Part shown: positions 1-64,000 of the stretch, piece by piece
Position numbering within the stretch: position 1 is the first letter of the stretch
Layout: each line of letters starts with the position of its first letter
The notes under the pieces: generated by a model
The model's database searches: none
What the model was told of the DNA's origin: nothing
Seen by the model: the letters and a program-made list of their open reading frames with translations, nothing else
DNA from: Lacinutrix mariniflava
Lineage (GTDB): Bacteria > Bacteroidota > Bacteroidia > Flavobacteriales > Flavobacteriaceae
Assembly (NCBI RefSeq): GCF_001418015.1
Contig: NZ_LIQG01000026.1
Coordinates: 682,001 to 746,000 of the forward strand
Length of the DNA stretch: 64,000 nucleotides
Direction of reading: 5' to 3'
Made by a program: the position numbers and the translations under genes

Positions 1-967
1 GTTCTTTTTTTGTAAATGGTTTTTGTGGCTTTAAGCCTAGAGTTTTAAATAGTTCCATATCTCCTTCAATTTCAGGATTAGGAGTTGTTAATAATTTATC
101 TCCAGCAAAGATGGAATTCGCTCCAGCAAAAAAGCACATGGCCTGTCCTTCTCTAGACATTTGTGTTCTACCTGCGCTTAAACGCACTTGTGTTTCTGGT
201 AGCACGATTCTAGTAGTAGCTACCATTCTAACCATATCCCAGATTTTAATTGGTTTTTGGCTTTCTAACGGAGTGCCTTCTACAGCTACTAATGCATTTA
301 TTGGTGTGGATTCTGGTTGTGGATTTAATGTAGACAATGCGACTAACATTCCTGCTCGGTCTTCGGTTTTTTCTCCCATACCAATAATTCCGCCAGAACA
401 AACGGTTACATTTGTTTTTCTAACGTTTTCTATCGTTTTTAAGCGGTCTTCAAAACCACGAGTTGAAATGACTTCTTTGTAGTATTCCTCAGAAGAATCT
501 AAATTATGATTGTAAGCATATAAACCTGATTCGGCTAGCCTTTTGGCTTGATTTTCGGTAACCATTCCTAAGGTGCAGCACACCTCCATATCTAGTTTGT
601 TAATAGTACGAACCATTTCTAAAACTTGATCAAATTCTGCTCCGTCTTTAACATTTCTCCAAGCAGCGCCCATGCATACTCGGGAGCTTCCTCCAGACTT
701 AGCGCGTAGAGCTTGGGCCTTAACTTGTTGTATAGTCATTAAGTCATTTCCTTCTACATCTGTATGATATCTTGCTGCTTGTGGGCAGTAGCCACAATCT
801 TCTGAACAACCTCCGGTTTTAATAGATATTAGAGTGCTAACTTGAACCGTATTTGGGTCGTGATGTAGACGGTGTACGGTTGCAGCTTCATAGAGCAATT
901 CCATCATTGGTTTGTTGTAAATATCTAGAATTTGCTCCGTTGTCCAGTTGTGTCTAATTTTGCTCAT
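1..967 (-). CDS. bioB: Biotin synthase, C-terminus cut by window edge
   Basis: Radical SAM enzyme that inserts sulfur into dethiobiotin, the last step of biotin synthesis in the cytoplasm. Translating the minus strand from the ATG at 967 gives a protein starting MSKIRHNWTTEQIL. It has the radical SAM cluster motif CSEDCGYCPQ (Cys54, Cys58, Cys61), followed by typical BioB stretches such as GGSSRVCMGAAWR, YNHNLDSSEEYY and CSGGIIGMGE. About 322 residues are visible and the reading frame is still open at position 1, so only the extreme C-terminus is missing. The rest of the biotin pathway is not in this window. A terminator hairpin separates it from the receptor gene upstream, so it probably has its own promoter. 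The assignment is secure. Confidence 0.96.
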   Translation of the reverse strand, partial: MSKIRHNWTTEQILDIYNKPMMELLYEAATVHRLHHDPNTVQVSTLISIKTGGCSEDCGYCPQAARYHTDVEGNDLMTIQQVKAQALRAKSGGSSRVCMGAAWRNVKDGAEFDQVLEMVRTINKLDMEVCCTLGMVTENQAKRLAESGLYAYNHNLDSSEEYYKEVISTRGFEDRLKTIENVRKTNVTVCSGGIIGMGEKTEDRAGMLVALSTLNPQPESTPINALVAVEGTPLESQKPIKIWDMVRMVATTRIVLPETQVRLSAGRTQMSREGQAMCFFAGANSIFAGDKLLTTPNPEIEGDMELFKTLGLKPQKPFTKKE

Positions 968-1012
968 AGGAAATAAAATAATTTTAAGGTTCCGTTTCTT
1001 TATGTAAAATAA

Positions 1013-1044
1013 TAAGCCCTATTGTTTTAAAACTATAGGGCTTA
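1013..1044 (-). terminator. Intrinsic terminator after the TonB receptor gene
   Basis: TAAGCCCTAT at 1013-1022 pairs with ATAGGGCTTA at 1035-1044 around an AT-rich loop. It follows the stop of the minus-strand receptor gene (1074), and a T-rich tract follows on the minus strand. It lies upstream of bioB and probably uncouples the two genes. Confidence 0.7.
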
Positions 1045-1073
1045 AAGTGGTTAGGTTAAGTTATGGTGCTCCT

Positions 1074-2894
1074 TTAGTTAAAGTTATAACGTAATCCAAA
1101 TAACACGTTACTTGGAGGCATAGGTGTAAACCCAGTTTCTATATAATCTGCATCAAAAATATTGCTTGCAGTAGCTGTTAATTCTACTTGTTTTAAACTT
1201 AATACTAAAGAGGCATCCCAAACATTATAGCTTTGTCCGGTAGTGCGCTCTGCATGTTTGTAAATAATATTTTGTCTTAAGTTTTTAAACAATTGAGTAC
1301 TTAGTCGTGTTGTAAAGTGATGTTTTAATGTGTTTAAAGAGTAGCGTGATAAGTTCTTATTTTGGTCTAGAATATCGTCTTCTAAAAACGTATAACCAAC
1401 AGCAAGTGTCTGATTAAAATCAATTATTTTAAAGTTATAAGAAGCATCAAACTCAAAACCTTTAGTATTTACTTCTGTAATATTTGTTGCAGTATAGATT
1501 TCTTCAGTAGTGTTTGGTCTTAAAAAATCTATTAAGTTTTTAGCGTCTCTATTAAAAAAGGCTAAAGATGTAGAGAATGTATTGGTGTTGTAATTAATAC
1601 CAAGTTCTTGAGCAAATGCTTCTTCAGGTTCTAAATCTGCATTTCCAGTAGTTCTAAAATCGTTGTAAAATAAGTCTGTATATGTTGGTATTCTGTATGT
1701 GTAGCCCATGTTTCCATAAACTTTTAAGTTGTTGTTAATTTTATATCCAACGTCTAATCCAGGAAAGGCTTGAAATTTAAAATCAGAAAAATAAGAAACA
1801 GCAATACCAGGAGTAATATCTAATTTGTTATCTAATAGTTTAAACTGATGTTCTAAAAAGACGTTAGTCATGAATCGGTTACGGTTTCCTAAGTTGTTAC
1901 TTCTTAAATATACTTTTGAAACATCCACACCAAAACCAGTAACTCCTGCTTCAGAAGTGTAAGATGCATTAACTTCGGCTCCAATTTTATCTGTAATATG
2001 TAGGTTTCTGAAAAAAGAAGGATCCTCTCGTTTTAATAAAAATAAATCTTCGTTACGTTTCCAGTAAATACGAGGTTTAATTTTAAATTTCTCTGTTTTA
2101 AAAGTGGTTGTAAAACCTATTAAACTGTTTTGAGTCTCTTCATATTCATTAAAATCAGGGTTGGTTGTGTAAAAGTTTTCAGCTCCAAACTTGCGATCGA
2201 AAAAAGTAGCAATCATTTCTATAGCTTGTGCTTTTTTATTGAATGTGCTTTTTACAAAATAGTTAGAGTTGTCATAATCCGAATTATTTCTATAACCTTC
2301 AGACGTTAACTTCCCAACATGCACTATATGCGATGAGTTTTCTAATTCTGTACCAACAGTAACTCCTGCGTTTAATTGCCCAAAAGATCCTGTTTCTAAG
2401 TTAAGAGAAACCGAATTCTCAAGATTTTTTTTAGTTACAATGTTTATGGCTCCTGTAAATGCATTTTGTCCAAAAACTCTAGCTGCAGGACCTTTAATAA
2501 TTTCTATACGTTGTATTACTTCAATTGGTAATGCGGCATTCATGGTGTGGTGACCAGTTTGTGCATCGTCCATTTTAATACCATCAATAAGTAAAAGTGT
2601 TTGGTCAAAACCACCACCTCTAATATATAAGTCGGCTTGACTACCAGCTGTACCACGACGTCTAATATCTACACCTGCAACTTGTTGTAATAAATCGGCA
2701 ACGTTTGTAGCTGCGCTGGTTTTTATGTCTGAAGCCGAAATAACCGTTATCGTTCTAGAGTTTTCTTTAAAAGGTAAGTCTATTCTGGTAGATGAGATAA
2801 TTACAGAATCTAATTGTTGATTTTTGTCTAATTCTTGAGCTTGTGCTGTTATAGTAAATGCTACAAGCAAAATTGATAAAAAGGATAATTTCAT
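1074..2894 (-). CDS. TonB-dependent outer membrane receptor (BtuB/FepA-like size)
   Basis: Outer membrane gated channel for a cofactor, siderophore or similar scarce solute, driven by TonB. It is 606 residues long with a cleavable signal peptide (MKLSFLSILLVAFTITAQAQ). The plug domain covers roughly residues 45-155 (TITVISASDI, LYIRGGGFDQTLLLIDG, RIEIIKGPAARVFG), and the barrel ends in an aromatic-containing strand (VLFGLRYNFN). It lacks the N-terminal carboxypeptidase-like domain of SusC-type receptors, so it belongs to the smaller vitamin or metal-chelate class. It lies between bioB and a divergent MocR regulator. That context suggests a vitamin-related substrate, possibly biotin, but this is inference; no residue seen here identifies the ligand. 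Confidence 0.9.
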   Translation of the reverse strand: MKLSFLSILLVAFTITAQAQELDKNQQLDSVIISSTRIDLPFKENSRTITVISASDIKTSAATNVADLLQQVAGVDIRRRGTAGSQADLYIRGGGFDQTLLLIDGIKMDDAQTGHHTMNAALPIEVIQRIEIIKGPAARVFGQNAFTGAINIVTKKNLENSVSLNLETGSFGQLNAGVTVGTELENSSHIVHVGKLTSEGYRNNSDYDNSNYFVKSTFNKKAQAIEMIATFFDRKFGAENFYTTNPDFNEYEETQNSLIGFTTTFKTEKFKIKPRIYWKRNEDLFLLKREDPSFFRNLHITDKIGAEVNASYTSEAGVTGFGVDVSKVYLRSNNLGNRNRFMTNVFLEHQFKLLDNKLDITPGIAVSYFSDFKFQAFPGLDVGYKINNNLKVYGNMGYTYRIPTYTDLFYNDFRTTGNADLEPEEAFAQELGINYNTNTFSTSLAFFNRDAKNLIDFLRPNTTEEIYTATNITEVNTKGFEFDASYNFKIIDFNQTLAVGYTFLEDDILDQNKNLSRYSLNTLKHHFTTRLSTQLFKNLRQNIIYKHAERTTGQSYNVWDASLVLSLKQVELTATASNIFDADYIETGFTPMPPSNVLFGLRYNFN

Positions 2895-2952
2895 AATAAA
2901 ATATATAGGTGTTTTTTAACGCGGCAAAATTCGTAACTTTCCGGATCATTAA

Positions 2953-2983
2953 AGTAGTCCAGTTTTAAAACAATGAGTAGTCC
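2953..2983. promoter_or_regulatory. Direct repeat, candidate MocR operator
   Basis: AGTAGTCC occurs at 2953-2960 and again at 2976-2983, 23 bp apart start to start; similarity extends to AGTAGTCCnGTT. The repeats lie just before and across the start codon (2973) of the MocR-type gene and about 60-90 bp from the start of the divergent receptor gene. MocR-family regulators are known to bind direct repeats, so this is a plausible site for autoregulation and control of the receptor. Confidence 0.45.
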
Positions 2984-4463
2984 GGTTAATGACATATTAA
3001 AATCTTTAATTAATTTCGAAAAATCTCCGAATACTGCAATCTATATTCAAATAGCTCAAGAAATTATTAATGCCATACAGCGTGGCTATTTACGAGAAGG
3101 AACTGCGTTACCAGGAACAAGGAAATTTAGTGCGTTATTGTCTATTAATAGAAATACCGCAGTCGCAGTTTACGATGAACTAGCCTCTCAAGGTTGGGTA
3201 GATATTGTTGCTAATAAAGGAACATTTGTTTTAATGCCAGAAAGAAAAACTGCTGCAATAAAAGCTGTGGTTCAAGGCTTAGAAAAAATAAAATCCTATC
3301 CAGAAATAGCAGGATTTCCGTTTCAATCGTCTTTTAATTTAGCATCTACCGAAGAGTTTTCAATACGTAAATATGTAATTAACGATGGGAAACCCGATTT
3401 AAGATTGCATCCTACGCATCAGTTTTCTAAGTGGTATAGCGCGTCTATGAAACGTGCTTCGTTAGTTTCGAAGTGGAATCAAGCACAAGCGGAATCTAAT
3501 ACTACTTTTAGTAAACAGTTATGTAATTATTTAAATGCTACGAGAGGATTTCATATAAAACCAAGCAACATTGTAAGTACACGAAGTACTGAAATGAGCT
3601 TATATATTGTCTCTCAACTTTTAATACAAGAAAACGATGTTGTGCTTGTTGGTAATTTAAGTCATTATAAATCCAATATGATTTTTCAGCAAGCTGGAGC
3701 CAACATTATAACGATTCCTGTAGATGCGCATGGTATTGATGTGGATTTTATTGAAAAAAACTTTACAAAAAATAGTATTCGTTGTGTGTATGTTTGTGCA
3801 CATAGGCAATATCCAACCACGGTAACGCTTACTGCGGAAAGACGTTTAAAATTATTACAACTAGCAAAGGCATATAAATTTGCTATTATAGAGGATGATT
3901 TTGATTACGATTTTCAGTTTAGTGGCTCTGCAATGGTGCCTATGGCAAGTGCCGATGGACAAGGTGTAGTTATTTATTTAGGACGATTAGGACAATCGTT
4001 TTTTCCAAGTTTTCAAATAGGATTTGTAGTCGCTCCAGAAAACATTATTAATGAAGCCAAAAACTATTTGCAAATACTAGATAAACAAGGAGACTTAATA
4101 CAAAAACAGATACTAACCGAACTTATTAGTGAGGGAGAAATACACCGGTTGATTAAAAAGAACATTACTATTTATAAGCAAAGGCGCGATTATTTGTGTG
4201 CTTGTTTAAGTGTTTATTTTAAAGATTATGCCACTTGGCAAGTGCCAACAGGAGGTTTGGCAGTTTGGTTAAATTTTGAATCTAGAATACCGCTTATTAA
4301 ATTGGCTGAAAAGGCTAAAGCACACGATTTGTTTTTGCCTAAAACCATATTGTATCAAAATAAGAACTTGTGTGCTATTAGATTAGGATTTGGACATTTA
4401 AATGAAGATGAAATTGAAAGCGTTATTAAAATTTTAAAAGTTTCTTTTAATGAGGTAGTGTAG
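2973..4463 (+). CDS. MocR/PdxR-family regulator (GntR HTH + aminotransferase-like domain) lacking the PLP lysine
   Basis: Chimeric transcription regulator of 496 residues. A GntR winged helix spans about residues 15-85 (IQIAQEIINAIQRGYLREG, LPGTRKFSALL, NRNTAVAVYDEL). A fold-type I aminotransferase-like domain follows from about residue 130 to the end. The aspartate motif IIEDDFDYDF is present. At the position of the family motif T-F-S-K-x-L-F-P, however, the sequence is GRLGQSFFPSFQIGF: the Schiff-base lysine is Gln341 (codon CAA at 3993), and the arginine of the usual LRLGY motif is Gln348. The protein therefore probably cannot form an internal aldimine and may sense a ligand without PLP chemistry. 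It is divergent from the TonB receptor with a 78-bp spacer, so that gene is its likely target. Confidence 0.88.
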   Translation: MSSPVNDILKSLINFEKSPNTAIYIQIAQEIINAIQRGYLREGTALPGTRKFSALLSINRNTAVAVYDELASQGWVDIVANKGTFVLMPERKTAAIKAVVQGLEKIKSYPEIAGFPFQSSFNLASTEEFSIRKYVINDGKPDLRLHPTHQFSKWYSASMKRASLVSKWNQAQAESNTTFSKQLCNYLNATRGFHIKPSNIVSTRSTEMSLYIVSQLLIQENDVVLVGNLSHYKSNMIFQQAGANIITIPVDAHGIDVDFIEKNFTKNSIRCVYVCAHRQYPTTVTLTAERRLKLLQLAKAYKFAIIEDDFDYDFQFSGSAMVPMASADGQGVVIYLGRLGQSFFPSFQIGFVVAPENIINEAKNYLQILDKQGDLIQKQILTELISEGEIHRLIKKNITIYKQRRDYLCACLSVYFKDYATWQVPTGGLAVWLNFESRIPLIKLAEKAKAHDLFLPKTILYQNKNLCAIRLGFGHLNEDEIESVIKILKVSFNEVV

Positions 4464-4538
4464 TAGGTTTGTTATTTAGTGTGAAAATAAATCAGTTAAT
4501 AAGATTTCCTTTTACTCATTTATTAAATGGAAAAGAAT

Positions 4539-4546
4539 TATGTTTG
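4539..4546 (+). promoter_or_regulatory. -7 promoter element for the small lipoprotein gene
   Basis: TATGTTTG matches the Bacteroidota -7 consensus TAnnTTTG and lies 32 nt upstream of the start at 4579. No clear -33 TTG is seen at the usual distance. Confidence 0.45.
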
Positions 4547-4578
4547 ATTATCAATATTAACAAATCAAAATTTTTAAG

Positions 4579-4875
4579 ATGAAAAAAGTATTAGGATTAA
4601 TGGCTGTTGCAGTTATGATGTCAAGTTGTGGAGTTGCAGGTTTAGTTTCAACACCTTCAGAGTATGTATCTGCAGGGAAAGAAGTGAAAGTTGTAAAAAA
4701 ATCAACTAACATTTTTGGTTTTACACCAATGGATACTCAGCAAGAGGCAAAAACTGCTATGGCAGAATTAAACGGTAAATGTACTAATGGTGTAACAAAT
4801 ATTACTACTACAGTATCTGCAACTGCTTTTATTGTAGGATTTGAAAAATTAGAAATGTCAGGAAACTGTAAATAA
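4579..4875 (+). CDS. Small lipoprotein of unknown function
   Basis: Predicted protein of 98 residues with a lipoprotein signal peptide ending in the lipobox VMMSSC (lipid-modified Cys17). The mature part has the central phrase NIFGFTPMDTQQEA and a second conserved-looking segment, CTNGVTNITTTVSATAF. The layout recalls small Bacteroidota lipoproteins annotated as TRL-like or DUF4156-like, but I cannot assign a family with confidence. It has its own promoter-like element upstream and a strong terminator directly downstream, so it is most likely monocistronic and possibly well expressed. It probably sits in a membrane facing the periplasm. Confidence 0.75.
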   Translation: MKKVLGLMAVAVMMSSCGVAGLVSTPSEYVSAGKEVKVVKKSTNIFGFTPMDTQQEAKTAMAELNGKCTNGVTNITTTVSATAFIVGFEKLEMSGNCK

Positions 4876-4897
4876 GTTTACCCTATTTCAAATAAAA

Positions 4898-4927
4898 ATG
4901 CTTCGATGAAAATCGAAGCATTTTTTT
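4898..4927 (+). terminator. Intrinsic terminator
   Basis: ATGCTTCGAT (4898-4907), GAAA tetraloop, ATCGAAGCAT (4912-4921), then a T run to 4927. This is a perfect 10-bp stem 23 nt after the stop codon of the lipoprotein gene. Confidence 0.9.
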
Positions 4928-5016
4928 ATTAAGTTAATTAGTATAATTTGTGAAAATATTTATTATTTAAAAGGTGCGTTATATCAGTTTTGACGAAGCT
5001 TTTTCAGTCTTTAAAG

Positions 5017-5985
5017 TTATTTAGTTTCAGTAATTGTTTTAGACTCTTTATTTGTTTTGTTTAAAGTGTATTCTACATAAACCATAATAATATTAAAACC
5101 TATAAAAGGAAAAGGTAGTAAGTTGATATTTCTTTCATCTATATCTAAAAGATGAAGCGAAATTAGTGTTAAAGGAACCAAAGGCACTAGTACGAATAGA
5201 GAAGAAGTAAGAATTGTAAATAATTTAATGACTCTAAATATATTACTGAGTAAAAATTGTTTTGCATTTCTAATCATTTGAATGATACTATTAAACACAA
5301 AAAATAATAGAGTGATATCAATACCTTTAGATATTAAATTATCTTGAAATAGGTTAGGAAAGATTAACCACTCCTTATAAATAAAAAATAGGACAACAAT
5401 AATACAAGCTAAAATTCTGAAGGTGTATATTTTTCTGTCATTTGAAAGAAAGTTATCTAACTTTTTATATCGTTTTCTAATGGCGTCTTTTACACGTAGA
5501 GGAATTTTTAAATAAGGATTAAAAAAACCAATAATAGCGAATAAAAAGGCAATTGTTATTTGAAAAGAAACATCGTCATAAAAACGGTTGTACAACGAAT
5601 CGTTGTATTTTTCCATTCCTAATTCTGAAAAAAGGATATTTAATAAAGCCAGTAGTATTAAGAAAAGATGATAATACATTGGATTTAAATAGAATTGCTG
5701 ATTAGGAGCAATAATATTATCATGATTAGAACTCATAAAAGTATCTAAAAACGTGTCCGCCTTTTTTATAAAACTTATTCTTGAGCGTAAAATATAAATT
5801 CCTACAAGTGCAAAAGCTATTGGAAACCCAAGAAAGAAAGTAAAAAGAATAATTTCTGGATTTTGAAAAATAACAGCAAAAATTGCAGCAATAGCAAATA
5901 CACTTAATATAGTAAGAACTATTTTTTGAGTTGGATTCAACCTTTTTCTATACTTTTTTTGTTGTCTGCCTTTTTTTTTCTTCAT
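5017..5985 (-). CDS. Polytopic membrane protein of unknown function
   Basis: Not recognised. It is 322 residues with a very basic N-terminus (MKKKKGRQQKKYRKRL), then about eight hydrophobic segments spread from residue 22 to about 312 (for example VLTILSVFAIAAIFAVIF and LLFFVFNSIIQMI). Charged loops include ERNINLLPF near the C-terminus. There are no obvious catalytic or metal-binding motifs. The basic leader suggests a cytoplasmic N-terminus. It lies downstream of the flotillin operon on the same strand but is separated from the terminator-free lipoprotein side by its own spacer, so co-transcription is uncertain. Confidence 0.65.
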   Translation of the reverse strand: MKKKKGRQQKKYRKRLNPTQKIVLTILSVFAIAAIFAVIFQNPEIILFTFFLGFPIAFALVGIYILRSRISFIKKADTFLDTFMSSNHDNIIAPNQQFYLNPMYYHLFLILLALLNILFSELGMEKYNDSLYNRFYDDVSFQITIAFLFAIIGFFNPYLKIPLRVKDAIRKRYKKLDNFLSNDRKIYTFRILACIIVVLFFIYKEWLIFPNLFQDNLISKGIDITLLFFVFNSIIQMIRNAKQFLLSNIFRVIKLFTILTSSLFVLVPLVPLTLISLHLLDIDERNINLLPFPFIGFNIIMVYVEYTLNKTNKESKTITETK

Positions 5986-6028
5986 TTTTTAACTTGAAGT
6001 ATTTACTTTAAATGTATTGTATAGAAAA

Positions 6029-6118
6029 AGAGGCTTTTTAAAAATAGTATTTAGAGTAAAGTGAAGTGTTTTAACAGGTGCTTCATTTTATTCAGAATAA
6101 CATTTTTAAATAGCCTCT
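6029..6118. repeat. Two-tier inverted repeat downstream of the flotillin gene
   Basis: AGAGGCTTTTTAAAAA (6029-6044) pairs with TTTTTAAATAGCCTCT (6103-6118) at 15 of 16 positions. Inside lies a second inverted repeat, TAAAGTGAAG (6057-6066) with CTTCATTTTA (6081-6090), 9 of 10. It could fold as one long stem-loop between the flotillin stop (6134) and the next gene start (5985). It may act as a terminator or be a small dispersed element. Confidence 0.55.
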
Positions 6119-6133
6119 AAAATTTAATATTGA

Positions 6134-7552
6134 TTATGCTTTCGAATTATTGTCTTCTATAATTTCCGCTTCAGCATCACTTTTTACATCTTTACCTTTT
6201 AAATATTCTGGCAATTCCATTCCTGCCATATTAAACATTTCTTGTAAAGGTGGTACCGATTTATATAATCCAGAAAGGAAATTCGCAGTAGACGATTTTC
6301 CGTCTTTTCCACCACCATTTTCCCAAACAGTAACTTTGTCAATTTTAATATTTTTGATTGCATCAGATTGCATTTTTACTAACTCAGGTAACTTATCTGC
6401 AATTAATAATAATACAGCGTCTTTAGAGTTATTACCGGCAGCTTTTACAATTTGTTCCATACCAGCGGCTTGCTTGGTTAAGATTTCAAACTGACCTTGT
6501 GCTTCGGCTTGTGCTTTAAATAGTATTGCATCTGCTTCACCTTTTGCACGTCTTCTTATTTGTTCAGCTTCAGCTTCAGCATCAATTTCTACTTTTCTTT
6601 TATCAATTTCTGCTGGTACAATAATATCTGCTTCTTGAGAAGAACGCTCTCTGTCTGCTCTCGCTGTTTCTGCTTCCTTTTCTGCAGCATAAGACTCTTG
6701 TAAAGCTTTTGCTGTTTGTACTTTTTCTGATGCTATTGCTACACGTTCTGCTTCAGCTTCACGTTGACGACGTAAAGAATCGGAATTTGCAACTGCAATT
6801 TTTGCTGTATTTTCTCCTTCTACTGCTTGTGCATTTGCTGCAGCAACTTGGGTTCTTTCATCTTGTACAGCATTTGCTTCACCAATAGATCCATCTCTAG
6901 TTTTCTCGGCAACCGATTTACGTGCTGCGTTTATTGCGTGAGCTGCAGCTTCCTTACCTAAAGCTTCTATATATCCAGACTCATCTACAATATCTGTAAT
7001 GTTTACGTTAATTAGTTTTAAACCTACTTTTTTAAGTTCAGATTCTACACTTTGAGAAATGTTGGTTAAAAACTTATCGCGATCGTTGTTAATTTCTTCA
7101 ATATCCATAGAAGCTACAACTAAACGTAACTGACCAAAAATAATTTCTTGAGCTAGTTCTTGAATGTCGTTTTGGTTAAGACCTAAAAGTCTTTCGGCAG
7201 CATTTTGCATAATACCAGGTTCTGTAGAGACACCAATAGTAAAACGCGATGGTACATTAACACGAATGTTTTGTTTAGATAAAGCATTTACTAAATTAAC
7301 TTCAATAGAAATTGGTGTTAAATCTAAAAATTGGTAATCTTGAATTACAGGATAAATAAAGGCTGCTCCACCATGGATACATTTGGCAGATTGTCCGCCA
7401 CCTACTTTACCATAAACAACTAGAATTCTGTCTGAAGGACAACGCTTATAGCGTTTAACAAGTACTATTAGAAATACAAAAACAAATAGTATTGCAAAAA
7501 TAATTGCGATTGGGAAGCCTAAATTAAAAGCATCTTGAATGGTTAGCATCAT
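6134..7552 (-). CDS. Flotillin-family SPFH protein
   Basis: Membrane-associated scaffold of the flotillin/YuaG (FloT) type, thought to organise membrane microdomains. It is 472 residues. A single N-terminal membrane segment covers about residues 12-32 (LGFPIAIIFAILFVFVFLIV). The SPFH domain follows to about residue 200 (RCPSDRILVVYGKVGGGQSAK, then VNVPSRFTIGVSTEPG). A long Ala/Glu-rich coiled coil typical of flotillins covers about residues 205-350. It lies 14 bp after an NfeD-like gene, matching the common YuaF-YuaG pairing. The start may be either of two adjacent Met codons. Function in this organism is inferred from family. Confidence 0.93.
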   Translation of the reverse strand: MMLTIQDAFNLGFPIAIIFAILFVFVFLIVLVKRYKRCPSDRILVVYGKVGGGQSAKCIHGGAAFIYPVIQDYQFLDLTPISIEVNLVNALSKQNIRVNVPSRFTIGVSTEPGIMQNAAERLLGLNQNDIQELAQEIIFGQLRLVVASMDIEEINNDRDKFLTNISQSVESELKKVGLKLINVNITDIVDESGYIEALGKEAAAHAINAARKSVAEKTRDGSIGEANAVQDERTQVAAANAQAVEGENTAKIAVANSDSLRRQREAEAERVAIASEKVQTAKALQESYAAEKEAETARADRERSSQEADIIVPAEIDKRKVEIDAEAEAEQIRRRAKGEADAILFKAQAEAQGQFEILTKQAAGMEQIVKAAGNNSKDAVLLLIADKLPELVKMQSDAIKNIKIDKVTVWENGGGKDGKSSTANFLSGLYKSVPPLQEMFNMAGMELPEYLKGKDVKSDAEAEIIEDNNSKA

Positions 7553-7566
7553 AAGTTTTGTGGTTT

Positions 7567-8139
7567 TTAGTTCAATTTTTCAATTATTAATATTCCGTTA
7601 TCGGTAATGTCTTTTACTTTAATTACTGTGCCAGATTTTAAATCGGTTTCGCTGTCTGTTAAGGCTTCTAATTCTCTTAGTGCACCTTGAATTTTAACGT
7701 GTGCTTTTCCTATTGTAGAGCGTTTTGCTCCAACGGTTAAATACACTTCGCCAACTTCATTTATGGCATTTTTAAATTTCATGGTTCCGCTATCGCTAAG
7801 TTTGTTCATGTAAAAAAACATGGCAGCCATTATAGTCATCATAATTAATCCACAAATTAAAGAGATAATTATTGTTAATGGTTTAGAGAATCCTGCATCT
7901 ATACATGCAATACCACTCCAGCCAAACAGCGTAAAAAAGCCTACTAAATTTCTAAAGGTTATAAATTGAAAACCGATTCCAGTATCTCCTTCAATATCTG
8001 AGTCTACATCTCCAAAATCGTCTGCATCACCACCAATAAAAGTAGAAATTGTGGTAAAAATGAAAATAACTGAACCTAATAATGCAATACTCCAATATAT
8101 TTTTGGAAAAAATTCTAGGCTAAAGAACCAATCTGTCAT
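7567..8139 (-). CDS. NfeD-like membrane protein with OB-fold tail (flotillin partner)
   Basis: Membrane protein of 190 residues with hydrophobic segments near residues 12-33, 60-80 and 85-112. The C-terminal soluble domain of about 70 residues (VGEVYLTVGAKRSTIGKAHV, then GTVIKVKDITDNGILIIEKL) has the pattern of the NfeD/YuaF OB fold. Upstream partner of the flotillin gene in the same operon (14-bp gap). NfeD proteins interact with SPFH proteins in membrane microdomains. An acidic loop (GGDADDFGDVDSDIEGD) follows the first membrane segment. The role is by analogy with YuaF/YuaG. Confidence 0.85.
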   Translation of the reverse strand: MTDWFFSLEFFPKIYWSIALLGSVIFIFTTISTFIGGDADDFGDVDSDIEGDTGIGFQFITFRNLVGFFTLFGWSGIACIDAGFSKPLTIIISLICGLIMMTIMAAMFFYMNKLSDSGTMKFKNAINEVGEVYLTVGAKRSTIGKAHVKIQGALRELEALTDSETDLKSGTVIKVKDITDNGILIIEKLN

Positions 8140-8303
8140 GATAATGCGTTGTTAGTTAGAAAAATGAAATATACTACTTTTTGAAAGTAATGAGAGCTAT
8201 TCTGCTTTCTATTTATATGTAGTGAATGTAGGTGTTTTGTTACAAAATTTTTTTTATAACTTTTGTAATTGTTAGTTTTATAGTTCTTTTTGTTTTTCTT
8301 GTA

Positions 8304-8348
8304 ACTAATTCTGAAAAAGGAATACTTATATTGAAGATTAGAATTAGT
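8304..8348. repeat. Inverted repeat in the divergent promoter region
   Basis: ACTAATTCT (8304-8312) and AGAATTAGT (8340-8348) are a perfect 9-bp inverted repeat with a 27-nt spacer, 39 bp before the start of the Coa1-like gene. It could be a regulator site or a 5' UTR stem. Nothing else is recognised in the 248-bp gap between 8139 and 8388. Confidence 0.35.
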
Positions 8349-8387
8349 AAGAATAAAAAAGGAAACAATTTTTAAATAAAATTAATA

Positions 8388-8870
8388 ATGGAAGAAGCAG
8401 GACAAAAGAGTTGGTTTAGTAGAAATTGGGGATGGTTACTTGGTGGTGGTTGCTTATCTATAATTGTTGTTGTAGTATTAGTAATTGTTGGAGCGTTCTA
8501 TAAAATATCAGATTCTATTTCCGGATCCGAACCGTATACTTATGCCTTTTCTCAGGCTATAGAAAACGAGGAAGTTGTTGGTTTTTTAGGTGAGCCAATC
8601 GAGAGTGATGGTATGGGAAGTACTAGTTATAGAACTACAAATGGAAAAAGCACTGTTAGTTTAACTATACCAATAAAAGGATCGATTGATGAAGGTGAAA
8701 TTATTGTTGAAGCCGAAAAAATTAATAATGAATGGGCTTATAATACGCTTTATGTGAAAATAGATGGTGAAAGTGAACTTATTTATTTGGAAGGAAGTGA
8801 TAGTAGAGAGCATGAGGACTATTATGAAGAAGATGAAATAGAAGATGAAGAATTGTTAGACGATAATTAA
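8388..8870 (+). CDS. Coa1-like (Coa1/Tim21 domain) membrane protein
   Basis: Protein of 160 residues with a cytoplasmic N-terminus (MEEAGQKSWFSRNWGW), one membrane helix at about 18-42 (LLGGGCLSIIVVVVLVIVGAF) and a small domain (about 55-135). The domain reads YTYAFSQAIENEEVVGFLGEPIE, then STVSLTIPIKGS, EGEIIVEAEKINNEW and LYVKIDGES. This is the pattern of bacterial members of the cytochrome c oxidase assembly factor 1 family: a residue pair predicting helix-then-sheet around a 'LG-P' turn. The C-terminal 25 residues are strongly acidic. Bacterial members have no proven function; oxidase assembly is only a family label. Confidence 0.7.
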   Translation: MEEAGQKSWFSRNWGWLLGGGCLSIIVVVVLVIVGAFYKISDSISGSEPYTYAFSQAIENEEVVGFLGEPIESDGMGSTSYRTTNGKSTVSLTIPIKGSIDEGEIIVEAEKINNEWAYNTLYVKIDGESELIYLEGSDSREHEDYYEEDEIEDEELLDDN

Positions 8871-8930
8871 AAAGTTATTTAATACAGAATAATTGTTTTA
8901 AGCTTTGCTTCTCGGTTTCTATTGGAAGTG

Positions 8931-9356
8931 TCATGCTTGTGAACGCGGAATCTCAAATTCCGTTTTACACGTTTCGCATTTATACTTATGTTTTGCGCTT
9001 ATTGGTAAGGTGCCAAATAGCACTCCGAAAATAAACCCGAAGAAAGATTTAAAGTCTTTTATGGTGGAAAATAATTCTATTTTTTCACCATTACAATTTG
9101 GGCAATGTATAGTATTGCCTTCATCGTCCAGAGAATATTTAGAAATGGATTCTAGTATGTGTTGCGCTTGCATTGCGTCTTTAGCAAACACTTTTAGTTT
9201 TACGCCTCCAATAGCATTACTTACTAATGGATCTGTATCTATGGTAAAGTTATCGCTTAAAAATACTTGAATACCATCGGCTTCCAAACGGCCTTTTATT
9301 ATTTGAGCTTCGGTAGAGTATTGAAAGCTTGCTATGGTTTTAAAAGTATCGCTCAT
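8931..9356 (-). CDS. DUF2007-domain protein with zinc-ribbon
   Basis: Predicted protein of about 141 residues. The N-terminal half (FKTIASFQYSTEAQIIKGRL, then GIQVFLSDNFTID and GGVKLKVFAKDAMQAQHILE) matches DUF2007, a small ACT-like domain named as putative signal-transducing. The C-terminal half has two CxxC pairs (CPNC and CETC), probably a zinc ribbon, with a hydrophobic stretch FFGFIFGVLFGTLP between them. I chose the ATG at 9356 (MSDTFK) rather than one at 9368, because the upstream codon lies inside a perfect hairpin (9361-9380). Cellular role unknown. Confidence 0.75.
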   Translation of the reverse strand: MSDTFKTIASFQYSTEAQIIKGRLEADGIQVFLSDNFTIDTDPLVSNAIGGVKLKVFAKDAMQAQHILESISKYSLDDEGNTIHCPNCNGEKIELFSTIKDFKSFFGFIFGVLFGTLPISAKHKYKCETCKTEFEIPRSQA

Positions 9357-9360
9357 TATA

Positions 9361-9380
9361 ATTCCCATGTAAATGGGAAT
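9361..9380 (-). other. Hairpin just before the DUF2007 start codon
   Basis: ATTCCCAT (9361-9368), GTAA, ATGGGAAT (9373-9380): a perfect 8-bp stem ending 4 nt before the chosen ATG (9356). It may limit ribosome access. Confidence 0.45.
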
Positions 9381-9440
9381 CTTGTGTTTAATATTAATAA
9401 TATGTAATTTACTAAAATGGTTTCATGATACCAATACTTA

Positions 9441-9474
9441 ATCTATATAAACTGTTTCTCCAGTTTATATAGAT
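9441..9474. repeat. Perfect 14-bp hairpin between two minus-strand genes
   Basis: ATCTATATAAACTG (9441-9454), loop TTTCTC, CAGTTTATATAGAT (9461-9474). The stem has no mismatch. There is no T run, so it is not a typical terminator. It lies between the 9516-10067 gene and the DUF2007 gene. Confidence 0.6.
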
Positions 9475-9515
9475 CTCTATCCATCCATTTAAATTTTTTG
9501 TTTTCTGTTTTAAAG

Positions 9516-10067
9516 TTAACCTTTTTTTGTTTTAGATGTGCCTTGTTTCAACGCTTCCTTGTCAATCCATTTAAAATTATTTGGAATAGTAGCATCTAAT
9601 AAATCGATGTTTAATTTTTCTGAAATGTCAAAGCCAACAGAAATTGCATCTTCAAAATTATTTCTTGTATATAACTCGAAATGTTTGTTCCTATCGTACC
9701 ATAAATTAACTTCGAATTGATGAGACTCTAATGTAGACGGTTCATGAAATATTGAAACATATTCGTAATTATTAATGGTTTTCCATTTACCAATTTTTAC
9801 AAAGCCTATTTCTAGAGAAGGTTTAAATTTTGAGTTTTCTAAATCTAAATACACTCTTTTTTGCGAACAAAATCCTGTAGCTACTATAGAAATAAAAACG
9901 GAAAAAGAAATAATATATATAGTATCTATAAATCCTTGAAAAGATAAATGCATTGTAAAAAACGTAAGTAATAAAACAGCAATAGAAACTGTGAATATTA
10001 ATGCTGCTATTACTAATTGCCAAAATGGTCTTGGCGTTTCAGAGATAATAATGTGTTTTTTATCCAT
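9516..10067 (-). CDS. Membrane protein of unknown function
   Basis: Not recognised. It is 183 residues with two membrane helices near residues 16-40 (LVIAALIFTVSIAVLLLTFF) and 47-66 (FIDTIYIISFSVFISIVATG), then a cytoplasmic or periplasmic domain of about 110 residues (VYLDLENSKFKPSLEIGFVKIGKW and following, NNFEDAISVGFDISEKLNIDLL). The two-helix plus sheet-rich domain recalls PH-like membrane domain proteins, but this is a guess. The C-terminus is basic (KGTSKTKKG). A good -7 element (10072-10079) lies 4 nt before the start codon. Confidence 0.7.
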   Translation of the reverse strand: MDKKHIIISETPRPFWQLVIAALIFTVSIAVLLLTFFTMHLSFQGFIDTIYIISFSVFISIVATGFCSQKRVYLDLENSKFKPSLEIGFVKIGKWKTINNYEYVSIFHEPSTLESHQFEVNLWYDRNKHFELYTRNNFEDAISVGFDISEKLNIDLLDATIPNNFKWIDKEALKQGTSKTKKG

Positions 10068-10071
10068 TGTT

Positions 10072-10079
10072 CAAATATA
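10072..10079 (-). promoter_or_regulatory. -7 element 4 nt from the start codon
   Basis: On the minus strand TATATTTG, an exact match to TAnnTTTG, ends 4 nt before the ATG at 10067. Transcription would begin at or beside the start codon, suggesting a leaderless mRNA. Confidence 0.5.
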
Positions 10080-10097
10080 AATAAAGCTTTTAAAAAA

Positions 10098-10128
10098 GAC
10101 CTGTCAGGTTTTTAAAACCTGACAGGTC
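10098..10128. repeat. Palindrome of the GACCTGTCAGG type
   Basis: GACCTGTCAGGTTTT (from 10098) is mirrored by AAAACCTGACAGGTC (to 10128), a near-perfect 31-bp palindrome flanked by A/T runs on both sides, located between divergent genes. It could work as a bidirectional terminator-like or REP-like dispersed element. Confidence 0.6.
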
Positions 10129-10162
10129 TAAAAACGTAATTTTATCTTTTTTTAATAATTTA

Positions 10163-10210
10163 TTATTGTTTATCAATAATTTTTATATATTTGTTATTGT
10201 TAAACGATAA
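10163..10210 (+). promoter_or_regulatory. Promoter with two dyad operators for the DUF2975-HTH operon
   Basis: Site 1 is TTATTG TTTAT CAATAA (10163-10179) and site 2 is TTATTG TTAAA CGATAA (10194-10210), 31 bp apart (about three helical turns). Between them lies TATATTTG (10186-10193), an exact -7 element, with a -33 TTG at 10166-10168 inside site 1 (17-bp spacer). A repressor on both sites would cover the whole promoter. The HTH protein encoded at the end of the operon is the natural candidate. Confidence 0.6.
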
Positions 10211-10226
10211 TATTAAAGTTTTAATT

Positions 10227-10679
10227 ATGAGGAAAATAAAAGTATTCCGTGTTTTTTTAGTCATTTTGTTAGTGTTATTTACAATAGGCTTCTTAACTAA
10301 TTTTTATGTTTTTAAAGATTTTAAAGGACAATTGTATTTGGACTTTTTAGTAACATCAGGTTTTTCGTTATTAATATGTGTAGGCTTATTTTTTATTCAA
10401 AGAGCATTATTTAAAATAATAAAAAATGGATATTTTAATACCATTGTAGCAAAGAGTTTTAAAGTAGCTGGTGCATGTTTTTTAATTTGTGGTTTTGGGA
10501 GCACTGTTTTTAATATCTTAATATTAAATAGAGATGGTGAAAATCCAAATTCTCAGTTCTTTTATACAAACCTTGCAACATATTTTCTTCTAATAATGAT
10601 TGGTTTTGGACTTTTTGTAATTATAGAATTTGTAGAAAATGGGAGCATTCTTAAGCAAGAAAACGATTTAACTATATAA
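10227..10679 (+). CDS. DUF2975 membrane protein (first copy)
   Basis: Membrane protein of 150 residues with four predicted helices, in the arrangement of DUF2975 proteins. Start taken at the ATG at 10227 (MRKIKVFRVFLVILLVLF), because an earlier TTG (10191) overlaps the promoter element. Hydrophobic segments: about 6-28, 42-62, 83-105 and 120-142. It ends with KQENDLTI, nearly identical to the end of the next gene product (QQENNLTI), pointing to duplication. First of three genes spaced by 2 bp each. DUF2975 genes commonly sit beside a YozG-like HTH gene, as here; the biochemical role is unknown. Confidence 0.82.
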   Translation: MRKIKVFRVFLVILLVLFTIGFLTNFYVFKDFKGQLYLDFLVTSGFSLLICVGLFFIQRALFKIIKNGYFNTIVAKSFKVAGACFLICGFGSTVFNILILNRDGENPNSQFFYTNLATYFLLIMIGFGLFVIIEFVENGSILKQENDLTI

Positions 10680-10681
10680 TT

Positions 10682-11191
10682 ATGAAAACAAGAAGAATTA
10701 TAATAACGGTACTTTTTATATCACTTGCGATATTTAATATTGGTGACATTATTTTGTGTACACTTGGTTTATTCTTTAATCAAGATGTTTCTAGTGCAAT
10801 GTTGCCTTCTGGAATAGGAGTATCATTAAATATTAAAGTATTATTTATTTTTAAAGCAATAGCATTGTTGATATTTGTTTCAGCTGTTTTTATTTTAATA
10901 AAAAAACTTAGACTTTTAATAACGGGAGATTTTTTTAATTTAGAATTAATTAATTGTTTCCTGAAATCGGGAAGAGTCTTTTTAATATCAGGAATACTTG
11001 GTTTTATTACATCAATTTTCGAGGTAATTAATTTTGTTATTTTAAAAGATTATCATGGACAGGATTATTTATATATAGATTCGAAACCGCTTTATATTTT
11101 ACTTATGATTTTAGGTCTATTTTTAATTATCTTTTCAAAAGCTCTAAATAAAGGTAGAGAAATCCAACAAGAAAACAACCTAACAATATAA
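10682..11191 (+). CDS. DUF2975 membrane protein (second copy)
   Basis: Paralogue of the gene before it, 169 residues, with four membrane segments (about 5-30, 54-76, 97-122 and 140-158). The middle carries LLITGDFFNLELINCFLKSG, equivalent to IIKNGYFNTIVAKSFKVAG in the first copy, and this conserved 'G-F/Y-F-N' segment is typical of DUF2975. Starts 2 bp after the first copy and ends 2 bp before the HTH gene, so all three should be co-transcribed and translated. The duplicates may form a heteromeric membrane unit that affects the HTH regulator; that is inference. Confidence 0.82.
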   Translation: MKTRRIIITVLFISLAIFNIGDIILCTLGLFFNQDVSSAMLPSGIGVSLNIKVLFIFKAIALLIFVSAVFILIKKLRLLITGDFFNLELINCFLKSGRVFLISGILGFITSIFEVINFVILKDYHGQDYLYIDSKPLYILLMILGLFLIIFSKALNKGREIQQENNLTI

Positions 11192-11193
11192 CT

Positions 11194-11400
11194 ATGCCAA
11201 TAATTGTAAACTTAGACGTTATGCTTGCTAAGCGTAAAATGAAAAGCAAAGACTTGGCAGAAATTATAGGTATAACAACAGCTAACTTATCGATACTAAA
11301 ATCTGGTAAAGCAAAAGCAGTCCGTTTTTCTACATTAGAAGCTATTTGCGAAGCCTTAGAGTGCCAACCAAGTGATATTTTAGAATACGTTAAAAACTAG
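11194..11400 (+). CDS. XRE-family HTH regulator, YozG-like
   Basis: Small DNA-binding protein of 68 residues, almost entirely one Cro/C1-type helix-turn-helix: MPIIVNLDVMLAKRKMKSKD, then LAEIIGITTANLSILKSGKA (recognition helix) and FSTLEAICEALECQPSDILE. This matches the YozG-like family that accompanies DUF2975 membrane proteins. It is the last gene of the three-gene operon. The two dyads around the operon promoter are good candidate binding sites, giving an autoregulated unit in which the membrane proteins may modulate the repressor. Confidence 0.9.
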   Translation: MPIIVNLDVMLAKRKMKSKDLAEIIGITTANLSILKSGKAKAVRFSTLEAICEALECQPSDILEYVKN

Positions 11401-11429
11401 AAACACTTTATTTTATTTGAAATCGTAAT

Positions 11430-11560
11430 GTCAGTTCGAGTGATTTTTATCCCGAAAGCTTTCGGGAGAAAAATTGTATCGAGAACTATTTTATAAGTAA
11501 AACAAATGTTCTCGATACAAATTTTTATTCATTGCAATCGAAAAATTCACTCGAACTGAC
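11430..11560. repeat. Long nested inverted repeat (MITE- or REP-like)
   Basis: The outer arms are GTCAGTTCGAGTGATTTTT (11430-11448) and its complement at 11541-11560 (one extra T). Inner arms are AAAATTGTATCGAGAAC (11470-11486) and GTTCTCGATACAAATTT (11508-11524). A 16-bp palindrome CCCGAAAGCTTTCGGG (11451-11466) sits in the left half. The element lies between the convergent ends of the HTH gene and dinB and has no coding capacity. Confidence 0.7.
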
Positions 11561-11588
11561 AGAAGACTATTATTTTTAGCAAACACCG

Positions 11589-11635
11589 TGTCACTTCGAG
11601 TGATTTTTGAGGCACGAGAAAATTGTATCGAGAAG
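11589..11635. repeat. Solo half-copy of the preceding inverted repeat
   Basis: GTGTCACTTCGAGTGATTTTT followed by GAAAATTGTATCGAGAA repeats the left half of the element at 11430-11486 with substitutions and no right half. This indicates a dispersed repeat family rather than a unique structure. Confidence 0.6.
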
Positions 11636-11654
11636 TTTATAAAATTACCGATAT

Positions 11655-12755
11655 CTAAAAATTAATCTTCAACTGTGCACTAACACTTTTCTGTTCCACC
11701 TTTTTAGTCTTTTTCTCGGTATTTAAATTCGATAACGAAATACCCAAAAGCCGAACAGAGTTGTTTAGTTTTTCTTGATAGAGTAAATCTTTAGCAGTTT
11801 CTAAAACCACGCTTTTATCACTAATAAAATAAGGCAAGGTTTTACTACGTGTTTGCAGTGTAAAATCACTGTATTTAATCTTAAGTGTTACTGTTTTTCC
11901 AGCAACTTTACTATTGTTTAAACGCTTAGAAACTTCTTCGGCAATATGCTCTAACTTTTCAAGAAGAAACACTTCCGAAGATAAATTTTTATTAAAAGTA
12001 CGTTCTGCAGCTAAGCTTTTTCTTATTCGGTTTGGTTTTACCTCGCTGTTATGTATGCCACGAACAATGTAATAATAATGCGTACCAGATTTGCCAAAGT
12101 TTTTCTCTAAAAATTCTAAAGATTTAGATTTTAAATCGAGACCTGTATACACACCTTTTTGGTACATTTTTTCGGCAGTAACTTTACCAATACCATAAAA
12201 TTTTCTAATGTCAAGAGCTTCTAAAAAGTCTAAAACCTCCTCAGGATTTACTGTTTTTTGTCCGTTAGGTTTATTATAATCGCTAGCAATTTTGGCAACA
12301 AATTTATTTACAGAAATGCCGGCAGATGCAGTTAAACCAACCTCATTAAAAATGCGTGTTCTTATCTCTTCGGCAATAAGCGAAGCACTAGGATTTCCTT
12401 TTTTGTTTTCGGTAACATCTAAATACGCTTCATCTAGAGATAACGGTTCTACAAGATCTGTGTAATCTAAAAAAATGGCTCTAATTTTTTTAGAAATTTC
12501 TTTGTACCTATCAAATCGAGGTGGCACAAATATTAATTCTGGACATAAACGTCTTGCTTTTACACCACTAATGGCACTGCGCACACCAAATTTTCGAGCT
12601 TCGTAACTTGCAGCACTTACAACACCTCGTGTTCCGCTACCACCAACAGCTAAAGGTTTTCCAATAAGATCAGGATTATCCAACTGCTCTACAGATGCAT
12701 AAAATGCATCCATATCTACATGAATTATCTTTCTTAATGGTAAGCTTTCAGACAT
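11655..12755 (-). CDS. dinB: DNA polymerase IV (Y-family)
   Basis: Error-prone translesion polymerase of 366 residues, normal length for DinB. Catalytic motifs are VDMDAFYASVE (Asp14) and SLDEAYLDVT (Asp108, Glu109). The fingers segment GVVSAASYEARKFGVRSAIS is present, as is the little finger domain. The last six residues QLKINF fit the beta-clamp binding consensus Qxx(L/I)xF at the extreme C-terminus, as in Pol IV. Divergent from a DUF2238 gene with only 44 bp between. Its -7 element lies 4 nt from the ATG. I see no copy of the LexA-like palindrome found at 18140, so it may not share that regulator. Confidence 0.95.
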   Translation of the reverse strand: MSESLPLRKIIHVDMDAFYASVEQLDNPDLIGKPLAVGGSGTRGVVSAASYEARKFGVRSAISGVKARRLCPELIFVPPRFDRYKEISKKIRAIFLDYTDLVEPLSLDEAYLDVTENKKGNPSASLIAEEIRTRIFNEVGLTASAGISVNKFVAKIASDYNKPNGQKTVNPEEVLDFLEALDIRKFYGIGKVTAEKMYQKGVYTGLDLKSKSLEFLEKNFGKSGTHYYYIVRGIHNSEVKPNRIRKSLAAERTFNKNLSSEVFLLEKLEHIAEEVSKRLNNSKVAGKTVTLKIKYSDFTLQTRSKTLPYFISDKSVVLETAKDLLYQEKLNNSVRLLGISLSNLNTEKKTKKVEQKSVSAQLKINF

Positions 12756-12759
12756 AACA

Positions 12760-12767
12760 CAAATTTA
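12760..12767 (-). promoter_or_regulatory. -7 element of dinB, 4 nt from the ATG
   Basis: TAAATTTG on the minus strand matches TAnnTTTG and ends 4 nt upstream of the dinB start codon, predicting a leaderless or nearly leaderless transcript. Confidence 0.45.
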
Positions 12768-12770
12768 TAA

Positions 12771-12778
12771 TATCTTTG
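12771..12778 (+). promoter_or_regulatory. -7 element of the DUF2238 gene
   Basis: TATCTTTG is an exact TAnnTTTG match, 21 nt before the start at 12800, back to back with the dinB -7 element. Confidence 0.5.
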
Positions 12779-12799
12779 GTTTTCTAGACCATCAAAACC

Positions 12800-13399
12800 A
12801 TGAAACTTATATACACGCTTCTTACTTTAATTATAGTACTACTTATCTGGTCTGCAATTAATCCGTTCGAACATTTTACGTGGTTTCTAGAGGTTTTGCC
12901 AGCCGTTTCAGGCGTTTTAATATTGGCATTTACCTTTAATCGTTTTAGGTTTACCAACTTGGTATATATTCTAATTTTCTTACACTGTGTTGTTTTAATT
13001 ATTGGAGGCCATTATACCTATGCCGAAGTGCCTTTATTCGATTACATTCAAGAAGTATTTAGCCAAAGCCGAAACAATTACGATAAACTTGGACATTTTG
13101 CGCAAGGTTTTGTTCCTGCTATGATTGCTCGAGAGATACTAATAAGAAAACAGGTTGTAAATAGTAATAGTTGGTTAAATTTTATAGTGGTTTGCATTGC
13201 CATGGCAATTAGTGTTACTTACGAGTTTATAGAATGGTTTATATCCTTACAAACAGGAGAAGGAGGCGATTCGTTTTTAGGAACTCAAGGTTATATTTGG
13301 GATACACAAAGTGATATGTTATACGCAACTATTGGAGCCATTTGTGCGCTAATTTTCTTAAGTAAAATTCATAATAAGCAAATTGAAAGTTTAAATTAA
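12800..13399 (+). CDS. DUF2238 (YjdF-like) inner membrane protein
   Basis: Membrane protein of 199 residues with about six hydrophobic segments. The signature region DKLGHFAQGFVPAMIAREIL followed by YEFIEWFISLQTGEGGDSFL and GYIWDTQSDMLYATIGA is typical of DUF2238/YjdF proteins, with conserved His, Glu and Asp residues facing the membrane. The substrate or function of this family is unknown. It is followed after one base by the CYTH gene, so the two are probably one operon. Confidence 0.85.
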   Translation: MKLIYTLLTLIIVLLIWSAINPFEHFTWFLEVLPAVSGVLILAFTFNRFRFTNLVYILIFLHCVVLIIGGHYTYAEVPLFDYIQEVFSQSRNNYDKLGHFAQGFVPAMIAREILIRKQVVNSNSWLNFIVVCIAMAISVTYEFIEWFISLQTGEGGDSFLGTQGYIWDTQSDMLYATIGAICALIFLSKIHNKQIESLN

Positions 13400-13400
13400 T

Positions 13401-13868
13401 ATGATAGAAATAGAACGTAAATTTTTAGTCCAGTCTCATGCTTTTAAAACTGAAGCTTTCAAACAAACCAGAATTGTACAAGGCTTTTTAAGCACAGATA
13501 AAAAACGAACGGTTCGTGTTAGGCTAAAAGGTGATATTGGTTTTTTAACTATAAAAGGCCAATCTTCTAAAAACGGATTGTCTCGTTTCGAGTGGGAAAA
13601 AGAAATTCCTAAAATAGAAGCAGAAGCTCTTTTAAAGCTTTGTAAAAAAGGCATGATCGATAAAATACGATATGAAGTTAAAGTAGATAATCACACCTTC
13701 GAAGTCGATGAGTTTTTTGGTAAAAACGAAGGTTTAATTGTTGCTGAGGTAGAATTAAACGATGAAACAGAAGCGTTTACTAAACCTAATTGGTTAGGAG
13801 AAGAAGTAACAGGAGATGCTAAATATTATAATTCACAATTAAGTAAAACACCTTTTTGTAAGTGGTAG
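13401..13868 (+). CDS. CYTH-domain protein (triphosphate tunnel enzyme family)
   Basis: CYTH (CyaB-thiamine triphosphatase) family protein of 155 residues. It begins with the family hallmark MIEIERKFLV (ExExK), followed by basic strands that line the tunnel (KKRTVRVRLKGDIGFLTIKG, then GLSRFEWEKEIP and KIRYEVKVDNHTFEVDEFFG) and an acidic strand GLIVAEVELNDE. Bacterial members act on inorganic triphosphate or related substrates with Mg or Mn; only some make cAMP, so I avoid the name adenylate cyclase. It overlaps no other gene and follows the DUF2238 gene by 1 bp. Confidence 0.9.
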   Translation: MIEIERKFLVQSHAFKTEAFKQTRIVQGFLSTDKKRTVRVRLKGDIGFLTIKGQSSKNGLSRFEWEKEIPKIEAEALLKLCKKGMIDKIRYEVKVDNHTFEVDEFFGKNEGLIVAEVELNDETEAFTKPNWLGEEVTGDAKYYNSQLSKTPFCKW

Positions 13869-13892
13869 TTTTTGAAGAAAATTGTTAATTAA

Positions 13893-15113
13893 TTACTGTC
13901 TTCTATTAGCTAATAAAGGTGGTGGCTCACCCGTAAAAGGATTCCAGCGACTAATAGATTTTGCTTCCATTCCAGATGCTTTAATAACACTTCTATCTCC
14001 AAAACGCTCGCGTAAACCATCTATGGCTTCAACTAAGTTAAGTTGTTTTTGGTTGTCTTGAAATAAATTAATTTGGTGTCCGCCTTCTACTAAATGGCTA
14101 AATTTTATACCAATTAATCGAACCAATAAACGTCTGTTATATAATTTAGTATAAAGTGCTAGCGCTATGGCTATTAAATCGTCGTCTAAAGAACTGTAGG
14201 CAATCCGTTTTTGTAAAGTATACGTTTGAAAATCTGAATATCTAATTTTAAAACCTACGCAAGCCGTTAATTTATTACCACGACGTAATTGAAACGCCAA
14301 ATTCTCGGTCATAGCAATAATAATACTTTTTAGTTTGTGCACATCTATTGTGTCTGTTTCAAAAGTACGCTCTGTAGAAATAGATTTACGTTCTTGATAT
14401 TGCACTACAGGATTATTATCTAAACCGTTTGCTTTTTGCCAAATGGTTAATCCATTTTTGCCAAGTACTTTGCGCATGTATTCCATTGGCATTTCTTGTA
14501 CGGTTTTAATCTGTTTAACGCCTAAGTCGCACAAGGTTTTGTAAGTAACAGTACCAACCATTGGTATTTTTTTTACTGAAAGTGGTGCAAGAAAGAGTTT
14601 TTCGTTTCCCGAAATAATACGAATTTCATTATTAGGTTTTGCTTCTCCAGTTGCAATTTTAGAAACCGTTTTATTAATAGACATACCAAAGGAAATAGGT
14701 AAACCTGTTTCTTTAATAATACGATGGCGTAACTCTGAAGCTTGCTTAAAACAACCAAAAAATTTATCCATTCCAGTAAGATCGATGTAAAACTCATCTA
14801 CCGAAGATTTCTCGTAAATAGGAACACTTTCTTTAATAATATCGGTGACTTCATTTGAAAATTTAGAATAAATACCAGAGTTACCTCTAAGTATAATAGC
14901 TTCTGGACAGAGTTGTTTTGCTAAACGCATTGGCATGGCAGAGTGCACACCAAAACGTCTTGCCTCATAACTACAACTTGCCACAACACCACGATCGCTT
15001 GTGCCACCAATTAATACAGGCCTGTTATTTAAACGACTGTCTAATTTACGTTCGCAGGATACAAAAAAAGTATCTAAATCCATGTGCACTATTGCACGCT
15101 TATTATCTATCAT
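13893..15113 (-). CDS. Second Y-family DNA polymerase, mutagenesis cassette
   Basis: Translesion polymerase of 406 residues, more UmuC-like in length than DinB. Motifs: VHMDLDTFFVSCE (Asp12), CSYEARRFGVHSAM, and SSVDEFYIDLTG (Asp106, Glu107), where Pol IV usually has DEAYLDVT. Catalytic acidic residues are therefore intact, unlike ImuB, which has lost them. QINLF at 347-351 fits the beta-clamp pentapeptide, placed about 55 residues before the C-terminus. Its start overlaps the end of the dnaE-like gene by 4 bp (ATGA), so the two are translationally coupled. The tail NPFTGEPPPLLANRRQ is unlike Pol IV. Probably damage-inducible through the operator at 18140. Confidence 0.92.
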   Translation of the reverse strand: MIDNKRAIVHMDLDTFFVSCERKLDSRLNNRPVLIGGTSDRGVVASCSYEARRFGVHSAMPMRLAKQLCPEAIILRGNSGIYSKFSNEVTDIIKESVPIYEKSSVDEFYIDLTGMDKFFGCFKQASELRHRIIKETGLPISFGMSINKTVSKIATGEAKPNNEIRIISGNEKLFLAPLSVKKIPMVGTVTYKTLCDLGVKQIKTVQEMPMEYMRKVLGKNGLTIWQKANGLDNNPVVQYQERKSISTERTFETDTIDVHKLKSIIIAMTENLAFQLRRGNKLTACVGFKIRYSDFQTYTLQKRIAYSSLDDDLIAIALALYTKLYNRRLLVRLIGIKFSHLVEGGHQINLFQDNQKQLNLVEAIDGLRERFGDRSVIKASGMEAKSISRWNPFTGEPPPLLANRRQ

Positions 15114-18109
15114 ATAGGTTTGTTATAATTGGGTTCTGGTACTATTACAGGTGCAATGGCGTAACGTGGATCTTCGATAATATCTAGTCGGTATATAGAT
15201 TTCACTTCTATAGTTGTACACCCAAATGATATGCTAACCGTGCCAACAATATCATAAATACCAGATCCTGACAATGGGTATTTTGCTGAAACTGGTGGAA
15301 AATGAACCGTGTCTATAAAATTGCCGTCATAATCTAAAAACGTTCCAAAAAACATGTTTTTATTATTTACTGTGCGTGTGTTTTTTAAAGTGATTAAATA
15401 GCCTTGAATATTAATAAGTCTTTTATTAAACTGAAGTAAATGCTTCGCACGCAATTTACTTTTTATGGGTTGCTGTAAAAGATTAAATATGTTACACAAT
15501 GAAAACCCTAAAAGTTCTAATTCATCAAACGCATTTTCTGTTAACGTACTTGGTAAATTAGGTGTGTTGTAATGTTTGCGTTCGGTTTTAAAAAGTGTAA
15601 TTTCTGGTGCTTCGGTTCTTGCTTTGTTTAGTTTTAAATGTGCTTCCCAAAGGAGTTCTCGCTTATTTCTTTTGGTAAATCTAAAAGCATTAATTTTTAT
15701 TAAAATGGCAATATGTTCTATAGAAATTGGAACGCGCTCTATAAAATCGTCTAAAGAGAGAAAGTTTCCGTTTGCTATTCTTTCTTCTAAAATACGATGA
15801 CTTACTTTTTGCTCAAAAGCGTGTAAAAGCATAAAGCCTAAATAGATGGTTTTCTGTTTAATGGTGGCTTCTATATTGCTTCGGTTTACGCATGGTGCTT
15901 CAACGATACCATTGTGCATTTTAGCTTCGTGTATATATAATTCGGTACTATAAAAACCTCCAAAATTATTAATGGTTGCCACCATATATTCCAAAGGATA
16001 GTAGGCTTTTAAAAATAGGCTTTGGTAACTTTCTACTGCATAAGAAGCACTGTGGCCTTTAGCAAAAGCATAACCAGCAAAACTTTCAATTTGTCTCCAA
16101 ATGTCTTGCGCTAAGGCATCTGCTTTTCCGCTGTTTTTGCAGTTATCGAAAAACTGTTGTTTTACTTTTAAAAACTCTTCACGAGAGCGAAATTTACCAG
16201 ACATACCACGTCTTAACATATCTGCTTCGCCTAAATTTAAACCACCAAAATGATGTGCTACCTTAATAACATCTTCTTGATAAACCATAACGCCGTAAGT
16301 ATCTGGCATTATTTCAAGTAAAGTAGGATGTGCATCTTTTCTACGCTCAGGATTGCGATGCCTTATAATGTATTGCTGCATCATCCCAGAGTTAGAAACA
16401 CCTGGTCTTATTACAGAACTGGCTGCAACTAAACCCAAATAATCATCCACTTGCAGTTTTTTTAAGAGCATGCGCATGGCAGGAGATTCTACGTAAAAAC
16501 AACCAATTGCTTGTGCATTTCGGAGTAAGTTTTTTATGCGATTATCTTGCTTAAACCGTTTAATATCATGAATATCTAAAGGCGATTGATTGGTGTAATT
16601 GGCATCAATAATTTCTACAGCTTCTTTAATTTTACCTAAACCACGCTGACTTAAAATATCGAATTTATAAAGTCCTATGTCTTCTGCAATTACCATATCA
16701 AAATGTGTGGTTGCATAGCCTTTTGGAGGCAAAAAAGTAGCTGTGTAGTGGTGTATGGGTTTTTCGACAATTAAAATACCACCAGCATGAATACCTAAAT
16801 AATTAGGAAAACCTTGAATATATTGACTATAAATTAAGACTAGTTTAGAGAGTTGATCTAATTGATTTACATCATACTTTCCTCTACTTAGTTTATCTAA
16901 TTCACTTTTTGGTAGCCCAAAAACTTTACCTAATTCTCTAACAGCTGCTTTAAATTTAAAGGTGTTGTAAACGGTAATTAATGCGGTGTTTTCATATTTA
17001 TTAAAAATATATCGTGTAATATCGTCGCGATCTCGCCATGAAAAATCAAGATCAAAATCTGGCGGATTGGTGCGATACATGTTTATAAATCGCTCAAAAT
17101 AGAGATCTAATTCTATCGGGTCTACATCTGTAATACGTAATAGATAAGCGAGAATACTATTGGCGCCACTACCACGACCAACATAGAAATAATTTTTACT
17201 TCTAGCATATTTTAAAATATCCCAGTTAATTAAAAAATAGGACACAAAGCCTTTTGCTTTTATAATGTGAAGCTCTTTTTCTATACGCGAATTAATGTTA
17301 TTATTTAATGTGCCATAACGATAAGCAACACCATTATAAGCCAATGTTTTTAATAGTTTATAATCGTCTTCAGCAGTTTGCAAAAAGTAGTGTTTATTTG
17401 CTGGTTTTTGGTTGTCTGAAAAATCAAAATCAATATTGCACTGTTGTAAAAGTGTTTCAGTGTTTTTTAAAATTTCAGGAAACGTTTCATATCTTTTTTC
17501 AATGTCTAAAGGTGTCTGGAAAATAGCATCTGCGTCACTTTGTTCACTTTTTGGGAGCTTACTTAATAACACATTATTATCGATAGCACGAAGGAGTCGG
17601 TGTGTGTTAAAATCTTTTTTATTTCTAAAAGTTGTCGTTTTTAGTACTACTAATTTCTCAAGGTCTATTTCTCGTTTAGAAAATTGTAATCGGCTTAGTT
17701 GGTCTGGTTTTATACCAAGAAATTCATTAGATTTTAATTGATAATTTACTTCAAAATCAAAAGGATAAATAATGAAACAGTCTTGGAGTTCTTCATCTAT
17801 AAATTCGGGTATTTTTAATGTTTTATCATGTAGAAATTGAGAGAGATAGCGATTAATCTGAGCAAAGCCTATGTTGTTTTTTGCAATCGCTATAAATTGT
17901 TGTTTTGCACTATTTCTAAAGTCTACGCCTAGTATAGGTTTGATATTATATTTTTTAGAAATCCTAACAAAGTCAAGGCAAGCAGAGGTATTATTAATAT
18001 CTGTTAGTACTAAGTTTTTGTGATTATTTTTAGCAGCCAAAGCAAGTAGCTCTTCAGGATTTATAGTCCCGAAACGTAAGCTAAAATAGCTATGACAATT
18101 TAAAAGCAT
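15110..18109 (-). CDS. Second DNA polymerase III alpha-type subunit (DnaE2/short DnaE)
   Basis: C-family polymerase of 999 residues, shorter than replicative DnaE (about 1160 in E. coli; Bacteroidota ones are longer still). The N-terminal PHP domain starts LLNCHSYFSLRFGTINPEEL. The palm has GRGSGANSILAYLLRITDVD and the catalytic PPDFDLDF (about 349-356). Then come the fingers (FAKGHSASYAVESYQSLFLK) and a C-terminal OB-like part ending near residue 960. A segment EITLF near 836-840 may be a weak beta-clamp motif. The operon with the Y-family polymerase and the divergent LexA-like gene shows a role in induced mutagenic repair rather than chromosome replication. Confidence 0.93.
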   Translation of the reverse strand: MLLNCHSYFSLRFGTINPEELLALAAKNNHKNLVLTDINNTSACLDFVRISKKYNIKPILGVDFRNSAKQQFIAIAKNNIGFAQINRYLSQFLHDKTLKIPEFIDEELQDCFIIYPFDFEVNYQLKSNEFLGIKPDQLSRLQFSKREIDLEKLVVLKTTTFRNKKDFNTHRLLRAIDNNVLLSKLPKSEQSDADAIFQTPLDIEKRYETFPEILKNTETLLQQCNIDFDFSDNQKPANKHYFLQTAEDDYKLLKTLAYNGVAYRYGTLNNNINSRIEKELHIIKAKGFVSYFLINWDILKYARSKNYFYVGRGSGANSILAYLLRITDVDPIELDLYFERFINMYRTNPPDFDLDFSWRDRDDITRYIFNKYENTALITVYNTFKFKAAVRELGKVFGLPKSELDKLSRGKYDVNQLDQLSKLVLIYSQYIQGFPNYLGIHAGGILIVEKPIHHYTATFLPPKGYATTHFDMVIAEDIGLYKFDILSQRGLGKIKEAVEIIDANYTNQSPLDIHDIKRFKQDNRIKNLLRNAQAIGCFYVESPAMRMLLKKLQVDDYLGLVAASSVIRPGVSNSGMMQQYIIRHRNPERRKDAHPTLLEIMPDTYGVMVYQEDVIKVAHHFGGLNLGEADMLRRGMSGKFRSREEFLKVKQQFFDNCKNSGKADALAQDIWRQIESFAGYAFAKGHSASYAVESYQSLFLKAYYPLEYMVATINNFGGFYSTELYIHEAKMHNGIVEAPCVNRSNIEATIKQKTIYLGFMLLHAFEQKVSHRILEERIANGNFLSLDDFIERVPISIEHIAILIKINAFRFTKRNKRELLWEAHLKLNKARTEAPEITLFKTERKHYNTPNLPSTLTENAFDELELLGFSLCNIFNLLQQPIKSKLRAKHLLQFNKRLINIQGYLITLKNTRTVNNKNMFFGTFLDYDGNFIDTVHFPPVSAKYPLSGSGIYDIVGTVSISFGCTTIEVKSIYRLDIIEDPRYAIAPVIVPEPNYNKPI

Positions 18110-18132
18110 GAATATTAATTTTTAGGTGGCTA

Positions 18133-18140
18133 CAAAATTA
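18133..18140 (-). promoter_or_regulatory. -7 element of the dnaE2-like operon
   Basis: On the minus strand TAATTTTG (TAnnTTTG match), 24 nt before the dnaE-like start and directly beside the 17-bp palindrome. Confidence 0.45.
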
Positions 18141-18156
18141 ACTACATATTGTAGTT
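18140..18156. promoter_or_regulatory. Palindromic operator between the divergent damage genes
   Basis: AACTACA TAT TGTAGTT is a perfect 17-bp palindrome. It lies between the -7 elements of the two divergent genes, so one bound repressor could silence both. Additional half sites, CTACAA (18130-18135) and TTGTAGT (18171-18177), flank it. The XRE-S24 protein encoded next to it is the likely ligand. Confidence 0.65.
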
Positions 18157-18165
18157 TTGATTGCT

Positions 18166-18173
18166 TATATTTG
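18166..18173 (+). promoter_or_regulatory. -7 element of the LexA-like repressor gene
   Basis: TATATTTG (exact TAnnTTTG) lies 9 nt before the start at 18183. Confidence 0.5.
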
Positions 18174-18182
18174 TAGTAATAA

Positions 18183-18959
18183 ATGTTAAAAATGAAATAC
18201 ATACAACACAACATAAAACACCTGCGTAGTTTAAAAAAGCTTTCGCAAGAGCGTTTTGGCGAAGAGCTAAAATGGTCACGTTCTATGGTTGGGTCTTACG
18301 AAGAAGGTAGAAGCGAACCGCCAATAGAACGCCTTATCGAGCTTTCTAATTTTTTTGATATACCTATTGATATTTTGGTGAAGAACGATTTGCGCTCTGC
18401 CAAGGATACCTCATTTATACAAATAGGAAGCAAGCGTATATTGTTTCCGGTAACGGTAAATGAAATGGACGAAGATTTAATAGAAATAATACCAACACAA
18501 GCATCTGCAGGTTATTTAGAAGGCTATGCCGATCCAGAATATATTGAGCATCTACAAAAAATTAAATTGCCATTTTTGCCCACAGGAACACATCGTGCGT
18601 TTCCAATAAAAGGAGATTCTATGTTACCAGTAAAAGATGGTGCTTTTATTGTGGCTAAATATGTTGAGTCTATTGCAGACGTTAAAAACGGACGTACTTA
18701 TATTTTACTTACAAAAGACGATGGCTTGGTCTATAAACGTATTTATAAAACGAAGGATAATGAGAATGCGTTGTTATTATCGTCAGACAATAAAGCGTAC
18801 GAACCTTATTTGGTACAATATGAGTCAATACTTGAATTATGGGAGTTCACGTGTTGTATTAATACTCAAGAATACGACGAGAAAGAACTTAAATTAAGTA
18901 GTATCATGAATTTATTTCAAGAACTTAAGGTTGAACTTGAAGCTATAAAAAAAATGTAA
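18183..18959 (+). CDS. XRE-S24 (LexA/CI-like) self-cleaving repressor
   Basis: Repressor of 258 residues with an N-terminal Cro/C1 helix-turn-helix (about 8-62: HLRSLKKLSQERFGEELKWS, RSMVGSYEEGRSEPPIERLI) and a C-terminal S24 peptidase domain (about 100-230). Self-cleavage residues are visible: Ala109-Gly110 (QASAGYLEGY), the Ser146 nucleophile (KGDSMLPV) and Lys185 (LVYKRIYK). It should therefore be inactivated by RecA-stimulated autocleavage, as LexA and lambda CI are. It is divergent from the dnaE-like gene with a palindromic operator between them. A second Met at codon 4 is an alternative start. It probably controls the whole cassette including itself. Confidence 0.9.
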   Translation: MLKMKYIQHNIKHLRSLKKLSQERFGEELKWSRSMVGSYEEGRSEPPIERLIELSNFFDIPIDILVKNDLRSAKDTSFIQIGSKRILFPVTVNEMDEDLIEIIPTQASAGYLEGYADPEYIEHLQKIKLPFLPTGTHRAFPIKGDSMLPVKDGAFIVAKYVESIADVKNGRTYILLTKDDGLVYKRIYKTKDNENALLLSSDNKAYEPYLVQYESILELWEFTCCINTQEYDEKELKLSSIMNLFQELKVELEAIKKM

Positions 18960-19015
18960 TGTTTTAATATAAAGCAGTATATTTAAAATGAATTATTAAA
19001 TACAAAGTAGAAATT

Positions 19016-19459
19016 ATGATTGTTCCAAAAAGTAGTGATAGTATAACGTTTTTTAACCCAGAAAGTGAGGTTACAGAAGGTATTCCATTTTTCGACACGG
19101 GTATTTCTGCTGGTTATCCAGCGCCAACTGAAGATTTTTCTACACAAAGATTGTCTTTAGACGATACACTTGTTAAAAATAAAGAAACCACCTTTTATGC
19201 TAAAGTAAGCGGACAATCCATGATAGGTGCAGGATTAGATGATAACGATTTATTGGTAATTGATAGAAGTTTACAACCCGAAAACAATAAAATAGCAGTT
19301 TGTTTTCTTGATGGTGAATTTACTGTTAAGCGTTTAAGAGTTACCAAAGATGAAATCTGGCTACAACCAGAAAACCCTAACTATCCTATTATAAATATTA
19401 CTGAAGATAATAACTTTCTTATTTGGGGCATTGTAACAAATGTGATTAAAAAGGTCTAA
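19016..19459 (+). CDS. UmuD-like S24 peptidase
   Basis: Self-processing translesion accessory protein of 147 residues, the length of UmuD. Cleavage site Ala32-Gly33 (DTGISAGYPAP), nucleophile Ser68 (VSGQSMIGAGL) and Lys105 (FTVKRLRV). The Ser-Lys spacing of 37 equals that of E. coli UmuD (60 and 97). It has no DNA-binding domain. It is normally paired with umuC directly downstream, but here the next gene is an M61 peptidase, and the only nearby partners are the two Y-family polymerases on the minus strand. It starts 56 bp after the repressor gene, probably in the same transcript. Confidence 0.9.
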   Translation: MIVPKSSDSITFFNPESEVTEGIPFFDTGISAGYPAPTEDFSTQRLSLDDTLVKNKETTFYAKVSGQSMIGAGLDDNDLLVIDRSLQPENNKIAVCFLDGEFTVKRLRVTKDEIWLQPENPNYPIINITEDNNFLIWGIVTNVIKKV

Positions 19460-19494
19460 CTAATTACTATTTTAACAGCTATATTATTTAAAAA

Positions 19495-21258
19495 ATGAAA
19501 TCACTCTTTTCTTTTCTTGCCTTTTTTTTAACAACATTTCTTTTTGCTCAAGACATAAACTATTCTATAAGTTTTGAAAACGCAGTACATCATGAAGCGT
19601 CTATTAATATTTCATATAAAAACCTAAAAGGCAGTTCTCTGTTGGTTCAAATGAGTCGTACATCTCCAGGGCGTTATGCTATTCATGATTTTGCAAAAAA
19701 CGTGTATAATGTAAAAGCATTAAATAGTAAAGGAGAGGCTTTAGAAATTAAGCGTGTAAACCCGCAAGCTTGGGAAATTTTAAATCACGATAGTACAGTA
19801 AATATTTCGTACACTTTATTTGCAAATAGAGCAGATGGAACATACAGTCAAGTAGACGAAACTCATGCACATCTTAATGCTCCAGCAACATTTATGTATG
19901 CGCCAGCTTTAAGTGAAAATGCTATGGAAATAACGTTTGAGTCTAGAACAGATTTAAACTGGAAAGTAGCAACACAGCTACCTTTAAAAATCGGAACTAC
20001 TTATACTGCCCCAAATTTGCAGTATTTTATGGATAGTCCAACAGAATTAAGTAACTATAGCAAACGTAGTTTTAAAGTTAAAAATCAAGAGATTGAGTTT
20101 GTATTGCATCACAAAGGATCGGAAAAGGATTTAGATACTTACTTCGAAAAAGTGAAGAAAGTTGTTTTAGCAGAAGAAGCTGTGTATGGTGAGTTACCAA
20201 GTTTCGATTACGGGAAATATACATTTTTAGCATGCTATATTGGTAATGTAAGTGGCGATGGAATGGAGCATAGAAACTCTACTATTTTAACAGATAAAGA
20301 AGGTTTAGCCGAAGGCGGAATGGAAGGGAATATAGGTACTGTTTCTCATGAGTTTTTTCATGCATGGAATGTAGAGCGTATTCGTCCTCAGTCACTTGAG
20401 CCTTTTAATTTTGAAGAAGCAAACATGAGTGGAGAACTTTGGTTTGCTGAAGGTTTTACAAGTTATTATACCAATCTTATTTTATGTAGAGCAGGAGTAG
20501 TTACGCCAGAAGCGTATGTTTCTGGATTAAATAGAACTTTTAATTATGTATGGAATTCTCCAGCACGAGAGTTTTTTAATCCTATTGAAATGAGTTATCA
20601 AGCACCATTTGTGGATGCTGCATCGTCAATAGATCCTGTAAATAGAGACAATACTTTTATTTCGTATTATTCTTATGGAAGCGTTTTAGGTTTAGCATTA
20701 GACTTGTCTTTACGTGAAAAAGGTTTGAATTTAGATGATTATATGAAACTAGTATGGACTACTTACGGAAAAACAGAAACACCATATACTATTAAAAACC
20801 TTAACGACTTATTAAATACATATGCTGATGAAGCTTTCGGAAATGCGTTCTTTAAAAATTATATTTATAAAAGCGAAATGCCAGACTACGCGTCTTTGTT
20901 TAAAACGGTAGGATTAAAAATGGAGCAAGATTCTAAAAGGAACTTTACGGGTCTTTCGTTAGATAAGAATATAGTGTCTAGGAGTGCTAAAATAGGATCT
21001 CCAGCTTATGTATCAGGTTTAGAGAAAGGAGATAAAATAACGAGCGTAAATGGCATTAAAATAGATGAAACGAATACCGTTGAGACTATTATTAAAGCTT
21101 CGGAAAAGACGGCACTGGATATTGAGTATCTTAGAAATAAAGAAACTAAGACCGCAAAATTAGAGTTGGTTCCAGATCCAACATATACCATTAGTATTTC
21201 TTTGGAAGATAAAAACCGAAAGGCTGAAAAACAAAGAAAGGCTTGGCTTAAGCAATAG
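19495..21258 (+). CDS. M61 family metallopeptidase with PDZ domain
   Basis: Secreted or periplasmic zinc peptidase of the glycyl aminopeptidase (M61) family, 587 residues. Signal peptide MKSLFSFLAFFLTTFLFAQ. The N-terminal beta domain contains PGRYAIHDFAKNVYNV. The gluzincin motif is SHEFFHAWN (His about 284, His288), with the third ligand in ELWFAEGFTSYYTN. The C-terminal PDZ domain covers about residues 490-570 (LDKNIVSRSAKIGSPAYVSG, KGDKITSVNG). The family cleaves N-terminal Gly/Ala from peptides. It has its own spacer from the umuD-like gene (35 bp); any link to DNA damage is doubtful. Confidence 0.93.
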   Translation: MKSLFSFLAFFLTTFLFAQDINYSISFENAVHHEASINISYKNLKGSSLLVQMSRTSPGRYAIHDFAKNVYNVKALNSKGEALEIKRVNPQAWEILNHDSTVNISYTLFANRADGTYSQVDETHAHLNAPATFMYAPALSENAMEITFESRTDLNWKVATQLPLKIGTTYTAPNLQYFMDSPTELSNYSKRSFKVKNQEIEFVLHHKGSEKDLDTYFEKVKKVVLAEEAVYGELPSFDYGKYTFLACYIGNVSGDGMEHRNSTILTDKEGLAEGGMEGNIGTVSHEFFHAWNVERIRPQSLEPFNFEEANMSGELWFAEGFTSYYTNLILCRAGVVTPEAYVSGLNRTFNYVWNSPAREFFNPIEMSYQAPFVDAASSIDPVNRDNTFISYYSYGSVLGLALDLSLREKGLNLDDYMKLVWTTYGKTETPYTIKNLNDLLNTYADEAFGNAFFKNYIYKSEMPDYASLFKTVGLKMEQDSKRNFTGLSLDKNIVSRSAKIGSPAYVSGLEKGDKITSVNGIKIDETNTVETIIKASEKTALDIEYLRNKETKTAKLELVPDPTYTISISLEDKNRKAEKQRKAWLKQ

Positions 21259-21274
21259 CATTATTTAGTAGTAT

Positions 21275-21298
21275 AAACCCATTATTTTTATTGGGTTT
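21275..21298. terminator. Bidirectional terminator between convergent genes
   Basis: AAACCCA (21275-21281) and TGGGTTT (21292-21298) form a stem, with T/A runs outside. It sits between the stops of the M61 peptidase and the acetyltransferase. Confidence 0.6.
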
Positions 21299-21985
21299 TT
21301 ATTTTCTACGGTATAGTAACCAGTTCATGTCTCTGGTTAGTTTGAAACCTAATCTTTTATAAAGAGGAATGGCTAAATTCCCTTTATTGGTGTGTAATAT
21401 AGGGAGTTTGTTTTCTTTTAAAATAGCTTTTGTTGTGTGCGTAATTAATTGCTTCGCAAATCCGTTTCCGGTATAATCTGGGTGTGTAACAACGCCACTA
21501 ATTTCAATAAAATCGTCAGTTTGCATTCTTTGACCTGTAATAGCAACAAGTTTATTGTCTTTAAAAATACCGAAATATTTACCCATTTCGAAACCTCTTT
21601 TTCTGTAAAATCCTGGCATTACTAACCATATTAGATTGTAGACATCATCTATATAGTTTTCTGTTAGTTGTACAATGTCTTCGGTTATTTTAATATCTAC
21701 AAAGTTTTCTAAAACCATTTGACACCCGTCAATTTTACGCTCTAACACAACAGTCTCGGTATCTATAATAGGCGTTTTGTTTTCAGAAACTATAAAGAAA
21801 CTTTCAACTAATTTAGAATATGCGTTTAATGATTTTTCTGTTTTAGTACTGTCTAAAACGGCTCCGAAATTACATACGTCTGGTTGGTAGAATTGGACAC
21901 TGTCGTGTGGTATAACAAATTTATTGTGAGTTTCATTTAATGAATACCAAACAGGGTTTTCTAATTTGTCTTCTAGTGTTTTCAT
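21299..21985 (-). CDS. GNAT-family N-acetyltransferase (FR47-like)
   Basis: Acetyl-CoA-dependent acetyltransferase of about 228 residues. The C-terminal half has the GNAT core: YFGIFKDNKLVAITGQRM, EISGVVTHPDYTGNGFAKQL (the R/Q-x-x-G-x-G/A pyrophosphate-binding motif in the form YTGNGFA) and LHTNKGNLAIPLYKRLGFKL. This matches the FR47-like group. I prefer the ATG at 21985 (MKTLEDKLENPVW) over one 30 bp upstream, because it follows a more usual spacer. The N-terminal 110 residues are not recognised. Substrate unknown. Confidence 0.85.
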   Translation of the reverse strand: MKTLEDKLENPVWYSLNETHNKFVIPHDSVQFYQPDVCNFGAVLDSTKTEKSLNAYSKLVESFFIVSENKTPIIDTETVVLERKIDGCQMVLENFVDIKITEDIVQLTENYIDDVYNLIWLVMPGFYRKRGFEMGKYFGIFKDNKLVAITGQRMQTDDFIEISGVVTHPDYTGNGFAKQLITHTTKAILKENKLPILHTNKGNLAIPLYKRLGFKLTRDMNWLLYRRK

Positions 21986-22069
21986 AAAAAATGAATATAT
22001 AAAACGAGCAATCAATGTAAGTTTTAAATTAAGCTATATTTTTTTAAGAGTAATGATAAATTTGTATAA

Positions 22070-22100
22070 AAAAAAAACGCTTCAGATACATCTGAAGCGT
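22070..22100 (-). terminator. Terminator of the atpDC operon
   Basis: ACGCTTCAGA (22077-22086), TACA loop, TCTGAAGCGT (22091-22100). On the minus strand the stem is followed by a run of T residues (A run from 22068). It lies 29 bp after the atpC stop. Confidence 0.9.
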
Positions 22101-22128
22101 TTTTTATAATTTGTAAAGCAATCGCTAA

Positions 22129-22422
22129 TTAATCAGCTAAAATAATTGCCTTATTATCTTTCATCTCTAATGTTCCAGATTTGATTTTTACTGTCAATAC
22201 TTTGTTATCATCGAAATGAGGTACAACACTACCATGTAAATCATCAAAAACAAGATGAGATTGAGAGTGCGTGTTAATTTTAACAGTACCTTCTGCTAAT
22301 ACAGCTACAATAGCTGCGTGATTATTAAGCATTTGAAACTCGCCATTCATTCCTGGTACAGTTACAGCATCTACTTCACTACTAAATAAAGTCGCTTCTG
22401 GTGATACAATTTCTAAATACAT
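22129..22422 (-). CDS. atpC: F1 ATP synthase epsilon subunit, short form
   Basis: Central-stalk subunit of F1, 97 residues. It begins MYLEIVSPEATLFSSEVDAV and continues TVPGMNGEFQMLNNHAAIVA, which is the epsilon N-terminal beta-sandwich. The C-terminal two-helix domain present in E. coli epsilon (total about 138 residues) is absent, so epsilon-type conformational inhibition of ATP hydrolysis is not expected. It follows atpD by 90 bp. In many Bacteroidota the beta and epsilon genes lie apart from the other atp genes, as here. Confidence 0.95.
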   Translation of the reverse strand: MYLEIVSPEATLFSSEVDAVTVPGMNGEFQMLNNHAAIVAVLAEGTVKINTHSQSHLVFDDLHGSVVPHFDDNKVLTVKIKSGTLEMKDNKAIILAD

Positions 22423-22512
22423 CTTTTAAATTTTATTTAAAAGCTTCCGAGTAATCGAAAGTCTCATTTTTATTAAACAGAGGCCGAAAATAAATTCAGC
22501 ACTTACTTTGGC

Positions 22513-24024
<1,512 letters not shown>

Positions 24025-24081
24025 TTATCTATTTAATATTATGCGACTTAATTGTTTGAAAACACCTCTGGTTTTCGCGTG

Positions 24082-24089
24082 CAAAGATA
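24082..24089 (-). promoter_or_regulatory. -7 element of atpDC
   Basis: Minus-strand TATCTTTG is an exact TAnnTTTG match, 60 nt upstream of the atpD start codon. Confidence 0.5.
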
Positions 24090-24140
24090 GTGGATTTAAT
24101 TTAAAATAAAAGTGGTTTGTTAAGCTTTTTACTGCATAAA

Positions 24141-24167
24141 AAAACGCCTTCAAATTGAAGGCGTTTT
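24141..24167 (-). terminator. Terminator of the receptor/SGNH lipoprotein operon
   Basis: AAAACGCCTTC (24141-24151) pairs with GAAGGCGTTTT (24157-24167), loop AAATT, with a T run following on the minus strand. It lies 23 bp after the lipoprotein gene stop. Confidence 0.9.
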
Positions 24168-24189
24168 AGAATATTATATTTTATTGTTC

Positions 24190-25824
24190 TTATTGTAGTA
24201 AAGGAGAATAAGCTATGCCGAAATCTTCAGCTTTTGCTACGTTACCAGAAGCTATAAAGTTAGATCCATATGTAGTGTCTATTGCATCTAAGAAAGCATT
24301 GGACATTAAAGCGTAACCTCTGGCTGTTAAGTGTATACCATCTAAACTTATTAAACCACCAGTTACTAGACCTGTGCTTAAGTTGTAGTCATCGAACTGA
24401 ACACCTGCTGAAGCAGCTTGACTTAGAATAGTATTTAAATCTACTAAAGCTAAGCCATTGCTCGAGGCAATAGAGGCTATACTTGCATTAAAGGCATTAG
24501 TTGCAGTAGCAATTTCTTGTTGCTCACTTGGTAATAATACCCATTTATCTTCAAGAGGTAAAGTAACACCTTCTACAGAAAACTGTCCTGCTAAAGCCTG
24601 AGGAAGACCTTGACCCATTAAGATTACAACATTTGCTGTATTTACAGTTCCTATAATAGAAGAGCTAGGTAGTACGAATAAATCTTCTTGAGTAGCTTGT
24701 CTAGTTTGTCCGTAAGTTGTACCTAAAAGGTTCGCTACTAATGGAGCTGCCGCAGGAGGTAATCCAAATTGAGCTATAAAAGCAGGAAATGTAGGACTAG
24801 CATTTAATTGTGCCGCTATTACTCCTGATATATCAGTTAAGGTTTCGTCTTTTATAACAACCGCACTTGCTTCTGTTTCAGAAAAAACAATTGCCCTAGC
24901 AGGATCTACAGCATTAAATATTGGATTTAAAGCTCCAAATATTGAATTTAGTAATGGTATTTGAGGTCCAAAACTTGGATTCGAAGGGTCTAAAGGGTTA
25001 TGTGGTACAGTTGTAAAGTGAGCTAAGCTTGTAATATCTGGTAAATTTCCAATAGCTCCTTTGGCACCGTTCGAGGTTAAAGAAGTTACTATTGTTGTTA
25101 ATGCAAAATCGAAAGTAGCAGTAGGTGTGATAAGATTTGTTCCATCACCACCAGTCGTAGCATAGCCTAAAACATCGTTTCCTCCAATTTCACTTAGTGT
25201 GAAAAATGAAGGGTTCTGAGCTACTGCTAATTGCACCATTGAGGCATCTGGTGTTGCAGCTGTTAAGCGCACTGCATATGGATTTGCTAAACCAGCTGAT
25301 AGGTTTGCTAGATTTCCATATCCAGGAGCAATTAAATGGAAACTTTTTGCTCCAGGTACTCCAAAATTATTAAAAGGTCCCGTTGGAGGAGATAATAAAT
25401 CGGTTCCAACAGTTACAGATCCAATTACAGATTCTAAAGATACTGGTCCAGCACCTCCAAAAACTAATCTTGGATTTTGAATTCTACTTCCTCCAACCGT
25501 TAATCCGCCATAGTTATCTGCAGTTAAGGGCTGTGTAAAAGTTCCTCCACCTATATTTGAAAATTGCTTTGCTAATGTATTAGGAAATGAATTTTCTTGT
25601 CCAGCCATAAATAATCCGCCATCGGTAAAACCAGCAGTAAATGAAGCACCTACAGCGATATAGTTAGAGAAGTCGGCAGAGCCAGCATTTAATGTTGGTA
25701 AAGTTACCGCATCTACTGGTGGTTCTTCTAAGAATTGTTCATAATCTTCTTCATCATTACAAGCAGTAAAACCAATAGCTATAGCTAGAAGTCCAATATA
25801 TTTTAAGTTTTTAAATGTCTTCAT
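24190..25824 (-). CDS. SGNH/GDSL-type lipoprotein hydrolase
   Basis: Lipoprotein of 544 residues with a signal peptide ending in GFTAC (lipid-modified Cys22). SGNH blocks are visible: the nucleophile in YIAVGASFTAGF (Ser61, the GDSL equivalent), a GGND block III (SEIGGNDVLGYA) and the catalytic pair in DGIHLTARGY (Asp495, His498). The middle insert is long and rich in Ala, Pro and Gly. It follows a TonB receptor gene by one base, a pairing seen in flavobacteria in which a surface lipase or esterase may feed its product to the receptor. Substrate unknown; the outer membrane location is inferred. Confidence 0.88.
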   Translation of the reverse strand: MKTFKNLKYIGLLAIAIGFTACNDEEDYEQFLEEPPVDAVTLPTLNAGSADFSNYIAVGASFTAGFTDGGLFMAGQENSFPNTLAKQFSNIGGGTFTQPLTADNYGGLTVGGSRIQNPRLVFGGAGPVSLESVIGSVTVGTDLLSPPTGPFNNFGVPGAKSFHLIAPGYGNLANLSAGLANPYAVRLTAATPDASMVQLAVAQNPSFFTLSEIGGNDVLGYATTGGDGTNLITPTATFDFALTTIVTSLTSNGAKGAIGNLPDITSLAHFTTVPHNPLDPSNPSFGPQIPLLNSIFGALNPIFNAVDPARAIVFSETEASAVVIKDETLTDISGVIAAQLNASPTFPAFIAQFGLPPAAAPLVANLLGTTYGQTRQATQEDLFVLPSSSIIGTVNTANVVILMGQGLPQALAGQFSVEGVTLPLEDKWVLLPSEQQEIATATNAFNASIASIASSNGLALVDLNTILSQAASAGVQFDDYNLSTGLVTGGLISLDGIHLTARGYALMSNAFLDAIDTTYGSNFIASGNVAKAEDFGIAYSPLLQ

Positions 25825-25825
25825 T

Positions 25826-28573
25826 TTATAAGTTATTAATGGTTAATGACGCATAGTACATAGATCCTATAAATCCTGTTCCAAATGCTGTAAAGTATTC
25901 ATTACCTGTAAGGTTTGTAGCTCCTACTTTAATCACAGATTTTAAACTTGGTACTTTATAGTTTATTTGTGCATCTACTGTATGAAATTCTGGTACAACA
26001 CCGTCTCCAAAGGTTGCTTCCCAGAAGTAATCATCACTAAATCTATAAGCGATATTGAAACCGAAGTTTTTAAAGACCTCTGTATTACCAAAAGAAGCTT
26101 TGAACTTATGCTCTGGTGTATTAAAATTTGTTTCGAAATCTGGATTAGCAGCTCTGTCAAAATCTTGTTTTGTGAAGGTGTAACTTCCACTCAAATCATA
26201 GTTGTCGAAAACTTTAGTTGATAGTCCTATAGAAGCTCCATAAGAATTAACATCCACATCTGAATTTGTATACGTACTATATTTCTTTACATCATCAAAA
26301 TCAAGTGCATCAACAGAAAGTGTTCCATCACCAACTACACCGTATAATGGAGCGATTACAACTTCTTGAGAAATAAAATCTTGATACTTGTTATAGTAAG
26401 TACTAAAATCTACTATTAAGTTATCGAACTTTCCTCTATATCCAATTTCAACAGAAGTTACTTGTTCTGGCTTTACTAAATTAGGGTTTGATATTAGTAA
26501 GTCATTGATGTTTCCAGATGCTAGATATGAGTTGACAGAAGTTTCGCTGTAAGAGTTGTTGTATGCTGCAGCACCCGTTTGTGTAATTACATTTGCTTGA
26601 CTAGTGTTGTTTGTTGAATAGTCACCTGAATAACGATCTAAATTATCCACAGCAGAACCTATTAAAATAGCATCTGATGAATCTAAACCAATAAATAAAT
26701 CTTGAGTTGTTGGATTTCTAAATCCTGTTTGAATAGAAGCTCTAACGTTGTGATTTCTGTTTAGTGTTAAACCTGCGGATAGTCTAGGTGAAACGAAACC
26801 ATCAAATAATTCAGACTTATCATAACGCCCTGAAGCTGTTATTTTTAACGCCATATCTTCTGTTATTTCAAAGTTTTTTTGAATTTGAGTATAAAAACCT
26901 AATTCTGAATATCTAATTGCAGCATCTCTATCTGTGTAAATAGTTCCACCAGAATTTAAGTCGTAGCTTCTAAAAGAGCCACCTACTTGAATGTCTGCAA
27001 AATCTATTAAATGGCTAAAGTTGTAATTTACATCCGAATGATAATATTTAGAGGCATCTTGAAATCTTGAACCTGTTGCTAAGTTTGGATCTTTAATACT
27101 TGTATTAAAAGCCGATTTGAATTCTGCTGAACCTGGTTCAAAACGACCTGTGTCTGCAACAGCTCTGGCTGTATCATGCTTTTGTTGATCTGTTAATCCT
27201 GTTGGGTTTCCTGTTAATTCTATACCTGCGTAAGTTGCAATATAATCTCCAAACCAATCTTTATCACTTTTAAATGCTCTATTAATTTGAATTCCGGTAA
27301 CAGTCATGTCATAAGAGTCACCTGCTTTATCAGCAACTAAATAAGCTCTAACAAAAAAGTTGTCATTTTTTATTTCTAATTTATGTTGTTCTTGAAAAAA
27401 GCCATTGATGTTATATCTGTTAGTTCCTTGGTATATTGTAGAACCTGTTCCTATTTTTCCAACATAAGAAAGCTCTAGACTATTATCTGTAATTGGTCGG
27501 TAATAGAATCCCCAATCTGCTTTAATACTCTCTGCATTGTAGTTAGTTAAAGTGCTTTCGTTATAACCAGTTCTACTCACAACGACGTCTGGAATAATTC
27601 CTAAGCCAGAAGCAGATCGGATGTTAGTAGAAACTTCGTCACCATATACATTAATACCATCGTAGTTTGTGTTTGCACGTGTTCTGTTAGGATTAATTTT
27701 ATCTACTTCGCTAGTAGCAGCCCAATCTGTTCCTTTTAAGTAACCAAAATTAATTTTTGCAGCGAATTTATCTGAGAATTTGTGAGCCATGCTAACACCA
27801 ACGTCGGTGTATTCGTTGTCTCCAGATGCTTCTTGAGAAGTGATACCTCTTTTAAGAGAGGCTCTTATTCCTTGATGATCGAAAGGGTTTTTACTTCTCA
27901 TGAATAAAACACCATTAAAAGCGTTCGCACCATATAGAGCAGAGGATGCTCCAGGTAATAATTCTACACTCTGTACGTCTGTTTCAACCATACCAACTAA
28001 GTTTCCGATTGGGAAGTTTAAAGCAGGAGTAGAGTTGTCCATACCATCTACTAGCTGCATAAAACGTGTATTTGCAAAAGTTGCAAAACCACGAGTGTTT
28101 ACAGACTTAAATGTTAAACTATTTGTGTTAACGTCTACACCTTTAAGGTTTTCTAAACCACCGTAAAAATCTGCAGAAGCTGTGTTTTTAATTTCTTTTA
28201 AGCCAAAACGTTCAACCGTTACAGGAGATTCGAAGATACGTTCTGGAGTTCTAGAAGCTGAAAGAACGACTTCATCGAGGATACTTCCTTCTTGTAAAAT
28301 GAAATTTAAGTTTTGATTTTTTGAAGCAATATCCATTATTTCAGTAGAAAAGCCAACATTACTAGCTTGTACTGAAAATGGAGGGTTGTTATCTGTTGTA
28401 ACAGTAAATTTTCCATCAAAATCGGTTTCGCTTCCTGAAGATGTTCCTGTTACAATTACATTTGCGCCTGGAATAGGTAAACCGTTATTGTCCATAACAG
28501 TACCAGTTATTGTAGTTTGCGCGAAAGTAAGAGTGCAACAAAACAACAATACAATTGATAAAATTGTTCTCAT
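25826..28573 (-). CDS. TonB-dependent receptor with carboxypeptidase-like domain
   Basis: Outer membrane transporter of 915 residues. Signal peptide MRTILSIVLLFCCTLTFAQ. The CarboxypepD_reg-like domain spans about 20-105 (TTITGTVMDNNGLPIPGANV). The plug spans about 115-230 (VTVERFGLKEIKNTASADFY, MQLVDGMDNSTPALNF, VQSVELLPGASSALYGANAF). The barrel runs to the C-terminus, which ends YYASLTINNL. It is not a full SusC: the partner is an SGNH lipoprotein rather than SusD. A 16-bp palindrome overlaps its predicted -7 element. Substrate unknown; the partner suggests an ester or lipid. Confidence 0.92.
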   Translation of the reverse strand: MRTILSIVLLFCCTLTFAQTTITGTVMDNNGLPIPGANVIVTGTSSGSETDFDGKFTVTTDNNPPFSVQASNVGFSTEIMDIASKNQNLNFILQEGSILDEVVLSASRTPERIFESPVTVERFGLKEIKNTASADFYGGLENLKGVDVNTNSLTFKSVNTRGFATFANTRFMQLVDGMDNSTPALNFPIGNLVGMVETDVQSVELLPGASSALYGANAFNGVLFMRSKNPFDHQGIRASLKRGITSQEASGDNEYTDVGVSMAHKFSDKFAAKINFGYLKGTDWAATSEVDKINPNRTRANTNYDGINVYGDEVSTNIRSASGLGIIPDVVVSRTGYNESTLTNYNAESIKADWGFYYRPITDNSLELSYVGKIGTGSTIYQGTNRYNINGFFQEQHKLEIKNDNFFVRAYLVADKAGDSYDMTVTGIQINRAFKSDKDWFGDYIATYAGIELTGNPTGLTDQQKHDTARAVADTGRFEPGSAEFKSAFNTSIKDPNLATGSRFQDASKYYHSDVNYNFSHLIDFADIQVGGSFRSYDLNSGGTIYTDRDAAIRYSELGFYTQIQKNFEITEDMALKITASGRYDKSELFDGFVSPRLSAGLTLNRNHNVRASIQTGFRNPTTQDLFIGLDSSDAILIGSAVDNLDRYSGDYSTNNTSQANVITQTGAAAYNNSYSETSVNSYLASGNINDLLISNPNLVKPEQVTSVEIGYRGKFDNLIVDFSTYYNKYQDFISQEVVIAPLYGVVGDGTLSVDALDFDDVKKYSTYTNSDVDVNSYGASIGLSTKVFDNYDLSGSYTFTKQDFDRAANPDFETNFNTPEHKFKASFGNTEVFKNFGFNIAYRFSDDYFWEATFGDGVVPEFHTVDAQINYKVPSLKSVIKVGATNLTGNEYFTAFGTGFIGSMYYASLTINNL

Positions 28574-28641
28574 TTTTTAGATTTAGTTAATTTATTATGT
28601 GCCAATATACGTTTTTTAAGTATATCTTAAAAAAAAGTTAA

Positions 28642-28661
28642 CAAAATTATGCATGCATAAT
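28642..28661 (-). promoter_or_regulatory. Promoter element overlapped by a palindrome
   Basis: Minus-strand TAATTTTG (28642-28649, TAnnTTTG) overlaps the perfect palindrome ATTATGCATGCATAAT (28646-28661), about 70 bp upstream of the receptor start. This geometry suits a repressor site. Confidence 0.45.
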
Positions 28662-28675
28662 AAAAAATATAAAAA

Positions 28676-28722
28676 AAATCATCACCTTTTTTTATTAATA
28701 GTATAAAAAAAGATAATGATTT
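28676..28722 (-). terminator. AT-rich nested hairpin after glmS
   Basis: AAATCAT (28676-28682) pairs with ATGATTT (28716-28722). Inside, a T7 tract followed by AT pairs with an A7 tract preceded by TAT. It lies 50 bp after the glmS stop and may terminate the glmS operon. Confidence 0.45.
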
Positions 28723-28772
28723 ATGAGTATTTGATAATTTGAAGCGATGGCTTTAAATTTCGAATAGTAATA

Positions 28773-30620
28773 TTACTCTACGGTAACAGACTTAGCTAGA
28801 TTTCTAGGTTGGTCCACGTTTTTATTAAGCATTACTGCTATGTGGTACGATAATAACTGTAAAGGTATAGTTGTTAATAAAGGTGTTAAAGACTCTATTG
28901 TCTCCGGTACTTCGATAATATGATCTGCAAGCTGTTTTACATCTTGATCTCCCTCAGTAACAATACCTATTATTTTTCCTTTACGAGATTTTATTTCTTG
29001 AATGTTACTTACTACTTTTTCGTAATGACCTTTTTTCGTTGCTATTACAAAAACAGGCATTTGCTCATCGATTAGAGCAATTGGTCCATGTTTCATTTCT
29101 GCTGCAGGATATCCTTCTGCATGAATGTAAGAGATTTCTTTTAACTTTAAAGCGCCTTCTAATGCAACTGGAAAGTTATAACCACGACCTAAATACAAGC
29201 AGTTTTTAGCATCTTTATATATTTCAGCAACAGCTTTAATATGTTCGTCTTGTAAGAGTGCCTTTTCAACTTTACTTGGAATTAGCTCTAGTTCTTGTAA
29301 ATGAAGTTGAAAATCCGACTTAGAGATTGTTCCTTTTTCTTTAGCTAATTTTAAAGCTATTAATGTTAGAACAGTAATTTGTGTTGTAAAAGCTTTTGTA
29401 GATGCTACACCTATTTCTGGACCAGCATGAGTATATGCTCCTGCGTGTGTTTCTCTTGCTATAGAGGAACCAACAACATTACAAACACCAAATACAAATG
29501 CACCCTTAGATTTAGCTAATTTTATAGCTGCTAACGTATCGGCAGTTTCTCCAGATTGAGAAATAGCAATAACGACATCTTTTTCTGTAATAACAGGATT
29601 TCTATATCTAAATTCTGAAGCGTATTCTACTTCAACAGGAATTCTAGCTAGATCTTCAAATATATATTCTGCAACTAAACCTGCATGCCATGATGTGCCA
29701 CAAGCAATAATAATAATTCGGTTTGCATTTAGAATACGTTCAAGATTATCATCTATTCCTGCCATTCTAATTATGCCTTCTTTCACAAGCATTCTACCAC
29801 GATAAGTATCTTTTATCGCTTCTGGTTGTTCATGTATTTCTTTAAGCATAAAGTGGTCGTAACCACCTTTTACAATTTGCTCTAAGTTAAGTTGTAATTC
29901 TTGTATGTATGGAGCTACTAAAGAGTCATCTTTAATTTTTCTAATCTTTATGCCTTTTTTTAGGCGTACAATGGCCATTTCTTCATCTTCAAGATAAATG
30001 GCTTTTTTAGTGTATTCTAAAAAAGGAGTAGCATCACTAGCAATAAAAAATTCGTCTTCACCAACACCAATGGCAAGTGGGCTTCCTAATTTTGCCACTA
30101 CAATTTCGTCTGGCTTATTTTTATCGAAAACAGCAATAGCGTAAGCTCCAACAACTTGGTTTAATGCTATTTGTACTGCTTTTCCTAGTTTTACTTTTTC
30201 GTTCTTTTTTACGTCTTCAATAAGATTGATTAATACTTCAGTATCAGTATCCGAAGAAAAAGTATAACCTCTTTTTATTAACTCTTTTTTTATGGAAGCG
30301 TAATTTTCAATAATTCCATTATGGATTATTACTAAGTCACCAGAATTAGAATAATGTGGATGAGAATTTACATCGTTTGGAACACCATGTGTAGCCCAAC
30401 GTGTATGCCCAATGCCAACAGTACCGCTGGTATGCATTTCTTTATTAATCTTGTTTTCTAAATCTACAACTTTACCTTTAGTTTTAGATAGTCTTAAGTT
30501 TTCGCCATCGTATAAAGCGATTCCTGCACTATCATACCCTCTATATTCAAGTCTTTTTAGTCCTTCAAGAATAATAGGATATGCTTCTTTTTTGCCAATA
30601 TAGCCAACTATACCACACAT
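28773..30620 (-). CDS. glmS: Glutamine-fructose-6-phosphate aminotransferase (isomerizing)
   Basis: Makes glucosamine-6-phosphate from fructose-6-phosphate and glutamine, the first step to UDP-GlcNAc for peptidoglycan and lipid A. It is 615 residues. The N-terminal glutaminase has the Cys nucleophile directly after Met (MCGIVGYIGKKEAYP), with GHTRWATHG. Two SIS sugar isomerase domains follow (IACGTSWHAGLVAEY, AISQSGETADTLAAIK, and then YLGRGYNFPVALEGALKLKE), with the typical end NLAKSVTVE. It follows a DUF4270 gene by 6 bp in an operon with a GT5-like gene. No glmS ribozyme-like region is expected or seen upstream. Confidence 0.98.
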   Translation of the reverse strand: MCGIVGYIGKKEAYPIILEGLKRLEYRGYDSAGIALYDGENLRLSKTKGKVVDLENKINKEMHTSGTVGIGHTRWATHGVPNDVNSHPHYSNSGDLVIIHNGIIENYASIKKELIKRGYTFSSDTDTEVLINLIEDVKKNEKVKLGKAVQIALNQVVGAYAIAVFDKNKPDEIVVAKLGSPLAIGVGEDEFFIASDATPFLEYTKKAIYLEDEEMAIVRLKKGIKIRKIKDDSLVAPYIQELQLNLEQIVKGGYDHFMLKEIHEQPEAIKDTYRGRMLVKEGIIRMAGIDDNLERILNANRIIIIACGTSWHAGLVAEYIFEDLARIPVEVEYASEFRYRNPVITEKDVVIAISQSGETADTLAAIKLAKSKGAFVFGVCNVVGSSIARETHAGAYTHAGPEIGVASTKAFTTQITVLTLIALKLAKEKGTISKSDFQLHLQELELIPSKVEKALLQDEHIKAVAEIYKDAKNCLYLGRGYNFPVALEGALKLKEISYIHAEGYPAAEMKHGPIALIDEQMPVFVIATKKGHYEKVVSNIQEIKSRKGKIIGIVTEGDQDVKQLADHIIEVPETIESLTPLLTTIPLQLLSYHIAVMLNKNVDQPRNLAKSVTVE

Positions 30621-30626
30621 ATATTT

Positions 30627-32318
30627 TTAGTTTTCTGGTTCTGTATAAAAAATTTCGAATTCTGCTCTTAATGGTTCGCTAATATTAGCGTCGTAACCAT
30701 GCAAAATTGTTGCTTTCGGGCTTAAAACATTTGTGCTTGGTACAATATCTAATGTACTATCATCATTATCGTTGTTTCTGCCTTGAATTTTAGATTGTTC
30801 TAGTATATTAACGTTGTTTGCAATAAACAAGCCTAATTTAACATTTGTAGAATCACTCTGTAATATATTTGTAATATGTGCCGTTAGTCTAATTTTATAT
30901 CTAACACCTTTCTCATCACTATCTCTTTCAAGTACTTCAGAAAAGCCAGTTTTAGATAAAGTAGGTTGTACGGTATTTGTAGAGCCATCTAAAAAGTAAT
31001 CTAGAATTGGTGTATTGTTCTTTAAATCGTATAGTGTTAGGCGGTTAGGTTCGTCATTTTCAGATCTACTGTCATTAAGAAGATCATTGTTTACGTAAAA
31101 AACCAAATTAGCTTCATTAATTAACCATTTGTCCTTTTTGCTATAGAAATAATCGAAAGTAGGTACTAAATCTCCATCTTCATTTTCTATATTTCCAGAG
31201 AATAATTCTAATACAGCCATTGAACCTTCAGTTCCTTTTAAGTAAAGGTTGTCTTGATCTTGATCGTGATCTTCAACATTAATTTGGTTAAATGTATTAA
31301 CTATATTATCGTTGAACTCTAACCTATATACCGTTGCTGCACTGTCTGCATATTCTTCTTCAGCATCTAATTCTTCTTGATTTGTATAGTCGAAAAGAAT
31401 GCTTGCAGCATTAAAATTTAAATAAGTTAAACTTCCAGTAGGAGAACTAGAATTTAATGGTTCTACTTTAAAAATTAAACCTTTAAAGAAATCTTTAAAA
31501 TTACTTTTCGTACTTAAAACATTAGTGCCTTGGTTTGCAAAGAAAATACTTTGCCAAAGGGACATGTTTAAATTCGCATTAGCGTTGGCTGGTCCAGAGT
31601 GTAATAGATTAAGTCTAATTGCAGGAGGATAGCGTGTAGTTTCTGCTTCACCATCCGCGTTTAGCTCTGTTGTAGTGTGTTCGGTAGCATTTATAGTGAA
31701 TTCTGAATCCTCATATATTAAATCTGAAGCTGTTAAGTTCGACTCAAATAAAGAAGATTGATTAGAATAGTAACATTGTGATTCCAGAAAATCAGAATTA
31801 GGGTCTAAATCTCTAAGAACATAGTTACTTCTGTAGACAGAGAGTTTAAACTGTTGGTCGCTATCGCTATTTCCTATAATAGAATCTAATGTGTAGGTAT
31901 TGTTTCCAGCTTCGTCTGTGCTTTGTAATGTAGAATAATAAGGAATGTTTAACCATACAGATTCAATGGTTCTGTTGTCGTCTCCAAAGTCTGGGTTATA
32001 TGTAATTGGTGCAACTTGAGCGGTAACGCTAGCTACTGTTGTTCCAAAAGTTGCAGTTGGGTTAGTGTAAACACCAAAAAGATTACCATTTAAATTGTTG
32101 CTTTTCACACCAACTTCATCACTTACTCCACTTGCAGTGAAAGGAGTAAAAGTTTGTGTTTTTGTAATAAATGGAAATAATCTACTTGCGGCTTCAAAGT
32201 TTTTTATACCTTGAATTTCACTTTCAATATTGGTAAAATCATTATCACAAGATATTGAAATCACTAAAATTAAGCCAAGTAGGACATAAGACTTAAGGCT
32301 TTTAATCATTTTTTTCAT
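30627..32318 (-). CDS. DUF4270 lipoprotein
   Basis: Predicted lipoprotein of 563 residues, with signal peptide and lipobox LVISISC (lipid-modified Cys24). The remainder is beta-rich, with segments such as VESVWLNIPYYST, ESQCYYSNQSSLFESNL, KDKWLINEANLVFYVNN and NRLTLYDLKNNTPILDYFL. This is the pattern of DUF4270, a Bacteroidota family of unknown function almost always found beside glmS and the GT5-like gene, as here. The link with UDP-GlcNAc precursors suggests an envelope role, but that is inference. Confidence 0.85.
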   Translation of the reverse strand: MKKMIKSLKSYVLLGLILVISISCDNDFTNIESEIQGIKNFEAASRLFPFITKTQTFTPFTASGVSDEVGVKSNNLNGNLFGVYTNPTATFGTTVASVTAQVAPITYNPDFGDDNRTIESVWLNIPYYSTLQSTDEAGNNTYTLDSIIGNSDSDQQFKLSVYRSNYVLRDLDPNSDFLESQCYYSNQSSLFESNLTASDLIYEDSEFTINATEHTTTELNADGEAETTRYPPAIRLNLLHSGPANANANLNMSLWQSIFFANQGTNVLSTKSNFKDFFKGLIFKVEPLNSSSPTGSLTYLNFNAASILFDYTNQEELDAEEEYADSAATVYRLEFNDNIVNTFNQINVEDHDQDQDNLYLKGTEGSMAVLELFSGNIENEDGDLVPTFDYFYSKKDKWLINEANLVFYVNNDLLNDSRSENDEPNRLTLYDLKNNTPILDYFLDGSTNTVQPTLSKTGFSEVLERDSDEKGVRYKIRLTAHITNILQSDSTNVKLGLFIANNVNILEQSKIQGRNNDNDDSTLDIVPSTNVLSPKATILHGYDANISEPLRAEFEIFYTEPEN

Positions 32319-32338
32319 AAAATTTTATTCTTCGTGTA

Positions 32339-33145
32339 TTATAAAACACTTTCATTATAAAACGTAGTATAAGCTTCAGCGAACTCGTCTTTTTCTTTAT
32401 AATCTAAAACAGGTTTGTCTGTCTTTTCTAAATAATCTTTTAGTTCTTTTGGTATTTCTTCAGAACCAATTATCAAAGCATCAGAGTTATCTATAGCTAC
32501 CTTCATTAAATTATTATAAGTAGGCTCTTTTAAATCTTTTATTGCGTCTTTATCAATATTATCGAAAGCAACTTTATTAATTAGGTCTTTATTTAACGTG
32601 TCTTCAAAGCTTTGATTGTATACAGAGGTTACAATTTTACTTTCGTTAAATAATGGTTCGTCTTTGTAAAACTGCTTTAAATACAATGGTAGCAAGGAAG
32701 CAAGCCATCCGTGTACATGAATAATATCTGGAGACCAGTTTAATTTTTTAACAGTTTCAATAACACCTTTTGCAAAGAAAATTGCACGTTCATCGTTATC
32801 TGAAAATAGTTTACCATCTTCATCTGTTAAAGTTGCTTTTCTTTTAAAGTATTCATCATTATCTATAAAATAAACTTGAATACGCTCTTTAGGTATAGAT
32901 GCAACTTTAATAATAAGTGGCATATCTAAATCATTAATCACTAAATTAATTCCAGAAAGTCTAATTACTTCATGTAACTGATGTCTTCTTTCATTAATAT
33001 TTCCATATTTAGGCATGAATATTCTAATTTGTCCTCCTTGCTGGTTTACCATTCTAGGAGTTTCAAACGCCATTGAAGAAATCTCTGTTTCTGGTAAATA
33101 TGGTACTACCTCGGACGACACATATAATATTCTCTTATCTTTCAT
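32339..33145 (-). CDS. Short GT5 (glycogen/starch synthase N-terminal) homologue, probably non-catalytic
   Basis: Protein of 268 residues aligning only to the N-terminal Rossmann half of GT5 glycogen synthase (usually about 480 residues). It begins KRILYVSSEVVPYLPETEIS. The expected ADP-glucose motif KTGGL is replaced by PETEI. WSPDIIHVHGWLASLLPLYL matches the synthase segment DIVHAHDW. The C-terminal GT-B half with the nucleotide-sugar site is missing. Databases often name such proteins glycogen synthase, but it probably cannot make glycogen. It is the first gene of the operon with DUF4270 and glmS, and divergent from panC. Function unknown. Confidence 0.85.
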   Translation of the reverse strand: MKDKRILYVSSEVVPYLPETEISSMAFETPRMVNQQGGQIRIFMPKYGNINERRHQLHEVIRLSGINLVINDLDMPLIIKVASIPKERIQVYFIDNDEYFKRKATLTDEDGKLFSDNDERAIFFAKGVIETVKKLNWSPDIIHVHGWLASLLPLYLKQFYKDEPLFNESKIVTSVYNQSFEDTLNKDLINKVAFDNIDKDAIKDLKEPTYNNLMKVAIDNSDALIIGSEEIPKELKDYLEKTDKPVLDYKEKDEFAEAYTTFYNESVL

Positions 33146-33249
33146 ACGTTAGTTTTAATCGATTTATATTCTAGTTTTTCTATAGTTTTCTTTTAGATTG
33201 AAAGACTTAAAAAGTAATTCAACATTAAAAAATGAAATTAAAAAACACG

Positions 33250-33257
33250 CAAAAGTA
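33250..33257 (-). promoter_or_regulatory. -7 element of the GT5-like/DUF4270/glmS operon
   Basis: Minus-strand TACTTTTG matches TAnnTTTG, 104 nt before the GT5-like start codon. Confidence 0.4.
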
Positions 33258-33288
33258 CAAAATTTTATGCAGATTGCGACTAATATAT

Positions 33289-33296
33289 TATGTTTG
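33289..33296 (+). promoter_or_regulatory. -7 element of panC
   Basis: TATGTTTG is an exact TAnnTTTG match, 23 nt before the panC start codon chosen here (33320). Confidence 0.5.
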
Positions 33297-33319
33297 CACG
33301 CGTTAATTTTATATTAAAA

Positions 33320-34168
33320 ATGATAGTTTTTACCAATAAATCCGAAATTAAAGATCATATCTCTAAGGAAAAAGCAAAAGGAATAACTTTTGGTTTTGTG
33401 CCAACCATGGGAGCATTGCATAATGGTCACATGTCTTTAGTAAAAAGAGCATTGCAAGAAAACAATGTTTGTGTTGTTAGTGTTTTTGTAAACCCTACAC
33501 AGTTTGATAACCTAGATGACTTGGAAAAGTATCCAAGAACTTTGGAAGAAGACATAAAGCTTTTGGAAACAATTTCTAAGGATATTTTGGTCTACGCTCC
33601 AACAGTTGAAGACATTTATGAAGGTAATACAAAAGCAGGGCATTTTAGTTTTGATGGCTTAGAATTCGAAATGGAGGGCAAATTTCGTAAAGGTCATTTT
33701 GATGGTGTTGGTACCATTGTAAAAAGACTTTTTGAAATAGTAACACCTGAAAATGCTTATTTTGGAGAAAAAGATTTTCAACAATTAGCTATCGTAAAAA
33801 AGCTAGCTCAAAAGCACGGTATTCCGGTAAATGTAAAAGGTTGTGAAATCTATAGAGAAAGTAGTGGCTTAGCATATAGTTCTAGAAATGCTAGGTTGAA
33901 ACCAGATTATAAAGCGGCGGCACCATTTATCTTTCAAACACTCCTGGCTGCTAAAGATAAGTTTGGCACAAAAAGTGCTAATGAAGTAACGAAATGGGTT
34001 GAAAAACAATTTGCTAAAAACGAGTTTTTAGAACTCGAATATTTTATAATTGCAGATATTACAACATTAAAAACAGTAAAAAGAAAGTCTAAATCTAAAA
34101 CGTATCGTGCGTTTGTTGCTGCCTATGCAGATGACATAAGATTAATAGATAATATAGCACTAAATTAA
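33320..34168 (+). CDS. panC: Pantothenate synthetase
   Basis: Joins pantoate and beta-alanine with ATP to make pantothenate, on the pathway to coenzyme A. It is about 282 residues. The HIGH-type ATP motif is [17 protein letters not shown]. The KMSKS-equivalent region is [13 protein letters not shown], with [15 protein letters not shown] before it. I use the ATG at 33320 ([13 protein letters not shown]), because an earlier candidate at 33290 would lie inside the promoter element. Followed by panD 13 bp later, so both halves of pantothenate assembly are encoded together. Confidence 0.97.
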
Positions 34169-34169
34169 T

Positions 34170-34177
34170 TATCTTTG
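34170..34177 (+). promoter_or_regulatory. -7 element of panD, 4 nt from the ATG
   Basis: TATCTTTG (exact TAnnTTTG), 4 nt before the panD start and immediately after the panC stop. panD may have its own leaderless transcript besides read-through from panC. Confidence 0.45.
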
Positions 34178-34181
34178 TACC

Positions 34182-34532
34182 ATGCAAATACAAGTAGTAA
34201 AATCAAAAATTCATAGAGTAAAAGTAACAGGCGCAGACCTTAATTATATTGGTAGTATTACTATCGATGAAGATTTAATGGATGCGGCTAATATTATTCA
34301 AGGAGAAAAAGTTCAGATTGTAAATAATAATAATGGAGCTCGATTAGAAACTTATGCTATTCCTGGACCAAGAAATAGCGGAGAAATAACATTAAATGGA
34401 GCGGCGGCAAGACTAGTGTCTCCTGGAGATGTGCTTATCTTGATTACCTACGGTTTTATGGATATTGAAGAAGCTAAAGTGTTTAAGCCGTCATTGGTAT
34501 TTCCCGATGAAGCTACTAATTTATTGAAATAA
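34182..34532 (+). CDS. panD: Aspartate 1-decarboxylase (pyruvoyl type)
   Basis: Produces beta-alanine for pantothenate. It is 116 residues, the normal size. The self-cleavage site is Gly24-Ser25 in [19 protein letters not shown], where Ser25 becomes the pyruvoyl group. [19 protein letters not shown] and [20 protein letters not shown] are typical of the family. It is the downstream partner of panC. Confidence 0.98.
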
Positions 34533-34535
34533 CAA

Positions 34536-35489
34536 TTGAATAAGAGTCTTCTTAAAATATTAAAAATTTCGCTCCCAATTCTATTGGGCGTTTTTTTAAT
34601 ATGGTATTCTCTATCAAAGGTTTCTATAGATGAACTTGTAAAACATTTTAAATCTGCAAATTATCTTTATATCACTTTGGGTATGTTTTTAGGGTTGTTA
34701 AGTCACCTATCAAGAGCTTACAGGTGGTTATTTCAGTTAGAGCCACTTGGTTATAAAGTAAAGTTTGGAAATAGTTTAATGGCTGTTTTTGCAACTTATT
34801 TAATTAATTATACTATTCCACGTGCAGGAGAAGTTGCACGAGCATCAATATTAACTAATTACGAAGGAGTCCCTTTCGAAAAAGGTTTTGGAACTATAGT
34901 TGCAGAGCGAGTTGCAGATGTTTTAGTGATGTTATTAATTATAGCTATTACACTGTTCTTAGAGTTCGATTTTATCTATAATTTTTTTGCAGAAAGATTT
35001 AATCCACTAAAAGTTATAATAGCCTTTTCAGTGCTAGTTGCATTAGGCTTGTTTTTTATTTTTTACATTAAAAAAAGTACATCTAAAATAGCATTAAAGA
35101 TTAAGACGTTTGTTAACGGGCTCATTGAAGGCGCTCTTAGCATCTTTAAAATGAAGAAAAAATGGGCTTTCATTTTTCACACCTTCTTTATTTGGGGAAT
35201 GTATGTGCTTATGTTTTACGTTACGAGTTTTGCAATTACAGGTTTGCAGCCTATTCCATTTGGAGCCATTTTAATAGGTTTTATAGCTGCGAGTTTTAGT
35301 ATTGCTGCTACAAATGGAGGATTAGGTTCTTATCCTGTAGCCGTTTTTGGTGCCTTTGCTATCTTTGGAATTGCCGAAACACCAAGTATTGCATTTGGCT
35401 GGATTATGTGGACATCTCAAACCGTAATGATTATCCTTTTAGGAGGCTTGTCTCTATTGGTTCTGCCTATTTACAATAGAAAAAAATAA
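34536..35489 (+). CDS. Lysylphosphatidylglycerol synthase-type flippase-like membrane protein (UPF0104)
   Basis: Polytopic membrane protein of 317 residues with about seven to eight helices, related to the membrane part of MprF (UPF0104/AglD2 group). Typical segments are SHLSRAYRWLFQLEPLGYKV, INYTIPRAGEVARASILTNY, ERVADVLVMLLIIAIT and AATNGGLGSYPVAVFGAF. There is no cytoplasmic aminoacyl-transferase domain, so it does not itself lysinylate lipids; lipid transport is a family suggestion. The first codon is TTG at 34536, 3 nt after the panD stop; no ATG fits in frame without losing the first membrane segment. Confidence 0.88.
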   Translation: MNKSLLKILKISLPILLGVFLIWYSLSKVSIDELVKHFKSANYLYITLGMFLGLLSHLSRAYRWLFQLEPLGYKVKFGNSLMAVFATYLINYTIPRAGEVARASILTNYEGVPFEKGFGTIVAERVADVLVMLLIIAITLFLEFDFIYNFFAERFNPLKVIIAFSVLVALGLFFIFYIKKSTSKIALKIKTFVNGLIEGALSIFKMKKKWAFIFHTFFIWGMYVLMFYVTSFAITGLQPIPFGAILIGFIAASFSIAATNGGLGSYPVAVFGAFAIFGIAETPSIAFGWIMWTSQTVMIILLGGLSLLVLPIYNRKK

Positions 35490-35524
35490 TTTGTACATTG
35501 CATTTTAATTTTATATAAACCATT

Positions 35525-36670
35525 ATGAAACGTATTTTACACCTTTTCGTTATACTTTTTTCAGCCCAATTTATTGGTGCTCAAGTCACTTATAAAAATT
35601 TTAATTCCGAAAAACTTGGAGAGGCAAGAGAAGTTAAAATTCAATTACCAAGAAGTTACGATTCTGGCGATAAAAGTTATCCTATAATTGTAGTTTTAGA
35701 TGGTGATTATATGTTCGAAATTGTAGCAGGAAATGTTGAATACGCAGCCTATTGGGAAGATATTCCAGAGGCAATAGTCGTTGGAGTTAATCAGTTCGAT
35801 AAACGAGAAAGCGACACTATGTATTCTGAGCAAAATTCATTACCTATAGAAACAGGTGCAGCTTTTTTCGACTTTATTGGCATGGAATTAATGCCTTACA
35901 TAGAAAAAACCTACAGAACAGAAAAATTTAAAGTAGCTGTTGGTCATGGAATTACGGCAAACTTTATTAATTACTATTTATTTAAAGAAGTTCCTTTATT
36001 TAATGCGTACATAGGTTTAAGTCCAGAACTAGCTCCAGATATGCAAACCTTTTTAACCGAAAGACTTCCTAATATAACGACTAAAACATTCTATTATTTA
36101 GCAACATCTAATAACGATATTAAAGGCATTAAGGCAAATACAGAAGCTTTAAATACGGCTATAAAAGGAATAGATAATAAAAATGTATTAAGCACGTTTG
36201 ATAATTTTGAAGGCCCTACGCATTATTCGCTTCCGGCACATGCTATACCTAAAGCGTTAGAAAGTATTTTCTTTGTTTTTAAACCAATTTCTAAGGAAGA
36301 ATATAAAGAGACCATTTTAAAACTAGAAACATCTCCTGTAGATTATTTAACAGAAAAATATGAAATGATCGACGATCTTTTCGGTATAAAAAAGCCAATA
36401 CTAGTAAACGATTTTAGAGCGATAGCAGCAGCAATAAACAAGTCTAAAAAGTATGAGTATTTTGAGCCTCTAGGAAAATTAGCTAGAAAGGAATATCCAA
36501 ATACACTTTTAGGAAATTACTATTTAGGACGCTTTTATGAAGAAACTGGGGCTACAAAAAAAGCAATGAAAACGTACCAGTCAGCCTATATATTAGAGGA
36601 AATAGGCGGTATTACAAAAGATCACGTGTTAGAATTGTCTGAGCAAATTAAAGCCGATTTCGGATATTAA
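35525..36670 (+). CDS. Putative esterase (PF00756-like) with the catalytic serine lost
   Basis: Secreted alpha/beta hydrolase-fold protein of 381 residues with signal peptide MKRILHLFVILFSAQFIGA. It matches the Esterase D/IroE-type family: REVKIQLPRSYDSGDKSYPI, IVVLDGDYMFEIVAGNVEYA and YIEKTYRTEKFKVAVGHGI. The nucleophile elbow, usually GHSxGG, here reads GHGITAN, with Gly142 (codon GGA at 35948) in the serine position. The histidine region THYSLP (His233) remains. It is therefore likely a pseudoenzyme or binding protein. The C-terminal 60 residues look like a TPR-type helical repeat (LGNYYLGRFYEETGATKKAM). Confidence 0.82.
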   Translation: MKRILHLFVILFSAQFIGAQVTYKNFNSEKLGEAREVKIQLPRSYDSGDKSYPIIVVLDGDYMFEIVAGNVEYAAYWEDIPEAIVVGVNQFDKRESDTMYSEQNSLPIETGAAFFDFIGMELMPYIEKTYRTEKFKVAVGHGITANFINYYLFKEVPLFNAYIGLSPELAPDMQTFLTERLPNITTKTFYYLATSNNDIKGIKANTEALNTAIKGIDNKNVLSTFDNFEGPTHYSLPAHAIPKALESIFFVFKPISKEEYKETILKLETSPVDYLTEKYEMIDDLFGIKKPILVNDFRAIAAAINKSKKYEYFEPLGKLARKEYPNTLLGNYYLGRFYEETGATKKAMKTYQSAYILEEIGGITKDHVLELSEQIKADFGY

Positions 36671-36770
36671 TAAAAAAGATTTTTTTCGCTTTCGCGGAAG
36701 GATTAATTAACTAAAATAAAGAGATTTCTGCTGTTTCTTATATAGTTTCAGTACAAAGACGAAAGCAATT

Positions 36771-38129
36771 ATGGCTAAAGTAAAAACCACCTTTTTTTGC
36801 CAAAGTTGTGGCACACAATATTCTAAATGGCAAGGACAATGTACAGCCTGTAAAGAATGGAATACTATTGTAGAAGAAGTCGTTCAAAAACCAGAGAAAA
36901 GTGAATGGAAAACGCCTACAAATACAAAAAAACGTACCTCTAGACCGCTAACAATAAAAGAAATAGATTCTTCAAAGGAAGCAAGATTAGATACTTTAGA
37001 TGGTGAGTTTAATCGTGTTTTAGGTGGCGGAATTGTACCTGGCTCATTAACGCTTTTAGGAGGAGAACCAGGAATTGGTAAAAGTACATTACTACTTCAA
37101 ATCTCACTAAAATTACCATACAAGACGTTATATGTTTCAGGTGAAGAAAGTCAGAAACAAATAAAAATGCGTGCCGAACGTATTAATCCAGAGAACGATA
37201 GTTGTTATATTCTTACGGAAACCAAAACGCAAAACATATTTAAGCAAATTGAGGCTTTAGAGCCAGATATTGTTATTATAGATTCTATTCAAACCTTGCA
37301 TAGCGATTATATAGAATCCTCTAGTGGAAGCATTTCGCAAGTAAAAGAATGTACAACAGAGCTTATTAAGTTTGCTAAAGAAACCAATACACCAGTAATT
37401 TTAATTGGTCATATTACTAAAGACGGTCATATTGCAGGTCCAAAAATTCTGGAACATATGGTCGATACTGTTTTACAATTTGAAGGAGACAGAAATCATG
37501 TTTTTAGAATTTTACGTGCTCAAAAAAACCGTTTCGGTTCTACACACGAACTTGGTATTTATGAAATGCAAGGGACAGGTTTAAGAGAGGTTAGTAATCC
37601 AAGCGAGATTTTAATTTCAAAAAAAGACGAAGAACTTTCAGGTAATGCTATTGCTGCAACTTTAGAAGGCGTTCGACCTTTAATGATAGAAGTACAGGCC
37701 TTAGTAAGTACTGCGGTTTATGGAACACCGCAACGTAGTGCAACAGGTTTTAATGCTAAACGACTAAATATGCTTTTAGCGGTTTTAGAAAAACGAGCTG
37801 GTTTTCGTTTAGGAGCAAAAGATGTATTTTTAAACATTACAGGTGGTATTAACGTAGATGATCCGGCTATAGATTTAGCAGTAGTAGCTTCTATATTATC
37901 TTCAAACGAAGACGAAGCTTTACCATCAAATTATTGTTTTGCTGCAGAAGTTGGTTTGTCTGGAGAAATTCGTCCAGTTCAACGCGTGGAACAACGTATT
38001 CTTGAGGCTGAGAAACTTGGTTTTTCAACTATATTCGTTTCAAAATACAATAAAATTTCACTTGAAGATACCGAAATAAAAATTCAACTCATCTCTAAAA
38101 TTGAAGATTTGGTAGACTTTATTGTGTAA
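36771..38129 (+). CDS. radA: DNA repair protein RadA
   Basis: RecA-related branch-migration helicase that processes recombination intermediates, 452 residues. N-terminal zinc finger C-x2-C-x10-C-x2-C (Cys10, 13, 24, 27: CQSCGTQYSKW, QCTACKEW). Walker A GGEPGIGKSTLLLQIS. RadA-specific KNRFGS motif. C-terminal Lon protease-like domain (IEVQALVSTAVYGTPQRSAT, then GINVDDPAIDLAVVASILSS). Length and order are typical. Its neighbours are unrelated, and no SOS palindrome like that at 18140 is seen upstream. Confidence 0.97.
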   Translation: MAKVKTTFFCQSCGTQYSKWQGQCTACKEWNTIVEEVVQKPEKSEWKTPTNTKKRTSRPLTIKEIDSSKEARLDTLDGEFNRVLGGGIVPGSLTLLGGEPGIGKSTLLLQISLKLPYKTLYVSGEESQKQIKMRAERINPENDSCYILTETKTQNIFKQIEALEPDIVIIDSIQTLHSDYIESSSGSISQVKECTTELIKFAKETNTPVILIGHITKDGHIAGPKILEHMVDTVLQFEGDRNHVFRILRAQKNRFGSTHELGIYEMQGTGLREVSNPSEILISKKDEELSGNAIAATLEGVRPLMIEVQALVSTAVYGTPQRSATGFNAKRLNMLLAVLEKRAGFRLGAKDVFLNITGGINVDDPAIDLAVVASILSSNEDEALPSNYCFAAEVGLSGEIRPVQRVEQRILEAEKLGFSTIFVSKYNKISLEDTEIKIQLISKIEDLVDFIV

Positions 38130-38300
38130 AAATGTATAAGCAAATTAAGTTGCCGAAGCGAACTTAACAGTTATTAAATCAAGTAGTTATTCGTTTTTAG
38201 TTTAAAATGCGTTAATGCATAAACTAAACGATAATTTGTGCATTTAATCGAATAATAAATGTTTGTGTTTGTTATTTAAACTAATATTGCGCCTACTTTT

Positions 38301-38308
38301 TACCTTTG
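38301..38308 (+). promoter_or_regulatory. -7 element of the T9SS cargo gene
   Basis: TACCTTTG matches TAnnTTTG, 36 nt before the start at 38345. The rest of the 215-bp gap after radA holds short weak inverted repeats only. Confidence 0.45.
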
Positions 38309-38344
38309 ACTCCCCAAGTCTATTGGAAATTAATGATTTAACCT

Positions 38345-41300
38345 ATGAATACAACACTACTTAAAAGTGCTTTTTTAGTACTTTTCTTCTTTTTAATAAA
38401 TAATATTTACTCACAATGTAATAATTGTGATGTTGTTGGTCCTACAACAGGTAATTTTGTTTTTGCGAGTAATACTAAAACTTGTTTTACAGCAAATGCA
38501 ACACTTACCGATGTTACTTTTCATGATAATAGTTCGGTTTGTATTGCACCAGGTATAACAGTAACTATAAATGGTACTATAATAACAACGATAAATACCA
38601 GCGTAGATATTGATGTACAAGGTTCTTTTATTATTTTTCAACCTGTTGAATTTAAAAGTGAACTAGATTTATTTGTTTCGGCAACGGGATATTTAAAAAC
38701 CGGAACATCTGGAAATGTAGATTTTGATTTCAATAGTTCAGGAGCTAATAGTATTGTAAATTATGGCTTAATAGAAATGGGAGCTTTAAAATTTGATAGC
38801 CCTTCTGCTAATAATTTCATTGAAAATTTTGGGACTTTCGATATTAATAAAGACATAGTATTAGAAGGTGCAACTAACCTTAGAAATAGAGGTGATTTGA
38901 ATATAGGATTAAGTTTTGTTTTTAAGTCTAATGTTATATTTAGTAATTGTGGTAATGTAACTACAGAACAAGGATTTGATTTAGATGGAGGAAAGATAAT
39001 TAATACTGGACTTTTTATAACAGAATCGGGGACTATTGTCTTTAATGGAGGTGTGTTAGAAAATTATGCAACTATGGATCTTAATTCTGGTATGAATATG
39101 TCTTCAAGTTCTGATTATCTTTATAATGAAGGAGAAATGACAATTAAAAGTACTGTTAATGTTACAAATGGTGTTTTTGCAGGTCCAACCAGTAACTCTA
39201 AACTTGGATATATAAGATTTGGACAAAAAGCTACTTTTAATAGTGGTACAATAGGCCCAAACCTTGATTTAGAGTATTATCCAGGAACAAATGCAGCAGA
39301 CAAAGCTAATGTCTACCAAAATTTTAATAACTCTACAGAGTTAGCAAATGTTTCTAAAGCTTGTATTGCTTATGGTAACTGTTCACAAACTCTAATGTTA
39401 GATAATGATTGTAGAAATTTTGACGGAACACTAATTGATTATTGTGTAGATGGTGCTATTTTAGGTACAGCAACTACTAATGATCCAGATGGAGATGGGT
39501 TAAATAACAGTTGTGATCTTGATAATGATAATGATGGTATACTAGACTTTGATGAATGTGGAAGAGTAGAATTTAGTACTTTTTCTGTTACAAACGGAAA
39601 CACTCAAACCTTTAACTTGACTGCTTCAACAGGTGGTTATGTAATTGATATTTCTTCGATAGACAATAGTTTTAATTTAATTATAAACGGTACCAAATTA
39701 GTGCCTGATGAAATTCAGTTTGATAATACGTGGGCATATACAACTGGAGAGTCTTTAGTACGTTTTGCTTCAGATAATTCTTTATATGGTCAGTCTGGTA
39801 ATTCTAATGTTTGGTCAATAAATTATAATAATAGTAATCCGTTATTCATTTCATTAAGAATTTTTATATCTCCAAACGGAGAAGTTTCTATTCAGGGAAA
39901 ACGTACAGCAACTTCAATATTAGAAGATTTAATTATAGACCCATCTCATCCACAGTTTAATACAATAACATGGAATTCGTCTGCAACAAATACTGTTAAG
40001 GTTACACAAAAAGTTCAAGGACCTACATTTTTGTATGCAACGGGTTATGGCTTAAATTGTAGTAATGATTTAGATGGAGATAATATCCCAGATTTTATTG
40101 ACATAGATAGTGATAATGACGGTATTCCAGATAATGTAGAAGCTCAAACAACAATAGGTTATATTGCTCCAAGTGGTAATGGTGCATCAATGATAGATGC
40201 AAATAATGATGGAGTTGACGATAATTATGGAGAAGGCTTTGTAAACATAGAAGATACAGATGGAGATGGTACTCCAGACTATTTAGATTTAGATTCAGAC
40301 AACGATCAAATGTTGGATATTGAAGAAAACGGAATGGCTAATGTAGCAAGTGGTGTAGATACAGATTTAGATGGTTTAGATGATTCTTTTGAAGGATCTA
40401 ATGTTAATGATTTAGATTATAACGATGAGATAGATGATCCAACTAATTTAACAGTTTTACCAGATGCAGATGGAGATTTATTTACAGTTGGTGATTTAGA
40501 TTATAGAGATGTTTTTAATGTTAATCCACCATCTTCAGCAACTATCGATTTCGATGGAATAGATGATTATTTAGATACAGCACCTTACATAGAAAACTGG
40601 ACAGCAGGAACAGTTATGGGATGGGTAAAAATTGGTCATACTTCAAGTGGGAACCTTCCAAATTTATATAGTGTTGCAGGTCAGGAAAATATGAGGTTAT
40701 ACGTAACTAATGGTAGGACACCTGCTTTTTATGTTATTACTCAAGATCAAGTAACAGCTTCTAGTAACTATCCTTCTAATATACAGGTTCAACCAGATTC
40801 GTCATTAGGTATTAAATTAGAAAATGATCTATGGTATCATTTAACAGGAGTATTTAATTCTTCAGACCAAACAGTTAAATTGTATTTAAATGGAGAATTG
40901 GTTGGTACAACAACAGATTCAAGATTAAATTCTGAACTTTTAACTAAAAATTTTAATGGAACTCCTCATATTTATTCACAAAGAGGATTTACAATAGGAC
41001 GATATCCAACAAATACAAGCACAGCTGGTTTTGGTCATTTTAAAGGAGATATTGATGAAGTTAGAATTTTTGATTCTGCATTAACAAACGATCAAATAAA
41101 ACAAATGGTATATCAAGAAATTGAGAATAACTCAGGAGTTTTAAGAGGTACTGTTATACCAAAAGATATTCAAGATTTTAGTACTTCAGAAAAGGTATTA
41201 TGGAGTCGTTTAAAAGGATATTACCCAATGTCTAACATAATTAGTAATACAACATCTGATTATTCCGAAAATAATAATAACTTAGAACTTCATAATATCA

Positions 41301-43147
41301 CAAGCGTTCAAGAGCAAACAGCTCCAATGCCTTATCAAACAATAGCAGATGGAAATTGGTCAACAACAGCAACATGGCTTCATGGAGATGTTTGGGATAT
41401 TACAGATGAAGTAAATAATAAAGACTGGTCTATTGTAAGTGTAAAAAATAATGTAGATACAGCTGTAAATCATACAACGCTAGGTTTGTTAGTAGATGCA
41501 AATAAAGAATTAGAAATTGCAAATAACGAACTTAAAAACACGTGGTATTTAGAATTAAATGGCTTTATAGATCTTGAGAATGATTCTCAATTAATTCAAA
41601 CTAACGATAGTGAGTTAGTTGTTGGTACTAATGGTAGAATAGAAAGAGATCAACAAGGAACAGAAAATTTATATACTTATAATTATTTTTCGTCTCCAGT
41701 ACATTCTAGTGATACCAACTCGGTAGTAGATGGAAATGAAATTTACACTATAGGTAATGTTATGATGGATGGAACAGATCCTACTAATCCAATAGCAATC
41801 GACTTTATTGGTGGTTATAATGGAGATAATAGTACTTCATCAATTAAAATTGCTAATTATTGGCTATGGAAATACGGAAACCTTGCAACAGATTACTATA
41901 ATTGGCAACATGTCTCAGATAATGGAAGTCTTAAAGTTGGAGAAGGCTACTCGATGAAAGGACCTGGGTTAGGAGCTGTTACCAACGAACAAAATTATAC
42001 TTTTTCTGGTAAGCCTAACAATGGTGCAATACTATTGCCAATAACGACAGGTAATACTTACTTAGTTGGTAACCCATACGCATCTGCAATAGATGCTCAT
42101 GAATTTATTAATGACAATCCAAATCTTACTGGAAAGCTTTATTTTTGGGAGCATTTTGCAGGAGGTACACACAATACTGTAGGATACCAAGGAGGTTATG
42201 GAGTACGAAACCTTTCGGGCGGAGCTCCTGCAATACAGCACAACTATACAACAGGAGGAACAGATGCATCAGGAGGTACTGGTATAAAGACACCAAGACG
42301 TTACATACCTGTAGGTCAAGGGTTCTTTGTAGAAGGATTAAGTTCTGGCGATATTAAATTTGACAACGATCAAAGAATTTTTGTTAAAGAAATAGGGAAT
42401 GCAAATTCATGGTTTTTTAAGAATAATACTACTTCTGTTACTAATACAGAAGACAATGCAGTAGAGGATTTAAGATCTAAATTTAGATTTGGCTATAAAT
42501 CTCCCGAAACTTATAAAAGACAAATTCTTTTAACCATCGACGAAAATACAAGTATAGATTATAATTGGGGATACGATGCTAAAATAGACGAAGTTAATAT
42601 TGAAGATATGTATTGGAATTTTGCAAATGAGAAATTTGTAATACAAGGAACAAACGAAACTTTACCAACAACAGCTCTGCCATTAACTGTTAAAACGGAA
42701 AATGGAGGTATTATAGAAATAGGTATTGATGCATTAGAAAATGTAGATCCATCTTTAGACATTTATTTAAAAGATAATGATACATACCATAATCTTAGAA
42801 CACTAGCATATACAGTAACAGTAGAAGCAGGTGTTGTTGCTAATCGATTTGAAATTGTATTTACACCAGGAGAAACGCTAAACACTGAAGATTTCGATAC
42901 AAAAGAAAACACTACTATTTTTTATAACAATACTCAAGAATCTCTATTTGTAAAAGGATTAAAAGATAATGTAAAGCAATTAGTTTTATATAATACTTTA
43001 GGTCAAAATGTATTTAATAAACAAGACTTAAGTGCACAAACATTAGCAAACGGTATTTCAATTTCAAACTTAAGCACAGGTTTATATATTGTTAGTATTA
43101 AGACAGAAAATAATACTATAATAGATAAGAAGATAATAATAGAATAA
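38345..43147 (+). CDS. Large secreted T9SS cargo protein with LamG domain and calcium repeats
   Basis: Surface or secreted protein of 1600 residues. The signal peptide is followed by a beta-helix-like N-terminal part. Thrombospondin type 3 Ca-binding repeats lie at about 375-405 ([20 protein letters not shown]) and 570-718 ([20 protein letters not shown]). A LamG/concanavalin-like domain follows at about 732-920 ([40 protein letters not shown]). A further beta-rich region contains a segment typical of T9SS proteins ([11 protein letters not shown]). The type A T9SS sorting domain covers the last 75 residues ([40 protein letters not shown]). Likely an adhesin or surface polymer-binding protein; ligand unknown. 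Confidence 0.9.
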
Positions 43148-43167
43148 CGATCCCTTAATTTTAATTT

Positions 43168-43198
43168 AAAAGCTTCAGTTTTTTACTGAAGCTTTTTT
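43168..43198 (+). terminator. Terminator of the T9SS cargo gene
   Basis: AAAAGCTTCAGT (43168-43179) pairs with ACTGAAGCTTTT (43185-43196), then more T residues. Confidence 0.92.
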
Positions 43199-43343
43199 TG
43201 TGCCATAAAAGCAGTCCTTTTAGTAGAATTTCTTAATTTCGCTTTTCCTATTAGAAATAAGTCAAATGCTTAGTAATTTGATGGTTAGAAATGGTCTCAA
43301 TTGACTTATTCCATGTGACTTTATAGGAAAATAATACAAATAG

Positions 43344-46300
43344 ATGAAATTAGAAAAAATGAGTGCAGGATTCCCTGAATATAAAGGACTTAACTTACCA
43401 AACGTAGCAGAAGAAATTTTAGCATACTGGCAAGAAAATAACATCTTCGAAAAGAGTGTAACTACTCGTGAAAATGCAGAACCTTATGTGTTTTTCGAAG
43501 GACCACCAAGTGCAAATGGGCTACCAGGTGTACATCATGTTTTAGCACGTGCTATCAAAGATATTTTTCCACGTTACAAAACCATGAAAGGTTACCAAGT
43601 AAAGCGTAAAGCAGGTTGGGATACGCATGGATTACCAATAGAATTGGGTGTAGAGAAAGAATTAGGTATTACCAAAGAAGATATTGGTAAAACTATTTCT
43701 GTAGAAGATTATAACGCAGCTTGTAGAAAAGCAGTTATGCGTTATACAGATGTTTGGAACGATTTAACTCAAAAAATGGGTTATTGGGTAGATATGGAGG
43801 ATCCATACATTACTTACGAACCTAAATACATGGAAACAGTATGGTGGTTATTGAAAGAAATATACACTAAGAAATTAATGTATAAAGGTTATACTATTCA
43901 GCCTTATTCACCAAAAGCAGGTACAGGTTTAAGTTCTCACGAGGTTAACCAACCAGGTGCATACCAAGATGTAACCGATACAACTATTGTTGCTCAGTTT
44001 AAAGCAATAGAAAGTACATTGCCAGATTTTTTACAGAACGAAGGCGATATTCATTTTACAGCATGGACTACAACACCATGGACATTACCAAGTAATACAG
44101 CATTAACTGTTGGGCCAAAAATAGATTATGTTTTAGTAGAGACTTATAACCAGTACACATTCAAACCAATGAATGTGATTATGGCCAAACTATTGGTCGC
44201 AAAACAATTTGCTGGAAAACTATTCAATCAGGTTGAAGATAAAGCAGCACTTTTAGAATACAAAGATGGAGACAAAGTAATTCCATATTTTGTAGTAAAA
44301 GAGTTTGTTGGTAAAGATCTTGTTGGTATTAAATACGAACAATTATTAGCATACGCTTTACCAAACGATAATCCTCAAGATGCTTTTAGAGTTATCGCAG
44401 GAGATTTTGTAACTACCGAAGATGGTACAGGAATAGTACATACAGCGCCAACTTTTGGAGCAGATGATGCTTTAGTAGCAAAACAAGCATCACCAGAAAT
44501 CCCACCACTTTTAGTAAAAGATGAGAACGATAACTTAGTACCACTTGTAGATTTACAAGGTCGTTTTAGACCGGAGATGAAAGAGTTTGGTGGTAAGTAT
44601 GTTAAAAACGAATATTATAACGATGGTGAAGCGCCAGAACGTTCAATAGACGTTGAGTTAGCTATTAAGTTAAAAGAAGAAAATAAAGCCTTTAAGGTTG
44701 AGAAATACAAGCACAGTTATCCACATTGTTGGCGTACAGATAAACCAATTCTTTATTACCCATTAGACTCTTGGTTTATTAAAGTTACAGATGTTAAAGG
44801 TCGTATGCACGAGCTTAACACGAGTATTAATTGGAAACCAAAATCTACTGGAGAAGGTCGATTTGGAAACTGGTTAGCAAACGCAAACGATTGGAATTTA
44901 TCGCGTTCTCGTTATTGGGGAATACCATTACCAATTTGGAGAACCGAAGATGGTAAAGAAGAAATTTGTATTGGTTCTGTTGAAGAATTAAAAGCTGAGA
45001 TGAAAAAGGCAGTTTCTGCTGGTGTTTTAGCTGAAGATATTTTTGCTGATTTCGAAGTTGGAAACAATTCCGAAGAAAACTATGCTAAAATAGATTTACA
45101 TAAAAACATTGTTGATGAGATTGTATTAGTTTCAGAAAGCGGACAAACAATGAAACGTGAAAGCGATCTTATAGACGTTTGGTTCGATTCTGGTTCTATG
45201 CCTTATGCACAATGGCATTATCCTTTTGAGAATAAAGAGAAGATTGATAGTAACGAATCGTTTCCAGCAGATTTTATTGCGGAAGGTGTAGACCAAACAC
45301 GTGGATGGTTTTACACACTTCATGCGATTGCAACTATGGTATTCGATTCTGTAGCGTATAAAAATGTAGTGTCTAATGGTTTAGTGTTAGATAAAAACGG
45401 GCAGAAAATGTCTAAACGTTTGGGTAATGCAACGGATCCTTTCGAAACTTTAGATACTTATGGAGCAGATGCTACGCGTTGGTATATGATCGCGAATGCA
45501 AATCCATGGGATAATTTAAAATTCGATTTAGAAGGAATAGAAGAGGTGAAGCGTAAGTTCTTCGGAACACTTTATAACACCTATTCATTCTTTCAATTAT
45601 ATACAAACCTTGATAAGTTTACTTATGCTGAAGATGAGGTTGCTCTAGAATTAAGACCTGAGATAGATAGATGGATACTTTCAGAATTAAATACACTAAT
45701 TCAAAAAGTAGATGAGTACTATGCAGAGTACGAACCAACAAAAGCAGCACGTGCAATTTCCAACTTTACTCAAGATTATTTAAGTAACTGGTATGTACGT
45801 TTAAGTAGAAGACGTTTCTGGAAAGGTGATTATCAACAAGATAAGATTTCGGCTTACCAAACATTATATACTTGTATGTTAACCATAGCAAAACTTGGAG
45901 CGCCAATTGCACCATTTTTTATGGATAAACTTTACTTAGACTTAACAAATACAACACATACAGAGACCTTTGAAAGTGTACATTTGGCAGAGTTCCCAGT
46001 AAGTGATGAACGCTTTATAGATAAAGCTTTAGAACGAAAAATGGAGGCTGCACAGACAATATGTTCTTTGGTGCTATCCTTAAGAGCTAAAGAAAAAATT
46101 AAAGTACGTCAGCCGTTACAAAAAATAATGATTCCTGTAAGTTCAGAAGAACAGAAAGAAGAAATTTTAGCGGTAGCAGATTTAATTAAGAGTGAAGTAA
46201 ATATTAAGGATGTGGAGCTAATAGAAGATGCTTCAGATATTTTAGTTAAGCAAATAAAACCTAATTTTAAAGCATTGGGACCACGTTTTGGAAAAGACAT

Positions 46301-46766
46301 GAAGCTTATTGCTGGGCAAATACAGAAGTTTAATGCAGACGACATTAAAAATATCGAACAAAACGGAAGTATCGATGTCGAGTGTAATGGAAAAAGCATT
46401 ACTTTAGAACGTACAGATGTGGATATTACTTCTCAAGATATCGAAGGATGGCTTGTTGCTAGTGAAGGCGCATTAACAGTTGCTTTAGATGTAACAATTT
46501 CTGAAGGTTTACGAGAAGAAGGTATTGCGAGAGAGCTTGTAAATCGTATTCAGAATTTACGTAAAGATTCAGGTTTTGAGGTTACAGATCGTATTTCTGT
46601 TAAATTGCAAAAACATGAAGAAATTACTAAAGCAGTGAAAACAAATTTAGAATATATTAAGGCCGAAACATTAACAGATAGTCTTGAGATTGTAGAACAG
46701 TTAGATAATGGTATAGATATTGCATTCGACACTATAAATACTAAGTTATTTATCACAAAACACTAA
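43344..46766 (+). CDS. ileS: Isoleucyl-tRNA synthetase (long eukaryote-like type)
   Basis: Charges tRNA-Ile. It is 1140 residues, longer than E. coli IleS (about 938) and characteristic of the second type of IleS, which is linked to mupirocin resistance. The ATP motif has the type-2 form PSANGLPGVHH in place of HIGH. The second motif is NGQKMSKRLGN. An editing domain is present. The start could be the ATG at 43344 or 43359 (MSAGFPEYKGLNLPNVAEEI). It is followed after 4 bp by a DksA-like gene, a coupling common in Bacteroidota. lspA, often next in such operons, is not here. Confidence 0.97.
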   Translation: MKLEKMSAGFPEYKGLNLPNVAEEILAYWQENNIFEKSVTTRENAEPYVFFEGPPSANGLPGVHHVLARAIKDIFPRYKTMKGYQVKRKAGWDTHGLPIELGVEKELGITKEDIGKTISVEDYNAACRKAVMRYTDVWNDLTQKMGYWVDMEDPYITYEPKYMETVWWLLKEIYTKKLMYKGYTIQPYSPKAGTGLSSHEVNQPGAYQDVTDTTIVAQFKAIESTLPDFLQNEGDIHFTAWTTTPWTLPSNTALTVGPKIDYVLVETYNQYTFKPMNVIMAKLLVAKQFAGKLFNQVEDKAALLEYKDGDKVIPYFVVKEFVGKDLVGIKYEQLLAYALPNDNPQDAFRVIAGDFVTTEDGTGIVHTAPTFGADDALVAKQASPEIPPLLVKDENDNLVPLVDLQGRFRPEMKEFGGKYVKNEYYNDGEAPERSIDVELAIKLKEENKAFKVEKYKHSYPHCWRTDKPILYYPLDSWFIKVTDVKGRMHELNTSINWKPKSTGEGRFGNWLANANDWNLSRSRYWGIPLPIWRTEDGKEEICIGSVEELKAEMKKAVSAGVLAEDIFADFEVGNNSEENYAKIDLHKNIVDEIVLVSESGQTMKRESDLIDVWFDSGSMPYAQWHYPFENKEKIDSNESFPADFIAEGVDQTRGWFYTLHAIATMVFDSVAYKNVVSNGLVLDKNGQKMSKRLGNATDPFETLDTYGADATRWYMIANANPWDNLKFDLEGIEEVKRKFFGTLYNTYSFFQLYTNLDKFTYAEDEVALELRPEIDRWILSELNTLIQKVDEYYAEYEPTKAARAISNFTQDYLSNWYVRLSRRRFWKGDYQQDKISAYQTLYTCMLTIAKLGAPIAPFFMDKLYLDLTNTTHTETFESVHLAEFPVSDERFIDKALERKMEAAQTICSLVLSLRAKEKIKVRQPLQKIMIPVSSEEQKEEILAVADLIKSEVNIKDVELIEDASDILVKQIKPNFKALGPRFGKDMKLIAGQIQKFNADDIKNIEQNGSIDVECNGKSITLERTDVDITSQDIEGWLVASEGALTVALDVTISEGLREEGIARELVNRIQNLRKDSGFEVTDRISVKLQKHEEITKAVKTNLEYIKAETLTDSLEIVEQLDNGIDIAFDTINTKLFITKH

Positions 46767-46770
46767 TAGT

Positions 46771-47157
46771 ATGTCATCAGAACACACAGTAAGATATTCA
46801 GATAAGGAATTAGCAGCTTTTAAAGTTATAATTCAAGAAAAAATAGAGAGCGCAAAGCACGATTTAGAGCTTATTAAAAGTGCGTACATGAATGACCATA
46901 ATAATGGTACAGAAGATACTTCGCCTCAATTTAAAGCCTTTGATGAAGGTAGTGCGGTTAACAGTAAAGAATCTAATTCTGCTTTAGCTATTAGACAAGA
47001 GAAATTTATTCGTGATCTTAAAAATGCTTTAATTAGAGTAGAGAATAAGAGCTATGGCGTTTGCCGTGTAACTGGTAAATTAATTAATCCAAAGCGATTA
47101 GAATTAGTGCCACATGCTACCTTAAGTATTGAAGCTAAAAATATACAGAAGTCTTAA
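46771..47157 (+). CDS. TraR/DksA-family protein without the zinc cysteines
   Basis: RNA polymerase-binding factor family protein of 128 residues. The N-terminal coiled coil has YSDKELAAFKVIIQEKIESA, then IKSAYMNDHNNGTEDTSPQF. The globular part has YGVCRVTGKLINPKRLELVP and HATLSIEAKNIQKS. The C4 zinc site of DksA has only one cysteine left (VCRVTG), so zinc binding is lost, though the fold seems retained. Co-transcribed with ileS (4-bp gap). It probably modulates transcription as DksA does, but the acidic tip residues were not checked against E. coli DksA. Confidence 0.88.
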   Translation: MSSEHTVRYSDKELAAFKVIIQEKIESAKHDLELIKSAYMNDHNNGTEDTSPQFKAFDEGSAVNSKESNSALAIRQEKFIRDLKNALIRVENKSYGVCRVTGKLINPKRLELVPHATLSIEAKNIQKS

Positions 47158-47175
47158 AGAATTTTATTTTAAAAC

Positions 47176-47206
47176 AAAAAACGCAACTAATTTAGTTGGC
47201 GTTTTT
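47176..47206 (+). terminator. Terminator after the DksA-like gene
   Basis: AAAAACGCAACTAA (47177-47190) pairs with TTAGTTGGCGTTTTT (47192-47206), with one bulged base. It lies between convergent genes. Confidence 0.75.
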
Positions 47207-47226
47207 GTTTGTTATAATAGTAAAGA

Positions 47227-47646
47227 TTAGAACCAAATACTCCAAGGAATCTTTGCTAATACTAAAATTAGTGCTAACGTATAAAATATAGCCAAAGGCT
47301 TTAGTTTTCCAGCTGAGGTTAATTTCTTTTTGTGTTTAGAATAACCAATTGTAATGAATGCAACTGCTAAAATCATGGCAAGAGGATGCTCGATAGCATT
47401 AGAGCGTATTGCTTTATTGCTCATAACTTCTCCTACAGAAAGCTCTCCAAAATAATCTTGTGAGAACCATAATACAATACCAATAAGTAATTGGATATGC
47501 GATACGATTAAAGTGAATAAGGCAATTCTAAAATCTCTTGGCTCGTACTCTTTTTTTCCAAAATGTTTTATTAATGCATTTCCTGCGGCTGTTATCATCA
47601 TAAAGAAGACGAGATATGCCCAATAAGAGTGCAACATTTTAATCAT
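47227..47646 (-). CDS. Four-helix membrane protein, annotated cytochrome B-like in relatives
   Basis: Membrane protein of 139 residues with four helices (about 5-25, 43-68, 87-103, 115-138). Conserved-looking histidines occur in the helices (LIVSHIQLLIGIVLWF; NAIEHPLAMILAVAFITIGY). Homologues in flavobacteria carry the label cytochrome B, but haem ligation is unproven; the two membrane His residues are the only support. A second Met three codons on (MLHSYWAYL) may be the true start. A TAnnTTTG match (TACATTTG, minus strand, 47673-47680) lies 26 nt upstream. Confidence 0.75.
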   Translation of the reverse strand: MIKMLHSYWAYLVFFMMITAAGNALIKHFGKKEYEPRDFRIALFTLIVSHIQLLIGIVLWFSQDYFGELSVGEVMSNKAIRSNAIEHPLAMILAVAFITIGYSKHKKKLTSAGKLKPLAIFYTLALILVLAKIPWSIWF

Positions 47647-47695
47647 AATTTGTGTTTTAATTAGTTATATAACAAATGTAGTAATTATTAGTCAT

Positions 47696-47727
47696 AAAAA
47701 AACCGCTTCTTTAAATAAGCGGTTTTT
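47696..47727 (-). terminator. Terminator of the receptor/lipoprotein operon
   Basis: AACCGCTT (47701-47708) and AAGCGGTT (47717-47724) form the stem, flanked by A and T runs. It lies 20 bp after the lipoprotein gene stop on the minus strand. Confidence 0.85.
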
Positions 47728-47746
47728 AATAATATAGTGATAGGTA

Positions 47747-49423
47747 TTAGTTAAATAGTACCCACTCGCCATTTGTTTTAATAAGATGCATGTCTTGTAC
47801 TCCAGGACCTGCATTAAAAATATCGAATGTTAAAAGATATTTTTGAGCCTCTTCCGCATTTGGATATAGGTTATCTAATAATATTGCCATTGCAGTTGCA
47901 ACCATTTCAGTACTCCACCCAGAAGTACCTGTAGCGGTATTAAAGTTTCCGTATTGGTTTAAGTTTGCTGCTGCTGCCTCAAAACCTTCTGTTGTTAATA
48001 GTTGAGAAGCTGCGTAAGAGTAATCTGCTGATACTAAAGTATATTTAATAGTGTTATCTGGAACCCAGATTCCATTGTCAAAACCAAACTGTAGAGAAGC
48101 TATACTTGGCGTCCAAACACCATTAATAACAGTGTACAAATTACCTTTTGTTATAGTTTGTATTGTGCTACCTGCATAATACCTGTACATTATGTACATA
48201 GAATCTTCTTCCTGAGCAAAAGGGTACTTTAAGCTTAAGAATGCTGGTAAGTAATCGCTAGCTAATAAAGATCCACTAAAGTTATTAAACTGTCCTGGCT
48301 GTCCTTGGCTTTCACCCATGAAGTCATAATCATCAGATGTTAAATATCTTACATCATTAACAAGTTCCCAAGTTCCAGCTTCAGAAAATTGGTAGTAATC
48401 AGATTTTGTTAGTGTATCACCTTCAATACCTACTGTTTTAAGTGTTACTGATGCTACTCTCCAACGTCCTGCGTTAGTAAGTGTAGATACATATTTTAAT
48501 GCAATGTTTACTGTTTGACCATCGTAAGCTGAAAAGTCGTAATCTTCAGATGGGTCTAAGTCATCTTCTGATGCTGGTGTAGCTAATGTAATTTCATCCC
48601 AAGTAGCAGTAGCAATATCATTTGCATAATCTGTAGATACTAAAATCTTAAGTACAGAAGGATCATTTGCATATTTAATTGCATGTGCAATTTGGAATTT
48701 TACATTTGTTTCACCTGCTAAATCTATAGCCGGAGAAACTAACCATTCTTCGTTAGCAGAAGCTGCGCCATTAATAAAACCATTTCCTTGAATGTAGCTT
48801 GAGTTTGTTAACCAAACAGAATCGTTTCCAGAAACTTCTTCTGTACTCCAACCCGCTAAGTTGTCTTCAAAAACATATTCTTCTAACGCTGCAAAACCTA
48901 CAACTGGTTCTTCTGTAAATTGTCTGTATTGAGCTCTTACAACATCTCCTATTTCTGGAGTTGCAATTTCATTTAATAGAAGATTACTAATAGTTGCTTG
49001 TGAATCTTCATTTTGATAAAAAGCATTTGCACCTTCAATTGGGTAATCTTCAGAGACTAATGTATAACTATCAGCATTAACAAAGCTTGATACATCTGAA
49101 GGATTACCATCATATAAATTATAATTAACTAACACAGATGATCCTTGTCCCCATAAAGGGTATTTGCTACTTAAAAAAGGAGGTAGCATATTTTTTGCAT
49201 CATCTACAGAGCTAAAAGCTTCGAATGTTTCATAATAATCTGGTTCGTCATCTTCACCTTGCTCAACTATTGCTGCATAGTCGTCAGTTGTTAATGTAAT
49301 TACATCGTCGCCAACAATCGGTCTTTCTATTGAGTCGATATCGTTATTAATATCTTCTAAAGGATTACATCCTGTTAAAACAGATGCTCCAATAATTGCT
49401 AATAAATAAACTATTTTTTTCAT
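47747..49423 (-). CDS. Surface lipoprotein with choice-of-anchor J/DUF5017-like domain
   Basis: Lipoprotein of 558 residues, lipid-modified Cys19 (SVLTGC). A jelly-roll module covers about 190-330: EVSGNDSVWLTNSSYIQGNG, then EEWLVSPAIDLAGETNVKFQ and WRVASVTLKTVG. This is the choice-of-anchor J/DUF5017 pattern. On both sides are repeats related to each other: LTSDDYDFMG, YALVSEDYP-like and LPPFLSSKYPLWGQGSSVLV versus LPAFLSLKYPFAQEEDSMYI. It follows a TonB receptor gene by 10 bp and occupies the position of SusD, so it may capture a substrate at the cell surface. Substrate unknown. Confidence 0.83.
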   Translation of the reverse strand: MKKIVYLLAIIGASVLTGCNPLEDINNDIDSIERPIVGDDVITLTTDDYAAIVEQGEDDEPDYYETFEAFSSVDDAKNMLPPFLSSKYPLWGQGSSVLVNYNLYDGNPSDVSSFVNADSYTLVSEDYPIEGANAFYQNEDSQATISNLLLNEIATPEIGDVVRAQYRQFTEEPVVGFAALEEYVFEDNLAGWSTEEVSGNDSVWLTNSSYIQGNGFINGAASANEEWLVSPAIDLAGETNVKFQIAHAIKYANDPSVLKILVSTDYANDIATATWDEITLATPASEDDLDPSEDYDFSAYDGQTVNIALKYVSTLTNAGRWRVASVTLKTVGIEGDTLTKSDYYQFSEAGTWELVNDVRYLTSDDYDFMGESQGQPGQFNNFSGSLLASDYLPAFLSLKYPFAQEEDSMYIMYRYYAGSTIQTITKGNLYTVINGVWTPSIASLQFGFDNGIWVPDNTIKYTLVSADYSYAASQLLTTEGFEAAAANLNQYGNFNTATGTSGWSTEMVATAMAILLDNLYPNAEEAQKYLLTFDIFNAGPGVQDMHLIKTNGEWVLFN

Positions 49424-49433
49424 TTTTATTTTT

Positions 49434-51983
49434 TTAAAAGTTAAGTTTCAGTCCAACACTAAATGTTCTTCCGTAACCATAAAATACTGTAGATGTTTGA
49501 GCATTAGAATTTGAACCATCTCTAGCATCAGAAACATACTCAGTATCGAAAATATTGTTTATTCTACCTGTTAATTTAGCATCGAAACCTCCAAAAGCAA
49601 AACCATGGCTAAGTGCTGTGTCAAAAAGACCGTAAGCAGGTAGTTCCCATGCATCTTCTGTATAACTTGGATCATTTCTATCACTAGGATCGAAATCTGC
49701 ATATAGATTAGTATAGTAGTTATAATCTACAATAAATCTTGTTTTAGGAGCTAATTTGTAGCTACCACCTAAAGCAAATGTTGTTTGCGCAGCATCACCT
49801 ACATGTAAATCTTCAATAAATAAGTTCACAGTTTTAACTAATTCTTGGTCATCGTTAAAAATTTGAACATTCTCTACGTTGTTATCCCATTTCCAATCTC
49901 CAAGAGAAGCAACACCTGTTAATGTTAATTTTTCTGTAGCTTTATATTTTAAATCTACTTCAATACCTTGGTGAATAGCATTTACACCTAAAACGTTTGC
50001 AGATGCAAATGTTCCATCTGGTTGATCGAATGATACAGTTTCAGATCTATCTTTCCACAGTGTTCTGTAAATGTTAACGTTAGCTGTTAATTTTTCGCTT
50101 CTAAAACCATAACCTAGTTCAAAACTAGTAATTTTTTGGTTTTCAGCATCTTCAATAATATGCTCGTTATCAAACTGAGTAAATACAGCATCAAAAAGTG
50201 GTGCTTTTTCAAAGTAACCTATGTTAGCAAAAACATTATGGTTGTCATCAATATTATAGTTAGCTCCTCCTTTTGCTCCGTAACCAAAAAAGTTGTAACG
50301 GTCTGTTTCTTGTAATGGATCGCTATCTAAATAGTTAAAGTAATCTACTCTTTTATAAGAAGTGTTTGAAGCTGATAAAGATACGAATGCTGCTAATTTG
50401 TCTTTAGAATATTCTAATTGAGTAAATGCTCCGTACCATCCAACTAATCCGTCGTTAGAATAACTTCTTTTATCACCAACTTGTAATGTTGCATTAGGGT
50501 TGTTTACATTGCTATCGTCTGCTAAGTATTGTCCTCCTAATAAATCTGTTACTTCTTGATAGTGTATTCCTTTATAGTTTCTATAATCTAAACCTCCTAA
50601 AAGCACTAACTCGTCTGTTAAATCAGTTTTTAATGTAGAGATAACACCATACCAAACGTGATCGTTTCTAGATGCTCTTAATGCTGCTGTAGAACCATTT
50701 GCACCATTTGCAATGTTTTCATCAACAATTTTATCTAAATCAATAGGACCTTTATTTCCTAATCTATAATCTGAACTTCCTAAATTAAATTTAGAACTTT
50801 CTTCTCCAGCTGTACCGCCACCTCCTCCAGATCCGAAAGATGCATACGCTGCAGTAGACACAGATGTTTTATCGTTAATTGTCCAATAGTGGTTTAAAGA
50901 TATTTGCGGTTTGTGGTAAAAGTTATCTTCAACGTGAGTTACTTCTCCGTTTTTGTATCCCCAATCTGGGTTAAACTTTCTTCCTCTTTCACTCTCTGTG
51001 TAAGTTTCAATAGTGTTTCTGTTTTGTCTTTGACCATGACGTTGTTTGGCACCAAAAGCAGTAAAAGATAATTTATGGTTGTCGTTTATTTCTTTTGAAA
51101 TATTTACGAAATAAGAAACTGCATTAAACTCTGTTCCATCTACATAACCGTCACCATCTGTTTTAGATCCAGATACTGTAGCAGCAAAACCATTTTCCAT
51201 TAATCCAGTAGAATAAGTGAAACCGAATTTTTTATAACCATCATTAGCTAAAGTTGTGTATATATTTCCTCCTTCTTCCGTATCAGTAGTTTTGCTAATA
51301 ATATTTATTGTTCCTCCAATAGAAGGTACAGCAACTTTAGAAGCTCCTAATCCTCTTTGTACTTGCATAGAACTAGTAACGTCTCCTAATCCAGCCCAGT
51401 TAGACCAGTATACTTGACCATTTTCCATATCGTTTACTGGTACACCATTAATCATTACAGCAACGTTTTCTGATGTAAATCCACGTAAATTAATACGTCC
51501 ATCTCCATAACCACCACCACTTTTAGTAGCGTATACTCCTGGAGTAGATTTTAAAACTTCTGGAAATTCTTGAGTTCCAAGTTTTAATTCAATATCGGCT
51601 GCTCTAATAGTAGATACTGCAACTGGTGTTTTTCTGTCTACAGCTACAGATGCCATAATATTAACTTCTTGTAACCCAAATTCACTTGGAGCTAAAGTAA
51701 TACTCCCAAGGTCTTTACTACCTGTAATTGTAAATTCTTGAGATAAGTAACCTACGTAAGATACAATTATTGTTGCGTCTTTAGATTTAGTTACAATGCT
51801 AAAATTACCGTCGAAATCTGTAGAAATCCCATTAGAAGTACCTGCTTCTAAAATGTTTACACCAGGTAAAGGATAATTAGTTTCTGGATCTAATACAGTT
51901 CCTGTTACTGTACTTTGAGCCATAGTAATTGCAGAACTTAAGATAGTTACTGCAAAAAACAACATTTTAATAGTGTTTTTCAT
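49434..51983 (-). CDS. TonB-dependent receptor with carboxypeptidase-like domain (SusC-like)
   Basis: Outer membrane transporter of 849 residues. Signal peptide MKNTIKMLFFAVTILSSAITMA. The carboxypeptidase-like domain spans about 24-110 (STVTGTVLDPETNYPLPGVN). The plug spans about 115-225 (VAVSTIRAADIELKLGTQEF, INLRGFTSENVAVMINGVPV, GLGASKVAVPSIGGTINIIS). The barrel ends YGRTFSVGLKLNF. The upstream -7 candidate TATTTTTG is at 52021-52028. It forms an operon with the anchor-J lipoprotein. Substrate unknown. Confidence 0.92.
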   Translation of the reverse strand: MKNTIKMLFFAVTILSSAITMAQSTVTGTVLDPETNYPLPGVNILEAGTSNGISTDFDGNFSIVTKSKDATIIVSYVGYLSQEFTITGSKDLGSITLAPSEFGLQEVNIMASVAVDRKTPVAVSTIRAADIELKLGTQEFPEVLKSTPGVYATKSGGGYGDGRINLRGFTSENVAVMINGVPVNDMENGQVYWSNWAGLGDVTSSMQVQRGLGASKVAVPSIGGTINIISKTTDTEEGGNIYTTLANDGYKKFGFTYSTGLMENGFAATVSGSKTDGDGYVDGTEFNAVSYFVNISKEINDNHKLSFTAFGAKQRHGQRQNRNTIETYTESERGRKFNPDWGYKNGEVTHVEDNFYHKPQISLNHYWTINDKTSVSTAAYASFGSGGGGGTAGEESSKFNLGSSDYRLGNKGPIDLDKIVDENIANGANGSTAALRASRNDHVWYGVISTLKTDLTDELVLLGGLDYRNYKGIHYQEVTDLLGGQYLADDSNVNNPNATLQVGDKRSYSNDGLVGWYGAFTQLEYSKDKLAAFVSLSASNTSYKRVDYFNYLDSDPLQETDRYNFFGYGAKGGANYNIDDNHNVFANIGYFEKAPLFDAVFTQFDNEHIIEDAENQKITSFELGYGFRSEKLTANVNIYRTLWKDRSETVSFDQPDGTFASANVLGVNAIHQGIEVDLKYKATEKLTLTGVASLGDWKWDNNVENVQIFNDDQELVKTVNLFIEDLHVGDAAQTTFALGGSYKLAPKTRFIVDYNYYTNLYADFDPSDRNDPSYTEDAWELPAYGLFDTALSHGFAFGGFDAKLTGRINNIFDTEYVSDARDGSNSNAQTSTVFYGYGRTFSVGLKLNF

Positions 51984-52118
51984 TTGGTTTAATTAAAGTT
52001 AATATGTTTTAATTTTTTTGCAAAAATAGGGATAATAAAGCCTTTAATATTAACTTAATGTTAACAAATTTTCACTTTTTAAAGATAGTTTTTATTAGCG
52101 GATATTTTATTATTAATA

Positions 52119-52142
52119 AAAAAAACTATTAACAGTTTTTTT
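52119..52142 (-). terminator. Terminator of the pgi operon
   Basis: AAAAAAACT (52119-52127), loop ATTAAC, AGTTTTTTT (52134-52142). The stem is mostly A-T, but it is followed by an A/T run and lies 9 bp after the pgi stop on the minus strand. Confidence 0.55.
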
Positions 52143-52150
52143 AACAATTA

Positions 52151-53794
52151 TTATCTAAATTTTTTAAAGTATTCTAAAAGATTTAGGGTAGAAGCATCAT
52201 GATTCTCTGAAGTGTTAAATTTAATGTCTTCTAAAATTGTACTAGCTAATTGTTTTCCAAGCTCTACACCAAATTGATCATAACTATATATATTCCAGAT
52301 AATTCCTTGTACGAATATCTTATGCTCATACATGGCTATTAGCTTACCTAAGCTCTCTGGAGTTAATTTTTCAATGAAGATTGAGTTGGTAGGTTTATTA
52401 CCTTCAAAAACTTTAAAAGGAAGTAAATCTTTTATTTCTTGATCTGATATTTTTTGGCCTTTTAATTCCTCTAGTACCTGCGCTTCGGTTTTACCGTTTA
52501 AAAGTGCTTCAGTTTGGGCAATATAGTTAGATATTAATTTGTCTTGATGGTCTTTGTTGCCATGAAGGCTTTCTGCAAACCCAATAAAATCTGCTGGAAT
52601 TAATTTTGTGCCTTGATGTATAAGTTGAAAGAAGGCATGCTGAGAGTTAGTGCCTGGTTCTCCCCATATTAGTGTACCTGTTTCATAATTTACTCTATTT
52701 CCATTTCTGTCTATAGATTTTCCATTACTCTCCATAATACCTTGTTGGAGGTAAGTAGCAAATTGATTTAAATATTGAGAGTAAGCAATTACTGCTTCGC
52801 TTTCAGCTCCAAAAAAGTTATTATACCAAACGCTTATTAAAGCTAAAACAACAGGAATGTTATTTTCGAATTCTTCGGTTTTAAAATGAATATCCATTTC
52901 ATTGGCTCCCTTTAATAACTTATTAAAGTTCTCGAATCCAACAGCTAGACTTACTGTTAAACCAACAGCGCTCCAAAGAGAAAAGCGTCCACCTACCCAA
53001 TTCCACATTGGGAAAATATTAGCTTCTTCAATACCAAAAGCTTTTACTTTTTCAGTGTTTGTTGATACTGCTACAAAGTGTTTAGCAATATCTTCTTGCT
53101 TGCCATGTTTTAGAAACCACTCTCGAAGTGTATTTGCATTAGATAAGGTTTCTTGTGTTGTAAAAGTTTTAGATACTATAACAAAAAGAGTTGTTTCAGG
53201 ATTTAACTTTTTTATAACTTCGTTAACATGGTCGCCATCTACATTGCTTACGAAATGAGTAGTTAGATGGTTTTTATAAAACTGAAGAGATTCTACCACC
53301 ATGGCAGGACCTAAGTCACTACCTCCAATTCCAATATTTACAACATCTGTAAAGGGTTTGTTGGTATATCCTTTTTTATTACCAGATACAACTTCGTTTG
53401 TAAAGTCTTTCATTTTTGCTTTAACAGCGAAAATTTCTGGCATAACATTTTTTTCGTCTACTAATACTACATCGCTTTCTTTTCCGCGTAAGGCAGTGTG
53501 TAAAACGGCTCTGTTTTCAGTTTTGTTTATAATGTCTCCTGAGTAGTAAGCCGTAATAGCTTCCTTTAGTTTTACTTGATCTGCAAGTTCTAAAAGGAGT
53601 TTGAAGGTCTCTTTTGTGATACGGTTTTTAGAGAAATCTACATAAAAATCTTCCCAATCTATTTTAAAGTTATCTGCTCTTTGTTTATCTGAAGAAAACA
53701 GTTCTTTAATATTAACTTGTTTAACATCATCAAAATGATTTTGTAATGCTTTCCAAGCTTTCGTAGTTGTTGGGTTGATTGATGGTAGTGCCAT
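52151..53794 (-). CDS. pgi: Glucose-6-phosphate isomerase
   Basis: Interconverts glucose-6-phosphate and fructose-6-phosphate in glycolysis and gluconeogenesis. It is 547 residues, the long (E. coli-like) form. Signatures: VNIGIGGSDLGPAMVVESLQ, FVIVSKTFTTQETLSNANTL, MWNWVGGRFSLWSAVGL and GTNSQHAFFQLIHQGTKLIP. The C-terminal SIS-type region is NIYSYDQFGVELGKQLASTI. It lies 12 bp after the M23 lipoprotein gene, so it may share that transcript, although the two are not functionally linked. Confidence 0.98.
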   Translation of the reverse strand: MALPSINPTTTKAWKALQNHFDDVKQVNIKELFSSDKQRADNFKIDWEDFYVDFSKNRITKETFKLLLELADQVKLKEAITAYYSGDIINKTENRAVLHTALRGKESDVVLVDEKNVMPEIFAVKAKMKDFTNEVVSGNKKGYTNKPFTDVVNIGIGGSDLGPAMVVESLQFYKNHLTTHFVSNVDGDHVNEVIKKLNPETTLFVIVSKTFTTQETLSNANTLREWFLKHGKQEDIAKHFVAVSTNTEKVKAFGIEEANIFPMWNWVGGRFSLWSAVGLTVSLAVGFENFNKLLKGANEMDIHFKTEEFENNIPVVLALISVWYNNFFGAESEAVIAYSQYLNQFATYLQQGIMESNGKSIDRNGNRVNYETGTLIWGEPGTNSQHAFFQLIHQGTKLIPADFIGFAESLHGNKDHQDKLISNYIAQTEALLNGKTEAQVLEELKGQKISDQEIKDLLPFKVFEGNKPTNSIFIEKLTPESLGKLIAMYEHKIFVQGIIWNIYSYDQFGVELGKQLASTILEDIKFNTSENHDASTLNLLEYFKKFR

Positions 53795-53806
53795 TTTTGT
53801 AGTGGT

Positions 53807-55126
53807 CTAAGTAATTAGTTTGTGTTCGTCTAGTTCTGTGTTCAAACTATCGGGTTCTATAAGTTTTTTTGGATAATCTAATTGTTCTAATTGAGTTTTT
53901 ATTGGTCTTATGTGCTCTAAAAATTTAATTTTTAGGCTATCGGAAATTGGTTTGGCTTCTGGTAGTTTTTCTTTAAAGGGATCAACTTCTTTTCCATTTT
54001 TCCAAAAACGATAGCATACATGGTTTCCAGATGAGCTTCCGGTATTTCCAACATAACCAATAATTTCTCCTTGTTTTACAAAATCACCAACCTTTACGTT
54101 TCTTTTAGACATATGAAGGTATTGCGTGCTGTAAGTTGCGTTATGCTTTACTTTAACAAATTTACCATTACCTAAACCATAACCAGATCTTGTAACGGTT
54201 CCATTTGCTGTAGACATTATAGGTGTTCCATTAGGAGCTGCAAAGTCTGTGCCTCTGTGTGCTTTTATTCGATATCCATAATGTGCAATACGTCTTTTAA
54301 GATTGTATCGCGATGAAATACGACTAAAATTTACTGGTGCTTTTAAAAAGGCACGACGTAAATTTTTAGCTTCGTCACTAAAATAATCGCGAATACCTAA
54401 AACGGAGTCTGTTTCGAAATTAAATGCGTAAAATGGTTCTTTGTTGTGCTCGAAATAGGCTGCCTTTATTTCGTGAATTCCTGCGTAAATAGAATCATCA
54501 ATATATTTTTCAGTATAAACAACCTTGTATTTATCATTTTTTTGAAGTCTTGAAAAATCTATGGTCCAAGCATAAATATCACTCATTTTTAAGGCTAACA
54601 TAAATGGCTTGCCTTCGTCGCTCATAGCTTGAGAAATGTTTGAAGTAATTACTCCTGAAGCTGTTTTTTCAACATATTTAATAGGTTTGTAACTTGTATA
54701 AGTTTTAATAGAATCTTGAAAATCTATAACAACATAACGTTCTTTTGTAGGCTGGTAAATAAAACATTTTGGACTTTGAAGAGAGTCATTAGAACATAAT
54801 AAGGTATAAGGCTTACCTAATTGTAGATTCCTGCTTACATCAAAACTATCTTTTGATTTGTTTGTTATTTCAAAAATTTTAGGATAAGAAATGTTGTTGC
54901 GCTCTAAAATCTTTCCGAAAGTATCACCATTTTTAATAGTATCTTTCTTAACGATATAATTTTCTAAATTAAATCCAAATTCGAAAATTTCTTTGGGTTC
55001 TTCAACTAATGCTGTGTCAAGAGCGTCGCTATTTTCGACCTCTTTTTTACAGCTTAAAATAGAAATAAAGCATAAAACTGCTATTATACATTTTTTCCCC
55101 AATCGTCTAGTTCCTGTTGACTCCAT
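53807..55126 (-). CDS. M23 family peptidase lipoprotein with altered zinc motif
   Basis: Envelope peptidoglycan endopeptidase-like protein of about 439 residues with a lipobox (FISILSC). An OapA/LysM-like region lies after it (KNGDTFGKILERNNISYPKI), and the M23 domain covers the last third. HRGTDFAAPNG gives the HxxxD ligands. The usual HxH motif is HVC (54014-54022 on the plus strand), so a Cys replaces the last His ligand. Its start overlaps the end of the dioxygenase gene: the ATG at 55126 (MESTG) overlaps by 43 bp, and a TTG at 55102 (leading to GKKCIIAVL) is an equally good start that better fits a lipoprotein leader. Confidence 0.85.
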   Translation of the reverse strand: MESTGTRRLGKKCIIAVLCFISILSCKKEVENSDALDTALVEEPKEIFEFGFNLENYIVKKDTIKNGDTFGKILERNNISYPKIFEITNKSKDSFDVSRNLQLGKPYTLLCSNDSLQSPKCFIYQPTKERYVVIDFQDSIKTYTSYKPIKYVEKTASGVITSNISQAMSDEGKPFMLALKMSDIYAWTIDFSRLQKNDKYKVVYTEKYIDDSIYAGIHEIKAAYFEHNKEPFYAFNFETDSVLGIRDYFSDEAKNLRRAFLKAPVNFSRISSRYNLKRRIAHYGYRIKAHRGTDFAAPNGTPIMSTANGTVTRSGYGLGNGKFVKVKHNATYSTQYLHMSKRNVKVGDFVKQGEIIGYVGNTGSSSGNHVCYRFWKNGKEVDPFKEKLPEAKPISDSLKIKFLEHIRPIKTQLEQLDYPKKLIEPDSLNTELDEHKLIT

Positions 55127-56007
55127 AGATCTGGAAAGAATATTCTTCTTTGATACTTTGGATGCATATATTTTACCCATTCGCTTCCTCCTGTTGCTTC
55201 TACTGCTTTTCCACCAATGTTAAGATAGTGGTTTGCTGTGTTATAATGTGCCATTACCCAAGTAATGTTTACTGTGTAATCGTAATGACGCATTGCTTTA
55301 ATTAAATCTTTGTCTTCTCTAACGTCTTTTGGTAATTTTTTAAAAATTGACCACAAGTTATGTGTGTTAGTGAATTTTACAAATCTAATAAATTCGTCTT
55401 TGTATTTCTCTTCGAAAACTGTTAATGTATACGTTTTTTTACCAGTTTTATAATCTTTACCTGCTGCTTGCCAATATAAGTGTTCAAATGCATGTTCAAA
55501 AGGTGTGTTTCTGTCTATGCTTTCTCTAAAACGATTATCTATAAGATTGATAAGTTCTGTAGAGGCAAATTCAATTTTTCTGTATTGTGCACTTTGAAAA
55601 CCACTAGCGGGCGTTAAAGTGTGTCTAAACTTATTATATTGCTCTACGTCCATTCCATCTTTCATTACAGTAAAAGAAGATGTAAGTACATCGAAATAAC
55701 GACTAATACGCATTATTTTTGTTTCAAAAAAGGAAGCAGTGATGTCTTCTTTTTTTGCGACTTGATCTATTTCCCAAAGAATCATTTTAAATAATAATTC
55801 GTTTACTTGGTGGTACATTAAAAACACCATTTCGTCTGGAAATACTGTACGTTGTATTTGTAGATTTAATAGAGCGTCTGTTTGTATATAATCCCAATAG
55901 TCTATTGGTTTACTATGTAATAAACCTTCCAAATGAGTATTTACATTTTGGTCTATTGCTTCGTATTTATTCTTTAGTTGGTCGGTTATTTTATTATCTA
56001 TACTCAT
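55084..56007 (-). CDS. Tryptophan 2,3-dioxygenase family protein
   Basis: Haem enzyme family that opens the indole ring of tryptophan to N-formylkynurenine. It is 307 residues. The motif MYHQVNELLFKMILWEIDQV matches the family segment HQVYELWFKQ-type. RHTLTPASGFQSAQYRKIEF equates to the LxPxSGFQS substrate-binding region, and WVMAHYNTANHYLN gives the C-terminal haem-ligand His. TDO-type helices are recognisable, although the protein is rather divergent from the X. campestris type, so substrate specificity is open. The stop of the DUF3108 gene directly abuts its start (0 bp), a tight operon. Confidence 0.85.
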   Translation of the reverse strand: MSIDNKITDQLKNKYEAIDQNVNTHLEGLLHSKPIDYWDYIQTDALLNLQIQRTVFPDEMVFLMYHQVNELLFKMILWEIDQVAKKEDITASFFETKIMRISRYFDVLTSSFTVMKDGMDVEQYNKFRHTLTPASGFQSAQYRKIEFASTELINLIDNRFRESIDRNTPFEHAFEHLYWQAAGKDYKTGKKTYTLTVFEEKYKDEFIRFVKFTNTHNLWSIFKKLPKDVREDKDLIKAMRHYDYTVNITWVMAHYNTANHYLNIGGKAVEATGGSEWVKYMHPKYQRRIFFPDLWSQQELDDWGKNV

Positions 56008-56787
56008 TTAATTATCAACTACAATTTTAAACGGATGTTTTAATCCTTTAAAAGCCTCAAGATCTGCTCTTAAAGAACCAACGGCTAAGTCTGCCTTAAT
56101 ACGTAAAGGTACTTTATTTTTATCTTTAGAAACCCAAAGCGTTAAACTTTCTTCCTCTTTAAAGACGCGACCAGCCATAACGTAAGGTCTAAATTTTAGA
56201 GTTTCAATTTTACCAAACTCTGTTTTAATAGTTTCTTCTCCTAAGTATTTTAATTTAAAACCATAGTTCTCTTCATCAAAAAACATATCTAATTTTATTT
56301 CGTCTCCAGCTTTTAAATTTGAAACATCCAACTTATTACGTAAATAATAGAATGTAGAAACCATGTCTTGAACATTTGGCTTGATGTCTACCGTTTTTTT
56401 AGTGTTGTGTTTTTTGTTATGTATTTGGGCTGTTTTATTGGTATGATCGAAATCAATTTCTAATTTTTTAGTGTGTCCTCCTTCGTCTATATCTCTAATA
56501 AACTTATATGGTATCATTTTTTCTGCATCAAAATAGCTCTCGTAGCGGTCTTTTACTTTGAAAAACCATTTTGCCATTCCGGTGGTCCAGCCTTTTCCAA
56601 CAACATGAAATACAGGTTTTCCATTAAGATCTTTTTCTTTTACAGATAAAGTTGCATTTCCTGCTTTAAAGAAATTACTGTAGCTCATTTTAAATTTGAA
56701 CCATTCGCCATCTCCAAACGCACCGTCTTGTGCAGAAGTAATATTTATTGAGGCTATTGTGAGTAATATAAGTAGTAATTTTTTCAT
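56008..56787 (-). CDS. DUF3108 periplasmic protein
   Basis: Predicted secreted protein of 259 residues with signal peptide MKKLLLILLTIASINITSA. The mature part is beta-rich and matches DUF3108: FKMSYSNFFKAGNATLSVKE, PVFHVVGKGWTTGMAKWFFK and VKDRYESYFDAEKMIPYKFI. A later section reads VSTFYYLRNKLDVSNLKAGD and TLKFRPYVMAGRVFKEEESL. The family has unknown function, possibly lipid or envelope related. It immediately precedes the dioxygenase gene. Confidence 0.85.
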   Translation of the reverse strand: MKKLLLILLTIASINITSAQDGAFGDGEWFKFKMSYSNFFKAGNATLSVKEKDLNGKPVFHVVGKGWTTGMAKWFFKVKDRYESYFDAEKMIPYKFIRDIDEGGHTKKLEIDFDHTNKTAQIHNKKHNTKKTVDIKPNVQDMVSTFYYLRNKLDVSNLKAGDEIKLDMFFDEENYGFKLKYLGEETIKTEFGKIETLKFRPYVMAGRVFKEEESLTLWVSKDKNKVPLRIKADLAVGSLRADLEAFKGLKHPFKIVVDN

Positions 56788-56863
56788 AAGATTTGAGTTA
56801 TTATAATCAACTTTATTTTAAAGCATTTATTGCATTATAAACATAAGATTACAATTACTATTC

Positions 56864-56871
56864 CAAAAGTA
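56864..56871 (-). promoter_or_regulatory. -7 element upstream of the DUF3108 gene
   Basis: Minus-strand TACTTTTG (TAnnTTTG) lies 76 nt before the start codon at 56787. Confidence 0.4.
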
Positions 56872-56880
56872 TAAAACAAA

Positions 56881-56913
56881 AAAATACCATCTAAATAATA
56901 GACGGTATTTTTT
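56881..56913 (-). terminator. Terminator of hppD
   Basis: AAAAATACCATCTA pairs with TAGACGGTATTTTT (13 of 14), followed by an A/T-rich run. It lies between the hppD stop (56941) and the DUF3108 promoter. Confidence 0.8.
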
Positions 56914-56940
56914 AATGATTTTTTTTTGACAGATTATATA

Positions 56941-58104
56941 TTAAAGTGTTCCTCTTTTTTCTTGCTCTCGCTCAATAGATTCGAATAGCGCTTTAAAGTT
57001 TCCTGCTCCAAAACCTTGTGCTCCCATACGTTGTATGATTTCAAAAAACAAAGTAGGTCTATCTTCGACTGGTTTTGTGAAAATTTGAAGTAAGTAACCT
57101 TCTTCGTCAGCATCTATCATTATCGATAGTTTTTGAAGCTCGCCAATATCTTCTTTCATCATGTCCATGTGATCACCTAATCGGTTTGGGATATCGTCAT
57201 AATATGATTGTGGTGGAGGTGGTAAAAATTCTATTCCTCTAGCTTTTAATTGTGCAACGGTTTTAATAATATCGTCTGTTGCTACAGCAATGTGTTGTAC
57301 TCCTGAACCTTCGTAAAAGTCTAAGTATTCTTCAATTTGAGATCTTTTAGCAGCTTTTGCAGGTTCGTTTATTGGAAATTTAATACGACCATTTCCATTA
57401 CTCATTACTTTACTCATAAGAGCAGAGTATTCTGTGTGAATTTGCTTATCGTCGAAAGATAAAAAGTTTACAAAGCCCATAACATCTTCGTACCATTTTA
57501 CCCACTCGTTCATTTGTCCCCAACCAACATTACCAACCATATGGTCGATATATTTTAAACCTACTGGCTCTGGATTGTAATCGCTTTCCCATGCTTGAAA
57601 TCCTGGCATAAATGTTCCAGTATAGTTTTTGCGTTCTACAAACATGTGCACAGTTTCTCCATAAGTATAGATTCCTGCTCTTACTACTTCTCCAAATTCG
57701 TCTTTTTCTACGGTTGGTTCCATGTACGATTTTGCACCACGTTTTGTGGTTTCTTCGTAAGATTTCCTCGCATCATCTACCCAAAGAGCAACGACTTTTA
57801 CGCCATCTCCATGTTTTACAATGTGGTTGTTTATTTCAGATTTACTGTTTAATGGTGTTGTTAAAACTAAACGAATTTTGTCTTGTTTTAATACATAACT
57901 AACAGAGTCTCTAGATCCTGTTTCTAATCCTTTATAGGCATAAGATTGAAAACCAAATGCTGTTTTGTAAAAATGTGCTGCTTGTTTGGCGTTACCAACG
58001 TAGAATTCTACGTAGTCTGTTCCTAAAAGCGGAAGGAAATCTTGTGCACCTTCAAATATTTTTTCTAAACCGTAGTTTACTGATTTTACTTCTTTTTTAC
58101 TCAT
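56941..58104 (-). CDS. hppD: 4-hydroxyphenylpyruvate dioxygenase
   Basis: Iron(II) dioxygenase turning 4-hydroxyphenylpyruvate into homogentisate, the second step of tyrosine breakdown. It is 387 residues with two vicinal-oxygen-chelate halves. Predicted iron ligands are His188 (YIDHMVGNV), His271 (GVQHIAVAT) and Glu355 (TLFFEIIQR). GFGAGNFKALFESIEREQ is the usual C-terminus. Upstream lies hmgA, whose product is the next enzyme of the pathway, separated by 212 bp, so each has its own promoter or hmgA reads through. A palindrome (58139-58157) lies in its upstream region. Confidence 0.97.
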   Translation of the reverse strand: MSKKEVKSVNYGLEKIFEGAQDFLPLLGTDYVEFYVGNAKQAAHFYKTAFGFQSYAYKGLETGSRDSVSYVLKQDKIRLVLTTPLNSKSEINNHIVKHGDGVKVVALWVDDARKSYEETTKRGAKSYMEPTVEKDEFGEVVRAGIYTYGETVHMFVERKNYTGTFMPGFQAWESDYNPEPVGLKYIDHMVGNVGWGQMNEWVKWYEDVMGFVNFLSFDDKQIHTEYSALMSKVMSNGNGRIKFPINEPAKAAKRSQIEEYLDFYEGSGVQHIAVATDDIIKTVAQLKARGIEFLPPPPQSYYDDIPNRLGDHMDMMKEDIGELQKLSIMIDADEEGYLLQIFTKPVEDRPTLFFEIIQRMGAQGFGAGNFKALFESIEREQEKRGTL

Positions 58105-58138
58105 AATATTTATGTCTTATTCTTTCGTTTGAAAGAGA

Positions 58139-58157
58139 ACCAACTTAATAAGTTGGT
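58139..58157 (-). promoter_or_regulatory. Perfect palindrome upstream of hppD
   Basis: ACCAACTTA A TAAGTTGGT is a 19-bp perfect palindrome, 34 nt upstream of the hppD start codon. No T run follows, so a regulator binding site is more likely than a terminator. The remaining gap shows no clear promoter motif. Confidence 0.45.
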
Positions 58158-58316
58158 ATTGTTATATTGTTTTTACTATTACCTTACAAGTATTCTAGCC
58201 CTGATTACTTCACAAGACTCTTATTTATATGGAGTTTAGTGATTGCTTCGCAGTTGAAACGGCATCCTTTTTTGTTTTTCTCAAAAAAAAATATAGTGTA
58301 AAGCAGGAAATAGCTT

Positions 58317-59477
58317 CTAATGATCTAACCAAGATTTGTGGTAATCTTCATCCGCAATTTTCATGGCTTCTTCTGTAACCATTAAAGGCTTGAAAGTGTC
58401 TACCATGACTGCTAATTCTTCGGTTTTGGTTTTACCTATACTTTTCTCTGCTGTTCCTGGGTGTGGACCGTGTGGAATACCTGCTGGGTGCAGTGAAATA
58501 TGCCCTTGGTCTATATCGTTACGGCTCATAAAATCGCCATCTACGTAGTACAATACTTCGTCACTATCTATATTACTGTGGTTGTAAGGTGCAGGAATAC
58601 TTTGTGGGTGGTAATCGTACATGCGTGGTACAAAACTACAGATTACAAAGGCGTCTGTTTCGAAGGTTTGGTGTACTGGTGGTGGTTGGTGTATGCGACC
58701 TGTAATGGGTTCGAAATCGTGAATTGATAATGCGTATGGGTAATTGTAACCATCGTAGCCCACAACATCGAAAGGGTGTGAGGCGTATACCATATCGAAA
58801 ATGTCGCCTTGTTTTTTAACTTTCATTAAAAAATCTCCAGATTCGTTATTGGTTTCTAATTCGTATGGTCTGCGGATATCGCGTTCGCAAAATGGCGAAT
58901 GTTCTAAAAGTTGCCCGAAGTGATTTCTATAGCGTTTTGGTGTGTAAATTGGTCTGCGAGATTCTACAATAAAGAGTCTGTTGTCTTCGGTGTCGAAATC
59001 TATTTTATAGATTATACCACGAGGGATTATTAAATAATCTCCATATTTAAAGTCTAGATTACCAAGATGTGTTCTCAATTTCCCTGAGCCTTTGTGGATA
59101 AAGATCATTTCGTCTGCATCAGAATTTTTATAGAAATAGTCTGTTGTAGAGTGTTTAGGTGCTGCTAAAATTATGGTACAATCGCTATTTGTTAAAACGG
59201 CTTTACGGCTTTCTAGGTAATCGTTTTCTGGTTTTACTTGAAAGCCTCTAAAACGATAGGATTGTATGTGGTTTTCTTTTGCAATTTTAGGTGCAACACT
59301 GTATTGCTTTTTTATTTCTTTTACTTGTGTTGGACGTTGTTCGTGGTAAGAGTTTGTGCTCATACCATCGAAACCTATGGTTCCAAAAAGTTGTTCGGAA
59401 TATAAAGACCCATCTTCTTTTCTAAATTGTGTGTGTCTTTTATGCGGTATGTTTCCTAATTTGTGATAAAACGGCAT
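58317..59477 (-). CDS. hmgA: Homogentisate 1,2-dioxygenase
   Basis: Opens the ring of homogentisate to maleylacetoacetate in tyrosine breakdown. It is 386 residues, shorter than the human enzyme (445). The cupin core has NIPHKRHTQFRKEDGSLYSE, YGDYLIIPRGIIYKIDFDTE and SHPFDVVGYDGYNYPYALSI. Metal-ligand region: FEPITGRIHQPPPVHQTFET and HPAGIPHGPHPG. It is upstream of hppD on the same strand. The third enzymes of the pathway (maleylacetoacetate isomerase, fumarylacetoacetase) are not in this window. Confidence 0.95.
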   Translation of the reverse strand: MPFYHKLGNIPHKRHTQFRKEDGSLYSEQLFGTIGFDGMSTNSYHEQRPTQVKEIKKQYSVAPKIAKENHIQSYRFRGFQVKPENDYLESRKAVLTNSDCTIILAAPKHSTTDYFYKNSDADEMIFIHKGSGKLRTHLGNLDFKYGDYLIIPRGIIYKIDFDTEDNRLFIVESRRPIYTPKRYRNHFGQLLEHSPFCERDIRRPYELETNNESGDFLMKVKKQGDIFDMVYASHPFDVVGYDGYNYPYALSIHDFEPITGRIHQPPPVHQTFETDAFVICSFVPRMYDYHPQSIPAPYNHSNIDSDEVLYYVDGDFMSRNDIDQGHISLHPAGIPHGPHPGTAEKSIGKTKTEELAVMVDTFKPLMVTEEAMKIADEDYHKSWLDH

Positions 59478-59670
59478 TTTTTAAGTTTTTGAGTTAAAAA
59501 TTTAAAGTATTAAGTGAGACTTTTTACTTTACTAAATGCGGAAAAAGGAAAATGCAGGCTACTCTGGATTTCTTTTAATAAGAAATTTTAGGAAGGTTAA
59601 TATGTCTTGCCAAGAGTGATTCATCATTAACAAATATCGTGAAATTTTTGGAGTTTAAAAAATGTAATTT

Positions 59671-61920
59671 TTAAAACCAAAAACCTAGGTTGAAAAACCA
59701 GTAGGTTTCTTTTGTTTCTGGCGAGAAACTCGCTTTTGCTTCTATAGGTCCTAGAAATGTTTCCACTCCATATCCTAAGGCATAACCTGAGTAGTCTGGG
59801 AGAGAAAACCATTCTATATCTTCTGAACTAAATAAGTCGTCCTCGACATTAGCGTAATTTGCTATTAGCGTTATATGGTTTTTGTTAAAAATTTCGTAAT
59901 CTAAAGTTATAGTTCCTTTTATAAAGCTATCTCCAGGAAGCGATAAATAATCGTAACCATAGAAGGTTTTAAAATTATTTATAAAATTATTTGCATAGCC
60001 TCCTAAAACGAAATCGAGGTATTTGGTGTTTTTTCCATTTATTTTGGTACCGGCTTCACTACTTATAGTCGTACTTAGTTTTGGAGAGAAAGAATACGCA
60101 TAACCCAAACCTGCTTTTATAATTGAAAATTGAGTAAAATTCTTGTTGAAATCTGAAGAATAAATATACAGATTAAAATCGCTATTAAAATAAAAGCCTT
60201 CATTAGGATAGTATTTATTGTCGAAAGAATCGAATCTTAAATTAGCAAAGGCACTTAGATAATCGCTTTTATCGAAGGTCGTTTCACTTTGGTTGGAAGA
60301 TGATAATAGGGTTTCCGACGTTAATTTTAGGCGTTTATGCTCTGCTCCAAGTGTTAATGATAAATCGTTTTTGTATTGTGTTTGTACGAATATTTTATTG
60401 GTAATGTCTGTGGCCTTAATACCTAGTTTGTTTACTCCTGCAGCGGTTATAGCCTGTTGAGATAATAAGGCAGAAGCAGCAACGTTTTTGTTAAACTCGT
60501 TATAGCGAGAGGTTAAACCAACACTCCAATAGAATCCCTTGTCTATATAATATTCAAAATTATATCTCACGTTATCTCCTGCAATTAAATCTAAAGACAT
60601 AATATCACTTTTAAATAATACTTGCTTTTTGGTAATATTAGCTAAGAGTGCACTTTTATATAAACCATCGTAATGAAGACCAAATTTTAGAGCAGTTGTT
60701 TTGCTAGTTTCATTAATCTCTGTGTGTAAGTCGTAACCATCAACACCATCAATAGTTGATGGAATTAGTTTATAGGTAAAGCTGTCGAAGTTATTTGTGC
60801 CAACTAAATTATTTGCTCCACTTATAAAGTGATTATAGCTTACTTTCTCATAGGGTTTTAGTTTTAATTTACCTAAAACATAAGAGATGGTATAGTTGTC
60901 TAGGCCTTTAAATAATATTTGATTTATTTGTAGACTATCTGGTGTTTTAGGTTCTATAATATTCTTTCTCTTTTTAGTTTGTAATTTGGCTAGATCGCTT
61001 AATTCATAACTTTTTAATTTTGCTGCAATTTCTCCATTTTCAACTATTTTTTCACCAGCATCAAAAGACACAACGTTAAACTTGGTAATATCAGGTTTAA
61101 TATAAATATCTGTTTTAGTCGCTTTAATCTTCATATCGTTTATGGTACGAAAATTATTTATTTGAAATAATATAGCAGGAGCAGAAGATAAGTCGCTTCT
61201 ATTTGCAAGTCCGTCTTGCACATCTACACCAATTATAACATCCATGCCTTTGGCACGTAATTCGTCTATGGGATAGTTATTAGTTACACCACCATCAATT
61301 AGTAATTGCTCATCTATCATTACAGGTTGAAATAACGAAGGAAATGCACTACTTGCTTTTACAGCTTGTGCTAGATTACCTTTGTCTAATAGAACAGGTT
61401 GTCCTGTTTCTATGTTTGTAGCCATGCAGAAAAATGGAATTGGGAGTTTACTAAAATCATGTACATTATTAACATGTAATGTAAGTTTCGATAATAGGTT
61501 GAAGGTATTTTGACCTCTAGATAAGGCTGATGGTAGGTGAACCTTAAATTTATCGAAAGGCAGTATTACCGCATATTTTTCGTGATTTTCGCGCTCGTAA
61601 AAGGTTTTTGCACCTCTTGGAATCTCGTCGTTTAAAATTTTATCGAAATCTACACCTTTAAAAATAGAGTCTAATTGTTTGCCAGAATAACCAGAGGCAT
61701 AGAGTGATCCTATAATAGATCCCATACTTGCGCCACCAATATAATCTATACGAATACCTAAGCTGTCTATAACTTTTAAAGCACCAATATGTGCTAAGCC
61801 CTTTGCGCCACCACCACTTAAAACTAAACCAACTTTTGGTTCTTTTATAGGTTTCTCTTGTGCAAGTACGTTCGTGCAAAAGGTGATTAAAAATAATGTT
61901 GCGATGATAAATGATTTCAT
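59671..61920 (-). CDS. Patatin-like phospholipase with POTRA and outer membrane barrel
   Basis: Outer membrane protein of 749 residues with signal peptide MKSFIIATLFLITFCTNVLA. The patatin domain (about 30-280) has GLVLSGGGAKGLAHIGALKV (oxyanion loop), the nucleophile Ser65 in GGASMG, and Asp209 in DGGVTNNYP. A POTRA-like segment follows (about 330-395: QINQILFKGLDNYTISYVLG), and a 16-strand-like barrel ends ETYWFFNLGFWF. This is the Bacteroidota form of the PlpD/type Vd secretion or RssA-BamA-like architecture. It abuts uvrC (0 bp). Lipid hydrolysis is predicted from the intact dyad. Confidence 0.92.
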   Translation of the reverse strand: MKSFIIATLFLITFCTNVLAQEKPIKEPKVGLVLSGGGAKGLAHIGALKVIDSLGIRIDYIGGASMGSIIGSLYASGYSGKQLDSIFKGVDFDKILNDEIPRGAKTFYERENHEKYAVILPFDKFKVHLPSALSRGQNTFNLLSKLTLHVNNVHDFSKLPIPFFCMATNIETGQPVLLDKGNLAQAVKASSAFPSLFQPVMIDEQLLIDGGVTNNYPIDELRAKGMDVIIGVDVQDGLANRSDLSSAPAILFQINNFRTINDMKIKATKTDIYIKPDITKFNVVSFDAGEKIVENGEIAAKLKSYELSDLAKLQTKKRKNIIEPKTPDSLQINQILFKGLDNYTISYVLGKLKLKPYEKVSYNHFISGANNLVGTNNFDSFTYKLIPSTIDGVDGYDLHTEINETSKTTALKFGLHYDGLYKSALLANITKKQVLFKSDIMSLDLIAGDNVRYNFEYYIDKGFYWSVGLTSRYNEFNKNVAASALLSQQAITAAGVNKLGIKATDITNKIFVQTQYKNDLSLTLGAEHKRLKLTSETLLSSSNQSETTFDKSDYLSAFANLRFDSFDNKYYPNEGFYFNSDFNLYIYSSDFNKNFTQFSIIKAGLGYAYSFSPKLSTTISSEAGTKINGKNTKYLDFVLGGYANNFINNFKTFYGYDYLSLPGDSFIKGTITLDYEIFNKNHITLIANYANVEDDLFSSEDIEWFSLPDYSGYALGYGVETFLGPIEAKASFSPETKETYWFFNLGFWF

Positions 61921-63723
61921 TTATTCGTTTTCGTTTTTATGATAATAGCTATAAATTTTTTCTGCTCTAGAAACACCAACAACTTGTTCAAGTTCATCTA
62001 GTTTTGCATTAGCAATTCGTTTGGCAGACTTAAAAACTTTTAACAAATCTATAATGGTTTTTTCTCCAATTCCAGGAATGCTTTCCATTTCTGTATTTAA
62101 TGCTTGTTTACTTCTTTTATTCCTGTGATGCTCTATTCCGAAGCGGTGTGCTTCGTTTCTTAATTGCTGTATAATTTTTAGTGTTTCACTTTTTTTATCT
62201 AAATATAGTGGAATTGGGTCGTCCGGATAGAATAATTCTTCTAAACGTTTTGCAATTCCTATAATTGCTATAGTATTTCTCAATCCTAAAGCGTCTAAGC
62301 TTTTTAAAGCTGAAGATAATTGTCCTTTTCCACCATCAATAATTATTAATTGCGGTAAAGGTTCTTTTTCGTCGAGTAAACGTTTATAGCGTCTAAAAAC
62401 AACCTCTTCCATAGATGCAAAATCGTCTGGGCCAACAACGGTTTTAATATTAAAGTTCCTGTAATCTTTTTTGCTAGGTTTACCATTTTTAAAAACGACA
62501 CATGCAGCCACAGGATTAGTACCTTGTATGTTAGAATTATCAAAACATTCAATATGTCTAGGCTCTTCGCTTAGAAGTAGATCTTTTTTCATTTGTGCCA
62601 TAATACGCTTGACGTGTCGATCTGGATCTGTAATTTTAACTTGCTTAAAACGTTCCATTCTGTAATATTTTGCATTACGAATAGAGAGGTCTAAAATTTT
62701 CTTTTTATCTCCTAGTTGTGGTAGACTTACTTTTATTTCATCGCCTACTGCAACAAGAAATGGGACGTAAATTTCTTTTGAATTTGAATTAAAACGCGCT
62801 CGTATTTCAATAATAGCAAGCTCCAATAATTGCTTATCGGTTTCGTCTAATTTCTTTTTAATTTCTAAGGTGTGCGAACGTATAATTGAACCATAAGATA
62901 TTTGAAGAAAATTTATGTAACCATATATTTCATCACTTACAATCGAGAAGACATCCACGTTACTAATTTTTGGATTTATTATAGTAGACTTGGCTTGGTA
63001 ATTTTCTAAGACTTCAATTTTTTCTTTTATTTTTTGGGCATCTTCAAATAACATTTCTTCGGCGAATAAATGCATTTGATGTTTAAACTGTTCTAATGAA
63101 TCTTTAAAATTTCCTTTTAAAATGGCTCTAATTGCTTCTATGTTTTCATGATAACTTCCTTCAGTCTCTCTACCTTCACATGCACCTTTACAATTTCCTA
63201 AATGGTATTCTAAACAGACTTTAAATTTTCCTGAGTTTACATTTTCTTGAGATAATTTATAATTACAGGTTCGTAATTTATAAAGTCCTTTTATTAAGCC
63301 TAACAAGGTTTTAACCGTTTTCATACTTGTGTACGGTCCAAAATACTCACTTCCATCTTTAATAACGCGACGTGTAGGGAATACTCTTGGAAAGCGTTCG
63401 TTTTTAATACAAATCCACGGATAGGTTTTGTCGTCTTTTAATAGAACATTGTAGCGCGGCTTGTGTTTTTTAATTAAGTTATTCTCTAATAATAAAGCAT
63501 CGGTTTCAGTTTCAACAACAATATGTTTTATATTAGATATTTTACTTACTAAAACTCTAGTTTTTCCGTTGTCGTGGGTTTTTGTAAAATAAGAGGTAAC
63601 TCGTTTTTTTAAATTCTTCGCTTTACCTACGTATATAATCGTACCTTCTGCATCATAATACTGATACACACCTGGAGAATTAGGTAAGGTTTTTAACTGT
63701 ATTTCTAGTGAAGGATTATCCAT
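61921..63723 (-). CDS. uvrC: Excinuclease ABC subunit C
   Basis: Dual-incision endonuclease of nucleotide excision repair, 600 residues. The N-terminal GIY-YIG nuclease has PGVYQYYDAEGTIIYVGKAK. A Cys-containing segment CLEYHLGNCKGACEGRE is typical, and the UVR domain is at about 205-240. The RNase H-like second nuclease has HIECFDNSNIQGTNPVAACV and IDGGKGQLSSALK. Tandem helix-hairpin-helix at the C-terminus (ESIPGIGEKTIIDLLK). It is divergent from a zinc-protease gene. Its own -7 element is 5 nt from the ATG. Confidence 0.97.
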   Translation of the reverse strand: MDNPSLEIQLKTLPNSPGVYQYYDAEGTIIYVGKAKNLKKRVTSYFTKTHDNGKTRVLVSKISNIKHIVVETETDALLLENNLIKKHKPRYNVLLKDDKTYPWICIKNERFPRVFPTRRVIKDGSEYFGPYTSMKTVKTLLGLIKGLYKLRTCNYKLSQENVNSGKFKVCLEYHLGNCKGACEGRETEGSYHENIEAIRAILKGNFKDSLEQFKHQMHLFAEEMLFEDAQKIKEKIEVLENYQAKSTIINPKISNVDVFSIVSDEIYGYINFLQISYGSIIRSHTLEIKKKLDETDKQLLELAIIEIRARFNSNSKEIYVPFLVAVGDEIKVSLPQLGDKKKILDLSIRNAKYYRMERFKQVKITDPDRHVKRIMAQMKKDLLLSEEPRHIECFDNSNIQGTNPVAACVVFKNGKPSKKDYRNFNIKTVVGPDDFASMEEVVFRRYKRLLDEKEPLPQLIIIDGGKGQLSSALKSLDALGLRNTIAIIGIAKRLEELFYPDDPIPLYLDKKSETLKIIQQLRNEAHRFGIEHHRNKRSKQALNTEMESIPGIGEKTIIDLLKVFKSAKRIANAKLDELEQVVGVSRAEKIYSYYHKNENE

Positions 63724-63728
63724 TAACC

Positions 63729-63736
63729 CAAAGATA
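63729..63736 (-). promoter_or_regulatory. -7 element of uvrC, 5 nt from the ATG
   Basis: Minus-strand TATCTTTG (exact TAnnTTTG) ends 5 nt before the uvrC start at 63723, predicting a leaderless transcript. Confidence 0.45.
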
Positions 63737-63830
63737 ATACTTAAAAAATATTTTAGATAGTAATTATGATTACAAGATTAGTTTAAACCAACTTTTTTGT
63801 TAATTTGCACCATAAATTTAAGTTTTAAAA

Positions 63831-64000
63831 ATGCCAAAAAAAATTATAGGCAGAGTAGATAAAGTAGACTTTCCGACTCTTGATTTATTTGATATAGATA
63901 TTAAAATAGACACAGGAGCTTTTACGTCTTCTATGCATTGTCACAAAGTAATTGAAGAAGATAATTTATTAAAATGCTTGTTTTTCGATAAAGAACATCC
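63831..64000 (+). CDS. ATP-dependent zinc protease/RimK-associated protein family, cut by window edge
   Basis: First 56 codons visible: starts MPKKIIGRVDKVDFPTLDLF and continues IKIDTGAFTSSMHCHKVIEE. The phrase KIDTGA with a following Ser-rich segment is the signature of the retropepsin-like fold family named ATP-dependent zinc protease (PF05618), often encoded next to rimK for glutamate ligation to proteins. The catalytic aspartate in the DTGA motif is present. The rest lies outside the window. Confidence 0.85.
   Translation, partial: MPKKIIGRVDKVDFPTLDLFDIDIKIDTGAFTSSMHCHKVIEEDNLLKCLFFDKEH

Follow-up and report, generated by a model that had tools for sequence, protein, structure and literature searches.

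We propose that in the window (the whole 64,000-nucleotide stretch of DNA analysed here) umuC has given way, most likely through recombination, to a DnaE2B-PolY2 translesion cassette that stands at the same site and has a LexA-like repressor of its own, and that the UmuD protein encoded next to it is a remnant of Pol V; we hold this reading with good confidence. The core layout is known, while the history of umuD is new. By comparison of closely related genomes, the locus amounts to a replacement experiment performed by nature, and it bears on a type of cassette that, according to the excerpts of the literature available, has so far been known from computation alone.

Layout of the locus and the PolY2-DnaE2 cassette

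The overall organization of the locus is as follows.

11655-12755, minus strand: DinB (Pol IV); apart from PolY2, no further Y-family polymerase was found in the genome
13866-19087: block occupying the site at which the sister genome has umuC and umuD codons 1-24 (blastn ends against L157/G303, synteny, DnaE1 tree)
13893-15113, minus strand: PolY2, Y-family polymerase, 406 aa (open reading frame, domains, residue alignment)
15110-18109, minus strand: DnaE2, 999 aa (open reading frame, domains, neighbours in relatives, Asp motifs)
18133-18140, minus strand: TAnnTTTG-like -7 element toward dnaE2-polY2 (read from the sequence)
18140-18156: candidate operator AACTACATATTGTAGTT, a perfect palindrome with the core CTAC-N5-GTAG at 18142-18154
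18166-18173, plus strand: TAnnTTTG-like -7 element toward the repressor (read from the sequence)
18183-18959, plus strand: XRE-S24 LexA-like repressor, 258 aa, with Ala-Gly cleavage site, Ser and Lys (open reading frame, domains, motifs)
19016-19459, plus strand: UmuD, 147 aa, without UmuC (model match, alignment, residues)

The four open reading frames of the initial annotation are all present, and domain and model searches place them in the families it had named. PolY2 comprises IMS and IMS_C domains and matches Pol IV profile models far better than UmuC models (best E 8e-88 vs 6e-25), while DnaE2 contains DNA_pol3_alpha, finger and HHH_6 domains together with a partial PHP match. The repressor combines HTH_3 with Peptidase_S24 and has the cleavage site and Ser/Lys pair of a non-canonical LexA. 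UmuD is a Peptidase_S24 protein that matches NF007621, the curated Pol V UmuD model, with 153.5 bits (cut-off 110). The polY2 and dnaE2 genes overlap by 4 bp (15110-15113) and are thus probably co-transcribed; the repressor gene is divergent from dnaE2, and umuD starts 56 bp past the repressor on the same strand. Additionally, a small Cro/C1-type HTH gene (HTH_26) lies at 11194-11400 of the window, and DNA of this type of gene recurs beside PolY2 or UmuD in L040 (12228-12461), L137 (3881-4113), L141 (15495-15772) and L152 (9529-9763).

D12, D106 and E107 of PolY2 are kept in the window and in 63/63 aligned relatives (64/64 rows), in agreement with the earlier view that this polymerase is catalytically intact. 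Near its C-terminus, PolY2 carries the clamp motif QINLF, followed by a segment resembling the RecA N-terminus, as judged by eye against the RecA of the same genome. The DnaE2 motif PPDFDLDF of the window recurs as PPDFDxDF in 62/65 rows and KFDIL in 65/65; DnaE2 appears to be of the B type, as assigned by its close relatives, the phylum and the published association. Among the 50 repressor rows (the window and 49 relatives at ≥250 bits), 49 have the cleavage motif, 46 the Ser motif and 45 the Lys motif.

We fetched 64 relatives with the window DnaE2 as query, a sample that leans towards close kin. PolY2 lies within ~1.3 kb of DnaE2 on the same strand in 63 of them, the 64th being cut by a contig edge, which argues that the pairing is not due to chance. 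DnaE2 comes first in 53 of these 63 loci and PolY2 in 10; a divergent repressor relative is found within 900 bp in 47/63, and UmuD behind the repressor in 3/64 relatives (L023, L040, and L046). In L016, L021, L024, L036, L045 (Gelidibacter), L061, and L062, the DnaE2 and PolY2 frames lie apart, with ~0.5-1.3 kb of additional DNA between them. Base composition was uninformative as a sign of foreign origin, the G+C content of the cassette being 0.330 against 0.329 and 0.337 in the flanks.

The initial annotation was unsure whether this layout had been described in Bacteroidota; as far as the available excerpts go, it has been, without UmuD (PMC6511836, PMC12926913). The former (2019) reported a Bacteroidetes PolY2+DnaE2 operon with two apparently active polymerases, taking Cellulophaga algicola as the type, and proposed that RecA takes the place of ImuA, and the latter (2026) named the system DnaE2B-PolY-RecA and reported models of the complex. 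The window shares with it a PolY with an intact active site and a RecA-NT-like segment, encoded in one operon with DnaE2 and with no adjoining ImuA, but differs in having an attached UmuD and an in-place replacement of umuC, neither of which is named in the excerpts of the published accounts. Likewise, the excerpts of open-licence literature that were searched describe neither a UmuD attached to a DnaE2-PolY2 cassette nor a UmuC-less UmuD in Bacteroidota.

The site of umuC in the window and in related genomes

The genome encodes two IMS proteins, DinB and PolY2, and a search at E 1e-50 found no UmuC in it. In G303 (L157), a genome of the same genus, the genes run DinB, DUF2238, CYTH, UmuC, UmuD, M61, GNAT, atpC, and atpD; the window keeps this order from DinB to atpD, except that PolY2-DnaE2-repressor stand where G303 has umuC. 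The blastn match between the two (91% and 88%) stops at 13865, immediately ahead of the CYTH stop codon, and restarts at 19088, which is umuD codon 25, leaving 5,222 bases between the break points in the window and 1,628 in G303. The synteny with G303 and these break points are better explained if UmuD is the leftover of a umuC-umuD pair. As with G303, the match to G153 ends before umuD and resumes at 19088. L023 and G085, which hold the cassette and UmuD, match in one uninterrupted stretch (72%) that starts next to the PolY2 stop and ends at the umuD stop, and the matches to G145, G169, and L040 are gapped inside the cassette, yet continuous through the umuD start.

In a DnaE1 DNA tree of 12 genomes, the window genome is sister to G303 (96/98), and the pair stands beside G307 and G299 (100/100). 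Since G303, G307, and G299 all keep umuC-umuD in place, the replacement most likely dates to the branch of the window genome itself. Elsewhere in these sister genomes lies another PolY2, which is more distant (~63% identical) and has no counterpart in the window genome.

To place the locus in its family, 299 Flavobacteriaceae genomes were searched for UmuC at E 1e-50, for PolY2 at E 1e-120 and for UmuD above the model cut-off. UmuC was found in 152 genomes, PolY2 in 155 and UmuD in 141, with weaker UmuD matches in 52 more left uncounted. PolY2 occurs in 25/152 genomes with UmuC versus 130/147 without it, so that by these raw counts, in which kinship is ignored, UmuC and PolY2 largely exclude each other. 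We suggest that in Flavobacteriaceae the same job is done either by Pol V or by DnaE2B-PolY.

A candidate shared operator and its repressor

The divergent promoter shared by dnaE2-polY2 and the repressor gene spans 73 bp and contains the palindrome. TAnnTTTG is the -7 consensus of Bacteroidota, and an element resembling it faces each way. For the 45 DnaE2-first loci whose divergent repressor lies no more than 900 bp away, we looked for CTAC-N5-GTAG up to 110 bp from the estimated start. An exact site is present in 23/45 (0.03 expected from mononucleotide shuffles) and a site within one mismatch in 34/45, the remaining 11 having no such site in the scanned stretch. The 8 DnaE2-first loci without a repressor within 900 bp, 2 of which have a repressor relative farther off, yielded no exact site, one site with a mismatch and GGA-N5-TCC in 4. 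By these counts, regulator and operator go together in DnaE2-first loci. Among the PolY2-first loci, the 2/10 with a repressor have neither CTAC-N5-GTAG nor GGA-N5-TCC, and the 8/10 without one have an exact CTAC site once and GGA-N5-TCC once.

With one shared operator, the repressor most likely controls both itself and dnaE2-polY2. The conserved candidate operator in the shared promoter is in keeping with the earlier proposal of a self-regulated system for these genes, whereas UmuD as a built-in part of it is not supported. XRE-S24 LexA-like regulators of Bacteroidetes have been described, in the excerpts of PMC8565304 (2021), with one lying opposite an error-prone polymerase gene in Elizabethkingia. 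The repressor of the window resembles these non-canonical LexA proteins in joining HTH and S24 and in the palindrome with an N5 spacer in its own promoter (a predicted operator here), but the core is CTAC-N5-GTAG rather than CTAA-N5-TTAG, GGA-N5-TCC or TTAC-N5-GTAA. The main text of PMC12926913 has no word starting with CTAC or GTAG.

A wider regulon was sought through the operator core and found no support: CTAC-N5-GTAG is not enriched genome-wide (32 sites versus 34 for the reversed pattern), and none of its sites in the genome is near recA. The genome has three S24 matches in all. On these grounds the repressor is read as acting locally on the cassette, with further targets possible. The third S24-like stretch, L005 (G000:C26:31105-31515), lies inside a 1153-codon open frame. 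Extra CTAC/GTAG half-sites flank the main operator at 18130-18133 and 18173-18176 of the window, and an TATTTRCTACAAATA element recurs on the repressor side in relatives (e.g., L008, L022, and L066); half-sites and TATTTRCTACAAATA perhaps form a second, weaker operator site.

The predicted course of events would be as follows. The repressor would sit on CTAC-N5-GTAG between the divergent promoters and keep both shut. Upon DNA damage, RecA filaments would stimulate its self-cleavage at Ala-Gly, as expected from its family and residues, and DnaE2 and PolY2 would then be made together. PolY2 may bind the clamp via QINLF and RecA via the RecA-NT-like segment, and both polymerases would share in bypass. 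The umuD gene, behind the repressor and in the same direction, is probably co-transcribed with it.

UmuD after the probable loss of UmuC

Window UmuD retains A32-G33, S68, and K105, which we take to be the cleavage site and the catalytic pair by analogy with E. coli UmuD. It is thus like the UmuD of E. coli Pol V (UmuD'2C-RecA), but no UmuC was found in the genome, the polymerases are PolY2 and DnaE2, and the tip of the UmuD' arm reads GYPAPT instead of GFPSPA. In a first residue set (31 UmuC-linked and 24 other rows, outliers excluded from both), columns 34, 36, 38, 42, 45, and 58 stood out. We then used an enlarged set of 67 UmuC-adjacent rows, 61 from a family draw (70 of 122 UmuDC genomes read) and 6 from the genus. 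F34, S36, and A38 are invariant in all 67 and in E. coli; columns 42, 45, and 58 were dropped as invariant positions, with K42 in 52, R45 in 56 and A58 in 63 of 68 rows (E. coli included). GFPSPA, the start of UmuD', is intact in 67/67 UmuC-adjacent rows, in 6/10 with UmuC elsewhere (G308 grouped here) and in 5/22 without UmuC. L023 and L040, whose genomes encode only two IMS proteins each, also keep it, giving 7/24 intact and 17/24 changed. The absence of UmuC was taken from the 299-genome search and, for G300-G302, from a separate genus search. G301 was kept in the 22 and 24 UmuC-less rows and left out of the second UmuD tree, the Fisher test and the DnaE1 tree; the stops in its UmuD and DinB look like assembly errors, since its DnaE1 is in pieces.

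Of 42 columns conserved at ≥98% in UmuC-adjacent rows, 32 never change in 21 UmuC-less rows, among them G33, S68, and K105. The changes concentrate at columns 34 (7), 36 (6), 38 (12), and 40 (3), with 0-2 at each of the others. Allowing for kinship on a tree built without the tested columns, we obtained 8 independent pairs, of which 4-5 change in the expected direction and none against (median p 0.06); adding further non-adjacent rows gave 10 pairs, 5-6 in the expected direction and none against (median p 0.03). For A58, 6-9 pairs follow the expected direction and at most 1 goes against it (median p 0.008). Of the near-invariant columns, those changed most after UmuC loss lie at the tip of the UmuD' arm, whose end lies near the UmuC active site in the AlphaFold model of Pol V, as given in the excerpts of PMC11791011 (2025), and this provides independent support for that model. 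The arm-tip columns also give named residues to test.

The dN/dS of window UmuD against its genus-mates is 0.06-0.13 (dS saturated), which indicates that UmuD is under selection. Its dN is 0.13-0.18, compared with a mean of 0.034 for umuC-linked genus pairs. The window and G303 proteins share 35/62 of the first 62 residues and 80/85 of the last 85. This uneven divergence points either to rapid change of the arm or to a foreign umuD 5' end brought in together with the block, for which no close donor turned up. On a UmuD tree of 63 rows, window UmuD falls with its genus-mates and L023, L040, and L114, with no firm support. On the best tree, linkage to the cassette was gained or lost 5 times, and supported branches account for at least 3 of these changes. 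Together, UmuD is best seen as a probable Pol V remnant under purifying selection, freed of the constraint that UmuC would impose on the arm and perhaps being re-tasked, possibly by adapting to another polymerase.

What UmuD does now may be read in several ways. It could serve as a checkpoint protein for DinB or the replicative polymerase, a role reported for E. coli UmuD, its arm having merely lost the UmuC constraint, a reading we regard as credible but somewhat doubtful. A DinB-like match is present in the genome and in 12/12 other genomes of the genus (with stops in the poor assembly G301), and in E. coli, DinB, alpha, and beta are all binding partners of UmuD, according to the excerpts of PMC5342242. 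G308 fits as well, having an orphan-type, changed-arm UmuD and no PolY2. However, the same substitutions recur (F34Y, S36A, A38T, A58T, though position 42 scatters), which suggests more than release.

That recurrence would rather favor a new role for UmuD' within PolY2-DnaE2-RecA, as subunit or activator, with its changed-tip arm entering the cleft of PolY2 as it enters that of UmuC; we rate this reading as unlikely. UmuD is matched in 13/13 genus genomes, with stops in G301 alone, and both its low dN/dS and the repeated changes of cassette linkage are in line with this reading. Moreover, 18 of the 19 genomes with UmuD and no UmuC have PolY2, and the exception, G079, is 81% complete and has a UmuC-type-looking UmuD. 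An exclusive tie between orphan UmuD and PolY2 nevertheless found no support: PolY2 is also present in 112/128 genomes with neither UmuC nor UmuD (p 0.70 once UmuC absence is allowed for). Most cassette genomes have no UmuD, G308 shows the changed arm without PolY2, and PolY2 has no matching change, with 1/271 conserved columns changed in ≥3/7 UmuD-bearing cassettes (mean 0.39 in controls, max 6). For PolY2, DnaE2, and the repressor of UmuD-bearing cassettes, the counts of reciprocally changed columns (1, 4, and 3) do not rise above the range of random sets (means 0.39-0.59, max 5-10). A PolY2 partnership of UmuD is therefore possible, and its fullest form, a four-part enzyme DnaE2-PolY2-RecA-UmuD' in which the cassette took umuC's place, with UmuD of altered arm tip as activator, several times in Flavobacteriaceae, is a speculative proposal that we would not expect to hold; if true, the changed UmuD residues would map the UmuD'-polymerase contact.

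It is quite unlikely, in our judgement, that UmuD is vestigial and heading for loss. Its raised dN and the 112/130 UmuC-less PolY2 genomes without UmuD above the cut-off agree with decay, but part of the higher dN may stem from a foreign 5' end, the catalytic and core residues are kept (not one of the 21 UmuC-less rows differs at 32/42 near-invariant columns), and dN/dS, with dS saturated, is well under 1. An ImuA-ImuB-DnaE2 mutasome with UmuD replacing ImuA, as initially annotated, shares with the window a Y-family protein coupled to DnaE2 and an adjoining LexA-like repressor, but is highly improbable, since the intact PolY catalytic residues in 64/64 rows rule out filing it as ImuB/ImuA, a RecA-NT-like segment is present, no ImuA or ImuB-C adjoins (no ImuA between 13893 and 19459, and PF00154 matches RecA alone in the genome) and UmuD is mostly absent. 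The counts of UmuD, beside the cassette in 3/64 relatives and not above the cut-off in 112/130 UmuC-less PolY2 genomes, speak against UmuD as a replacement of ImuA or activator of DnaE2, and in the excerpts of PMC6511836 and PMC12926913 it is RecA, bound by the PolY RecA-NT motif, that takes this place.

UmuD, with or without UmuC, is repeatedly found near atpC-atpD (L087, L097, L100, L103, L108, L111, L133, L138, L143, L146, L147, and L150), a long-kept place for the locus (window 19016-24021). In the genus-mates L163, L164, and L165 (G294, G091, and G308), another umuC is found elsewhere, paired with a distant UmuD that matches window UmuD at 31-32%.
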